45,487 bases of DNA from NCBI GenBank assembly GCA_030840445.1, contig JAVEEN010000152.1, forward strand, positions 1 through 45,487. Reading direction: 5' to 3'. Origin of the DNA: Pseudonocardiales bacterium. GTDB lineage: Bacteria > Actinomycetota > Actinomycetes > Mycobacteriales > Jatrophihabitantaceae. A model generated the notes under the pieces. The model had not been told where the DNA came from. It worked only from the letters and a program-made list of their open reading frames with translations, and made no database searches. Below are positions 1-45,487 of this stretch, in pieces. Made by a program: the position numbers and the translations under genes. Positions within the stretch are counted from its first letter, which is position 1; every line of letters starts with the position of its first letter.

Positions 1-130
1 CCAACTTCGGGTAGCCGGGCAAGGGGCGCAGCGCTCCCAATTCCGGGTCGCAACTGACGCTGTAGGCCCCCACAAATGGCCGCCAGCAGGAATCCGGCTC
101 GTAGGACGCCGGCTGAACCTGTGAGCGGCC
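1..130 (-). other. Left edge; possible start of a cut-off minus-strand gene
   Basis: The 130 bases left of the fumarylacetoacetase stop hold no complete gene. On the minus strand the frame that continues past that stop stays open to the window edge, and about four fifths of its codons end in G or C. The competing plus-strand frame, which ends at 122, is less biased. The only in-frame start I see is a GTG at 71-73, without a convincing ribosome binding site. It may be a fourth gene of the tyrosine operon, but the product is not recognisable from the roughly 24 codons visible. Confidence 0.25.
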
Positions 131-1321
131 TTAGCCGATTCTGCCCCGTACCTCGCCCAGCAGGAGAGGCGTCCCGTCGGCGCCAGGCGCGCTCGCGGTG
201 ATCACCACTTCGTCACCGTCCTCAAGGAATGACCTGCTGGAACCATCGTCAAGTGTCACCGGTTCCGCGCCGTTCCAGCTCAGCTCGAGTAGACAGCCAC
301 GTTGATCAGGCCGCGGGCCGCTCACCGTGCCAGAACCGAAAATGTCGCCGGTACGCAGACGCGCGCCGTTCACAGTCAGATGCGCCAGCATCTGAGCGGG
401 CGACCAGTACATGTCGGCGAAGCGTGGCCTGGAGACGAGCGTGCCATTGAGGTTCACCTCGAGGTCGATGTCCAGGCCGGAGCGCATGGCACTGTCATCG
501 AGGTAAGGCAGCGGGACCGGATTCCGAGCAGGCGGTTCAATCCACGCCTCGGCGAGCGCCTCCAACGGCGTTATCCATGCCGATATCGACGTGGCGAAAG
601 ACTTGCCGAGGAATGGACCGAGCGGCACGTACTCCCAAGCCTGAATGTCACGCGCCGACCAGTCGTTGAGCAGGCAGAGGCCGAAAACATGCTCGGCGAA
701 GGCCGAGACGGCTACCGGCTGACCTGGCGCTGACCCGAGGCCGACAACGAAGGCCACTTCGGCCTCGATATCCAGTCGCGTCGTGGGGCCGAAGGTCACC
801 GAGCCGCCGCCTGCTCGCGCTTGTCCGGCCGGTCTGTGCACCTCGGTCCCGGAGACGAAGATCGTCCCGGCTCGTCCGTGGTAGCCGATCGGCAGGTGCT
901 TCCAGTTGGGAGTCAGCGGCTCGCTGCCCGGGCGAAAGATTCGCCCCACGTTCGTTGCGTGGTGCTCGGAGGCGTAGAAGTCGACGTAGTCGGCTACCTC
1001 GATGGGCAGGTGGAGTTGGACGTCGTCGACGGGAATCAGCTGTGCCGACACCGCCTCACGGAAGCCTTCGTCGCCGAGCATGAATTGCAGTCGGGTGCGC
1101 ACCAGCGACCATGCCTTGGGTCCGAGTGCCATGAACGTGTTCAACGACGGCGCCGCGAATGCCGACGCATGCGGAATATCCAGCCGGGAAAGGTCCAACA
1201 CGTGGCTCCCGACGGCGACCCCGACCCGCCGGTTCCCACCAGCTCGCGAAAAGACCCCGTAGGGCAGATGGTGCCGGGTGAAGGCCGAATCCTGCGGAAT
1301 TTCCAGCCAGTCGGCTATCAC
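131..1321 (-). CDS. fahA: Fumarylacetoacetase
   Basis: This 396-aa protein hydrolyses fumarylacetoacetate to fumarate and acetoacetate, the last step of cytoplasmic tyrosine degradation. It is full length for the FAH family. Metal and catalytic residues match in order: DFYASEHH near residues 114-121, the ExE pair Glu186/Glu188, then Asp220, Arg224, Gln227, Tyr231 and Lys240 in the segment from LNDWSARDIQ to GKSFAT. I chose the GTG at 1319-1321, which overlaps the upstream stop as GTGA; this implies translational coupling. The frame is open 23 codons further upstream, but that part overlaps the neighbour and does not look like FAH. It lies downstream of HPD in the same operon. Homogentisate dioxygenase and maleylacetoacetate isomerase are not in the window. 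Confidence 0.95.
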   Translation of the reverse strand: MIADWLEIPQDSAFTRHHLPYGVFSRAGGNRRVGVAVGSHVLDLSRLDIPHASAFAAPSLNTFMALGPKAWSLVRTRLQFMLGDEGFREAVSAQLIPVDDVQLHLPIEVADYVDFYASEHHATNVGRIFRPGSEPLTPNWKHLPIGYHGRAGTIFVSGTEVHRPAGQARAGGGSVTFGPTTRLDIEAEVAFVVGLGSAPGQPVAVSAFAEHVFGLCLLNDWSARDIQAWEYVPLGPFLGKSFATSISAWITPLEALAEAWIEPPARNPVPLPYLDDSAMRSGLDIDLEVNLNGTLVSRPRFADMYWSPAQMLAHLTVNGARLRTGDIFGSGTVSGPRPDQRGCLLELSWNGAEPVTLDDGSSRSFLEDGDEVVITASAPGADGTPLLLGEVRGRIG

Positions 1322-2256
1322 GCCAGCTTCCCTTCGCGGTGTATCAGACCGAGCGCGGCGAGTTCGTCGACCGGCTCGGCAGTGCTGCACGAACCATAGG
1401 ACATGAACGCCTGGCGGACCTTGGTCACCACGTCCAGGGTCATCGATCCGACCTGGCAGACAAGCGCATCGGGATCCGTCTGTTCCAGCACTCTGACAAT
1501 GTCACCCAGGGCGGCTCCGTTCACCGCCGCGGCGACCGCGACCAGCAGATTCAGAAATCCGTGGTGGGTAAAGCCTGTTCGATCATCGCGATAGCGCACG
1601 GCGCGATGCAGGCCCGCGGTCGCCTTGAATGGCACGCCGACGGCGATCAACCCGTGCACCGTCGAGGCGAGGGCTTCGCAGGAAGGGAAGAACTCCGAAC
1701 GGAGGCCACCGCAGCGGAGCTTCGCAGCACAGCCCTGATCGTGTAGCGCCTTCAGTAGGTCCTCGGGCCCTGGCTGCGGGATTTCTACGTAGCGAGTGAG
1801 CCGCCCGCTGACCCACGGGGTCGCCGCCAGTGCTGCCCGCAGACCCGCAGGACCGGCCTCGGTCAGCGGATGCTCCACCGCAACCAGGCTGACCCTCGAC
1901 TGGTTAGCGCACTCGAGGGCCGCCCTGTCGAGCGTGTCGAGCGGTTCAGCTCCGATCAGGGCAAGCTCGAACGCATCGTCTGCACGCAGCTGCCCAAGCA
2001 GGTCGTGCAGGTCAGCGACACGGCACAGGAAACGGTTCGTGTGCACCGGATCGCCAGCGACGACGTCGCTTCGGTGACGCCGTACGGCAGCCGGCATCGT
2101 CAGCAACTCGGGCGGGAACGTACCGGCGTCATCGACCAATGACGCGAACAGGCTCTCGTCGGTCCGCGCCTCAGGCACCGCGTCAGGCCTACCCGTCCAC
2201 CCGAGTACCCCGAACGGTAGAACGGTTACCCGCCGAGCTCCACGCATATCGGCCAT
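1318..2256 (-). CDS. Conserved protein of unknown function in the tyrosine operon
   Basis: This is a 312-aa soluble protein that I cannot assign to a characterised enzyme. It has no signal peptide or membrane segment. Distinctive stretches are SLVDDAGTFPPE near residue 40, KLRCGGLRSEFFPS near 175, and PFKATAGLHRAVRY followed by THHGFLNLL near 210-235. Proteins with this pattern recur in actinobacteria as hypotheticals. The clustered Gly, His, Lys and Arg residues suggest an enzyme active site rather than a structural role. The gene starts 14 nt after the HPD stop and overlaps the FAH start by GTGA, so it is co-transcribed and coupled with both. That context suggests a step or accessory role in homogentisate or maleylacetoacetate metabolism; this is inference only. 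Confidence 0.8.
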   Translation of the reverse strand: MADMRGARRVTVLPFGVLGWTGRPDAVPEARTDESLFASLVDDAGTFPPELLTMPAAVRRHRSDVVAGDPVHTNRFLCRVADLHDLLGQLRADDAFELALIGAEPLDTLDRAALECANQSRVSLVAVEHPLTEAGPAGLRAALAATPWVSGRLTRYVEIPQPGPEDLLKALHDQGCAAKLRCGGLRSEFFPSCEALASTVHGLIAVGVPFKATAGLHRAVRYRDDRTGFTHHGFLNLLVAVAAAVNGAALGDIVRVLEQTDPDALVCQVGSMTLDVVTKVRQAFMSYGSCSTAEPVDELAALGLIHREGKLA

Positions 2257-2270
2257 CGTCGCGTCTTCGG

Positions 2271-3642
<1,372 letters not shown>

Positions 3643-4152
3643 ATGCACTCTCCGACCTTCGAGCTCGACAAGCTCGACATCAGCCTGCTCACCGCCATGC
3701 GCGAAAATCCACGGGCGGGAGAACTGGAACTGTCCCGTGTCGTCGGCGTCGCGCGCGCAACGGTTCATGCCCGGACCAGGAGAATGGAGGAGGCCGGCGT
3801 GATCACCGGTTACGGGCCGGACATCGATCTAGCTGCCGCGGGATTCGCCGTGACTGCCTTCGTGACGCTCGAGATCGCTCAGGGCGCGCTCACCGAGACT
3901 GCTACCGAACTGCTATCGGTCCCCGGCGTGGTCGAGGCGTACTCCACAACCGGCCCTGGTGACGTGTTGTGCAAGGTCGCTGCCAGGTCACACCTGGCTC
4001 TACAGGAGACTCTTCTCCAGCTGAGCAGCCTCTCGATGGTCGTCCGTTCGACCAGCATCGTCGGGTTGTCAGTCGTCGTGGCACCTCGGATGTGGGCACC
4101 GCTGTCGTCGGAGACAGCACCGGGTTCGCCGCACGCACCCGGTCACAGGTGA
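3643..4152 (+). CDS. Lrp/AsnC family transcriptional regulator
   Basis: This 169-aa DNA-binding regulator has an N-terminal winged helix-turn-helix (about residues 8-60, starting FELDKLDISLL, recognition helix near VARATVHARTRRMEE). It is followed by a C-terminal RAM/ligand-sensing domain (about 75-150) with the typical GVVEAYSTTGPGDVLCKV strand pattern. The frame is open from 3547, but the ATG at 3643 follows a GAGAAGTGAG ribosome binding site and starts the recognisable domain. The protein is divergent from the HPD operon, so it is probably the local aromatic-amino-acid-responsive regulator of tyrosine degradation; that role is inferred. The Pro/His-rich tail after residue 150 is unlike most family members. 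Confidence 0.88.
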   Translation: MHSPTFELDKLDISLLTAMRENPRAGELELSRVVGVARATVHARTRRMEEAGVITGYGPDIDLAAAGFAVTAFVTLEIAQGALTETATELLSVPGVVEAYSTTGPGDVLCKVAARSHLALQETLLQLSSLSMVVRSTSIVGLSVVVAPRMWAPLSSETAPGSPHAPGHR

Positions 4153-4193
4153 TCGATTGTCAGTAGCCGATAAGCAGTTCGGGATAGTGCTCT

Positions 4194-4697
4194 CTAGCTG
4201 GTGAGGCTCAGCAACTTCTCGACGTGGCCCCGAGGATCGACGTCGTACATCGCCTGCGCGATGCTGCCGTCGGCATCGATGAGGAATGTCGATCGGATTA
4301 CTCCAAGCGAGGTCTGGCCATCCTTGGTCTTCTCGCCCCACGCTCCGTATGCCTCGTGAACGATTCGGTTCGGATCTGACAGCAACGGGAAAGTCAGCTG
4401 GTGTGCGTCTCGGAACTCCACAAGCTTGTCCAGCGGATCTCTGGAGATACCGAGCACGTCGACGCCGGCCTGGTTCAGCGCCTGCAGACTCGCCTGGAAG
4501 TCGCAGGCTTCGCGGGTACAGCCGGGAGTCAGTGCCTTCGGGTAGAAGAAGACCAGCACTCGCCGGCCGCGATGTTCGGCGAGTGAGGACTTCCGTCCGT
4601 CGGCATCGACGAGTTCGAAGTCCGGAGCGACCTCGCCGGGTTCGACCCGTCGCGCCCGGGATGGCGTGCCGGAAGATGCTGCATTGAAGGACGTCAT
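4194..4697 (-). CDS. bcp: Thiol peroxidase of the PrxQ/BCP family
   Basis: This 167-aa cytoplasmic peroxiredoxin reduces hydrogen peroxide and organic hydroperoxides. The thioredoxin fold carries the peroxidatic Cys60 in TPGCTREAC and the resolving Cys65 five residues later, the PrxQ arrangement. The later Arg of VIRSTFLIDADG is also conserved. The frame is open 10 codons further upstream, but the ATG at 4695-4697 has an AGGAG box six bases before it and clears the upstream gene. It begins 7 nt after the cofC stop, so it belongs to the fgd-cofC operon. That links peroxide defence to F420 reduction by gene order; whether the two act together is not shown. Confidence 0.9.
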   Translation of the reverse strand: MTSFNAASSGTPSRARRVEPGEVAPDFELVDADGRKSSLAEHRGRRVLVFFYPKALTPGCTREACDFQASLQALNQAGVDVLGISRDPLDKLVEFRDAHQLTFPLLSDPNRIVHEAYGAWGEKTKDGQTSLGVIRSTFLIDADGSIAQAMYDVDPRGHVEKLLSLTS

Positions 4698-4704
4698 GAT
4701 TCTC

Positions 4705-5352
4705 CTATGCGATTGCGGTGAGCTCACGAGAGCGCAACCACGCAGCGGTAGCCGGCCCGGCCTGCGCGAGGGAGATGAGCGAGCTCCACTCGTCGATGTC
4801 GCGGCGTAGATCGTCGGCCGCGAGGTCGCTCAGGTCGAGTGCCCCGTCGGCGACATGACATCGACGCGATCCTGGTCCGAATCGAGGCTCGACCATCCGT
4901 GGGTTCCGGCAGGCGAGCAGCGTCGTGCCGACCCCTTCGATGTCGGAAACCATGGCGGCCCGATCAGCCGGCACGTGGTCGAGGAGGGCACTCAGCGAGG
5001 TGGGTTGGCATCCGGCGAGATCGGCCATCATCAGGGCGAGCGGGCCGCCACCTGAATCGACAATGATTTGCCGGCCAAGACGGAATGCCTCGTTCAGACC
5101 GTGCGGTGCCGCTTCGACCACTCGAATGGCACCTAGTCGGGCGAGCACCCGGGCCGCGAATCGATCCGCGGTCACGACCAAGCAACGGCTCACGCCATCC
5201 GCCCTCAGAACCGCCCGAACCGAGTCACCGGCCATGGCCAGCGCCAGGTCGGCGCGTTCGCCGACCGACAGCTGGCTGCTCAGCCGAGTTTTGGCCTGGT
5301 CTAGCGGCTTGAGTGCGAGCACCACGTTCCAGCCCGGACGAGGGTCGGTCAT
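4705..5352 (-). CDS. cofC: Phosphoenolpyruvate/2-phospholactate guanylyltransferase (F420 biosynthesis)
   Basis: This 215-aa nucleotidyltransferase of the CofC/FbiD family activates phosphoenolpyruvate (in actinobacteria) or 2-phospho-L-lactate with GTP, giving the donor for F420 side-chain assembly. The N-terminal VLALKPLDQAKTRLSS loop is the nucleotide-binding signature. LALMMADLAGCQPTSL near residue 105 supplies the metal-binding Asp, and FGPGSRRCH near 158 is a family hallmark. The ATG at 5350-5352 starts 2 nt after the fgd stop, so the pair is surely one transcript. Coupling cofactor synthesis with the enzyme that reduces it is a sensible arrangement. The other F420 gene in the window is fbiC at 11268; fbiA and fbiB are absent here. 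Confidence 0.9.
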   Translation of the reverse strand: MTDPRPGWNVVLALKPLDQAKTRLSSQLSVGERADLALAMAGDSVRAVLRADGVSRCLVVTADRFAARVLARLGAIRVVEAAPHGLNEAFRLGRQIIVDSGGGPLALMMADLAGCQPTSLSALLDHVPADRAAMVSDIEGVGTTLLACRNPRMVEPRFGPGSRRCHVADGALDLSDLAADDLRRDIDEWSSLISLAQAGPATAAWLRSRELTAIA

Positions 5353-5354
5353 CG

Positions 5355-6356
5355 TCAGCCCACCAGTTGTCGCAACCGCGGCAGGATCTCTTTTCCGTAG
5401 AGGTGCAGGAATCGTTCCTGGTCCGGACCCGGTGCGTGAAAGACCAGATGGGTGAAGCCCAGATCGAGATAGCGCTTGATGCTCTCCACGTGCTCGTCAG
5501 GGTCGCTGGACACGATGAAGCGGCTGGACGCGCGGTCGATCGGCAGGGCATCAGCCAGTCGCTGCATCTCCATCGGGTCCTCGACGCCGGTCTTCTCATC
5601 CGAGGACAGCGCCAATGCCCCCCAGAACCTGGTGTCGTTCAGCGCGCGCTCGGCGTCCGGGTCGAAGGAGACTTTGACCTCGATCAGCATGTCTACGTCG
5701 GTGACGTTGCGGCCGGCCTTCTCCGCACCTTCACGAACAGCCGGCAACAGCACGTCGGTGTACAGCGTCGACGGCTTGCCACTGGTGGTGATGAAGCCTT
5801 CGCCCTTGCGTCCGGCCAACCGAGTGGCCGCCGGACCGGACCCGGCAATGTACAAGGGCACCGGCGTCTCGGGACGGTCGTAGATCGTCGCCTTGTCCAC
5901 CTTGTAGTACGTGCCTTCGAAGTCGACGCGATCCTCGCTCCACAGCAACTTGAGCACGTCGATGGCTTCCCGGAGGCGGGCAAATCTCTCTTTCGCTTCC
6001 GGCCATTCGATACCGAGTGGAGCCTCGTTCATGGACTCGCCGGATCCGATGCCGAGTACAACCCGGTTCGGGAACAGGCAGCCCAGGGTCGCAAAAGCCT
6101 GAGCCACGACGGCCGGGTGGTAACGGAACGTCGGTGTCAGGACACTCGTACCGATGATGATGCGTTCGGTTGCGGCACCCAGCGCTCCGAGCCAGGGCAG
6201 CGCTGCTGGCGCGTGGCCACCGTCGTGGCGCCATGGTTGCAGGTGGTCACTGACGAACACCGAGTCGAAGCCGAGGTCCTCCGCCAACACCGAGTAGCGC
6301 AGCAACTCCCTGGGGGCGAACTGCTCCGCCGATGCCTTGTAACCGAACCTGATCAT
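5355..6356 (-). CDS. fgd: F420-dependent glucose-6-phosphate dehydrogenase
   Basis: This 333-aa luciferase-like TIM-barrel enzyme oxidises glucose 6-phosphate to 6-phosphogluconolactone while reducing F420, the main source of F420H2 in many actinobacteria. It follows mycobacterial FGD1 closely over its whole length. It has GYKASAEQFAPREL at the N-terminus, His38 and Trp42 in SDHLQPWR (FGD1 His40 and Trp44), Glu107 in GIGSGESMNE (FGD1 Glu109), FRYHPAVVAQAFATLG, and HLVFHAPGPDQERFL at the C-terminus. The ATG has an AAAGGAG box about ten bases upstream. It is first in the fgd-cofC-bcp operon. A related F420 sugar or alcohol dehydrogenase is possible but less likely given the active-site match. 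Confidence 0.92.
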   Translation of the reverse strand: MIRFGYKASAEQFAPRELLRYSVLAEDLGFDSVFVSDHLQPWRHDGGHAPAALPWLGALGAATERIIIGTSVLTPTFRYHPAVVAQAFATLGCLFPNRVVLGIGSGESMNEAPLGIEWPEAKERFARLREAIDVLKLLWSEDRVDFEGTYYKVDKATIYDRPETPVPLYIAGSGPAATRLAGRKGEGFITTSGKPSTLYTDVLLPAVREGAEKAGRNVTDVDMLIEVKVSFDPDAERALNDTRFWGALALSSDEKTGVEDPMEMQRLADALPIDRASSRFIVSSDPDEHVESIKRYLDLGFTHLVFHAPGPDQERFLHLYGKEILPRLRQLVG

Positions 6357-6650
6357 CCTGCGTTGCTCCTTTGCATAATGGCCAATGTCACGCGGGGGTA
6401 GCTTGTTCCACCGGCACCCGCCGTAGGGGTTTAAGCCTCAGGCCCGAACCGCTCCGGAAAGAACCAAGGAACGGTAATCTTCAGTCGGTAGAAAAAGGAT
6501 ATGGGATACAACTTCAATGTCAAGCTCGCGGCGGGCGTGGCAAAGTACGTCGTGATCAGGCCGCCACGGCTTCGGGGCATAGTCGAACAGGTTGGCCGAT
6601 TCAGCTTTGATAGTGGGTGGTCCAGCGGCCGGGAGTCGATGGACAGCTCG
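6357..6650. promoter_or_regulatory. fgd promoter region
   Basis: This 294-bp gap between the MFS stop and the fgd start has no convincing gene. On the minus strand there is a good sigma-70-like promoter: -35 TTGACA at 6518-6523, a 16-bp spacer, and -10 TATCCT at 6496-6501. It points at fgd with a leader of about 130 nt. Two short plus-strand open frames here (6371-6610 and 6501-6875) have no ribosome binding site or recognisable protein sequence. Confidence 0.55.
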
Positions 6651-7946
6651 TCACGTCAGGGCCCGTCTCGGCACTCCGACAAGATTGATGATCGCGGCGG
6701 CGAACAGGATCCCCGCGGCCACCGTCATGGCAGCCCGGGCGCCGTAGCCGCCGTAGATCCACCCGAGTGCGCTGGGACCGATGAGCGCTCCCAGGTCGAC
6801 GAAGAACCGATAGCCACCAAGCACCATCGCACGACGCGGACCCGATACCAGATCGGACAGCAGCGCGGTCTGTGAGCTGGAGAAGAAATCCCCGGTTCCC
6901 ACCAGCATCGCCGCGAGAATGTAACTCCAGTAATTCGTGGCCAACACCGGAAAGAACAGATCACCCGCCGCGAGAATCAGCAGGCCCGCGACGACTATCT
7001 TCTTCCGTCCTATCCGATCGCCCAGTACCGCACCAGGGATCGTCACCGCGATACCCACCAAGGACATCAGCGTGACTCCGGTGGCGGTCTGCACCGGGCT
7101 CAGATGAACGCTGGATTCGGCGAACAACGGCAGCACCGTATTGCGAAACCCATGCCGGTTCACCATGTTGGCAAACACCCCGAAGAAGATCGCGGCGAAT
7201 GCGACCGTGGTACCCGATATGAGGATCGCGCGTCGGCCGGATGTGCTCGCCGCCACGCCTGCGTCCGAGGCTCCGGCCTGCTTACCGCTGGCCGCCTTCT
7301 CGGCCGCCGACCGCATGGCCGCGGCGCTGATACTGCCGAGCAGGGGCGCCAGAGTCAGTCCGCTGAGCAGCGAGGCCACCACCGCCACTCCGTAGGCGGA
7401 TCGCCAGCCCCAGGCACTGCCGACCACACCGCCAATCAGCGGGTAGATAGCGATGCCGAGATTGTTGGCCACCTGGTACAGACTCATCACCCGGCCCCGA
7501 ATGGCCGCCGGCGCGATGTCGCTGAGCCCGGACAAGACGACGGTGGCGAGCAGACCGGCGCCTACTCCGGAACCGACTCGGGCCGCGATGAGCGATTCGA
7601 AGTTCGGCGCGAAGATGCCAGCCGCCGAGGAGCCGGCATTGAGCAGCACGCCGATGGTCACCACCCGGCGTGGCCCCATGCGGGAAGTCATCGCTCCCGA
7701 GGGCAGATCGACGATCAGCCGGGCGAGTCCGTAGGCAGAGACAAAGGCGCCGATTGCTGAGGCAGATTTGCCCATGCTGTGCTGGATATCAGGCAGTAGC
7801 GGGGTGAACAGATTGTTCGAGGCCACCGACAGGAACAGGCCGATGAACAACAGCCGAGCTTCCGGCGGCATCTTGGGACGGGCGCCCTCGAGAGGAATCG
7901 TGCCGCTCGAGGCCGCGGCGCCATTGCCGCGATGTGAGAAGGACAT
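6651..7946 (-). CDS. Major facilitator superfamily transporter
   Basis: This 431-aa inner-membrane transporter is predicted to have 12 hydrophobic helices in two halves, separated by a loop near residues 200-235 rich in Ala, Lys and Ser (SAAEKAASGKQAGASDAG). The first half carries SGAMTSRMGPRRVV, the MFS motif A loop between helices 2 and 3; GDRIGRKKIVVAG is its counterpart in the second half. The composition resembles drug/metabolite efflux members of the DHA1 type. The ATG lies 12 nt after the ABC ATPase stop, so it is the last gene of the importer operon. Pairing an exporter with a high-affinity importer suggests export of a related product or of excess substrate, but the sequence does not reveal the substrate. 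Confidence 0.85.
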   Translation of the reverse strand: MSFSHRGNGAAASSGTIPLEGARPKMPPEARLLFIGLFLSVASNNLFTPLLPDIQHSMGKSASAIGAFVSAYGLARLIVDLPSGAMTSRMGPRRVVTIGVLLNAGSSAAGIFAPNFESLIAARVGSGVGAGLLATVVLSGLSDIAPAAIRGRVMSLYQVANNLGIAIYPLIGGVVGSAWGWRSAYGVAVVASLLSGLTLAPLLGSISAAAMRSAAEKAASGKQAGASDAGVAASTSGRRAILISGTTVAFAAIFFGVFANMVNRHGFRNTVLPLFAESSVHLSPVQTATGVTLMSLVGIAVTIPGAVLGDRIGRKKIVVAGLLILAAGDLFFPVLATNYWSYILAAMLVGTGDFFSSSQTALLSDLVSGPRRAMVLGGYRFFVDLGALIGPSALGWIYGGYGARAAMTVAAGILFAAAIINLVGVPRRALT

Positions 7947-7958
7947 TCGGCTCCGCGG

Positions 7959-8825
7959 CTAGCTGGCCGTCGCTCCGGCGTCGAGCATGCCTGGCTGCTC
8001 GGGTGCCGCAGCGGTCGACGGTCCCAGTTTGCCGTCCTGATCCTCCATGACCAGTCGTAGCACGTGATCCCGCAACTCGGCGGCGCGTCGGTTGTCGAGC
8101 AGACCCTGGCGGCGGAGCCGCGGCCGTGGCAGGTCGACCGAGACGATCTCCTTCACGGTCCCGGGTGACGCCGACATGACGGCAATCCGGTCGGAGAGGA
8201 ATACCGCTTCGTCCACGTCGTGGGTCACGAACAGCGTGGTGGTATTTGCCTTCGAGACAATCAGAGCCAGCTCCTCCTGCAACCGCAGCCGGGTGAAGGC
8301 ATCCAAGGCTCCGAACGGCTCGTCCATCAGCAGCAGGCTCGGCCCACTGACCAGCGCCCTGGCCAGCCCTGCCCGCTGCTTCATACCGCCGGACAGCTGG
8401 CGCGGATAGTAATCGGCGTACTTGGTGAGCCCGACCAGTTCGAGCTGCTCGGCCACCTTCGCCCGACTCTCCTGCTTGGACAGCGTCTTGGCGATCTCGT
8501 TCAGACCCATCGTCACGTTGTCGCGAACCGTTTTCCAGGGCATCAAAGCCGCGTCCTGGAAGACGAACCCGAGCCGTTTCGGCACTCCACGCACCGGATT
8601 TCCGTCGATGCTGATGGAGCCGGCGTTGTAGGGGGCGAGACCGCCGACCATCCGGATCAGGCTGGTCTTGCCACAGCCGGAGGCGCCGACCAGGCTTACG
8701 AATTCACCGGACTGCACGCGCAGGTTCACATTGCGCAAAGCCACGTTCGCTGTGCCCCGTCGCTGGGCGTAGAGCTTACCCACCGCGACGATGTCGATCG
8801 CCGCCCCTGGCTGTGTCGCCGTCAT
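7959..8825 (-). CDS. ABC transporter ATP-binding protein, nitrate/sulfonate/taurine type
   Basis: This 288-aa cytoplasmic ATPase energises the importer made with its two neighbours. It has Walker A GASGCGKT near residues 48-55, a Q-loop in FVFQDAALMPWKTV (the WKTV variant usual for SsuB/TauB/NrtD), signature LSGGMKQR, Walker B LLLMDEPFGALD and the H-loop LFVTHDVDEA. The frame is open 30 codons further from a GTG at 8915, but the ATG at 8823-8825 has a GAGG box and starts where family homology starts. It is 89 nt downstream of the binding-protein gene. The C-terminal 40 residues beyond the core domain are low complexity. Confidence 0.9.
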   Translation of the reverse strand: MTATQPGAAIDIVAVGKLYAQRRGTANVALRNVNLRVQSGEFVSLVGASGCGKTSLIRMVGGLAPYNAGSISIDGNPVRGVPKRLGFVFQDAALMPWKTVRDNVTMGLNEIAKTLSKQESRAKVAEQLELVGLTKYADYYPRQLSGGMKQRAGLARALVSGPSLLLMDEPFGALDAFTRLRLQEELALIVSKANTTTLFVTHDVDEAVFLSDRIAVMSASPGTVKEIVSVDLPRPRLRRQGLLDNRRAAELRDHVLRLVMEDQDGKLGPSTAAAPEQPGMLDAGATAS

Positions 8826-8914
8826 GTCACTACCTCTGGTTGCCGGATCGCTGAAAGAATTCTGGGAGGAAACGCCTGGGCTGAGGAGTTCACCAGCCAG
8901 CCCAGGCGAACCCA

Positions 8915-9949
8915 CTAGCCTTTTGCCTGCTTGGCGAAGCTATCATCGGCCCACTGGTTGACCGGGGTGGTCTCCTTCAGAGCCCCTGCTGCCTTGTACA
9001 GGTTTTGCTGCTCGTCGAGCAGGGTCGGATCGAGAACGGTTCCGTTCGGGTATGCACCGGCCGTCCGCAGGTTGTCGAACAGCGTCGCGGTCCGCGCCTT
9101 GTCCGCGGCCGGATCGATGGCCAGCGCCTCGGTCACCACGGCGTCCTTGTTGGCCGGATCGTTGAACCAGCTGAAGGAGTCCAGCAGGGCCTTGTTGAAG
9201 GCAACCGCGAGCGCGGAGTTCTTGGAGAGCCAGTCCGGAGTGGCGAACACGTTGTCGTCGTAGAGGTTCGAGGCTTCCTTCGTGTAGTCGAAGAGGGTCT
9301 TGAATCCCTTCGGCCCGAGTTGCTGCTCGGCCGAGTGGCTGAGCATCGTCGCATCCACCCGCCCGGCCACTAACGCAGGCAGGCGCGAACTCTGGCCGCC
9401 GACGGCGATGATGTCGACGTCCTTGGGGGTCAGGCCGGCTTTCTGTACGACCATCAGTGCCTGTGCATAGTTGACGCCCGTGGTGTCCTGCACACCGATC
9501 TTTTTGCCCTTGAGATCAGCAAGGCTGTTGATGCCGGGCTTGGCCAGGAAGACATAGTCCTGGCGGGGCTGAGCCAGTGCGAAGTCCTTCATCTTGATTC
9601 CGGACTGAACGGCTGCGACACCACCGGTGACGGCCTCTGAATAGGCATCGATGTTGCCGTTCGTGAGCTGGGTGATCGCGATGTTCGTGCTGCTGGCGTT
9701 CCACTTGACGGAAGCGTTGACACCCTGCGCCTTGAGCTCGTTGACGGCGTGCACCTCGACCACCTTGTTGGCGTTCGCCGTACTCTGCAGCATGAGCGTG
9801 AAGCGCGAGCCTTTGAGCCCAGTGCTTCCGGAATCCTTCTTGTTGCTGCTGCTCGAGCATGCGGTGAGCGTCACCGCGATCACCAGCGAAGCTGCGGTCA
9901 CAGCAAGCTTGGACGCGGGACCTGAGCGGCTCGGCGTGGACATCGGCAC
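8915..9949 (-). CDS. ABC transporter substrate-binding lipoprotein, NMT1/SsuA-like
   Basis: This secreted lipoprotein of up to 344 aa captures substrate for the adjoining permease. The signal peptide ends in lipobox LTAC with Cys31 as the lipid anchor, followed by a Ser/Asn/Lys linker. The mature part is a periplasmic-binding fold of the NMT1/SsuA/TauA family, with LADLKGKKIGVQDTTGVNYAQAL, the hinge motif of these proteins, near residues 142-165, and LVAGRVDATMLSHS near 192. The start may be the GTG at 9947-9949 (GGAG five bases upstream) or the ATG two codons on. The family takes up sulfonates, nitrate, pyrimidine or thiamine precursors and other small organics; substrate unknown here. Confidence 0.9.
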   Translation of the reverse strand: MPMSTPSRSGPASKLAVTAASLVIAVTLTACSSSSNKKDSGSTGLKGSRFTLMLQSTANANKVVEVHAVNELKAQGVNASVKWNASSTNIAITQLTNGNIDAYSEAVTGGVAAVQSGIKMKDFALAQPRQDYVFLAKPGINSLADLKGKKIGVQDTTGVNYAQALMVVQKAGLTPKDVDIIAVGGQSSRLPALVAGRVDATMLSHSAEQQLGPKGFKTLFDYTKEASNLYDDNVFATPDWLSKNSALAVAFNKALLDSFSWFNDPANKDAVVTEALAIDPAADKARTATLFDNLRTAGAYPNGTVLDPTLLDEQQNLYKAAGALKETTPVNQWADDSFAKQAKG

Positions 9950-10070
9950 TTCTTCTCCTAGGGTGCTGTGCGTGGAATTAGCATGTGGACAGATTGACTC
10001 GATTGGTGCGAGCCGCGGCTCGGCAGACTCGCGCCCGGTTCATCGAAATGCCGATGTCGAACTATCGGGG

Positions 10071-10940
10071 CTACCAGCGGCCGATGTCTTCGCCCTGGGT
10101 CCACGGGAAGACCCAGCGGCGGACGAGCTCCAGGACCGCCGCGGCGATGACGCCGACGAGCGATGCGGTGCAGACCGCGGCAAGCAGGTAGGCAGTCTTG
10201 AAGGCATTGCCATAGTTGGTGATCAATCCACCGAGGCCGGTCACGCTGATCTCCATCTGGGCGATCACCATGCCGATCAGGGCCTTGCCGAGGGCAATTC
10301 GAAAGCCGGCGAAGATGTTGGGAACCGCATTCGGGATGGCCACACCGGTGACGACCCGCCATCGGCTCAGTTTGTAGACCCGTCCGACGTCGATCAGCGA
10401 CGCCGGTGTCTCCTTCACGCCGGTGGCGGTGTTGATGATGATCGACCACACCGCGAGCATGAAGGTGACGGTGACCCGGGCTTCGAAGCCAACTCCGAAC
10501 CAGATCACCACCAGCGGGACCAACGCGATCAGCGGGGTTGCTTGGAAGAAGTTCACATACGGGTTGAGCACTCGCTCGACGATCGGGCTGCGTCCCATCA
10601 GGACGCCGATCGCGATGCCCACCACCGCCGCGAGCGCATATCCAGTTGCCAGATCGCCCATGGCCGTCGCAAAGGCAGGTCCCAGCTGACCGGTCTTGAG
10701 CAGATCCCAGAATGCCTTAGCCACATTGATCGGAGTGGCGAGCAGGATGGGGTCGACGTGACCGCCGACCACCTGCCAGATACCGAGGAAGACGATGACA
10801 GACAGCAGCGGCAGCAGGACGCCGAGACGGCGTACCCGGTCCCACACAGTCGAGGTGCTGCTCGTCTCCCAGGCCCGCGTCTCGTCAGGGATTGGTTCGG
10901 CCGCAGGCGTAGCGGATTTGTCGATCGTGGGATGTGCCAT
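10071..10940 (-). CDS. ABC transporter permease, SsuC/TauC type
   Basis: This 289-aa inner-membrane subunit has a cytoplasmic N-terminus of about 40 residues followed by six predicted helices. The EAA-like coupling loop is in the segment VGRVYKLSRWRVVTGVAIPNAVPNIFAGFRIALG, and IAQMEISVTGLGGLITNYG is the usual SsuC/TauC signature. It is the first gene of the permease, binding protein, ATPase, MFS operon. The ATG has an AGGAG box, but 12 bases away, which is long. The 121-bp gap to the binding-protein gene is wide for an operon and may hold a second promoter or an mRNA-processing site. Function as a small-organic-ion importer is inferred from the family. Confidence 0.9.
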   Translation of the reverse strand: MAHPTIDKSATPAAEPIPDETRAWETSSTSTVWDRVRRLGVLLPLLSVIVFLGIWQVVGGHVDPILLATPINVAKAFWDLLKTGQLGPAFATAMGDLATGYALAAVVGIAIGVLMGRSPIVERVLNPYVNFFQATPLIALVPLVVIWFGVGFEARVTVTFMLAVWSIIINTATGVKETPASLIDVGRVYKLSRWRVVTGVAIPNAVPNIFAGFRIALGKALIGMVIAQMEISVTGLGGLITNYGNAFKTAYLLAAVCTASLVGVIAAAVLELVRRWVFPWTQGEDIGRW

Positions 10941-11267
10941 GCGGAAAATCGGCTCCTCTCAGCTCGGCTCGTGCATCGGCCGTTGTCGTAATCATCGGAT
11001 AATGAATCCAGTTTGGCAAGACCTGCTCACCAACTCGCAGGCTGCGCCGCTCATATTTTCACCCGCGAAACAATCATGTAACTGATCCCCCGGTGTGGCG
11101 CTGCGGCTTTGCTAAGGATTCATCGCCAGTGCAGCATCCACCCGGTGCTAGCCCGGACTCGCGTCGCGGGTGGCCCGGTTCGCCAAGACTGCATTTTGGA
11201 TGCGATTATGTTCGGTAGGCGTCGAGCCGGGCAGCACAAGAGCGCCGTCACCGAAACAGGAGTCCAC
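10941..11267. promoter_or_regulatory. Divergent intergenic region between the ABC importer and fbiC
   Basis: These 327 bases separate the divergent importer operon and fbiC and so must hold both promoters. The stretch around 10990-11070 is less GC-rich than the surroundings (TAATCATCGGATAATGAATCC and similar), a likely promoter location, but I cannot place boxes with confidence. A CTGAGAGGAG string sits just before the permease. I checked for a thiamine riboswitch and found no matching second conserved half. The fbiC frame is open back to 11109, but that part looks non-coding. Confidence 0.4.
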
Positions 11268-13844
11268 ATGACTGAGCACGATGGCCACTCATCCGATCGT
11301 CCGGCAACTGATCCCGGCGGCGTATCGGGAAGCACGCACGCCATGCGGAGGGCCCTGGCACGGGCGGCGAGCGGGAAGTCGCTCAGCCGTGACGAGCTGA
11401 TCGTCCTGATCCAGGCCCGCGATGACGACCTCGACGCGCTGTGTCGGCATGCCGGGCGAATCCGCGATCAGGGTCTGCTCGAGCTGGGCCGGCCGGCAAC
11501 TATCACCTATAGCCCGAAGGTCTTCATCCCGTTGACCCGGCTGTGCCGGGATCGTTGCCACTACTGCACGTTCGCCACGGTGCCCGGCCGGCTGTCCGAA
11601 CCCTACCTAAGTATCAGCGAGGTAGTCGAGATCGCCAGGCAAGGCGCTGCACTGGGCTGCAAGGAAGCTCTGTTCACCTTGGGTGACCGCCCGGAGGACC
11701 GCTGGCCCCAGGCCAAGCAGTGGCTGGACCAGGCGGGCTACGACGACACGTTGTCCTATGTGCGCGCCTGTGCCGTCGCTGTGTTGGAGGAAACCGGGCT
11801 GCTGCCACACCTCAATCCCGGGGTCATGAGCTGGAGTGAACTGCAGCGACTCAAGCCGGTTGCCGCGTCGATGGGGATGATGCTCGAGACGACGGCCGAG
11901 ATTCCGGCACATAGCGGCAGCCCGGACAAGGTCCCCGCGGTTCGGCTGCGAGTACTGGAGGACGCCGGCCGGCATGCCATCCCGTTCACCACCGGCTTGC
12001 TGGTCGGCATCGGTGAGAGCCCCGGCGACCGAGTGGACACGATCAACGAGATCCGTGCCAGCCATCGCAGGCACGGCCACATTCAAGAGGTTATCGTCCA
12101 GAACTTCCGCGCCAAGACCGACACTGCCATGCGCGCTACCCCTGATGCAGACCTGTCGGAATTCCTGGCGACCGTCGCGGTGACCCGCATCGTGCTCGGC
12201 TCGCGGATGCGCATCCAGGCGCCGCCCAACCTGGTCGACATCGCTGAGACGGGATTGCTGATCGGTGCGGGTATCGACGACTGGGGTGGCGTGTCACCGT
12301 TGACGCCGGACCACGTCAACCCTGAGCGGCCCTGGCCGGATCTCGGGGTGCTCGCCGACGCGAGCCGGGCGGCGGGCTTCACGCTCAGACCTCGGCTGAC
12401 CGTCTACCCGCCGTACCTCGGCGAGCCGTGGCTTGATCCTCGAATATTCCCGCACGTCAGCGCATTGGCCGACGAGGACGGTCTAGCAGCCGACGTCCTA
12501 CCCGCCGGCATCGCCTGGCAGGAGGTCGACGACGCGTTGACCGATACTGGTAGAACCGACCTGCACCGAAGTATCGACACCGAGGGACGACGGCAGCGCG
12601 CCCGCGGGGACATGGATGAGGTGTACGGGGACTGGACCGCCATCAAGGACAGCATTCCGGCACCGATTGCCCGGTTGGACAGCGACGTGCTGCAGGCGTT
12701 ACGAGTCGCATCCTCTGATCCCACAAAACTTACGGACGCCCAATCACTCGATCTGATGATCGCCGAAGGCCCGGCACTCGAGGCGCTGTGCCGGCTCGCC
12801 GACGAGGTGCGGCGGGATGTCGTCGGCAATGATGTCACCTTCGTCGTCAACCGGAACATCAACTTCACCAACGTGTGCTACACCGGCTGTCGGTTCTGCG
12901 CGTTCGCTCAGCGCCGCACCGACGAGGACGCGTATTCGCTGTCTCTAGACGAGGTCGCTCATCGCGCCCGTGAGGCCTGGGACGTCGGGGCTACTGAGAT
13001 ATGCATGCAGGGGGGTATAGATCCGAGGTTGTCCGGTGAGGACTATCTCGAACTGGTGCGCGCGGTGAAGCGGGGCGCACCCCAGATCCACCTGCATGCC
13101 TTCAGTCCGATGGAAGTCGTCAACGCCGCCGCGCGATCAGCCCTGTCGATCGAGGAATTCCTCATCGCGGCCCGGGAGGCCGGTGTCGACTCGCTGCCCG
13201 GCACTGCAGCCGAGATCTTGGACGACGAGGTTCGCTGGGTATTGACCAAGGGAAAATTGCCCACCGCACAGTGGATCGAGGTGGTCACGACCGCACACCG
13301 CGTGGGCATTCCGACGACCAGCACGATGATGTACGGCCATGTGGACCAGCCGGAACACTGGGTTGCCCATCTGCGGTTGCTGGCCCGGTTGCAGTCAGAA
13401 TCCGGTGGCTTCACCGAGTTCGTGCCACTGCCTTTCGTCCACACCAGCGCGCCGCTCTATCTGGCTGGGGTCGCCCGGCCAGGCCCGACTGTTCGGGACA
13501 ACCGCGCGGTGCATGCGATGGCCCGGCTGATCCTGCACGGCCAGATCGACCACATCCAATGCTCCTGGGTCAAACTCGGTGTAGACCAATGCCACACCGT
13601 GCTCACCGGCGGCGTCGATGATCTCGGCGGCACCCTGATGGAGGAGACGATCAGCCGGATGGCCGGCTCGCAGCATGGCTCACGCAAGTCCGTCGAGGAT
13701 CTCGAGGCCATGGTGCGAGCGGTGGGCCGGACCCCACGGCAACGATCCACGACGTACGGAGTTGTGCCTGACGAGCGCCTGGCCGCCGCCCGGCGCGAGG
13801 AGAACAGTCACCACTCGCTGACACTGCTGCCCGTTCTGCGATAG
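11268..13844 (+). CDS. fbiC: Bifunctional FO synthase (CofG-CofH fusion)
   Basis: This 858-aa fused radical-SAM enzyme makes FO, the deazaflavin core of coenzyme F420, from 5-amino-6-ribitylaminouracil and tyrosine. The N-terminal CofG-like half has the 4Fe-4S motif CRDRCHYC (Cys93, Cys97, Cys100). The C-terminal CofH-like half has CYTGCRFC (Cys537, Cys541, Cys544). Length equals mycobacterial FbiC (about 856 aa). The ATG at 11268 follows an AACAGGAG box; the frame runs further upstream without coding character. It converges on the membrane-protein pair with only 15 nt between stops. Tyrosine, one substrate, is what the HPD/FAH operon 8 kb away destroys. Confidence 0.96.
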
Positions 13845-13859
13845 GGCGCAGGGCCTCGC

Positions 13860-15497
13860 TCAGCCTGCCTTGGAATGCGTGGCAGTCCGGCACCCGGCAC
13901 CTGACTGGCCCAGTCCCAGACCCGGATTGAAGTGGCTCACCAATTCATAGCTGCCGGGGTGGGCAATGGCGATGTGCACGAACCCGCCGACATCAGTGAT
14001 GCAGGTGTCGGCCGGAAGCAATGTAGGCATTGACAGCAGGGTGAGGTAGGGAGACCAGCGCAACCGAAGGGTGACCGCGCCGGGTTTCTGGGTCTGCAGG
14101 TCGATTGCAGTGTCGTGCACGGCGGTCACTCGCGCACCGACTGCCAACGGAGTCGCGTCAGTCACCCGGTACAGCCGCCAGTCAGAGTTCGACCAGCTCA
14201 GGGTGAGGTAGGTGGGATGCTCAGCGACGATCATCGCCTCGGCTTTGGACGCATAGTCCAAAGCCGTGTTCGGCACCGCGACCCAGCCGACCGCGAGGTC
14301 GTGCAGCCAGGCGTGATAACTGTCGGGCGTGAGGGCGCCGGGCTGGTAGAAGACGGCATTGTTTGAACGATCGGCCTGGCGATCCCACCCGCGTGCCAAG
14401 GACATCGACGCCAGGTAGACCGATGGCCAGTGATTGCTCGTGTCCAGCGCCTCCAGTCGCTGACCTATGGACGACTGGGGGTCCTGTGCGCGCTCGAGCG
14501 ACAGTTGTTGGATCAGAGGTTGGTAGAAGGTCGCACGCGAGGACTCCGAGCCACCCGAGTGCAACTGGCCGACCAGGTCCGAAGCCGGCCATAGGGTCAT
14601 CAACGCGACGACGATAACCAGCACCCGCCGCGAGACGGCCGCGCTCGCAACGAATGCGGGTACGGCCGCCACCCAAGCGAAGCGCGTGATGTTCTCTCCC
14701 ACCGCTCCCGGAAAGAGGAGAAAGACCGGCATTGCGGCGACGGAGAGGAAGGCAGTCACCCTAATCCCCGGTTGGCGCGCCAGCGCCCCTACAACGATTC
14801 CGCAGAGGGCTGCAGGAATAGCCTGAGTTGCCGAGAAGGGCATGATGCCGGTGCCTGGAAAGAGCACCGTCATGAGTCCGGCGGTGCCCACCAGCGCCAC
14901 CGCGCTCGCAATGGCCGAGCGTCGTCGTTTCGGGTCCGACACCGCGATCGCGACCATGGCGATGCCGAGGAAGAGACCGGCCAAGGGGCTGGCCGCGAAG
15001 GTGCCCACCGACAACGCCATTGTGGTCAGCAGGGCTGGGCGCCGAATGGCCAGCAGTGCAAGCACGCCGACCGCCACTCCCGCAGCGAAGGTGACGCGTC
15101 CGTTGAGGACATCAGCGGCCGAGGTGGCGGCACAGGCAATCACCGTGGCTCGCGGCCGCAGCGAATCTCGAGCCAGCGTTCGGACACCTGCCACCGTGAC
15201 GACCGCGGCCAGCACAGCCGTCGCCCGGACACCGATCAGCGCCATCGACGACGGCGTCAACAGGCTGTAGTTCGGCAACAACATTCCGCCGAACCAACCC
15301 GTCCACCACGACGACACACCTTGCGTCCGGACGACATTTGCACGAGCCACCTGCGCCGCCAGATCCGGCGAAAGTGGCGCCCATCGCAGGTACATCCCGA
15401 TCAGACTCAGCGATACGACGGCTCCGACCGTACGGTTCAGCAGCGACGGCGGTAGCTCCGTGCGCAACGTCTGAGGTGGCCGCCAACAGTTGGTCAT
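13860..15497 (-). CDS. Multi-pass membrane protein with extracytoplasmic C-terminal domain (paralog 2)
   Basis: This 545-aa protein is not assignable to a characterised enzyme. After a short cytoplasmic start it has about 10 hydrophobic segments to roughly residue 315, then an extracytoplasmic domain of about 230 residues. The first external loop holds GWFGGMLLPNYSLLTP. The soluble domain holds ARGWDRQADRSNNAVFYQ, DLAVGWVAVPN and SDWRLYRV, then a beta-rich tail. The same landmarks occur in the next gene, so the two are paralogs. The topology resembles GT-C glycosyltransferases or polymer-handling envelope proteins, but the first loop reads RANVV and lacks an obvious catalytic Asp pair. Its ATG overlaps the upstream stop by 4 nt (ATGA). 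An envelope glycan role is inference. Confidence 0.75.
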   Translation of the reverse strand: MTNCWRPPQTLRTELPPSLLNRTVGAVVSLSLIGMYLRWAPLSPDLAAQVARANVVRTQGVSSWWTGWFGGMLLPNYSLLTPSSMALIGVRATAVLAAVVTVAGVRTLARDSLRPRATVIACAATSAADVLNGRVTFAAGVAVGVLALLAIRRPALLTTMALSVGTFAASPLAGLFLGIAMVAIAVSDPKRRRSAIASAVALVGTAGLMTVLFPGTGIMPFSATQAIPAALCGIVVGALARQPGIRVTAFLSVAAMPVFLLFPGAVGENITRFAWVAAVPAFVASAAVSRRVLVIVVALMTLWPASDLVGQLHSGGSESSRATFYQPLIQQLSLERAQDPQSSIGQRLEALDTSNHWPSVYLASMSLARGWDRQADRSNNAVFYQPGALTPDSYHAWLHDLAVGWVAVPNTALDYASKAEAMIVAEHPTYLTLSWSNSDWRLYRVTDATPLAVGARVTAVHDTAIDLQTQKPGAVTLRLRWSPYLTLLSMPTLLPADTCITDVGGFVHIAIAHPGSYELVSHFNPGLGLGQSGAGCRTATHSKAG

Positions 15498-17251
15498 CGG
15501 CCGGCTCCCAAGGCCGACAGCAGGCCCGAGAACGAGAATGCTCCCGAGATGCTGTAAACGCCTGGTCGATCTACCGTAAGAGCGACCTGGAGTGCACCTC
15601 GACGGCTCAGCTGCGCCTTTGCCGGCTGACCGTCGACCGGAGCGACCCGGAGATAGGGAGACGATCTGATGCGCAACGCCACCGTTGCCGATTTCGGCAC
15701 GTTGACAAGCAGTGCCGCCGGCGAGGACGAGACCACGGTGGCTGGCGCGGAGACAATCGGTTGGGCGTCACGCACCGAGTACAGCGTCCAATGCCTGTCG
15801 TGCCAGGTCTCGGTCAGGTAAGGCAGGCCCGAGGCGATCAGCGCTGCTTCCGCACGATTGTGGGCGTTGAGATCATCCGGAACCGCCACCCACGCGACAG
15901 CCAGCTCGTCCAACCACAACCGATAGCTCATTGGCGTGAGGGGCCTACCACCGTAGAAGAGCGGGTTGGCGCTGACGTCCGCCTGCAGGTCCCAACCACG
16001 TGCCAGGTTGGCATACCGCGAGACCTCGGCGGAGGAACGATGGGTGGGCGTATCCAACGCCTCCACGCGGTAGCTGGCCAGGCCCGCCTGACGTGAAAGG
16101 GCCGCACGCAAGGAGCCGTAGTACCCAGACCGCGCCGATGCCTGAGTGGCCGCCTGCACGTCGATAGCCGTCAACCCAGCTGCGTAGACCACCGCGGGAG
16201 CCACAGCAAGGCAGACGAACCGTCGAGGTGAGGACGAAAATGCCCAGACGACCGGTGGGGCAACGAACAGGGCATATCGGCTGAGATTGCCGCCGAGACC
16301 GATGGGAAGGAAGTAACAGCCGACACAAAGCACGGTCGCAATCAGCAGTCCGATCCGGACATGTCGGGGAAGGCGTACCAGCTGAAGGACCAGCAGCGCG
16401 ACGAACACCTTCACGGCGGTGATGCGGTCGAACGGTGTCGGTCCAGGAACCCCGAAGATGGCGGCGAGGAGGAGCAATGCGAACCCGGACATCAAGGTTT
16501 GCCGCCAAACAGCCGTGCGCCAGGCTGTGCCTGTGAAAAGCAGCCCGGAAGTGGCCAGCAACACAAATGCGCCGGCCAACGGCGAGGCTAATACTGCGAT
16601 TACGTTGAAGGTGCCAGCCGCCCAGTCGAGCCCCCGGCGCAAGAACATGATCCCCGCCAGCGCAAAGGCCGCCCCCAGGCAGAACGCCACCCGCCCGGAC
16701 CACAAATTCGCCAGAGCCGTAAGGGCAACCAGCGACGTCGCCGACAGCTGGTAGCGAAACCCGGCGAGCAGCTGTCCAGTAAGAAAGACAACGGCGAGGA
16801 CGGCGCAAGCCGCTATCACCGGCGCCCCGGTTAGGTGGCTGATCCACGGCGTGATCACCGAATACCGGCCCGGTGTCGAGCCGCCGAACCAGCTGAACCA
16901 GTAGGTCGGACCGACGCCGCGGTCCACTGCGTCAGCCCGCACCGTTGCAGCCTGCAGATCCGATACCGGCAGCCGGAGCAACAGGAACAGACCGGTGCCG
17001 AGTGCGGTGACGACCAGGGGCGCACGAATCGGCCGACCTGGAGACTCGCTGTGCACCTCAACCACGGTGGGCGCCGAGCGCAGAGCCGCAGGGTGCATGG
17101 TATTAAGCATAAACAGCAGCACGGAGGAACCGACAGGCAGACGCCGAGCTTCTAATGGGCGTCGGTCCGACGTCGGGGCCTGACCTTCGCGCACCTTGGT
17201 GGGCAGGCGCAAATGCGCGCGATCTGCCGTTATGTCAGCCACTCGGACCAC
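15494..17251 (-). CDS. Multi-pass membrane protein with extracytoplasmic C-terminal domain (paralog 1)
   Basis: This protein of up to 585 aa is of unknown function and paralogous to the gene it overlaps. Hydrophobic segments run from about residue 80 to 355, followed by an external domain. The first loop reads RADAVDRGVGPTYWFSWFGG, so it keeps Asp residues that the partner lacks. The C-terminal part has NLARGWDLQADVSANPLFYG, ELAVAWVAVPDD and HWTLYSVRDAQP, in the same order as the partner. The start is uncertain: a GTG at 17249-17251, or in-frame ATGs at 17108-17110 and 17096-17098, none with a clear ribosome binding site; the first 75 residues are not membrane-like. A division of labour between the two copies is plausible. 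Confidence 0.75.
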   Translation of the reverse strand: MVRVADITADRAHLRLPTKVREGQAPTSDRRPLEARRLPVGSSVLLFMLNTMHPAALRSAPTVVEVHSESPGRPIRAPLVVTALGTGLFLLLRLPVSDLQAATVRADAVDRGVGPTYWFSWFGGSTPGRYSVITPWISHLTGAPVIAACAVLAVVFLTGQLLAGFRYQLSATSLVALTALANLWSGRVAFCLGAAFALAGIMFLRRGLDWAAGTFNVIAVLASPLAGAFVLLATSGLLFTGTAWRTAVWRQTLMSGFALLLLAAIFGVPGPTPFDRITAVKVFVALLVLQLVRLPRHVRIGLLIATVLCVGCYFLPIGLGGNLSRYALFVAPPVVWAFSSSPRRFVCLAVAPAVVYAAGLTAIDVQAATQASARSGYYGSLRAALSRQAGLASYRVEALDTPTHRSSAEVSRYANLARGWDLQADVSANPLFYGGRPLTPMSYRLWLDELAVAWVAVPDDLNAHNRAEAALIASGLPYLTETWHDRHWTLYSVRDAQPIVSAPATVVSSSPAALLVNVPKSATVALRIRSSPYLRVAPVDGQPAKAQLSRRGALQVALTVDRPGVYSISGAFSFSGLLSALGAGR

Positions 17252-17342
17252 CTGCCGCGCCGTCGGCAGCCAAGGCCCAGAGCACCAGGCGTCCGATCAC
17301 CACCGCCGTCGCACCCAGAGCGTCGAACCTGTGGACCATCAT
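17235..17342 (-). CDS. Possible 35-aa small protein upstream of the membrane pair
   Basis: This short open frame starts with two tandem ATGs and ends inside the first codons of the longest version of the next membrane gene. Its middle (FDALGATAVVIGRLVLWAL) is hydrophobic enough for one membrane helix. No ribosome binding site is evident. It could be a translated leader coupled to the downstream gene or chance; evidence is thin. Confidence 0.2.
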   Translation of the reverse strand: MMVHRFDALGATAVVIGRLVLWALAADGAAGGPSG

Positions 17343-17501
17343 GGTTGCTGACGATCAGGCCTGCGGCACCCGCCGCCACACACCGGCGGGCATCATCCGG
17401 CGCGCAGAATCCCCTTGATCAAGATCGGCAGGCAAGCGGCTACCCCGGAGCAGGCCTACGTCGGGCTCCCTCAAGCCGAGCCCGTCGATTGCTGCCGAGC
17501 T
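17252..17501. other. Gap upstream of the membrane protein pair
   Basis: Apart from the possible 35-aa frame, this 250-bp stretch has no gene I can support. It must contain the promoter for the two membrane proteins. The plus-strand open frames crossing it read as low-complexity Arg/Pro-rich sequence and look non-coding. No clear promoter boxes or terminator were found. Confidence 0.4.
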
Positions 17502-17702
17502 TCAGGGCAGCCAAGCCGGCATGGAGTCCAGGAAGCCGAGGCGCTGCCGAGCCAGGCGCTCCAACATCTCTGGCATAGCTGTCGTCGGCACTCCGCTCAG
17601 ATGGTCACGGCATTGGGAAACGACTTCGGCTATGACCACCTCGGGTAGTTGGGATGAGAACTCCTCACACAGCCGCTCGACCACATCAGCCTTCTCTGGC
17701 AT
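17502..17702 (-). CDS. Small helical protein, three-helix-bundle dimerisation type
   Basis: This 66-aa soluble, probably all-helical protein is counted from the ATG at 17700-17702; a GTG three codons upstream at 17709-17711 is an alternative start. The pattern VERLCEEFSSQLPEVVIAEVV, then CRDHL, then PEMLERLARQRLGFLD resembles the short actinobacterial three-helix-bundle dimerisation proteins often seen beside phosphatase or arsenic-resistance genes. The helices are amphipathic with regularly spaced Leu and Val. A GAGG-like box lies upstream. It stands alone between the membrane pair and the hydrolase at 17853, on the same strand as both but separated by gaps of 150 bp or more, so operon membership is doubtful. 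Function unknown. Confidence 0.5.
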   Translation of the reverse strand: MPEKADVVERLCEEFSSQLPEVVIAEVVSQCRDHLSGVPTTAMPEMLERLARQRLGFLDSMPAWLP

Positions 17703-17852
17703 GACACTCACCCGCCTCGCTGCAAGGCAGACTAGGGCAAGCCTGTGTGGCTGATGTCAAATTCTGGACCCGCGATCGCGATGTTTGCCGGCCTGCCCGC
17801 TACGGTCGGAGCGCCGATCGGCCCCGTGCGAGGTCACACCAGGCCACTCAGC

Positions 17853-18809
17853 TCAGTCCTGGGCGGTCAGCCAATCCCCGACGACCTGCATGTACCGGGC
17901 GCGCTCCTCGACGTGCGGCATATGCGATGACTGCTCGAACAGGGTCCACCGGCTGCCTTCGATCCCGGCCAACAGCGCCTGCTGCAGCGCCGGCGCGGCC
18001 TCGTCGTAGGCGCCCGAGACCAACAACGTCGGTACCGCGATCTCACTCAATCGGTCCTTGGACTGCCAATCTCGGATGGAGCCCACCACGTGGAACTCGC
18101 TAGGCCCGTTCATCGTGTGGTAGACGGTCGGATCGCGATCGATCCAGCCGAAGGCGGCATCCACCTCGGCCGGCCATTCGTCCAACCGGCAGACGTGCCT
18201 ACGGTAGAAGACCTGGCACGCTTCGGCGTACTCAGCCGACTCCGTGGTGCCAGCCTCCTCATGACGGCGCAGCGTCGCGTCCACCTCCGCTGGGAGCAGC
18301 GTGCGAAGCCGGTTGCACTCCGCGACGAAATCCGGAAAGGAGGCTGCGGTGTCGGCCAGTATCAATGACCGCAGACCCTCGGGCTGGGTCAGCGCATACT
18401 CCTGGGCCAGGAATCCGCCCCAGGACTGTCCGAGGACGTGGTGACCTGGGCCGAGATCGAGCGCCCGCACCAGGTTCTGGAGCTCCTGTACGAAGAGCCC
18501 GACCGTCCAAAAATCCGCACCCCGGTCCGGGAGGTGGGAACTGCGGCCGTTACCGATCTGGTCGTAGAAGATGATTGCCCGGCCACCGACGGCCAGGTCG
18601 GACATTGACAGCAGATAGTCGTGGGTCGCTCCCGGTCCACCATGCAACGTGATGAGCGGGGCGGGCCCGGGTGTCCCATGCAGGTCGCCCACGATCCGGT
18701 ACCAGGTCCGGTGCACTTCCTGAACGCCCTGGAAGACAACGGGAAACTCCACCTCACCCTCGACGGTACTGCTGCCCGGTCGAAGTCCAGAGAGATCATC
18801 GGTGTGCAT
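17853..18809 (-). CDS. Proline iminopeptidase-like alpha/beta hydrolase (peptidase family S33)
   Basis: This 318-aa cytoplasmic serine hydrolase matches family S33, which removes N-terminal proline or hydrolyses amino-acid amides. It has the oxyanion-hole motif HGGPG (56-60), FYDQIGNGRS, nucleophile Ser129 in GQSWGG, acid Asp269 in SGAYDE and His296 in SSHMPH. The cap domain from about residue 150 to 245 has Glu residues of the kind that bind a free N-terminus. The frame is open 37 codons upstream, but the ATG at 18807-18809 fits family length and leaves the promoter free. It is divergent from a GntR regulator and beside a gamma-glutamyltransferase and peptide importer, which points to peptide or amide breakdown. 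Confidence 0.88.
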   Translation of the reverse strand: MHTDDLSGLRPGSSTVEGEVEFPVVFQGVQEVHRTWYRIVGDLHGTPGPAPLITLHGGPGATHDYLLSMSDLAVGGRAIIFYDQIGNGRSSHLPDRGADFWTVGLFVQELQNLVRALDLGPGHHVLGQSWGGFLAQEYALTQPEGLRSLILADTAASFPDFVAECNRLRTLLPAEVDATLRRHEEAGTTESAEYAEACQVFYRRHVCRLDEWPAEVDAAFGWIDRDPTVYHTMNGPSEFHVVGSIRDWQSKDRLSEIAVPTLLVSGAYDEAAPALQQALLAGIEGSRWTLFEQSSHMPHVEERARYMQVVGDWLTAQD

Positions 18810-18885
18810 GTCGGTCTCGCTTCTCGAGGATGGATGAGTTGATGGTGTCCCACGCTGTCGTGGAGGATGCGAGTCCCCCACAGAA

Positions 18886-18899
18886 ATTCTGCATACAAT
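18886..18899. promoter_or_regulatory. Candidate GntR operator between the S33 hydrolase and the regulator
   Basis: ATTCTGCATACAAT is an imperfect palindrome (10 of 14 positions symmetric) ending nine bases before the GntR start codon. An overlapping dyad CAGAA-A-TTCTG lies at 18881-18891. Nine of ten bases of TCTGCATACA recur as TCTGGATACA upstream of the gamma-glutamyltransferase gene. The position suits autoregulation and control of the divergent hydrolase. Prediction only. Confidence 0.4.
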
Positions 18900-18907
18900 G
18901 AGCGACC

Positions 18908-19579
18908 ATGAGCTCCTCATCCCTTTCGTCGCACACTCTGGGAGCTACCCATCTGCCACTTCGGGATGTCGTGGCCACCGAGTTGCGCCGGTTGATTCTG
19001 GGCGGTGAGCTGGCACCTGGCGAACGTCTGATCGAAGATCGGCTAGCCGAGCTTCTCGGGGTTTCGCGCAACCCGGTGCGCGAGGCAATGCGGGTTCTGA
19101 GCGCCGAGGGATTCATCGAGGTAACGGCCCGTCGGGGTGCCTTCGTGTCAACCATGTCGGCCCAGGAGGCGATGAACCTGTTCGACGTCCGTCTGGCGCT
19201 GGAGCCACTCGGCGCCCGGCTCGCGGCTCTGTCAGCAGGACCTGCCCAGGTGGCCGAGCTCGCCGCGATCCTGGATCGAGCGAGGCTGGCCACCGACGAT
19301 GGCAACCTGGACGCGCTGGCCGACCTCAACACGGACTTCCACTCTTACGTATTCGAGATTGGCGGCAACAACTATCTGGCCGGCATCGCCATTCCGATGG
19401 TGAAGCGAGCCCAGTGGCTGTTCCGGCACAGCGCCGCGGCCCGCGCGCCGCATTCGTGGACCGAGCACCGGGGGCTGATCGAGGCCATCCGGTCCGCGGA
19501 CGGGGAATTCGCCGAGTCCGAAGCGAGAAACCATGTGCTGGCGGCACGGGCTTCCTTCCTGCGTTCGGCGACGGACTGA
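18908..19579 (+). CDS. GntR family regulator, FadR/FCD subfamily
   Basis: This 223-aa repressor-type regulator has an N-terminal winged helix (about 18-82) with ELAPGERLIEDRLAELLGVSRNPVREAMRVL, the classic GntR recognition region. The helical FCD sensor domain (about 90-218) shows putative metal/ligand residues: Asp in FDVRLALEP, His in NTDFHSYVF, His in EHRGLIEAI and His in EARNHVLAA. FCD members commonly bind carboxylate ligands. No good ribosome binding site precedes the ATG, and a predicted operator almost touches it. It is divergent from the S33 hydrolase and lies 122 nt before the gamma-glutamyltransferase gene, so it is the likely local regulator of the whole island. Confidence 0.92.
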   Translation: MSSSSLSSHTLGATHLPLRDVVATELRRLILGGELAPGERLIEDRLAELLGVSRNPVREAMRVLSAEGFIEVTARRGAFVSTMSAQEAMNLFDVRLALEPLGARLAALSAGPAQVAELAAILDRARLATDDGNLDALADLNTDFHSYVFEIGGNNYLAGIAIPMVKRAQWLFRHSAAARAPHSWTEHRGLIEAIRSADGEFAESEARNHVLAARASFLRSATD

Positions 19580-19635
19580 CCACACCGGCGCCACCACAAT
19601 GAGCCGGTTCGGGGCGCACTCGGCAGCTAACTTGC

Positions 19636-19651
19636 ATTGTCTGGATACAGT
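19636..19651. promoter_or_regulatory. Candidate GntR operator upstream of the gamma-glutamyltransferase gene
   Basis: ATTGTCTGGATACAGT has 12 of 16 positions symmetric (AnTGTnTnnAnACAnT), compatible with the general TnGT...ACnA pattern of FadR-type regulators. It lies about 50 nt before the start codon. It shares TCTGnATACA with the site before the regulator gene. Not proven. Confidence 0.4.
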
Positions 19652-19701
19652 ACACGGGACGCCCTGGTTTCGACCGTTAGTCAGCTGATCTTGGAGCTTA
19701 T

Positions 19702-21501
19702 GTGAACCAACTGCCCATGACCACCCGCCCCGAACTCAGCGGAGATTTCGGCATGGTGGCCAGCACCCATTGGCTCGCATCATCGGTCGGTATGAGCGTG
19801 CTGGAACGGGGCGGCAACGCCGCCGATGCCGCAGTAGCCATCGCTTTCGTTCTGCAGGTAGTGGAGCCGCATCTGAACGGGCCGGGTGGTGAAGCCCCGA
19901 TACTGGTGTGGAATCCCGCCAACGAGCAGGTACGCGTGGTCGCCGGGCAAGGTGTCACGCCGGCCGCGGCCGACCTCGAGGCCTTCGCTGCTCTGGATCT
20001 CGATCTGGTCCCCGGAACCGGCTTGCTGGCCGCGACGGTACCCGGCGCATTCGGGGCGTGGCTGAGGTTGCTGTCCGAGTGGGGCAGCTGGGCCCTACGT
20101 GATGTGCTGGAGCCGGCAATCGGCTACGCCGAGCGCGGTTGGCCGATGCTCCCGTCGATAACGCACACCATCGACACGGTGGCCGCAACCTTCACCGAAG
20201 ACTGGCCATCCTCGGCCGACACCTGGCTATCGAGCGGCGCCGCGCCGGCGCCGGGCACTCGAATGCAAAATCCCCGACTCGCGGCCACCTGGCGTCGGCT
20301 GCTGGCCGAAGCCGAGGCGGCCGGCGGATCGCGAGAGGCGCAGATCGAGGCGGGCCGGCGGTGCTTCTACCAGGGCTTCGTCGCCGAAGCCATCGATGCG
20401 CACTGCCGGATTCCGGTGCGCGACAGTTCTTCCGCTTTGCACGCCGGTCTGCTGACCGGTGCTGATCTGGCGGACTGGAACTGTCCGGTGGAAGAACCGG
20501 TGTCCCTGGACTATGCCGGCTTGACCGTGTTCAAGACGGGGCCGTGGGGTCAAGGGCCGGTCTTTCTCCAACAGCTGGCTCTGCTGTCGGGATTCGATCT
20601 GGCTGCCGCGGGCCACCTGTCAGCCGACTACATCCATACCGTCGTGGAGGCATCCAAACTCGCCTTTGCCGATCGGGAAGCCTGGTACGGCGACCCGGAC
20701 GTGATCGACGTGCCGATCTCGGAACTCCTCTCGCCTTCGTATACAAGCGACCGCAGCACTCTGATCTCGTCCCAGGCGTCGTACGACCTGCGGCCGGGGT
20801 CACCCGGCGGCCGTTCCCCGGTCCTGCCCGAATGGCCCCTGTCGGTGGCCCAGACCGGCCAATTCGCAGCCACCGGTGTCGGTGAGCCGACCGTTGCGGC
20901 CAACGGCGCCACCCGTGGTGACACCTGTCATCTGGACGTCATCGACCGTGACGGCCTGACCATCTCTGCCACTCCCAGCGGTGGCTGGCTGCAAAGTTCG
21001 CCGACTGTCGCCGACCTCGGTTTCTGTCTCGGCACCCGGGCCCAGATGGCCTGGCTCCAGCCCGGCTTGGCCTCCTCCCTGCGCCCGCGAAGCCGCCCCA
21101 GAACCACCCTCTCGCCGTCACTTGCCCTGAAAGACGGCCGGCCCTACCTCGCATTCGGAACCCCGGGCGGCGACCAGCAGGACCAATGGTCATTGGTGTT
21201 CTTCCTGGCGCACCTGCACTTCGGGCTTGGCCTGCAGGCGGCCATCGACGCGCCCAACTGGCACAGCACACACTTCCCGAGTTCCTTCTGGCCCAGGGAA
21301 GCTGAGCCGGCCGGCCTCGTTCTGGAAGACCGGATCGATCCCGCGGTCGTGGCCGAACTGGCCGACCGTGGACACGCGGTGAGCGTCGTCGACGGCTGGA
21401 GCCTCGGGCGCCTGAGCGCGGTGGGGCGCGACACCAGGACGGGTTTCCTGCGGGGTGCCGCGAACCCGCGGGGCAGTCAGGGATATGCGGTAGGTCGATG
21501 A
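19702..21501 (+). CDS. Gamma-glutamyltransferase family Ntn hydrolase
   Basis: This 599-aa N-terminal-nucleophile hydrolase resembles gamma-glutamyltranspeptidase, which cleaves gamma-glutamyl bonds in glutathione-like compounds. The N-terminal part has MVASTHWLASSVGMSVLERGGNAADAAVA and EPHLNGPGGEAP. The small subunit should start at Thr408 in GDTCHLDV, the autocleavage and catalytic residue. SATPSGGWLQSSP and FGTPGGDQQDQW follow and mark an actinobacterial subgroup distinct from classical GGT. No export signal is evident, so it is probably cytoplasmic, unlike E. coli GGT. The GTG start has GGAG five bases upstream. It overlaps the next gene by ATGA. The true acyl group may not be gamma-glutamyl. 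Confidence 0.87.
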   Translation: MNQLPMTTRPELSGDFGMVASTHWLASSVGMSVLERGGNAADAAVAIAFVLQVVEPHLNGPGGEAPILVWNPANEQVRVVAGQGVTPAAADLEAFAALDLDLVPGTGLLAATVPGAFGAWLRLLSEWGSWALRDVLEPAIGYAERGWPMLPSITHTIDTVAATFTEDWPSSADTWLSSGAAPAPGTRMQNPRLAATWRRLLAEAEAAGGSREAQIEAGRRCFYQGFVAEAIDAHCRIPVRDSSSALHAGLLTGADLADWNCPVEEPVSLDYAGLTVFKTGPWGQGPVFLQQLALLSGFDLAAAGHLSADYIHTVVEASKLAFADREAWYGDPDVIDVPISELLSPSYTSDRSTLISSQASYDLRPGSPGGRSPVLPEWPLSVAQTGQFAATGVGEPTVAANGATRGDTCHLDVIDRDGLTISATPSGGWLQSSPTVADLGFCLGTRAQMAWLQPGLASSLRPRSRPRTTLSPSLALKDGRPYLAFGTPGGDQQDQWSLVFFLAHLHFGLGLQAAIDAPNWHSTHFPSSFWPREAEPAGLVLEDRIDPAVVAELADRGHAVSVVDGWSLGRLSAVGRDTRTGFLRGAANPRGSQGYAVGR

Positions 21502-22256
21502 CCCTGAGCCACGCGATTCTGCTGGCGGTAGCCGGTTTTGTCGCGGGCTCGCTGAACGCGGTGGCCGGCGGCGGATCATTGATCTCGTTTCCGGCGCTGC
21601 TGGCCGCCGGCCTGGGCAGCGTACCGGCGAATGTGACCAACACAGTGGCCCTGTGGCCCGGTTACGTCGGCGGCGCCCTGGGCTATCGGACCGAACTCAG
21701 CTCCGACCGGGCGCCCGTCTCCAGACTGGTGGCAGCGAGCCTGCTCGGGGCGGTCCTCGGCTCGATCCTGCTGCTGACTACGCCGGCAAGCGTCTTCAGC
21801 GCTCTGGTGCCCTGGCTCGTGCTGGGCGCCACCCTGCTGTTCGCGGCGCAACCCTGGGTGTCCGCGCGGGTCACGGCGCGGCTGAACTCCGGCTCGGAGA
21901 TGCAGGCCGGACGAGTGGTGCAACTCGGCGTGCTGGTGGCCTCGATCTATGGTGCCTACTTCGGCGCCGGCCTCGGCATCATGCTGCTGGCGGTACTGGG
22001 GTCGCTGATGAGCATCGACCTGCAGCGACTCAACGGAGTCAAGAACGCCCTTTCGCTATCGATAAATACCCTCGCCATGCTTTTCTTCGTCGTGTTCGGC
22101 CCGGTTCGCTGGTTACCGGTGCTGATCATGGCGGTGATGAGCCTGGTCGGCGGATTTGCCGGTGCGCGCCTGGCGCGACGGCTGCCGCCCAGGGCCCTGC
22201 GGGCGGCCGTGGTCATCTTCGGTATCGCGGTGGCCACGGTCCTGCTGTTCCGCTGA
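21498..22256 (+). CDS. TauE/SafE family membrane permease
   Basis: This 252-aa protein has about eight hydrophobic segments, matching the TSUP (TauE/SafE) family that moves sulfite, sulfoacetate or other organic anions across the membrane. Family landmarks are FVAGSLNAVAGGGSLISFPALLAAG at the N-terminus and YGAYFGAGLGIMLLAVLG in the second half, the two repeats of the fold. The start overlaps the upstream stop (ATGA), so it is coupled to the GGT-like gene. It may export an acidic product of the hydrolase reactions or take up a substrate; direction and substrate are unknown. Confidence 0.88.
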   Translation: MTLSHAILLAVAGFVAGSLNAVAGGGSLISFPALLAAGLGSVPANVTNTVALWPGYVGGALGYRTELSSDRAPVSRLVAASLLGAVLGSILLLTTPASVFSALVPWLVLGATLLFAAQPWVSARVTARLNSGSEMQAGRVVQLGVLVASIYGAYFGAGLGIMLLAVLGSLMSIDLQRLNGVKNALSLSINTLAMLFFVVFGPVRWLPVLIMAVMSLVGGFAGARLARRLPPRALRAAVVIFGIAVATVLLFR

Positions 22257-22309
22257 CCGGCGAGGGGTTACGCCCGGGTCATGGTGACGAAACATGTCCG
22301 TAGTGGACG

Positions 22310-22330
22310 CTACGTATACAAGATACATAG
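22310..22330. promoter_or_regulatory. Candidate operator upstream of the peptide importer
   Basis: CTACGTAT-N5-ATACATAG: the two 8-bp arms are complementary except at one position, and outer GC pairs extend the dyad to 22308-22332. The core shares ATACA with the two candidate GntR sites but has a different spacing. It lies 47 nt before the binding-protein start in the only gap of the downstream operon. It may be bound by the same regulator or another. Confidence 0.4.
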
Positions 22331-22376
22331 CGCTCCGATCGCGGAGCCCTGAGCTACGTCCAAGGGAGTCCGAAGG

Positions 22377-24074
22377 ATGACTGATCGCTCCGTATCCGCC
22401 TCGACGGCTGAGGGTCTCCCTCTCCAACCGGGCGACCGAACCGCCCTTTCGCGCCGAGGATTTCTGGGCATGGGGGCCTTCCTGGCCGCCGGCTTCGCGG
22501 CCTCCCCACTGCTGGCAGCCTGTGGCACGAGTTCGAAGTCCAGCAGCAGTGGCGGCAAGTCCGGCACCCAGACGCTGACCATGGGTATCGCGTCGACACC
22601 GGACACCCTCGACCCGGGCGCCACCGGACTCGCACTGACCCTGCTGATCACTTTCGCCATGTTCGACCCCCTGGTCTGGTGGTTACCGGATTCCAGCGGC
22701 GGCAAGTTCTATCCCGGCCTGGCCAAGAGCTACACCGTGTCGCCCGACGCGACGACCTACACGTTCAAGCTGCGGACCGATGTCACCTTCCATGACGGCA
22801 CGAAATTCGACGCCACAGCCGTGAAAGCTACCTACGACCACGTCGTCGATCCGGCGACGAAGTCCAAGAGCGGCCTGGGTGCCCTGGGGCCTTACAAGGA
22901 AACGAAGATCATCGATCCCACGACGGTGCAGATCATCTTCACCGAGCCCAATGCCTCGTTCCTGCATCAGCAGGCTGCCGGCAACTTCGGGATCGCCTCG
23001 CCCACCGCGCTGCAGAAGTACGGCGCAACCGGTTTCGGGAACCATCCGGTGGGGTCCGGGCCCTTCATGTTCAGCAAGTACGTCTCGGGTGACCGGCTCA
23101 CGCTGGTGAAGAACCCTGCCTACAAATGGGGTCCGGAGGTGCTCGGCACCTCCGGACCGGCCTACCTCGACGAGCTGATCTTCCGGATCGTCGCCGATGA
23201 CAACGGGCGCTACAACGCCCTGCAATCCGGCCAGGTGCAGATCGCCATGAACCTGCCGGCCAACAGCATCTCGGCCGCGTCGAAATCCGGCAAGTTCCAG
23301 CAACTCACGGTCCCGTCGATCGGCACGCCCAACGGAATGCCGATCAACGTCTCCAAGTTCCCGACCGACGATCCAAAGGTCCGCGAAGCCATCATGTACG
23401 CGGTCGATCAGGAGAAGCTGGTCAAGGACGTGTTGTTCGGCGTCGACACCGCGGCGCACACTGTCCTCACCGCGATCACCCCGGGCTACAGCAAGTCCTC
23501 AGCCGCGCTGTATTCCTACAACCCGGACAAGGCAAACGCCCTGCTCGACGAGGCCGGCTGGACCAAGGGGTCCGATGGCGTACGCACCAAGAACGGCAAG
23601 AAGCTGGCCCTGAACATCATTCTGTTCAGCGGCGCCGGCTTCGAACTGCCGACTCAGTTCGTAGTTTCTGAACTGGCCAAAGTCGGCTTCACCGCGACAA
23701 CCACGGTGCAGCCCTTCGCGACGGCACAGGGTTCGTTCAACGCCGGCGAGCACAACCTCGGCGCGTTCGGCTACTACGGCGCTGACCCGTACCTGCTCAA
23801 CATCTGGGTCAACTCCAACGCCATCAAAGCGGGCTTCAACTGGTCCCACTATGCCAATCCCGAGATCGACAAGCTGATCGCGAAGGCCAACTCGACCGCG
23901 GCCGACGGTGCCCGGGGAGCACTCTACGAACAGGTGAGCACGAAGCTCATGCAGGACGCGGTGTATCTGCCGTTGTGGGACGTCAACGGCGCGTTCACCA
24001 TGGCCAAGAAGGTTCAGGGGATCAAGACGACGCTCAACGGTTACATCCTCTTCAACGGCGCGAAGCTGAGCTGA
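22377..24074 (+). CDS. Peptide-type ABC transporter substrate-binding lipoprotein (SBP family 5)
   Basis: This 565-aa exported lipoprotein is of the DppA/OppA class. The N-terminus combines a twin-arginine signal (LSRRGFLGMG, Arg26-Arg27) with a lipobox (LLAAC, Cys49), so it is probably exported folded by Tat and then anchored. The mature protein has the family-5 hallmarks: YTFKLRTDVTFHDGTKFDA near residue 125, NHPVGSGPFMFSKY near 220, and late AGFNWSHYANPEIDKLIAKANS. Members bind oligopeptides, dipeptides, nickel chelates, glutathione or other small amides. A GGGAG box precedes the ATG. It is first in the importer operon and follows the TauE gene after a 120-bp gap with a palindrome. Confidence 0.93.
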   Translation: MTDRSVSASTAEGLPLQPGDRTALSRRGFLGMGAFLAAGFAASPLLAACGTSSKSSSSGGKSGTQTLTMGIASTPDTLDPGATGLALTLLITFAMFDPLVWWLPDSSGGKFYPGLAKSYTVSPDATTYTFKLRTDVTFHDGTKFDATAVKATYDHVVDPATKSKSGLGALGPYKETKIIDPTTVQIIFTEPNASFLHQQAAGNFGIASPTALQKYGATGFGNHPVGSGPFMFSKYVSGDRLTLVKNPAYKWGPEVLGTSGPAYLDELIFRIVADDNGRYNALQSGQVQIAMNLPANSISAASKSGKFQQLTVPSIGTPNGMPINVSKFPTDDPKVREAIMYAVDQEKLVKDVLFGVDTAAHTVLTAITPGYSKSSAALYSYNPDKANALLDEAGWTKGSDGVRTKNGKKLALNIILFSGAGFELPTQFVVSELAKVGFTATTTVQPFATAQGSFNAGEHNLGAFGYYGADPYLLNIWVNSNAIKAGFNWSHYANPEIDKLIAKANSTAADGARGALYEQVSTKLMQDAVYLPLWDVNGAFTMAKKVQGIKTTLNGYILFNGAKLS

Positions 24075-24077
24075 TCG

Positions 24078-25010
24078 ATGGGCTTCGTGCTGCGACGGCT
24101 GAGCGCCTCGCTTCCCGTGCTGCTGGGTATAACCGTCGTTGCCTTCCTGCTGATCCACCTGATGCCGGGTGATCCGGCCAAGGTGATTCTCTTCGGCTCG
24201 AACGCAGGTCCGGACCAGATTTCAGCGCTGCGCCAACAGCTCGGCCTGAATGAACCCCTGTGGCGTCAGTACTTTCACTTCCTCGATCAGCTGGCACACG
24301 GCAACCTCGGCACGTCCTACCTCACCCAGAACTCGGTGGCGCATGAATTGGTGAGCCGCACGCCGAGCACCCTGGTATTGACCGCGACCGCATTGCTCGT
24401 CGCGATCGTGGTCGGTGTACCCCTCGGGTTGATCGCGGGCGTTCGACCGAACTCCCTCGTCGACCGGCTGGCCCGCGGGTTCTCGTTCCTGGGGGTGGCC
24501 ATTCCGTATTTCTTCCTGGCCCTCGTCCTCGTTCTGCTCTTCAGCGTGCGACTGCAACTGCTGCCCGCGATCGACGACGGCACCCCGCAGGCGCTGATCA
24601 TCCCGGCGGTGTCGCTGGGTTGGGGTTACTCGGCGATTCTCACCCGCCTGATCAGGGGCAGAATCATCGAGGAATACCGGAGCGACTACGTGAGATCTGC
24701 CCGGGCCCGTGGCTGCCCGGAATGGCGGGTGCTTTTGCGGCATACGCTTCGCAACTCCTCGATACCCGCCATCACCACAATCGGCCTGCAGTTCGGCAAC
24801 ATCCTCACCGGAGCCGCCATTACCGAGGTGATCTTCGGGCGAGCCGGACTCGGGAGTTTTCTAGCGACCTCGATCACCAATAAGAACATTCCGGTAGTCC
24901 AAGGCGCGGTCGTTCTGATCGGCATCGGTTACGTCCTGATCAACCTGGTCGTCGACTTGATCGTCGGCGCTGTGGATCCGCGCACCCGACTAACTCCGGC
25001 CATCTCATGA
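24078..25010 (+). CDS. Peptide-type ABC transporter permease (DppB-like)
   Basis: This 310-aa inner-membrane subunit has one N-terminal helix, an extracytoplasmic loop (LNEPLWRQYFHFLDQLAHGNLGTSY), then five helices, the standard DppB topology. The N-terminus FVLRRLSASLPVLLGITVVAFLLIHLMPGDP is typical. The coupling loop is YVRSARARGCPEWRVLLRHTLRNS. It starts 3 nt after the binding-protein stop and overlaps the next gene by ATGA. It pairs with the following DppC-like permease to form the channel. Confidence 0.93.
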   Translation: MGFVLRRLSASLPVLLGITVVAFLLIHLMPGDPAKVILFGSNAGPDQISALRQQLGLNEPLWRQYFHFLDQLAHGNLGTSYLTQNSVAHELVSRTPSTLVLTATALLVAIVVGVPLGLIAGVRPNSLVDRLARGFSFLGVAIPYFFLALVLVLLFSVRLQLLPAIDDGTPQALIIPAVSLGWGYSAILTRLIRGRIIEEYRSDYVRSARARGCPEWRVLLRHTLRNSSIPAITTIGLQFGNILTGAAITEVIFGRAGLGSFLATSITNKNIPVVQGAVVLIGIGYVLINLVVDLIVGAVDPRTRLTPAIS

Positions 25011-25996
25011 CCGGCTCGGCGCAGGTGTCGCAGCAACAGCGTGAGGATCTTCAGATGGCCGACGTGCAGACAACAGACGTGGTGGTACGGCCGGCGCTGG
25101 AGAATGCCGGTTCCTCACCGCGTTTCACAAGCAGGATCGTGCGCCGGATCGCCCAAGCGGTGTTGCTGCTCGGGCTGGTGGTTGTGTTGCTGGTGCTGGT
25201 CGCGCCCGGCCTGATCGCCCACCAGAGCCCTATCGCCACCGGGGACAACATCCTTACGGCGCCGGGACACGCCCACCTGTTCGGAACCGACCAACTCGGC
25301 CGTGATGTGTTCAGTCGCGTTATCTACGGTTCCCGACCGGTACTGATGGCCAGCCTGGCTGGGGTTGCACTCGCCACCCTTGCCGGTGTCGCCGTCGGTG
25401 TTCTCGGTGGTTTCGCTCCCCGCATGGTCCGGGCCCTGGTCATGCGGGTAGTGGACGTACTGCTGTCACTGCCGGTGCTGCTGATCGCCCTGATCCTGAT
25501 CGCCACGGTCGGGTCAGGGCTATCCAGTATCGCTATCGCCGTGGGCATCGCCTTCACGCCCGGCTTCGCCCGGGTTGTCGAGTCATCGGTTCGAAAGCTT
25601 CGATCAGTGGAGTACGTCCAGGCCGCGAAAGTGTTCGGCTCCGGTGGTGTCCGAACATCGTTTCGCCATCTGTTGCCCAATCTCGCCACCGAGGTCGTCG
25701 TGTTGATCAGCAGCGGCGTGGGCTGGGCGGTGTTGACGGCGACAACCCTGAGTTTCCTCGGCCTGGGCGTGCGCTTGCCCGCTGCCGATTGGGGCAGTGA
25801 CCTCGCCGCCGGTGCCACCAACCTCTCGACTGCGTGGTGGCTCTCGACCTTTCCGGGCGCCGCGATCACCTTGACCATCTTGCTGGCCAACTTCCTCGGC
25901 GACTATGTGAGCGCCGTTCTGGACCCACGCGGTGGGCTCGGACTACGTCGCGGAATCAGGTCATTCCGCACACGGCAGAAGGGAACCCGGGCATGA
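25007..25996 (+). CDS. Peptide-type ABC transporter permease (DppC-like)
   Basis: This 329-aa partner permease has an N-terminal cytoplasmic stretch of about 45 residues, then six helices. The DppC signature [21 protein letters not shown] is near residue 87. The coupling loop is [23 protein letters not shown] and a characteristic [16 protein letters not shown] loop follows. An in-frame ATG at residue 17 (25055) is an alternative start, but the ATG at 25007 overlaps the upstream stop as in the other coupled genes of this operon. It overlaps the ATPase gene by ATGA at its end. Confidence 0.93.
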
Positions 25997-28035
25997 GTCT
26001 GCTCGAGGTCGCGAACCTGAGAACCGAAATCCGTACCCCCGACGGCGTCGTCTGCCCGGTGGACGATGTTTCCTTCACGGTCGCTCCCGGTGAGACCGTC
26101 GGCCTGGTAGGCGAATCCGGTTCCGGCAAGACGATGACCGGCATGTCGATTCTGCGGCTGCTGCCCAGCGGTGGATCGATCGTCGGCGGATCGATCCGGT
26201 TCGACGGTCGCGAGCTGGCAGAACTGAGTTCGACCGAGATGCGGCGCCTGCGGGGAAACGAGATCGCGATGATCTTCCAGGATCCCATGACCTCCCTCAA
26301 TCCGACCCGGACCATCGGCAGCCAGTTGCGCGAGGCATATCGGCTGCATCGGGATGTCTCCCGGGCCGACGCCAAGCGTCGGGCCGAAGAGGTACTCGGG
26401 CTGGTCGGCATGCCACGACCACGCGAGCGGCTCGGCGACTTCCCACACCAGCTGTCGGGCGGTATGCGGCAACGTGCGATGATCGCGATCGCTCTGATCT
26501 GCGAGCCGAAACTTCTGATTGCGGACGAGCCGACCACAGCGCTGGACGTATCCATCCAGGCCCAGATCCTGGAGTTGCTGGCTGACCTGAAGTCGCGCCT
26601 GAATATGGCAATCCTGCTCGTCACCCACGACCTGGGGGTGATCGCCGGCCATGCCGACCGGGTCGTGGTGATGTATGCCGGCCGGGTCGCTGAGCAGGCC
26701 GGCACCGCGGACCTGTTCGCCGACCCCCGGCATCGCTACACCTCGGCCCTGTTCGAGTCCATGCCGACGCTGGAGATGGACGCTGGCCGGTCCCTCGCGG
26801 CGATTCCTGGAATACCACCGAAACTCACTGACCTGGCGCCCATGTGCCGGTTCGCGCCACGATGCCGTTTCGCCGCAGACGACTGCCGAACCCAGGACCC
26901 GGCGCTCGTCCTGTCACCGGGCGGCCATCAGCACGCGTGCCTGCATCCGAGGACTTCGGCCGGACCGGATCCCGATCGTCGCGAGGTGCTGGTGCGGGTG
27001 CGGCGGGAGGCGTCCGTCTCCGATCGAAAGGCGCCGTTGCTGGAGTTGCATCAGGTGCATAAGGCGTTTCCGCTACGCGCGGACAGTCCGCTCGGACCCC
27101 GACGACAGGTCCACGCGGTCTCGGGTGTCTCGCTCACCGTGCAATCGGGTGAGACTGTCGGCGTGGTGGGCGAGTCAGGGTGCGGCAAGACAACAATCGG
27201 GCGAATGCTGGTCGGCCTCGATCGCCCGTCCAGCGGCAGCATCAGCTTCGAGGGCCGCGACCTGACCACGATGCGACGGGGCGAACTGCGACACCGACGG
27301 CGCAACCTGCAGATCATGTTCCAGGATTCCGCTGCCGCGCTGGATCCCCGGATGCCGGTGGCCGCCCTCATCCAGGAGCCGCTGATCGCGCAGCGGGTGG
27401 GAACCCGCCGCCAACGACGGGCCGAGGTGGCCGAACTGCTGGAGGCGGTGGGGTTGCCCAGTGATGCTGGCACCCGGTACGCGCATGAGTTCTCCGGGGG
27501 CCAGCGGCAACGGATCGCGATGGCGCGGGCGCTTGCCCTCAAGCCCAAGATCATCGTGGCCGATGAGCCGGTGTCGGCCCTGGACGTGTCCATCCAGGCC
27601 CAGATCCTCAACCTGATGCGGTCGCTGCAGGATCGGTACGGGCTCACCTACGTCGTGATCTCCCACGACCTCTCGCTGCTGAAGTATCTCGCGGACCGGA
27701 TCGGCGTGATGTATCTGGGCAAGCTGGTGGAACTCGGCACCAGCAACGAGGTGTATCGGGCACCTAGACATCCCTATACCGCCGGCCTGATTGCGGCCAT
27801 CCCGTTACCTGACCCCGTCCGGGAACGGGCCAAGGAGGAAAGCACCCTCGGCGGCGAGTTGCCCTCGGCGATCGATCCGCCGAGCGGCTGCCGCTTCCGA
27901 ACGCGGTGTCCGCGGGCCACCGACCTGTGCGCCCAAGTCGAGCCACCGCTACAGGAATCGGCCGGTCTGCATGCCGTTGCCTGCCACTATCCGCTCGATG
28001 TCGCACCCGTGGACGACATCGCCGTCGCCGTCTGA
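25993..28035 (+). CDS. Fused two-domain peptide ABC transporter ATPase (DppD-DppF type)
   Basis: This 680-aa protein carries both nucleotide-binding domains of the importer in one chain. Domain 1 (about 1-325) has Walker A GESGSGKT, signature LSGGMRQR and Walker [13 protein letters not shown]. Its OppD-type tail is [14 protein letters not shown]. Domain 2 (about 345-670) has Walker A GESGCGKT, signature FSGGQRQR, Walker [13 protein letters not shown] and tail [14 protein letters not shown]. Peptide importers usually encode these as separate DppD and DppF; the fusion fixes the 1:1 ratio. The frame is open upstream to 25834, but the ATG at 25993 overlaps the permease stop and begins the domain. 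Both sites look catalytically complete. Confidence 0.94.
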
Positions 28036-28052
28036 ACCCGAGAGAGATTTCC

Positions 28053-28976
28053 ATGACTCAACATTTTCTTGATCCGACTCCGGCTACCGTTACCGATGTG
28101 TTCTCCCCCGCGATGCCACCTGTGCTATCGGTCCAACCCGGCGACACGATCGTGGTGCGATCCCTGGACGCCTCGGGATACCTCAGCCCGCAGCAGCACC
28201 CTGGAGATCGTCCGAGCACGATGTTCGACCAGGCCCGCGGTCATTGCCTGACCGGTCCTATTGAAGTCCTGGGCGCCGAGGTGTCGATGACCCTGGCCGT
28301 TACCCTGGAATCATTACGTCCCGATGACTGGGGCTGGACGCTGGCCGCGGCCCTGGACAACCCTCTCAACCGACGGCTGGGCGTCGTCCCGGGTCCGCCG
28401 TCCTGGCTGCTCTGGTCGCTGGATCCAGACAAGGGAACCGGCACCAATGACCGTGGCGTCAGCATCGACCTTGCGCCTTTCCTCGGCGTGATGGGCCTTC
28501 CTCCGGCAGAAGCCGGCGAGCATTCCACCGTTCCGCCGCGGGCGGCCGGTGGCGGCAACATCGACTGCCGGGAACTGGTAGCCGGTAGCACGCTCTACCT
28601 TCCGGTGACGGTGGACGGGGCCATGCTGTGCCTGGGCGACGGACACGCCGCACAGGGGGATGGCGAGGTCGGCGGCACCGCCATCGAATGCCCCATGACG
28701 ACCACGGTGACACTCGACCTGGTGTCCGAGACGCCGGTGCCGGGCATCCACGCCGTGACACCGACAAGCCGGATCACCTTCGGGTTCAACGCCGATCTCA
28801 ACGAGGCCACGGCCGAGGCTCTTGACGCCATGCTCGGCTGGATGCAGGTCCTGTTCGAGGTGGACAAGCCGACCGCGCTCGCCCTGGCCAGTACGGCGCT
28901 AGATATGCGGGTGACCCAGATCGCCAACGAAGTATGGGGAGTTCATGCCGTGTTGAACGATGGAGTGCTGCGATGA
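28053..28976 (+). CDS. Acetamidase/formamidase family amidohydrolase
   Basis: This 307-aa cytoplasmic metal-dependent amidase family member splits short-chain amides such as formamide to ammonia and the acid. Landmarks are ARGHCLTGPIEVLGA near residue 60, PFLGVMGLPPAEAGEHSTVPPRAAGGGNIDCREL near 140-175 and MLCLGDGHAAQGDGEVGGTAIE near 190-212. The His, Asp and Glu of the GDGHAAQGDGE motif are the expected metal ligands. I chose the ATG at 28053 after a GAGAGA box; the open frame reaches 27906 inside the ATPase gene. It is 17 nt after the ATPase stop and overlaps the next gene by ATGA. The real substrate may be an amide delivered by the importer. Confidence 0.9.
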   Translation: MTQHFLDPTPATVTDVFSPAMPPVLSVQPGDTIVVRSLDASGYLSPQQHPGDRPSTMFDQARGHCLTGPIEVLGAEVSMTLAVTLESLRPDDWGWTLAAALDNPLNRRLGVVPGPPSWLLWSLDPDKGTGTNDRGVSIDLAPFLGVMGLPPAEAGEHSTVPPRAAGGGNIDCRELVAGSTLYLPVTVDGAMLCLGDGHAAQGDGEVGGTAIECPMTTTVTLDLVSETPVPGIHAVTPTSRITFGFNADLNEATAEALDAMLGWMQVLFEVDKPTALALASTALDMRVTQIANEVWGVHAVLNDGVLR

Positions 28977-29986
28977 GCTGGCCGATTGCGGAGGGGATGT
29001 TCGAGCTCGGTGACCTCAAGGTCGAGCACGGTGGGGTAATCCCGCAGGCGCGCCTGGCCTGGCAGAGCCACGGAACGCTCAACGCGGCAAGGGACAACGT
29101 AATTGTCTATCCGTGTAGTTACACTGCCACTCACGACGACCTGTCCTGGCTGATCGGACCGGATAAGATCCTCGATCCGCTGCAGTGGTTCATCGTTATT
29201 CCGGACATGTTCTCCAACGGCCTGTCCTCAAGCGCAGCTGATCTCGAGGACTACCCCGGGTTGGTCACCATGCGCGACAACGTACTGGCCCAACGCCGGC
29301 TGCTGACCGAGCATTTCGGCGTGGACCGGGTGGCCGCCGTATACGGATTCTCGATGGGAGCAGGACAGGCCTATCACTGGGCGGCCGAGTTCGGAGAGTC
29401 GGTCGAGCGCGCGATCGTGGTCTGCGGCAGCGCGCGCACCTCGATTCACAACCGGGTGTTCCTGTCCGGACTGCTGCGCACACTGGAGGCCGCCCCGGAA
29501 TATCTTGGAAACGGCAGGTTCGCGGCCGAGCCGGTTGCAGCGATCCGGGCCTTCAGCCACATCTACGCCGGGTGGGGTCTGAGCCAGGACTTCTACCGCG
29601 CCGAGCTATTTCGCACGGTGCTCGGCGCGCCTGATCTCGAGAGCTTCCTCAAGACAGACTGGGAGGATTCGTTCGGCGCCCATCGGGCCGCGAACCTGTA
29701 CGCGCAGGCGCTGACCTGGCTGGCAGCCGACATCAGCGCTGATCCGCGGTACGAAGGCGATCTGCCGGCCGCACTGTCCGCCATCCAGGCCCGGGTGCTG
29801 CTGCTACCCGGCGAGACCGATCTGTACTTCCGGGTGGCCGATAATGCCACGGAACTCGCCTACCTCAAGCAGGCTGAACTCCGTGCCATCCCGAGTATCT
29901 GGGGCCATCGGGCAGGCAGCCCGCAAGGACTCGAAGCCGAAACCGAATTTCTCCGGACTGCGGTACGGGGTTGGCTGGCGACCTGA
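28973..29986 (+). CDS. MetX-like alpha/beta hydrolase (homoserine acetyltransferase family)
   Basis: This 337-aa alpha/beta-hydrolase-fold protein of the homoserine O-acetyltransferase family has nucleophile Ser127 in YGFSMGAGQAYHWA, a probable acid Asp in LLPGETDLYF and His in IWGHRAGSPQG. True MetX enzymes have a GGSMGG elbow and a different His region, so this is more likely a hydrolase or acyltransferase of another substrate than a methionine biosynthesis gene. It is last in the importer operon, coupled to the amidase by ATGA. It may process an ester or amide released upstream in the pathway. Start chosen at 28973 because of that overlap; the frame is open from 28934. Confidence 0.85.
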   Translation: MSWPIAEGMFELGDLKVEHGGVIPQARLAWQSHGTLNAARDNVIVYPCSYTATHDDLSWLIGPDKILDPLQWFIVIPDMFSNGLSSSAADLEDYPGLVTMRDNVLAQRRLLTEHFGVDRVAAVYGFSMGAGQAYHWAAEFGESVERAIVVCGSARTSIHNRVFLSGLLRTLEAAPEYLGNGRFAAEPVAAIRAFSHIYAGWGLSQDFYRAELFRTVLGAPDLESFLKTDWEDSFGAHRAANLYAQALTWLAADISADPRYEGDLPAALSAIQARVLLLPGETDLYFRVADNATELAYLKQAELRAIPSIWGHRAGSPQGLEAETEFLRTAVRGWLAT

Positions 29987-30706
29987 TGGCTGGCCACGAT
30001 CCCGGCCTCACGACAGCAGTGAGAGCCTGCCGAGGATCTTGTCGACGCGATCGCGCGGGTCTACCAGGCTGACCGTCTAATACGAAAGCTGCTCGGCCGT
30101 CGCCACCGACAGCTGGTCCAGGTACTCGTCATACACCCGGGTGCTCTGTGCCTCGGAGCCACCAGAGAGCAGCAACGCCTGCGGCGATCAACAGCAACCC
30201 GAGGAGCACCCACGGCCACGGGTGCGAGCCCGACGACGTCTACGGCCACCGCTGCCGCGGCCGCGGCCTGATCTGCCGGTTTGCCGCTCGTGTGGCCCGG
30301 CCGACCTCCGATGCAGGCTCGGCTTAGGGGTTGGTTGCGTTGCGGTGGTCACCCCACCCTCACGCCAGGTCACGATGTGCACCACCCAGCCGATCAGCCC
30401 CTCACCGGCCAGCCGCAACGCCTCAGCCACCCCGACCCGCTGCCCGAACGAGGTCAACGCGTAGCCGGTCCCACGCTCATACTGCTCCGCGCTCATGCTG
30501 ATCAACACCGTCGCCGGCAAACCCCGGCTCCTCGGCAACGCCCCGGTCCGGGCATCCAACTCCCCCACCACGACCGACAACACCACCAGACCAGACAACC
30601 ACTTTCCCGATACCCCACAAACCCATTACAAGATCGTTTCCGCCCCGAAGTGCCGAACGCCCACGGGCCGGAGACTCGCGTCGCGCCCGCCTGACGCGAA
30701 CCAACC
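29987..30706. other. Gene-poor 720-bp stretch with decayed fragments
   Basis: No intact gene is visible. A DUF222-like remnant lies on the minus strand at about 30373-30598 (listed separately). At 30129-30240, also minus, one frame reads HPWPWVLLGLLLIAAGVAAL, a perfect-looking membrane helix, then stops with no start codon upstream. An overlapping frame ends in VYDEYLDQLSVATAEQLSY at 30082. This looks like frame-shifted debris of one or two lost genes. Longer open frames on either strand here read as low-complexity Arg/Pro/Gly sequence. Confidence 0.5.
30373..30598 (-). pseudogene. Remnant of a DUF222/HNH endonuclease (13E12-type repeat protein)
   Basis: A piece of about 75 residues reads ELDARTGALPRSRGLPATVL, then ISMSAEQYERGTGYAL and VGVAEALRLAGEGLIGWVVH. 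This follows the DUF222 pattern of actinobacterial HNH nuclease-like proteins just before their HNH domain. The usual 200 or more N-terminal residues and the Cys/His nuclease core are missing. VVHIVTWREGG directly after may be a trace of the HNH segment joined by deletion. These genes are repeated and mobile-like in actinobacterial genomes, so this is probably a dead copy. Confidence 0.5.
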
Positions 30707-31474
30707 TCACAGGCCTGCCGCGACCGCGGCGCCCTGCAACACGTCCGCGAGCATCGCCGGGGTCAGCCGCCCGGTGAAGGTGTTCTGCTGACTCACGTGA
30801 TAGCACCCGATCAGCTCGAGCGTCGCAGGTCCGTCCGAGTCATCGCAATCCCGCTCCAGCAGGTAGCGCGCTCCGTGACCGAATCGGGGTTGCGGCACCG
30901 GAATGGACCATCCCGCCGCGGAAAGCACGGGCAGCAGCGCCTGCCAGCCGAAGCGTCCGAGCACCACCACACACCGCAGCGTGGGACGCAACAACCCGAG
31001 CTCCTGGGCCAGCCACGGCCGGCAAGTATCGCGCTCGCTCGGAGTCGGCTTGTTGGCCGGCGGCGCACACCGCACCGGCGCGGTGATGCGTACGCCCCGC
31101 AGCGTGAGATCGTCATCGCGGCTTTCGCTCACCGGCTGCGACGCTAAGCCCACAGCATGCAAGGCGGCGAACAGTACCGCGCCAGAACGGTCTCCGGTGA
31201 ACATCCTGCCAGTGCGATTTGCCCCATGAGCGGCTGGAGCCAGCCCGACGATGGCTAGGGGCGCGTCGGCCGGCCCGAATCCGGGGACCGGCTTGGCCCA
31301 GTAATCCCAATCCCGATAGGCAGCTCGCCGGATCACGGCCACCTCCTCCCGCCACTCCACCAACCGCGGGCAGGCACGACACGTCACGACCGCCTCGTCC
31401 AGTTCAGCCAGGGACAGGCACCGCTCGCTGAGAAGGGCGGGGTAATCGGCTCGTTCAGTCGACTGATCAGGCAT
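30707..31474 (-). CDS. udgB: Type-5 uracil-DNA glycosylase (UdgB)
   Basis: This 255-aa iron-sulfur DNA repair enzyme excises uracil and some other deaminated bases. The motif GLAPAAHGANRTGRMFTGDR (77-96) is the family-5 active-site signature, and CYHVSQQNTFTGRLT near residue 233 is the DNA-intercalating motif. Cys32 and Cys35 in CRACP, with later Cys residues in VRCAPP and DTCRPW, fit the 4Fe-4S cluster. The frame extends 63 codons upstream, but the ATG at 31472-31474 starts family homology and overlaps the kinase stop by 8 nt. It is last in the soxR-PPOX-pfkB-udgB minus-strand run. High-GC actinobacteria typically carry this class. Confidence 0.93.
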   Translation of the reverse strand: MPDQSTERADYPALLSERCLSLAELDEAVVTCRACPRLVEWREEVAVIRRAAYRDWDYWAKPVPGFGPADAPLAIVGLAPAAHGANRTGRMFTGDRSGAVLFAALHAVGLASQPVSESRDDDLTLRGVRITAPVRCAPPANKPTPSERDTCRPWLAQELGLLRPTLRCVVVLGRFGWQALLPVLSAAGWSIPVPQPRFGHGARYLLERDCDDSDGPATLELIGCYHVSQQNTFTGRLTPAMLADVLQGAAVAAGL

Positions 31475-32516
31475 CGCTGGTACGAGCGATGGTCGCGCTC
31501 GCTCGCCGGACCGCCCGGACCGGCTCGTCCCCGATTGCCGCGTCGAGGAAGTCGTAACTGTGCAGCAGCACGGTTGCGGCGCGCGATCCCGCCCGGGCCA
31601 GCTCGGAGACTTGAGCCAGCCAGTCGGCGAGGTCGCCCCACCCGGGCGCGGCAAGGGAGCCACCCACCTGCTGCACGGACAACGCCGCGCAGAGATTGGC
31701 GAAGGCCATCCGCTGCCTCAGGGGCCAGCCACGCAAAGTGCCGAGGACGAAGGAGGCCGCGAACACGTCACCGGCTCCGGTGGCGTCGACGGCATTCACC
31801 GGCAAGGACGGCACCCATTCCTCCTCGCCGCTGATCGAGTCGATGCCGATCGAGCCCTGTCCACCACAGGTGACCACCACGACCGGAACATCATCGGCCA
31901 ACGCCATCAGCGCCGCCCGCGGATCGTCGGTACGGGTATAGGCCATTGCCTCGGCACTGTTCGGTAGAAACGCATGCAGGTCCGCCAGCTGTTGCAGCAC
32001 CATCGGCGACCACTCCTGCGTCGGGTCCCAGCCGACGTCACCGAACAGTTTCATGCCGGTCGCGCTGGCGTGCGCTACCCACGGTTCCGCATTCTCGCCG
32101 AGGTGCACGACTCCGGCCAGGGCGCTCGGCGGACTCGATATCAACTTGCTGGTCGGGATCGGTGACGGGTGACTATGCGTGACCATAGCCCGATCTCGTT
32201 GAACGGCAAGGGAAACCGTAACCGGTGAGTGCCAGTGGGCGATCCGCTGTGAGAGTGAGAGATCGACTCCCTCCTGCTCGGCGAGCGTCCGCCACAGGAA
32301 GTCACCGTAGACGTCGTCGCCGAACGTCGCGGCCAGGGCCGTCCGCATCCCGAGCCGGCTGGCCGCAACGGCGAGGTTGGCGATGCCCCCCGGACAGGAT
32401 CCCATGCCGTCGGCGAGTGACTCGGTGCCGCTGGTCGGCAACGCAGGCAGCCCGGTAAGCACGATGTCGAAGAACACGGTGCCTTGCATGACCACGTCGA
32501 AGTCCGTGTCGGTCAC
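31467..32516 (-). CDS. PfkB family carbohydrate/nucleoside kinase
   Basis: This 349-aa ribokinase-fold kinase has the N-terminal substrate-binding motif GGIANLAVAASRLG (43-56) and the C-terminal signature DATGAGDVFAASF (244-256) with catalytic Asp250 and the anion hole. The substrate (ribose, fructose, nucleoside or another sugar) cannot be told from motifs. The last 60 residues extend beyond the usual fold with a helix rich in Ala and Arg. It begins 13 nt after the PPOX stop and overlaps udgB by 8 nt, so all three are probably co-transcribed. Its place next to a base-excision enzyme suggests a nucleoside or base-salvage substrate, but that is inference. Confidence 0.88.
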   Translation of the reverse strand: MTDTDFDVVMQGTVFFDIVLTGLPALPTSGTESLADGMGSCPGGIANLAVAASRLGMRTALAATFGDDVYGDFLWRTLAEQEGVDLSLSQRIAHWHSPVTVSLAVQRDRAMVTHSHPSPIPTSKLISSPPSALAGVVHLGENAEPWVAHASATGMKLFGDVGWDPTQEWSPMVLQQLADLHAFLPNSAEAMAYTRTDDPRAALMALADDVPVVVVTCGGQGSIGIDSISGEEEWVPSLPVNAVDATGAGDVFAASFVLGTLRGWPLRQRMAFANLCAALSVQQVGGSLAAPGWGDLADWLAQVSELARAGSRAATVLLHSYDFLDAAIGDEPVRAVRRASATIARTSDA

Positions 32517-32529
32517 GGCGATCGCCTAC

Positions 32530-32925
32530 TCACGTCAGCCCCAGCACCCGATCGACAACGAACTCGATGACCACCCGAGCCGGATTCTCCCTAGGCTGAC
32601 GGTAACGCTCGGCATAGCGGCGCTCGGCCTCGGCCACCGAATCCCGGTCGGTCCGGATCACCGCCATCCCCTCCAAGGTTGACCAGCGTCGACCGTCCAC
32701 CTGGCAGACCGCGACCCTGGTCGGCCCACCGGCGTCGGCCACGTTGCGCGCCTTACGGGAAGACCCGGAGCAGATCACTCGAGCCAGTCTGCTCGTCGCG
32801 TCGAACGTCACACCGACCGGCACGACGTGCGGTGAACCGTCCGGGCGCCGGGTCGTCAAGGTCGCGAGATGCCGCTCGGCCCAGAACGTGCGGAACTGCG
32901 CAGACAAGTCATCGAGTGAGGCCAC
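32530..32925 (-). CDS. PPOX-class F420-dependent oxidoreductase
   Basis: This 131-aa split-beta-barrel flavin/deazaflavin-binding protein belongs to the FDOR-B group. The pattern LATLTTRRPDGSPHVVPVGVTFD, then SGSSRKARNVADAGGPTRVAVCQVDGRRWSTLEGMAVI, is typical of small F420-dependent reductases, with the Lys/Arg-rich turn (GSSRKARN) contacting the cofactor phosphate. It probably works as a dimer. It fits the F420 genes at 4705-6356 and 11268. It is 54 nt downstream of soxR and followed closely by pfkB. Its substrate is unknown; a quinone, biliverdin-like or redox-cycling compound would suit the SoxR context. Confidence 0.87.
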   Translation of the reverse strand: MASLDDLSAQFRTFWAERHLATLTTRRPDGSPHVVPVGVTFDATSRLARVICSGSSRKARNVADAGGPTRVAVCQVDGRRWSTLEGMAVIRTDRDSVAEAERRYAERYRQPRENPARVVIEFVVDRVLGLT

Positions 32926-32979
32926 GTTGCTCCCAGCGTAGGTAGGACGGCTGTCGGCATCCAGCCTGCCATGCCAGCG

Positions 32980-33453
32980 TCAGTCTGCGTCAGTACCGCG
33001 ACGCAGCAGGGCCGGCAGGAACACCGCGCCGCCGGAGGGAACCAACGACGCCGCCACATCGTCAGGGTTGGACATCGAGCAGGATTGCAGCGACAGACAG
33101 CCGCAGCCGATACACGAATCGAGGCCGTCTCGCAGGGCCTGCAACGCGGCGATCTGATCATCGAGGCGGTGCCGCCAGTTGCGGGAGATCCGGGTCCAGT
33201 CGGCCTTGGTCGGCGTCCGGGACTCCGGTAGCCGTTTCAGCTCCTCGCGGACCTCGTCCAAGGTCAGCCCCACGTTTCGCGCGGCCCGGATGAAGGCCAG
33301 TCGCCGTAACACCGTGCGCTGGTACCGGCGCTGCCCTCCCCCGGTCCGAGCGGCCCGCACCAGGCCCTCGCGCTCGTAGTAGCGAAGCGCCGAGGCCGCG
33401 AAACCGCTGCGGCGGGCCACCTCCGAAACCGTCAACACTGGATTGGTGTCCAT
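32980..33453 (-). CDS. soxR: Redox-sensing MerR-family regulator SoxR
   Basis: This 157-aa homodimeric activator carries a [2Fe-2S] cluster. The MerR helix-turn-helix (LTVSEVARRSGFAASALRYYEREGL, about 7-31) is followed by a dimerisation helix and the SoxR-specific cluster motif CIGCGC...C (Cys114, Cys117, Cys119, Cys125). Actinobacterial SoxR senses redox-active metabolites more than superoxide. I chose the ATG at 33451-33453; the frame is open 18 codons further, but that part would run into the operator. It is divergent from the SDR gene, with a SoxR-like box 20-35 nt upstream of its start, so autoregulation is likely. Confidence 0.93.
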   Translation of the reverse strand: MDTNPVLTVSEVARRSGFAASALRYYEREGLVRAARTGGGQRRYQRTVLRRLAFIRAARNVGLTLDEVREELKRLPESRTPTKADWTRISRNWRHRLDDQIAALQALRDGLDSCIGCGCLSLQSCSMSNPDDVAASLVPSGGAVFLPALLRRGTDAD

Positions 33454-33467
33454 ATCACCAAGGTTAC

Positions 33468-33498
33468 TTGACTTGAAGTTGACTTCAACTTTAAGAAT
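33468..33498 (+). promoter_or_regulatory. SoxR-type promoter and operator of the SDR operon
   Basis: TTGAAGTTGACTTCAA at 33473-33488 has two 7-bp arms (TTGAAGT and ACTTCAA) around a 2-bp centre. It lies between a -35-like TTGACT (33468-33473) and a -10-like AAGAAT (33493-33498) with a 19-bp spacer, the overlong spacing MerR-family activators correct by bending DNA. Its layout matches known SoxR boxes, which pair CTCAAGTT with AACTTGAG. The box also lies just upstream of soxR on the other strand. Confidence 0.75.
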
Positions 33499-33528
33499 AG
33501 GACGCATCGCGTCCCGTTGGAGGTAGTC

Positions 33529-34323
33529 ATGCCTGTCGCTCTCATCACCGGGGCCTCGTCCGGACTCGGTCGAGCTCTGGCCGTGGCCCTGGCCCGGCGG
33601 GGTTGGGCCCTGGTTCTGGACGCCCGCACCCCGCAGCCGCTTTACAAGCTCGTCGATGAGCTGGCCGCCCTCACGGTCGTCAACGCCATTGCCGGGGATG
33701 TGTCACTGGCGGACCACCGGCACGATCTCGGTCAGGCCGTTCAGGCCGCGGGAGGATTGGACCTGCTGATCAACAACGCCAGTACCTTGGGACCGACTCC
33801 GTTGCCCTCGCTGGCAGAGCTGGCTCTGGCCTCGTTCGACGAGATCCTGCAGGTCAACCTCTTGGCTCCACTGGGCCTGATCCAACAGCTCCTGCCCCAG
33901 TTGGCCGATGACGCTGCCGTGGTCAACATCTCCTCGGATGCGGCCAGGGCCAGCTATCCAGGCTGGGGTGGTTACGGCGCCGCGAAGGCGGCTCTCGACC
34001 ACCTCACGGCCACCCTGGGCCAAGAAAACCCCGCCCAACGGTGGTACGCCGTCGATCCCGGGGACATGCGGACCCCGATGCACCAGGCGGCCTTTCCCGG
34101 TGAGGACATCAGTGACCGGCCCGACCCAGCGACGGTCGTCCCGGCCATGCTCAACCTGCTCGAACGCCGACCACCCAGCGGCCGATATCGGGCGGCCGAC
34201 TTCGAACCGACCTCGACCACCGATGCCGGTGCGGCTGCCGATGCCGGTGCGGCTGCCGGTGCGGCTGCCGATGCCGATGCCGATGCCGACGAGAGCTATG
34301 CCCTGGGAAACACGTCGCGATGA
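33529..34323 (+). CDS. Short-chain dehydrogenase/reductase with repetitive C-terminal tail
   Basis: This 264-aa NAD(P)-dependent oxidoreductase has the Rossmann motif TGASSGLG (7-14), the NNAS motif near residue 82, and the catalytic Ser in NISSDAA with YGAAK (Tyr and Lys) near 149. The Arg/Thr residues after the second strand (LDARTP) hint at NADPH preference. The last 35 residues are a low-complexity Ala/Asp/Gly tail encoded by tandem repeats and are not part of the fold. The ATG at 33529 has a perfect GGAGG five bases before it. It overlaps the QueA-like gene by ATGA and sits behind a SoxR-type promoter, so it is probably redox-induced. Confidence 0.9.
   Translation: MPVALITGASSGLGRALAVALARRGWALVLDARTPQPLYKLVDELAALTVVNAIAGDVSLADHRHDLGQAVQAAGGLDLLINNASTLGPTPLPSLAELALASFDEILQVNLLAPLGLIQQLLPQLADDAAVVNISSDAARASYPGWGGYGAAKAALDHLTATLGQENPAQRWYAVDPGDMRTPMHQAAFPGEDISDRPDPATVVPAMLNLLERRPPSGRYRAADFEPTSTTDAGAAADAGAAAGAAADADADADESYALGNTSR
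34222..34287 (+). repeat. Tandem repeats at the 3' end of the SDR gene
   Basis: GATGCCGGTGCGGCTGCC occurs twice in a row (34222-34257), then its last 12 bases once more, then GATGCC three times. All are in frame and encode an Ala/Gly/Asp tail. The run is prone to copy-number change by slippage, in multiples of six bases, so it would alter tail length without breaking the frame or the coupling to the next gene. Confidence 0.85.
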
Positions 34324-35411
34324 CGGCCGTACCCGAAACCCGATTCGACCTACCCGACGAGCTGACTGCCACCGAGCCCGCCGAACATCGCGGGCTGGCC
34401 CGTGACGGCGTCCGCCTCCTGGTCGCCGGATCGAGCGGTATCACACACTCCACTTTCAGCCGTCTCGACGAATACCTCGTGCCCGGTGATCTCGTGGTCG
34501 TCAACACCTCGCAGACCATTGCGGCCGAGATCGACGGCGTCCGCAGCGACGGCTGGCCGACCGTCCTGCACATCGCAACCGAGCTGGACGACGGGAGCTG
34601 GGTTGTCGAGTTGCGGACGGCACCGCACGCCGTCAAGCCGATCCTCGACGGCCGGGCAGGTGAGGTGATCCGCCTTTCGCATGCGGTGCGGATGCGATTA
34701 CTCGAACCCTATCCGGCCCCGGGCGGTTCGCCCACCGGCCGGGGCAGCCGGCTGTGGCGGGTGCAGGTGATCAGCTCACGACCGATGTCGGCGCACCTGT
34801 CGCGACACGGCCGTCCGATCAGCTACGGCTACCTCAGCCGGCAATGGCCGCTCTCGGACTACCAGACAATCTTCGGAAAGGATCCGGGCAGCGCGGAGAT
34901 GCCCAGCGCGGGCCGTCCCTTCAGTCCCGAACTTGTGCTCAGGCTGCTTACCGCCGGGATCACGATCGCCCCGATCACCTTGCACACCGGGGTGTCCTCC
35001 CAAGTTGCCGGCGAGCCGCCGCAGGCCGAGCGGTTCACGGTCCCGGTCGTCACGGCCCGGCTGGTCAATTCAGCCACGCGGGTGGGCTCGCGCGTCGTCG
35101 CGGTGGGTACGACAGTCACCCGCGCGCTCGAATCCGCGGTGACCGGGGACGGCTCGGTGCAGGCGAGCCAGGGCTGGACGGATCTGGTGCTGGGGCCGCA
35201 GCATCCGGTGCAGGTGGTGACCGGCTTGATCACCGGTCTGCACAATCCCGACGCATCTCACCTGCTGCTGGTGGAGTCGGTGGCCGGGGCAGAGGTGGCG
35301 CAGCGAGCGTACGACGCGGCGGTGGCCGAGCGTTATCTGTGGCACGAGTTCGGCGACAGCTGCCTGCTACTCCCCCGCCGGGTGTCCGCGCAAGGCAGCA
35401 CCGGAGGATGA
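34320..35411 (+). CDS. QueA-family S-adenosylmethionine ribosyltransferase-isomerase-like protein
   Basis: This 363-aa protein carries the QueA landmarks: FDLPDELTATEPAEHRG at the N-terminus, YLVPGDLVVVNTSQTI near residue 55, ISYGYLSRQWPLSDYQTIFGKDPGSAEMPSAGRPFSP near 165-200, ITLHTGVSS and AVGTTVTRALES. QueA transfers a ribosyl group from SAM to preQ1 in tRNA, the penultimate step of queuosine synthesis. No other queuosine gene (tgt, queC-F, queG) is in the window, and some motifs are altered (NTSQTI for the usual NDTRVI), so the substrate may differ. It is coupled by ATGA to the SDR, behind the SoxR-type promoter. Confidence 0.85.
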   Translation: MTAVPETRFDLPDELTATEPAEHRGLARDGVRLLVAGSSGITHSTFSRLDEYLVPGDLVVVNTSQTIAAEIDGVRSDGWPTVLHIATELDDGSWVVELRTAPHAVKPILDGRAGEVIRLSHAVRMRLLEPYPAPGGSPTGRGSRLWRVQVISSRPMSAHLSRHGRPISYGYLSRQWPLSDYQTIFGKDPGSAEMPSAGRPFSPELVLRLLTAGITIAPITLHTGVSSQVAGEPPQAERFTVPVVTARLVNSATRVGSRVVAVGTTVTRALESAVTGDGSVQASQGWTDLVLGPQHPVQVVTGLITGLHNPDASHLLLVESVAGAEVAQRAYDAAVAERYLWHEFGDSCLLLPRRVSAQGSTGG

Positions 35412-35421
35412 ATACTGTCGT

Positions 35422-36207
35422 TCAAACGCAGCTGACCTCGATGCCGATCTCGGTGAGTTCCTTGACCAGGCCTGGGTCGGCATCGGAATCGGTGATGAGG
35501 ATATCCACCTCCGAAGGCCCCCTGATCTGGGCGAAAGCCGACCGGCCCAACTTTGTGGAGTCGGCGACGACGATCACCCGCAGTGCCCGGGCGGCTATTC
35601 TCGCGTTGATCTCCGCCTCCTCCTCGTTGTGGGCACATGCTCCCCTCGTCACATCGAAGGCGTCGACCCCGAGGATTGCGAAGTCCAGAGTCAACTGATT
35701 GAGCACCGGAACGGCCAGCGAACCGACCAATTCGTAGGACTGCGACCGAGGTACGCCGCCCAGCACGACGATCTTGACGTGGCTGCGCACCGCCAGCTCA
35801 TTGGCGATGTTGAGGGCGTTGGTGACAACCGTGATCGACACCGCACTGTCCTCGGAATGCAGATCGGCACGGGTAGCCAAGGCCCTGCCAACCTCGGTTG
35901 TGGTGGTTCCACCGTTGAGGCCCACCACCGATCCGATCGGGATCAGTTTGGCCGCCGCCTGCGCGATCCGGATCTTCTGCTCGGCGTGCCGGGCCGTCTT
36001 GTACCGCAGCGGCAGGTCATAGACCGTCGAGTTGGCCACCGCGCCGCCGTGCGTCCGGTGCAGCAGCCGTTCATCGGCCAGGCCGTCGAGATCGCGCCGA
36101 ACGGTCGCCGGAGACACCTGCAGGGTCAGAGCCGCATCCTCGACACTCAGATGCCCCTCGGCGGCCAGCAGTTCGAGTAGTCGATTGAGTCGCTCGTACT
36201 TCGACAC
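35422..36207 (-). CDS. DeoR family transcriptional regulator
   Basis: This 261-aa repressor-type regulator of sugar genes has an N-terminal helix-turn-helix (YERLNRLLELLAAEGHLSVEDAALTLQVSPATVRRDLDGLA) with the family-typical HRTHGGAV strand after it. The C-terminal sugar-phosphate-sensing domain has GLNGGTTTTEVGRAL, VLGGVPR and DFAILGVDAFDVTRGACAHNEEEAEINARI. The ligand is probably a phosphorylated amino sugar made by the divergent kinase. It lies 27 nt after the MalG-type gene, as last gene of the sugar importer operon, and converges on the QueA-like gene with 10 nt between stops. It probably acts at the 39443-39740 divergent region. Confidence 0.92.
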   Translation of the reverse strand: MSKYERLNRLLELLAAEGHLSVEDAALTLQVSPATVRRDLDGLADERLLHRTHGGAVANSTVYDLPLRYKTARHAEQKIRIAQAAAKLIPIGSVVGLNGGTTTTEVGRALATRADLHSEDSAVSITVVTNALNIANELAVRSHVKIVVLGGVPRSQSYELVGSLAVPVLNQLTLDFAILGVDAFDVTRGACAHNEEEAEINARIAARALRVIVVADSTKLGRSAFAQIRGPSEVDILITDSDADPGLVKELTEIGIEVSCV

Positions 36208-36234
36208 CCAGGTGCTCCGTTGCTCGCCGGACTC

Positions 36235-37131
36235 TTACTTGACCGAACCCGCCGTCAGACCTCCGACGAGGTGCTTTTCGATGGTGGCGAACAGGATAAC
36301 GACCGGCACGATCGCGATGAGGGACGCTGCGAACAACTGGTCCCAGTGTTGTTGGTAGCCGGTGACATAGGAACTGATGCCGACGGTCAAGGGCTTCTTG
36401 TTGTCGTCCTGCATCAACGTCAACGCCACCACGTACTCGTTCCAGGCCGCGATAAAGGTGAAGACCACAGCCGTGACCAGACCGGGCAAGGTCAGGGGCA
36501 GCATGATCCGCGCCAGGGTGCCGAAACGTCCGCAACCATCGAGATTCGCCGCTTCCTCGATCTCCTGGGGGATCGAGGAGAAGAAGCCGTGCAGGATCCA
36601 GATCGCAAAAGCAAGGTTGAAGGCGGCATTGGTCAGGATGATGGCCAGATAGGTGTTGACCAGGTTGGCATCGAAGAACTCCCGGTAGATACCGACCACC
36701 AGGGAGGTGGGCGAGAACATCTGGGTGATCAACACCAGGAGCAGGAAGGCCGTCCGTCCCGGGAACCGGAACCGGGCGGTGAAGTACGCCGCCGGCACTG
36801 ACACCACGAGCACGATCAGGGTCGAGGCCGCGGCCACGATTAGGGACGTCTTGAGCCAGTTGAGGAAACGGGTGTCGGACAGGACCTCGGAGAAGGTGCT
36901 GAAATGCCACTGCCGAGGCAGATAGCTCGCCGGCGTCGTCGTCACATCCGAACTGGTCCGCAACGCATCGATCAGCATGACGAGAAACGGCGAGAGGAAC
37001 ACCAGCGCGACGGCCAGACCGATCAAAGGCAGGACGAACGTCCGCGCACGGCGCCAACCCTTGGGCCGGCGTACCAGAACAGCCTCCGTCGATGTCCGAA
37101 TCCTGGGACCAGCAGGGCTTACCACGCTCAT
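36235..37131 (-). CDS. Sugar ABC transporter permease (MalG-like)
   Basis: This 298-aa inner-membrane subunit has six predicted helices. The EAA coupling loop is EEAANLDGCGRFGTLARIMLPLTLPG; the downstream AAWNEYVVALTLM segment and C-terminal HLVGGLTAGSVK are classic MalG features. I chose the ATG at 37129-37131 because it overlaps the MalF-type stop (ATGA); the frame is open seven codons upstream. No ATPase gene is present in the operon, so the importer probably shares a general sugar ATPase (MsiK-type) encoded elsewhere, as in streptomycetes. Confidence 0.93.
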   Translation of the reverse strand: MSVVSPAGPRIRTSTEAVLVRRPKGWRRARTFVLPLIGLAVALVFLSPFLVMLIDALRTSSDVTTTPASYLPRQWHFSTFSEVLSDTRFLNWLKTSLIVAAASTLIVLVVSVPAAYFTARFRFPGRTAFLLLVLITQMFSPTSLVVGIYREFFDANLVNTYLAIILTNAAFNLAFAIWILHGFFSSIPQEIEEAANLDGCGRFGTLARIMLPLTLPGLVTAVVFTFIAAWNEYVVALTLMQDDNKKPLTVGISSYVTGYQQHWDQLFAASLIAIVPVVILFATIEKHLVGGLTAGSVK

Positions 37132-38168
37132 CGGTTCTCGCTCTCCTGCCATTTGACCAGCCGCAGGTAGACCAGCACCACGACGAGGATCAGGGCAACA
37201 TTGAAGATCCCCGCCGCGGCGGACATACCGACGTCCTTGTCCGCGCTCTTGAACGCGAGCTTGTACATGAACGTGATGGACGTGTCATGGGTGTACCCGG
37301 GATTGCGATCGTTCAGGGTGTACACGATCGGGAACGAGTTGAACACGTAGATGATGTTCAGCACGCTGGCTACCAGCATGGCCGGCCGGAGCAGCGGCAG
37401 GGTCACCTGCCAGTAAACCTGCCAGGGGCGCGCGCCGTCGATCCTGGCCGCTTCGTAGACGTCCGTCGGTATCGCGTTCAACCCGGCCAGAAACACATAA
37501 GCGGTGAACGGGATGGACACGAAGACCCCGACGGCCACCATCGAGATCATCGTCCAGCGATCGTCTCCGAGAAAGTCGACCGGCTTGGAGATCAGATGCA
37601 AGGACAGCAGCAGGTGGTTGAGGATTCCGTAGTTGTAGTCATAAATCAGGGTGAACAGACGTGCCGTGATCACCAGGGACGCAGCCCAGGGCACGATGAT
37701 GGCCCAGCGGACCACCTTGCGGCCGAAGAAGTCCTTGGACAGGAACTGCGCGAGAGCCAGGCTGATGAGAATCGTCAATGCCACGACGGCGACGACCCAC
37801 ACGGCGGTGTTCTTCAGAACGGTGTTCAGCGCCGGGTGCTCGAGCACCTTGGAGTAGTTGCGTCCGCCAGCCGAGCCCAACCGCAGACCGGTGATCGAGT
37901 AGTGGCTCACCGATGCTCGCACGAGTTCGATGGCCGGGTAGATCACCACACCGGCAATCAGCAGCAGTGCCGGTCCGAGCCACAACAACGCCACCCACCA
38001 CGGGGCTCGGCCGCGTTCGCGGCCGCGGTTTCGACGCCGGCCGACGGCGCGGACACCGGCGGCTGGTCCCCCCGGCAGCGCCGGACCGGACGTCGAGCCA
38101 GGACCGGACCCGCTCGCTGCGTCCGGCGAACCGGACGCAGCAACCGAGTCGGCGATCTGATCAGCCAC
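37128..38168 (-). CDS. Sugar ABC transporter permease (MalF-like)
   Basis: This 346-aa permease has a Pro/Gly/Ser/Arg-rich cytoplasmic N-terminus of about 50 residues, then six predicted helices. The EAA loop is YEAARIDGARPWQVYWQVTLPLLRPAM. The second external loop (YSITGLRLGSAGGRNYSKVLEHPALNTVLKNT) is the long, partly soluble loop typical of MalF-type subunits. It begins 2 nt after the binding-protein stop and overlaps the MalG-type gene. With the neighbours it forms a CUT1-class importer for oligo- or amino sugars. Confidence 0.93.
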   Translation of the reverse strand: MADQIADSVAASGSPDAASGSGPGSTSGPALPGGPAAGVRAVGRRRNRGRERGRAPWWVALLWLGPALLLIAGVVIYPAIELVRASVSHYSITGLRLGSAGGRNYSKVLEHPALNTVLKNTAVWVVAVVALTILISLALAQFLSKDFFGRKVVRWAIIVPWAASLVITARLFTLIYDYNYGILNHLLLSLHLISKPVDFLGDDRWTMISMVAVGVFVSIPFTAYVFLAGLNAIPTDVYEAARIDGARPWQVYWQVTLPLLRPAMLVASVLNIIYVFNSFPIVYTLNDRNPGYTHDTSITFMYKLAFKSADKDVGMSAAAGIFNVALILVVVLVYLRLVKWQESENR

Positions 38169-38170
38169 AG

Positions 38171-39442
38171 CTAGCTGCCCGCCTCGGCATTCCTCTGCAG
38201 CGAATCGAGCACCTTCTTCGGATCACCGCTTGGTGAGACAGCCGTTCCGATGTTCTGCTGAACATCCAGTTTCACCTTGTCCCAGGTGGGATCGTCGGTT
38301 GGCGTCAAGTGCACGTTGGGCAGCGTATCCAGATAGACCTTGAGGCCGGCGTTCGAGCTGAACTGCTGCAAGCCCGACTTCGTGACCGGCAGGAAACCCT
38401 CGGCCTTGATGAAGGTGTTGACCTCGTCCGGGGAGTAGTACAGGTCATAGAAAGCCTTGACGGCATCCTGATTGCCATTCTTCTTGAAGGCCATTAGGTA
38501 ATCGGTCACCCCGTAGGTCTGCGGGGCGCTGCCGTCCTTGGTCGGCATCGGGGCGACGCCATAATTGATCTTCTTGTCCTTGTCCAGGGTGGCGGCCAGC
38601 GGCGAGAAGCCGACGACCATACCGGCCTTGCCCGAGGCGAACAGCGGGAAGGCGCCGTCAGTGCGGTTGGTCTTACCCGGGTTGTTCTGCGTCACCTTGT
38701 CGTCCACCGCTAGCTTCTTCAGGAAGGAAAGGGTTTCGACGTTGTTGTCGGAGTTGATCGTCCACTTGCCGTTGGCCTTCCAGTCACCACCGTTGTTCAC
38801 CAGCCAGATACCGAACTCGGCCTGGGCTTCCTCCGGCCCCAACGGCTCGGCATAACCGACCGTCCCGTTGCCCAGCGCGGTGAGCTTCTTCGCATCGGCC
38901 TCGAACTCGTCCCAGGTCTTCGGCGCAGCGGCGATACCCGCTTTGGTGAACAGGTCCTTGTTGTAGAACAACGCCCTCGCCGAGGAGAGGTCCGGCATGC
39001 CGTACATCTTGCCCTGATACGTACCGCTCTTGACGAAAGCCGGTAGCAGGTCGGACTTGACCGAGCCCGATAGCACGTCATCAGCGCTGTAGAGCAGGTT
39101 GTCCTTGGCGTAACTGGCATAGACATTGAGGTTCAGGATGTCGGGCGCGCTGTTGTTCTGCACCATGGTGCTGCTGGTCTGATCGATGTCGTTCCAACTC
39201 ACCACCTGCACGTCGAGGGTGACGCCGGTCTTTGCCTTGTACTTGGTGGCGAAGTCGTTCCAGAACTTGGCGGTGTTGTCCTTCGAGTATTCCGCAGCGA
39301 CCAGCTTGATCGACTTGACACTGCCACTGCCGCTTCCGCTCTTGCTAGCACTGTCCTTGCTGCCACTGCCCCCGGCACATGCAGACAGCGCAACGACTGC
39401 CGCAGCCACGACCGCAAGCATTGCGGTTCTTCTGGTTGCCAT
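38171..39442 (-). CDS. Sugar ABC transporter substrate-binding lipoprotein (SBP family 1)
   Basis: This 423-aa exported lipoprotein has an N-terminal signal with lipobox LSAC (Cys22) and a Gly/Ser/Lys linker. The mature part is the CUT1 binding fold, with NDIDQTSSTMVQNNSAPDILNLNV near residue 85 and the ligand-lobe segments GKMYGMPDLSSARALFYNKDLFTKAGI and GKAGMVVGFSPLAA. It is the first gene of the operon with two permeases and the DeoR regulator. The divergent kinase and NagA genes make N-acetylglucosamine or chitooligosaccharides the likely ligand, but the binding pocket cannot be read from sequence alone. Confidence 0.92.
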   Translation of the reverse strand: MATRRTAMLAVVAAAVVALSACAGGSGSKDSASKSGSGSGSVKSIKLVAAEYSKDNTAKFWNDFATKYKAKTGVTLDVQVVSWNDIDQTSSTMVQNNSAPDILNLNVYASYAKDNLLYSADDVLSGSVKSDLLPAFVKSGTYQGKMYGMPDLSSARALFYNKDLFTKAGIAAAPKTWDEFEADAKKLTALGNGTVGYAEPLGPEEAQAEFGIWLVNNGGDWKANGKWTINSDNNVETLSFLKKLAVDDKVTQNNPGKTNRTDGAFPLFASGKAGMVVGFSPLAATLDKDKKINYGVAPMPTKDGSAPQTYGVTDYLMAFKKNGNQDAVKAFYDLYYSPDEVNTFIKAEGFLPVTKSGLQQFSSNAGLKVYLDTLPNVHLTPTDDPTWDKVKLDVQQNIGTAVSPSGDPKKVLDSLQRNAEAGS

Positions 39443-39511
39443 TGTTTCCTCCCGGTAACTCGGCTCGATCGCCGCTTCGACGAGTCTGCGCCGTCAGCGC
39501 TCTCCTGGCAA

Positions 39512-39523
39512 TGGTTTAGACCA
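39512..39523. promoter_or_regulatory. DasR-like operator (dre) 1
   Basis: TGGTTTAGACCA is a one-mismatch-pair version of the palindromic core TGGTCTAGACCA bound by the GntR-family regulator DasR, the GlcNAc-6-phosphate-responsive controller of streptomycetes. It lies 70-81 nt upstream of the binding-protein start. The second box is its exact reverse complement. No dasR gene is in the window. Confidence 0.75.
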
Positions 39524-39537
39524 ATGTTCCTTGCTTT

Positions 39538-39549
39538 TGGTCTAAACCA
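39538..39549. promoter_or_regulatory. DasR-like operator (dre) 2
   Basis: TGGTCTAAACCA is the exact reverse complement of the box at 39512, with centres 26 bp apart. The matched segment extends to TTGGTCTAAACCA when flanks are included. Two boxes on one divergent region would let one dimeric repressor control both operons, perhaps cooperatively. Confidence 0.75.
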
Positions 39550-39674
39550 CTCGCACACTAGGGTCAGCCCCGAGGGGTCAGCCTGAGTTGGAAAGGTCTC
39601 TGCTGAACTGTGCTAGCTTTCGGGCGTTTTTGCAAGAAACTAGCGACATGTAATCAGAAAGATACAAGGTGACG

Positions 39675-39716
39675 ATGCTTCACACCGGCGAACACCCGCA
39701 CGCCGGTGCTCTGTGA
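39675..39716 (+). promoter_or_regulatory. Candidate 13-aa leader peptide with hairpin upstream of the ROK kinase
   Basis: An ATG with an AAGG box five bases upstream opens a 13-codon frame (MLHTGEHPHAGAL) that ends 24 nt before the kinase start. Inside it CACCGGCG (39683-39690) and CGCCGGTG (39701-39708) pair perfectly over a 10-nt loop. A ribosome on the leader would melt this hairpin. Three of 13 codons are His. No U-tract follows, so a translational rather than transcriptional effect is more likely. Untested. Confidence 0.4.
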
Positions 39717-39740
39717 ACGGAAGGACCACGGCACCATGCG

Positions 39741-40676
39741 ATGGTGAGGACAAACCGAGCCGTCCTGTCCGTTGACATCGGCGGGACGGCGATCAAGGGC
39801 ACCGCTTATGACCGGGACTTCACCGAGCTGGCGCGCTCGAATCGAGCAACGCCGGTCATCGACGGCGTCGAGGCAGTGGTCTCGGAAGTCGAGTCGGTGG
39901 TCAAAGATCTGCGGGCCCAGCTGGACGCGTCTGATGAGCAGACCGAAATCGTCGGCATCGGCGCCATTTGCCCGGGGATAGTCGATGCGGTCGCCGGCAT
40001 CGCTCGGTACTCGGCCAACATCGGCTGGCGCGAACTGCCGCTGCGCCGGCTTCTCAGCGACGCCACCGGGCTCCCCGTGGCGATCGATCACGACGTGCGC
40101 ACTGCGGGATTGGCCGAACTCCGCCTCGGCGCCGCACGGGCGAGCACGGATTCGCTGTACCTGCAGATCGGAACCGGGATCGCCGCTGCGGTGATCGTGG
40201 ACGGCCGCGTGGTGACGGGTTCCGCCGGAATGTCCGGCGAGATCGGTCACCTTCCGGTTATGCCGGATGGTGAACTGTGCGCCTGCGGTCAGCGTGGCTG
40301 TACCGAGGCCTATGCCAGCGCAGCCGCGCTGGCTCGCCGCTACCAAACGATTCAAGGTGCACCGGTCACCGCGGAGGCCGTTCTCGCGCGGGCCGCGGTT
40401 GGCGAGGCGCTCGCCTCGAGCGTCTGGAATGAGGCCGTAACCGCACTCGGTCGCGCCCTGGTGAGCTACACCTTGCTGATGGACCCTGACCTGATCGTGT
40501 TCGGCGGCGGCCTTTCCCTCGCCGGTGACACCCTCCTGCTACCGGTGGCCAAGTCCCTGCAATCCGGCCTGGCATTTCGCCGGCCACCCCGCCTGGTCAT
40601 CGGCATCTTCGGGGCGGACGCCGGCCGGGTCGGGGCCGGCCTGATCGGCTGGGAAGCCGCCGGAGGCGACCGATGA
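39741..40676 (+). CDS. ROK family sugar kinase (probable N-acetylglucosamine or glucose kinase)
   Basis: This 311-aa ATP-dependent kinase has the phosphate-binding motif SVDIGGTAIKG (10-20), the catalytic Asp region in AIDHDVRTAGLAELRLGAA, LQIGTGIAAAVI, the ROK signature GEIGHLPVMPDGELCACGQRGCTEAYAS with zinc-binding His and three Cys residues (CxCGxxGC), and DLIVFGGGLSLAG near the C-terminus. The coupled nagA gene makes GlcNAc the likely substrate, giving GlcNAc-6-phosphate. Start: an ATG at 39741; a nearby out-of-frame ATG at 39735 stops at once. GGAAGG lies 15 or more bases away, so translation may depend on the leader frame upstream. It overlaps nagA by ATGA. Confidence 0.9.
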   Translation: MVRTNRAVLSVDIGGTAIKGTAYDRDFTELARSNRATPVIDGVEAVVSEVESVVKDLRAQLDASDEQTEIVGIGAICPGIVDAVAGIARYSANIGWRELPLRRLLSDATGLPVAIDHDVRTAGLAELRLGAARASTDSLYLQIGTGIAAAVIVDGRVVTGSAGMSGEIGHLPVMPDGELCACGQRGCTEAYASAAALARRYQTIQGAPVTAEAVLARAAVGEALASSVWNEAVTALGRALVSYTLLMDPDLIVFGGGLSLAGDTLLLPVAKSLQSGLAFRRPPRLVIGIFGADAGRVGAGLIGWEAAGGDR

Positions 40677-41860
40677 TCTTGCAAGGCGCAACGCTGGTGT
40701 TGCCCACTGGTGCCGACGAAAGCGGCTGGGTCCGCATCGAGGGTGATCGGATAGTCGAGATCGGTAGTCGGGCGAACGGCCGAATCGGTGCGACCGGCAA
40801 GGCCGACGAGGCCGACGAGGTCGATCCGGCTGCGGACGCTCGATCCGAGCGGGTGAGCCTCACCGGCGGCTGGCTGGTCCCAGGCTTCATCGACATGCAC
40901 TGCCACGGCGGTGACGGTGCCTCCTTCGCGGCAGCCGATCCGGAGCAGCTTGAGCGGGCCGCGAACTTCCACCTGCGCCACGGTACGACGACCGTGCTCG
41001 CATCGTTGGTCACCAACCCGCTGGATTCATTGCTCGCCCAGCTCGACGCCGTGGCAGAGCACAGCCGGTCCGACGGGCCGATTCTCGGTGCCCATCTGGA
41101 GGGCCCATACCTGTCCCACGCGCGGTGCGGCGCGCAGAACCCAGACTTTCTCCTCGAGCCGGATCTGGAGCACTTCGGCCGGCTCGTGCAAGCTGCCGAC
41201 GGCACCTGTCGAATGATGACCCTCGCACCCGAACTGCCCGGCGCGCTGAAACTGATCGACGCCGTCCGGCAGTCAGGAATGATCGCGGCGGTCGGTCACA
41301 CCGATGCCACGTACGAGCAGGCGGTCGAAGCCTTTGAACGCGGTGCAGCCGTGGCGACACACCTCTTCAACGGGATGCGGGGCGTGCATCATCGCGAGCC
41401 AGGTCCCGTGCTGGCAGCGCTGGATTCCGGGGCGGCCTGCGAGGTGATCAACGACGGGGTGCACGTACATCCCGCTGTGCTCAGGCTGGTCGCCGACCGA
41501 GATCCGGGGCAACTGCTGCTGATCACCGACGCCATCGACGCTGCCGGTGTCGGCGATGGCCGCTACCTGCTGGGCGGTCAGTCCGTTCGGGTGCACAACG
41601 GTCAGGCCCGGCTGGACAACGGCTCCCTGGCCGGCAGCGTGCTGACCATGGACCAGGCCTTTCGCCGAGCCGTGCGCGAGACGGGGCTGGCCGTCATCGA
41701 TGCCGTGGCCGCCGCCAGCACCAATCCGGCACGGGTGCTCGGGCTGTCCCAGGACCGCGGGGCGATCCGGGTCGGGCTGCGGGCTGATCTGGTGCACCTC
41801 GACGCAGATTTCCGACCGGTCGCGGTCATGCGCGGCGGCCAATGGATCACCACCGGCTGA
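40673..41860 (+). CDS. nagA: N-acetylglucosamine-6-phosphate deacetylase
   Basis: This 395-aa amidohydrolase-fold metalloenzyme removes acetate from GlcNAc-6-phosphate to give glucosamine-6-phosphate. Metal and substrate residues are HCHGGDG near residue 82, Glu in AHLEGPYLS near 143, His in VGHTDATYEQ, His in ATHLFNGM, INDGVHVHP and the catalytic Asp in LLITDAIDAAG. Residues 45-62 (an Asp/Glu/Ala-rich stretch) are an unusual insertion in the N-terminal beta domain. It overlaps the ROK gene by 4 nt. A glucosamine-6-phosphate deaminase (nagB) would be needed to reach fructose-6-phosphate and is not in the window. Confidence 0.95.
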   Translation: MILQGATLVLPTGADESGWVRIEGDRIVEIGSRANGRIGATGKADEADEVDPAADARSERVSLTGGWLVPGFIDMHCHGGDGASFAAADPEQLERAANFHLRHGTTTVLASLVTNPLDSLLAQLDAVAEHSRSDGPILGAHLEGPYLSHARCGAQNPDFLLEPDLEHFGRLVQAADGTCRMMTLAPELPGALKLIDAVRQSGMIAAVGHTDATYEQAVEAFERGAAVATHLFNGMRGVHHREPGPVLAALDSGAACEVINDGVHVHPAVLRLVADRDPGQLLLITDAIDAAGVGDGRYLLGGQSVRVHNGQARLDNGSLAGSVLTMDQAFRRAVRETGLAVIDAVAAASTNPARVLGLSQDRGAIRVGLRADLVHLDADFRPVAVMRGGQWITTG

Positions 41861-41921
41861 TCCCCTCGACCGGCCGTGAGTGACCGCACCTGCAGCACCG
41901 CGATCGGCTACCGTCGGCGGC

Positions 41922-42758
41922 ATGCACATCGCCCTCCGTCCGCTGGCCGAACAGCTGGCGACCGACCCGAGCGCAGTGCTCCTCGCCCTTGATTTCGACG
42001 GCACACTGTCGCCGATCGTTGATGATCCAGAACGTGCGCGGGCTGCTCCCGCGGCTATCGAGGCGCTGGTCGACCTGGCCGACCGTGGTGCCCGGATCGC
42101 CATCGTGACCGGTCGGGACGCAGCCACGGTCGTCGAGCTCGGCGGCCTGGAACGGATACCGGGCGTGCTGGTCAGCGGGCTACACGGGGCCGAGACCTGG
42201 CACGAGGGGCAGCTTCTCACTCGGGACGAGCCGGCTGGTATCAGCGCGCTTCGTGCGGTCCTGCCGCCGCTCCTCGAGCGGGTCGATCCGGGCGTCTGGC
42301 TGGAGGACAAGCGGCTGTCGTTGGTGGTCCACACCCGTCGCGCCGCGGATCCCGAGCACTCGCTGCAGATGCTGACGCAGCCGGTGACCGCACTGGCCGC
42401 CGAGCACGATCTGGATGTGGTCGGCGGCAAGTTCGTCCTGGAGATTCGCATCCCCGCCCTGTCGAAGGCCGACGCGGTGAGTTCGCTACTGAACGAGCAC
42501 ACCAGGGCCGCGATGTTCTGCGGAGACGACCTCGGGGACCTGCCGGCGTTCGAAGCGATCCGGTCCTGGGCGGCCGACTCCGGCCACACCGGGGTCACCA
42601 TCGCCGTCGGCGAGGTGCCGCAGGTACGCACGGCGGCCGACCTGCAACTCGACTCGCCGGAAGAACTGGCCGAGCTACTGTCCGACCTCGCCGATCAAGC
42701 CGGCCGGCGCGATCCGCCCTTGGGACGACCGCAGATCAATCCGCAGACACCGCCCTGA
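41922..42758 (+). CDS. otsB: Trehalose-6-phosphate phosphatase
   Basis: This HAD-superfamily phosphatase of 278 aa (from the ATG at 41922; a GTG at 41880 is an alternative) turns trehalose-6-phosphate into trehalose. HAD motif I is LDFDGTLSPI, with the nucleophile and acid Asp residues. Motif II is IAIVTGR. The cap region has SGLHGAETW and SLVVHTRR. The late motifs are KADAVSSLL and FCGDDLGDLPAFEAI. No clear ribosome binding site marks either start. It lies 61 nt after nagA on the same strand but belongs functionally with the convergent otsA, whose 3' end it overlaps by 23 bp. Confidence 0.92.
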   Translation: MHIALRPLAEQLATDPSAVLLALDFDGTLSPIVDDPERARAAPAAIEALVDLADRGARIAIVTGRDAATVVELGGLERIPGVLVSGLHGAETWHEGQLLTRDEPAGISALRAVLPPLLERVDPGVWLEDKRLSLVVHTRRAADPEHSLQMLTQPVTALAAEHDLDVVGGKFVLEIRIPALSKADAVSSLLNEHTRAAMFCGDDLGDLPAFEAIRSWAADSGHTGVTIAVGEVPQVRTAADLQLDSPEELAELLSDLADQAGRRDPPLGRPQINPQTPP

Positions 42759-44223
42759 TCTGAGCGCGGAACCATTCCGGCGGCGAGGCTCCCGCCGAGG
42801 CGTGCCGCAGCCGCACCGACCGCAATTCCTTTTCCACATCGGGCATTTCCAGGGCGATCCGCAGCGCGGCCGCGGTACCCGTGACATCGAACGGGTTCAC
42901 CAGCACCGCGTCGTCGCCGAGTTCGTCCACGGCGCCGGCCTGCCGGGACAACACCGGGATGCCATGTCGTTCGGACAACACACAGCCTTCCTTGACGACC
43001 AGGTTCATGCCATCGCGGATCGGGTTGACCAACAGCACATCGGCCATTCGCATTGCGGCCAGTGACCCGGGGTAGTCCTCTTCGACCTCGAGTTTCAGCG
43101 GTGTCCACTCATCGGTGCCGAACTCGTCGTCGATCTCATCCGCGAGCCGTTTCACCTCGGCGGTGTAAGCCCGGTAGTCGGCCAGATCATGTCGCGACGG
43201 GTAGGCGAACGCGAGATGAACGACCCGGTTGTGCCACACCGGATTGGCCCGCAGGAACTCGCGATAGGCCATCAGGCCACGCAGAATGTTCTTGCTCAGC
43301 TCCGTCCTGTCCACCCGGGTGATGACCTTGCGGTCGCCAACGGTCCGCTGCAAGGTGCGCATCCGGGCCTGGGCGTCGCGCTGGTTGGCTCGCTCGCGCA
43401 TCACCTCGACATCCACCCCCAGCGGAAAGACCTGGATCGAGACCTGACGGCCGTCGCGGGCAGTGACCGTGCCGCCACCACCCTCGAGGTAATCGACGTT
43501 GACCCGCAGGATTTCGTTGCAGCAGTCCAGGAAGGCCTTGGCCCACCGGGGAGTGTGGAATCCCAGCACATCGGCCCCGAGCAGGCCGTCGAGGACCTCC
43601 CCCGCGATGTCGTCTGGAAACAGCTGGAAGTACTCCGGCGGTGCCCAAGGCGTGTGCGTGAAATGAGCGATCCGGACGTCGCGCCGCCGGGCACGCAGGT
43701 AGGACGGCACCAGGTTCAGGTGATAGTCCTGGACCATCACCGTCGCTTCCGGGGCGGCCTCCAGATCGAGTGCTTCGGCGAACGCGTGGTTGTAGCGCCG
43801 GTACGCCGCCCACTGGCGCCGCCAGTTCTCATCGAAGACCGGGGTCCGCGCGGTGTCGTAGAGCAGGTGCGCGATATACCACAAGGAGGAGTTGGCAATG
43901 CCGTTGTAGGCCTGGCGAAACGTCGTGGAGTCGATCGGCAGCATCCGTACGTCGACGCCCTCGATGAGGTCCACCGAGGCCTTGGATCCGGACACGTGTC
44001 CATGTTCGGACTCCCTGGCCAGCGCACGCTCGGCGTCGTTGAGAGCCGCACAGACCCAGACCACATCGTCGCGTCCGTGTAACGCGGCCAGCATTCCGCT
44101 GACCAGCCCGCCGCCCCCGCGGTCCACCTGATCCTCGCCACCTTCGACCGACTTGACCGAGATCGGTCCACGGTTGGAGGCGACCACCAGCCTCGCTGTT
44201 CCCGTGCGGGTTTCGCGGTCCAC
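42736..44223 (-). CDS. otsA: Trehalose-6-phosphate synthase (GT20 family)
   Basis: This 495-aa glycosyltransferase joins glucose from a nucleotide-glucose to glucose-6-phosphate. It is of the actinobacterial type with VVASNRGPISV and GGGGLVSGMLAAL at the N-terminus. Other motifs are VQDYHLNLVP, FTHTPWAPPEYF, FPLGVDVE, the phosphate-binding Arg and Lys in VDRTELSKNILRGL, and NPIRDGMNLVVKE. Some streptomycete relatives use GDP-glucose rather than UDP-glucose, so the donor is open. I chose the GTG at 44221-44223, which has AGGAG five bases upstream; a longer frame from 44238 would include that box. It is convergent with otsB. Confidence 0.93.
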   Translation of the reverse strand: MDRETRTGTARLVVASNRGPISVKSVEGGEDQVDRGGGGLVSGMLAALHGRDDVVWVCAALNDAERALARESEHGHVSGSKASVDLIEGVDVRMLPIDSTTFRQAYNGIANSSLWYIAHLLYDTARTPVFDENWRRQWAAYRRYNHAFAEALDLEAAPEATVMVQDYHLNLVPSYLRARRRDVRIAHFTHTPWAPPEYFQLFPDDIAGEVLDGLLGADVLGFHTPRWAKAFLDCCNEILRVNVDYLEGGGGTVTARDGRQVSIQVFPLGVDVEVMRERANQRDAQARMRTLQRTVGDRKVITRVDRTELSKNILRGLMAYREFLRANPVWHNRVVHLAFAYPSRHDLADYRAYTAEVKRLADEIDDEFGTDEWTPLKLEVEEDYPGSLAAMRMADVLLVNPIRDGMNLVVKEGCVLSERHGIPVLSRQAGAVDELGDDAVLVNPFDVTGTAAALRIALEMPDVEKELRSVRLRHASAGASPPEWFRAQIRAVSAD

Positions 44224-44439
44224 GACAGCTCCTCTCACGCCCGTTCAGGTGCTGCCACCGTGAGCAATGACCGTCCAGAGCTACCTCTGTCTACCAGGCG
44301 GCCGCTATCCAGCCGGGTACCGCCGAGTCGACCGAGCGTTATCTTGTGTGTACAACGACTGGCAGCCCCCTGAGTGCAGGCGGAGCGAGGTTGGTCGGAT
44401 TTGACCAGATCGCTCCCTGATCTCTGCTTGGATGTGCCC
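44224..44439. other. Intergenic region between otsA and the ABC exporter
   Basis: This 216-bp region must hold divergent promoters for otsA and the exporter. A dyad TGGTC-N6-GACCA at about 44392-44407 sits about 33 nt before the exporter start and could be an operator. I see no confident -35/-10 pair. Confidence 0.35.
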
Positions 44440-45453
44440 ATGACTATGACTCATCAGACCGGCGACGGCGGTGTAAGTGCAGCCGTAGAACGGCCGGACG
44501 GGCGCATTGTGATCGACAATCTGACGAAGGTGTTCGGCCGCCAACGGGCGGTCGACAGCCTGAGCTTCACCGTGGAACCAGGATCGGTCACCGGATTCCT
44601 GGGGCCAAACGGGGCCGGCAAGACCACGACCCTACGAATGTTGCTCGGCCTCATCGCAGCCACCTCGGGCACTGCCACGATTAACGGCCTGGCTTACCAC
44701 TCGCTGGCCAGGCCCTTGCAGACCGTCGGGGCCGCGCTGGAAGCCTCGAGCTTCCACCCGGCGCACACCGGCCTGCAGCACCTTCGTATCTATTGCGCCG
44801 CCGCCGGCCTGCCGGCCAGGCGTGCCGACGAGGTGCTCGACCTGGTCGGTCTGACGGCCGCGGCGAAGAAGAAGACCAAGGGTTACTCGATGGGAATGCG
44901 CCAGCGGCTCGGCCTCGCGGGCACCCTGTTGGGCGATCCCAACGTGTTGATCCTCGACGAACCCGCCAACGGCCTGGACCCTGAGGGCATCCGGTGGCTG
45001 CGTGGCTTCTTCCGCCACCTGGCCGGCGAAGGACGGACGGTTCTCGTTTCCAGTCATCAGCTCGCCGAGGTTCAAGAGGTCGCCGACCGCGCGGTCATCC
45101 TCAATCAGGGCAAGTTGGTTCGAGCCGGCACGATGGACGAGCTGTCGGCCGGTACGTCGACAGCGGTCGTTCGCGGTCCGAATCTGGCTCCGCTGCAGCT
45201 GGCCCTGGCCGACGCCGGGCTGAGCGGCACTACCGAGGCTGACGGATCGCTGCGGGTACGGGCCGACGGACTCACCCAGATCGGCCATCTTGCCTTCGTC
45301 CATGGCGTGGAACTGCACGAGTTGAAGCTGGAGGAATTCGATCTGGAGCAGCTCTTCTTCACCCTGACCGAGGGCGCTCACCGCGGGGCCGATCTCTCCG
45401 TCCCAGGTAGGACACCGTCAATGACCTTTCAGGACTCAGGAGCAGCGCGATGA
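44440..45453 (+). CDS. ABC transporter ATPase, exporter type
   Basis: This 337-aa cytoplasmic ATPase resembles drug- or peptide-resistance exporters of the DrrA/BcrA type. It has Walker A GPNGAGKTTT (55-64), signature YSMGMRQRLGLAG, Walker B VLILDEPANGLDPEG and an H-loop in VLVSSHQLAEV. The C-terminal 100 residues form a DrrA-like accessory domain ending in LEEFDLEQLFFTLTEG. The ATG at 44440 or the one two codons later is the start; the frame is open from 44374. It overlaps the following permease gene by ATGA. The substrate is unknown; antibiotic or envelope-stress resistance is usual for the group. Confidence 0.9.
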   Translation: MTMTHQTGDGGVSAAVERPDGRIVIDNLTKVFGRQRAVDSLSFTVEPGSVTGFLGPNGAGKTTTLRMLLGLIAATSGTATINGLAYHSLARPLQTVGAALEASSFHPAHTGLQHLRIYCAAAGLPARRADEVLDLVGLTAAAKKKTKGYSMGMRQRLGLAGTLLGDPNVLILDEPANGLDPEGIRWLRGFFRHLAGEGRTVLVSSHQLAEVQEVADRAVILNQGKLVRAGTMDELSAGTSTAVVRGPNLAPLQLALADAGLSGTTEADGSLRVRADGLTQIGHLAFVHGVELHELKLEEFDLEQLFFTLTEGAHRGADLSVPGRTPSMTFQDSGAAR

Positions 45454-45487
45454 TCAACCTCATCAGGTCCGAGGTACTCAAGGTCCG
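45450..45487 (+). CDS. ABC-2 type permease, N-terminal fragment cut by the window edge
   Basis: The last 38 bases open with an ATG overlapping the ATPase stop (ATGA) and read MINLIRSEVLKVR. A short amphipathic start of the form LIRSExLK is typical of ABC-2 permeases that partner exporter ATPases. The rest of the gene lies outside the window, so only the start and the coupling to the ATPase can be supported. Confidence 0.7.
   Translation, partial: MINLIRSEVLKV

Follow-up and report, generated by a model that had tools for sequence, protein, structure and literature searches.

In Escherichia coli, soxR is divergent to soxS and the SoxR box lies within a 19-bp promoter spacer. The locus described here resembles the SoxR-SoxS system in its divergent layout and MerR-type promoter geometry, but its target appears to be an enzyme pair instead of a second regulator. 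The second enzyme of this pair belongs to the QueA family, whose chemistry, the moving and rearranging of the SAM ribose, is to our knowledge known only for tRNA queuosine. The SoxR regulon of Streptomyces coelicolor (SCO7008, SCO4266, SCO2478, SCO1909, SCO1178, and SCO0320ext) holds transporters and tailoring-type redox enzymes (PMC4146615). A SoxR with a box in the target promoters and redox or tailoring enzymes as targets are common to that regulon and the present locus, whereas an SDR-QueA pair is not among the six targets (PMC4146615). Furthermore, S. coelicolor soxR is not autoregulated and is located apart from its targets (PMC4146615), in contrast to the soxR studied here, whose only clear target is encoded divergently from it.

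The features of the window (the whole stretch of 45,487 nucleotides that was analyzed) are as follows:
30707..31474, minus strand, UdgB-like uracil-DNA glycosylase, non-core neighbor (PF03167, 84 bits)
31467..32516, minus strand, PfkB-family sugar/nucleoside kinase, non-core neighbor (PF00294)
32530..32925, minus strand, PPOX-class flavin/F420 reductase, non-core (TIGR03618, 81.2 bits, cut-off 79.05)
32980..33453, minus strand, soxR, [2Fe-2S] MerR-family redox sensor, 157 aa (TIGR01950, 185.1 bits, cut-off 116.9)
33468..33498, plus strand, MerR-type promoter of the SDR and queA-like genes: −35 box, 19-nt spacer with SoxR-type box, −10 box
33473..33488, no strand assigned, SoxR-type box, perfect 7+7 palindrome TTGAAGT-TG-ACTTCAA, TTGAAGTTGACTTCAA, 0 mismatches
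33529..34323, plus strand, SDR oxidoreductase, NAD(P)-binding, YxxxK (PF00106)
34320..35411, plus strand, QueA-like enzyme, 363 aa, altered signature motifs (PF02547, 241 bits)

All six gene calls of the original prediction were upheld by the family-model scores, and the short distances it described along the left arm were found as 54 nt (soxR-PPOX), 13 nt (PPOX-PfkB), and an overlap of 8 nt (PfkB-UdgB). The PfkB and UdgB-like genes (30707–32516) are located outside the interval to which that prediction had been assigned. On the right arm, SDR and queA-like gene overlap by 4 nt. The ligand motif of SoxR, CX2CXCX5C, is present in the window protein (P0001, CIGCGCLSLQSC) and in 91 of the 94 SoxR proteins of the module; two of the three exceptions stem from one locus cut at a contig end. 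The module SoxRs group strongly in the SoxR tree (4 changes vs. approximately 20 in shuffles). The SDR carries the invariant residues and, from about residue 230, a tail rich in alanine and aspartate. Its structure model (pLDDT 90) matched NADP-bound SDRs in the fold search, but the matches covered a broad range of SDRs and gave no hint of the substrate.

The ATG of soxR was placed at 33453 and that of the SDR gene at 33529, so that the palindrome, at 33473–33488 as predicted, lies 20 to 35 nt upstream of soxR. It is located in the 19-nt spacer between TTGACT (−35, 33468–33473) and AAGAAT (−10, 33493–33498), facing the SDR. A σ70 promoter scan found no promoter because only spacers of 16 to 18 nt were permitted. 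The box pattern including the −35 box occurred once in the 4.34-Mb genome with up to two mismatches (reversed control: 0), and the palindrome matched three times in the window with up to three mismatches (0.33 expected), two of these matches being at the box site. The classical CCTCAAG box gave only poor matches elsewhere in the genome, equally many as the reversed control.

Box, −35 and −10 boxes, and the exact 19-bp spacing were conserved in relatives, namely in all 65 distinct soxR-adjacent SDR-QueA-like loci, and this conservation ruled out a chance palindrome. The best upstream match to TTGACYTNAAGYNNACTTNAA showed 0 to 2 mismatches in these loci and 5 to 9 in shuffled upstream regions. 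TTGA was fixed apart from one base in one locus, and an A at position 27 and a T at position 31 were invariant, corresponding to a −10 box (nAnnnT) 19 nt from the −35 box. Toward soxR, the information content was at most 0.35 bits at the positions before the box edge, and the position-wise analysis of the soxR-adjacent loci revealed no conserved promoter elements directed at soxR-PPOX. Since the promoter is conserved toward the SDR and the information drops on the soxR side, the box probably serves to activate SDR-queA-like. If the box affects soxR itself, this would be an autoregulation. The same promoter was found at some pairs without an adjacent soxR (e.g., L036, L039, L048, L051, and L054), where a soxR could act from elsewhere.

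The SDR gene adjoined the queA-like gene in 126 of 126 loci across Actinomycetota (the samples overlap somewhat). A protein scan yielded 80 actinobacterial loci encoding the closest relatives among QueA-like proteins; the SDR was directly upstream in all 80 and a divergent soxR was present in 52. This set is biased toward near relatives; an even class sample and a phylum sample, partly overlapping, were therefore added. The SDR was adjacent in 26/26 and 20/20 loci and a divergent soxR present in 15/26 and 7/20, respectively; the sampled genomes are related, and the locus counts do not represent independent events. Of 24 genomes in the window's family, 15 encode a SoxR above the family cut-off, and exactly these 15 also encode the QueA-like protein; as both genes are linked, these 15 co-occurrences are not independent events either. 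Together with the promoter geometry in 65 of 65 loci, this co-occurrence makes it very probable that the SDR-QueA pair is under SoxR control, as originally proposed. The direction in which the module decays is shown by the congener G002, which retains soxR debris and the last part of the queA-like gene, has lost the SDR, and carries an intact PPOX gene. A sequence common to G020 and a Jatrophihabitans record (L020, L042) suggests a close relationship between the window's family and Jatrophihabitans. The module also occurs in the cultivable relatives Nocardioides and Kribbella.

According to the original prediction, one SoxR box controls a divergent redox regulon in which the SDR-QueA pair is joined with F420 reduction, a PfkB kinase, and uracil repair. 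The right arm was substantiated by the 65 promoters, whereas the left arm, with patchy neighbors and no promoter elements, was not. Common control of both arms might be expected from the short left-arm gaps, from the closeness of the box to soxR, which could allow soxR to be autoregulated, and from the presence of FbiC in the host (cofH domain, 530 bits), by which F420 is made. In addition, PPOX adjoins soxR in all five genomes of the genus that contain soxR and in two genomes of a sister genus, and a co-transcription of soxR and PPOX is possible in these two genera. However, conserved promoter elements are missing on the soxR side, the PPOX gene is intact in the soxR-less genomes G001, G002, and G006, in which the queA-like gene is also absent or debris, and in G006, PfkB still follows PPOX. 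The left arm was absent in all other families in the 80-locus, class, and phylum samples, and the PfkB-UdgB pair was located beside soxR-PPOX in three genomes only (the window's, G004, and G005). The six-gene order is thus not conserved, and a six-gene regulon was discarded. Control of both arms by one box is very unlikely: because elements on the soxR side are missing and PPOX outlasts the module, the box points at one arm. The PPOX-SoxR link is a local one, and three genomes form the basis of the link to uracil repair. A use of F420 by the PPOX protein is plausible, given a TIGR03618 score just above the cut-off and the FbiC of the host. The UdgB-like protein scored below the family-4 cut-off (TIGR00758, 52.6 vs. 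125.3 bits), and its motifs GLAPAAHGANRTGR and HVSQQNTFTGRLT, read by eye, suggest UDG family 5 (UdgB).

The QueA-like protein resembles QueA in its two-domain fold over its whole length. The structure model (pLDDT 89.8) matched 1yy3 in Foldseek with an E-value of 5e-23, and comparison with solved QueA structures (1wdi, 1vky, 1yy3) yielded Z-scores of 24.8–27.3 with 272–287 residues aligned. Nevertheless, it scored below both main queA equivalog cut-offs (NF001140, 176.1 vs. 324; TIGR00113, 143.2 vs. 267.45). Across the phylum, the PF02547 scores formed two groups, with 340–471 bits for full-length true QueA (one fragment 297) and at most 277 bits for QueA-like proteins, and a fully supported branch (support 100) separates the QueA-like clade from QueA in the tree. 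Both groups share 36 invariant positions, among them the GTT-R-E and FGD motifs, while 15 positions are fixed to a different residue and 22 further positions are conserved in QueA only. The signature motifs AAPTAGLHF, TNFHLP, and YRF/FSFGD of QueA are switched to AEMPSAGRPF, TGLHxP, and YLWHEFGD, respectively, and most of the 15 switched positions lie in these motifs. The switched residues include 193, 194, 196, 199, 200, 227, 306, 314, 340, 341, and 343. The kept and newly fixed residues suggest that the enzyme has remained active but accepts a different substrate. The pairing with an SDR is a further difference from QueA, as is the lack of a TGT partner.

TGT must insert preQ1 into tRNA before QueA acts. 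In the phylum sample, TGT was found in all 78 genomes with true QueA, mostly with tgt near queA, and in none of the 25 genomes with the QueA-like protein alone; it was also absent from the window's own genome (92% complete). In the class sample of 118 genomes, 27 carried a QueA-family protein and 22 TGT, with no genome shared (Fisher p 0.003). Six genomes with both proteins carried a true queA beside tgt and the QueA-like paralogue elsewhere. QueC-strength matches were obtained in two genomes only, both with TGT; the other matches of the QueC search (18–60 bits) were read as ATP-pyrophosphatase-fold proteins and rejected. An ordinary queuosine gene was ruled out by the exclusion of TGT. The QueA-like protein might still be a diverged genuine queuosine enzyme working on an imported precursor or tRNA, which would fit the common fold and the shared GTT-R-E and FGD motifs. 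However, the switched signature residues and the six genomes with a separate true queA make this extremely improbable, as does the absence of TGT, which supplies preQ1-tRNA, from genomes with the QueA-like protein alone. The protein almost certainly takes part in neither queuosine synthesis nor any other known tRNA chemistry.

Numerous lineages, including Streptomyces-like genomes and other classes, retain SDR-queA-like without soxR or box; redox induction is therefore not essential to the role of the enzymes. In Actinomycetospora, in which the divergent soxR is absent, a MerR-type gene with a TipAS antibiotic-recognition domain is located just downstream of the queA-like gene, and the SDR promoter contains TTGAC, a different inverted repeat, and a −10 box at similar spacing. 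TipA-type MerR regulators are related to the present system through this locus, in which the box differs from that of the SoxR arrangement and the sensor is, by family, for antibiotics and not redox. Near soxR-less pairs, a MerR gene was reliably found only in Actinomycetospora (four loci), with one weak match in L082. The soxR-less pairs in Amycolatopsis and others show variant inverted repeats and no reliable MerR gene nearby. Judging from the regulator families, a second, drug-type regulator would be in keeping with a function in dealing with toxic small molecules. Alternatively, the product of the SDR-QueA-like pair could be a small metabolite, be it a signal, a cofactor, or a natural product, the synthesis of which is merely timed by SoxR. 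The retention of the pair without soxR in many genomes, always as two genes, agrees with this, as does the activity of streptomycete SoxR in stationary phase with antibiotic production. However, a biosynthetic cluster is absent, and no third conserved gene was detected around the pair in the neighborhood comparison of 132 loci, so that we regard the synthesis of such a metabolite as rather unlikely.

The same arrangement was found on plasmids of Rhizobium, where an annotated soxR is divergent from an SDR and a QueA-family gene; one of these plasmids is p42f of R. etli CFN42, with the triad at RHE_RS29345–29355. The box is identical in type (0–1 mismatch in the four loci read). The identity with the window proteins is 39%–44% for the SDR, 53% for SoxR, and 30%–31% for the QueA-like protein, and the tree places the Rhizobium QueA-like proteins outside true QueA. 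Because the tree leaves the joining of the Rhizobium proteins to the actinobacterial QueA-like clade unsettled, either an old common descent or a repeated assembly of the triad is possible.

We consider it likely that soxR, SDR, and queA-like form a SoxR-activated two-enzyme operon for detoxification or tailoring, with a SAM-dependent chemistry other than queuosine synthesis. SoxR would sit on the box inside the over-long 19-bp promoter spacer; redox-active compounds would oxidize its [2Fe-2S] cluster, the DNA would be remodeled, and RNA polymerase would read SDR-queA-like. Such an activation by SoxR oxidation is suggested by known SoxR biology. The SDR would reduce or oxidize a carbonyl or alcohol, and the QueA-like enzyme, with its QueA fold and, judging from its family, probably SAM, would perform a transfer or cleavage different from that in queuosine synthesis. 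Its substrate would most likely be the redox-active compound that acts as inducer or a metabolite that the cell forms in response to it. For this substrate, as for a role in redox-drug detoxification or tailoring, this is the best that we infer. More tentatively, the QueA-like proteins may represent a new SAM-dependent class that modifies redox-active small molecules, for example, by transfer of a ribose-derived group, and forms with the SDR a SoxR-controlled resistance module in Actinomycetota and on Rhizobium plasmids.

The genes soxR, SDR, and queA-like are individually annotated in public records. Literature on SoxR with QueA, on QueA-like proteins or QueA paralogues, and on SoxR in actinobacteria or R. 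etli was searched; no prior description of the SoxR-linked SDR-QueA-like pair was found in these papers, which were mostly outside subscription journals. SoxR, box, and promoter are ordinary; what is unusual is the high conservation of a pair very probably driven by SoxR, one member of which is an orphan of the QueA family. The annotation of queA in TGT-less actinobacteria is misleading and should not be taken as evidence for queuosine. SDR-queA-like would be a new SoxR output beyond transporters and classical redox enzymes, and a widespread, conserved QueA relative that is independent of queuosine and controlled by a redox-drug sensor would represent a novel enzymatic function.

The SDR–queA-like pair also occurs with other regulatory surroundings. 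In Actinomycetospora (loci L090, L100, L103 and L112), a regulator of the MerR-TipAS type follows the pair and replaces the divergent soxR, and the SDR promoter carries an inverted repeat other than that of the window. The regulator gene of L103 is positioned as follows:

7072–7860 of L103 (Actinomycetospora), MerR-TipAS regulator

A different inverted repeat, of the type CCTCnAGTAACGTAGAGG or CCTCAAGTTAGGTCGAGG, was found in the SDR promoters of Amycolatopsis (L040, L043, L053, L056 and L067) and likewise in those of L172 and L174; it is preceded by TTGAC. In L148 of genome G025 (5741–7282), a SoxR with 69% identity to that of the window adjoins an NAD-dependent epimerase-like gene and not an SDR–queA-like pair. 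This neighbor is of the same general kind as SCO1178, a SoxR target in S. coelicolor (PMC4146615).

The congener G002 has a degraded remnant of the module (L215, 5595–5968): pieces of soxR and the C-terminal portion of the queA-like gene are left, next to an intact PPOX gene. The SDR of the window ends in a repetitive Ala/Asp tail (34215–34300) derived from a GCx/GAx repeat; this tail is absent from most relatives and was modeled with low structural confidence. An FbiC-type F420 synthesis gene is located at 11109–13844 of the window (cofH part, 530 bits), and a second full copy is present on contig C324 of the same genome.

A further QueA-family homologue is encoded on plasmid pRmeGR4a of Sinorhizobium meliloti GR4. 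In this region (L200, 4890–10653), its neighbors are a diaminopimelate decarboxylase-like gene and the genes for two radical SAM proteins, which may reflect another role of the family outside queuosine synthesis. Several actinobacteria (G029, G042, G054, G062, G084, and others) possess TGT, the tRNA enzyme required before true QueA, without any QueA-family gene, a pattern as if a queuine-like base were salvaged.
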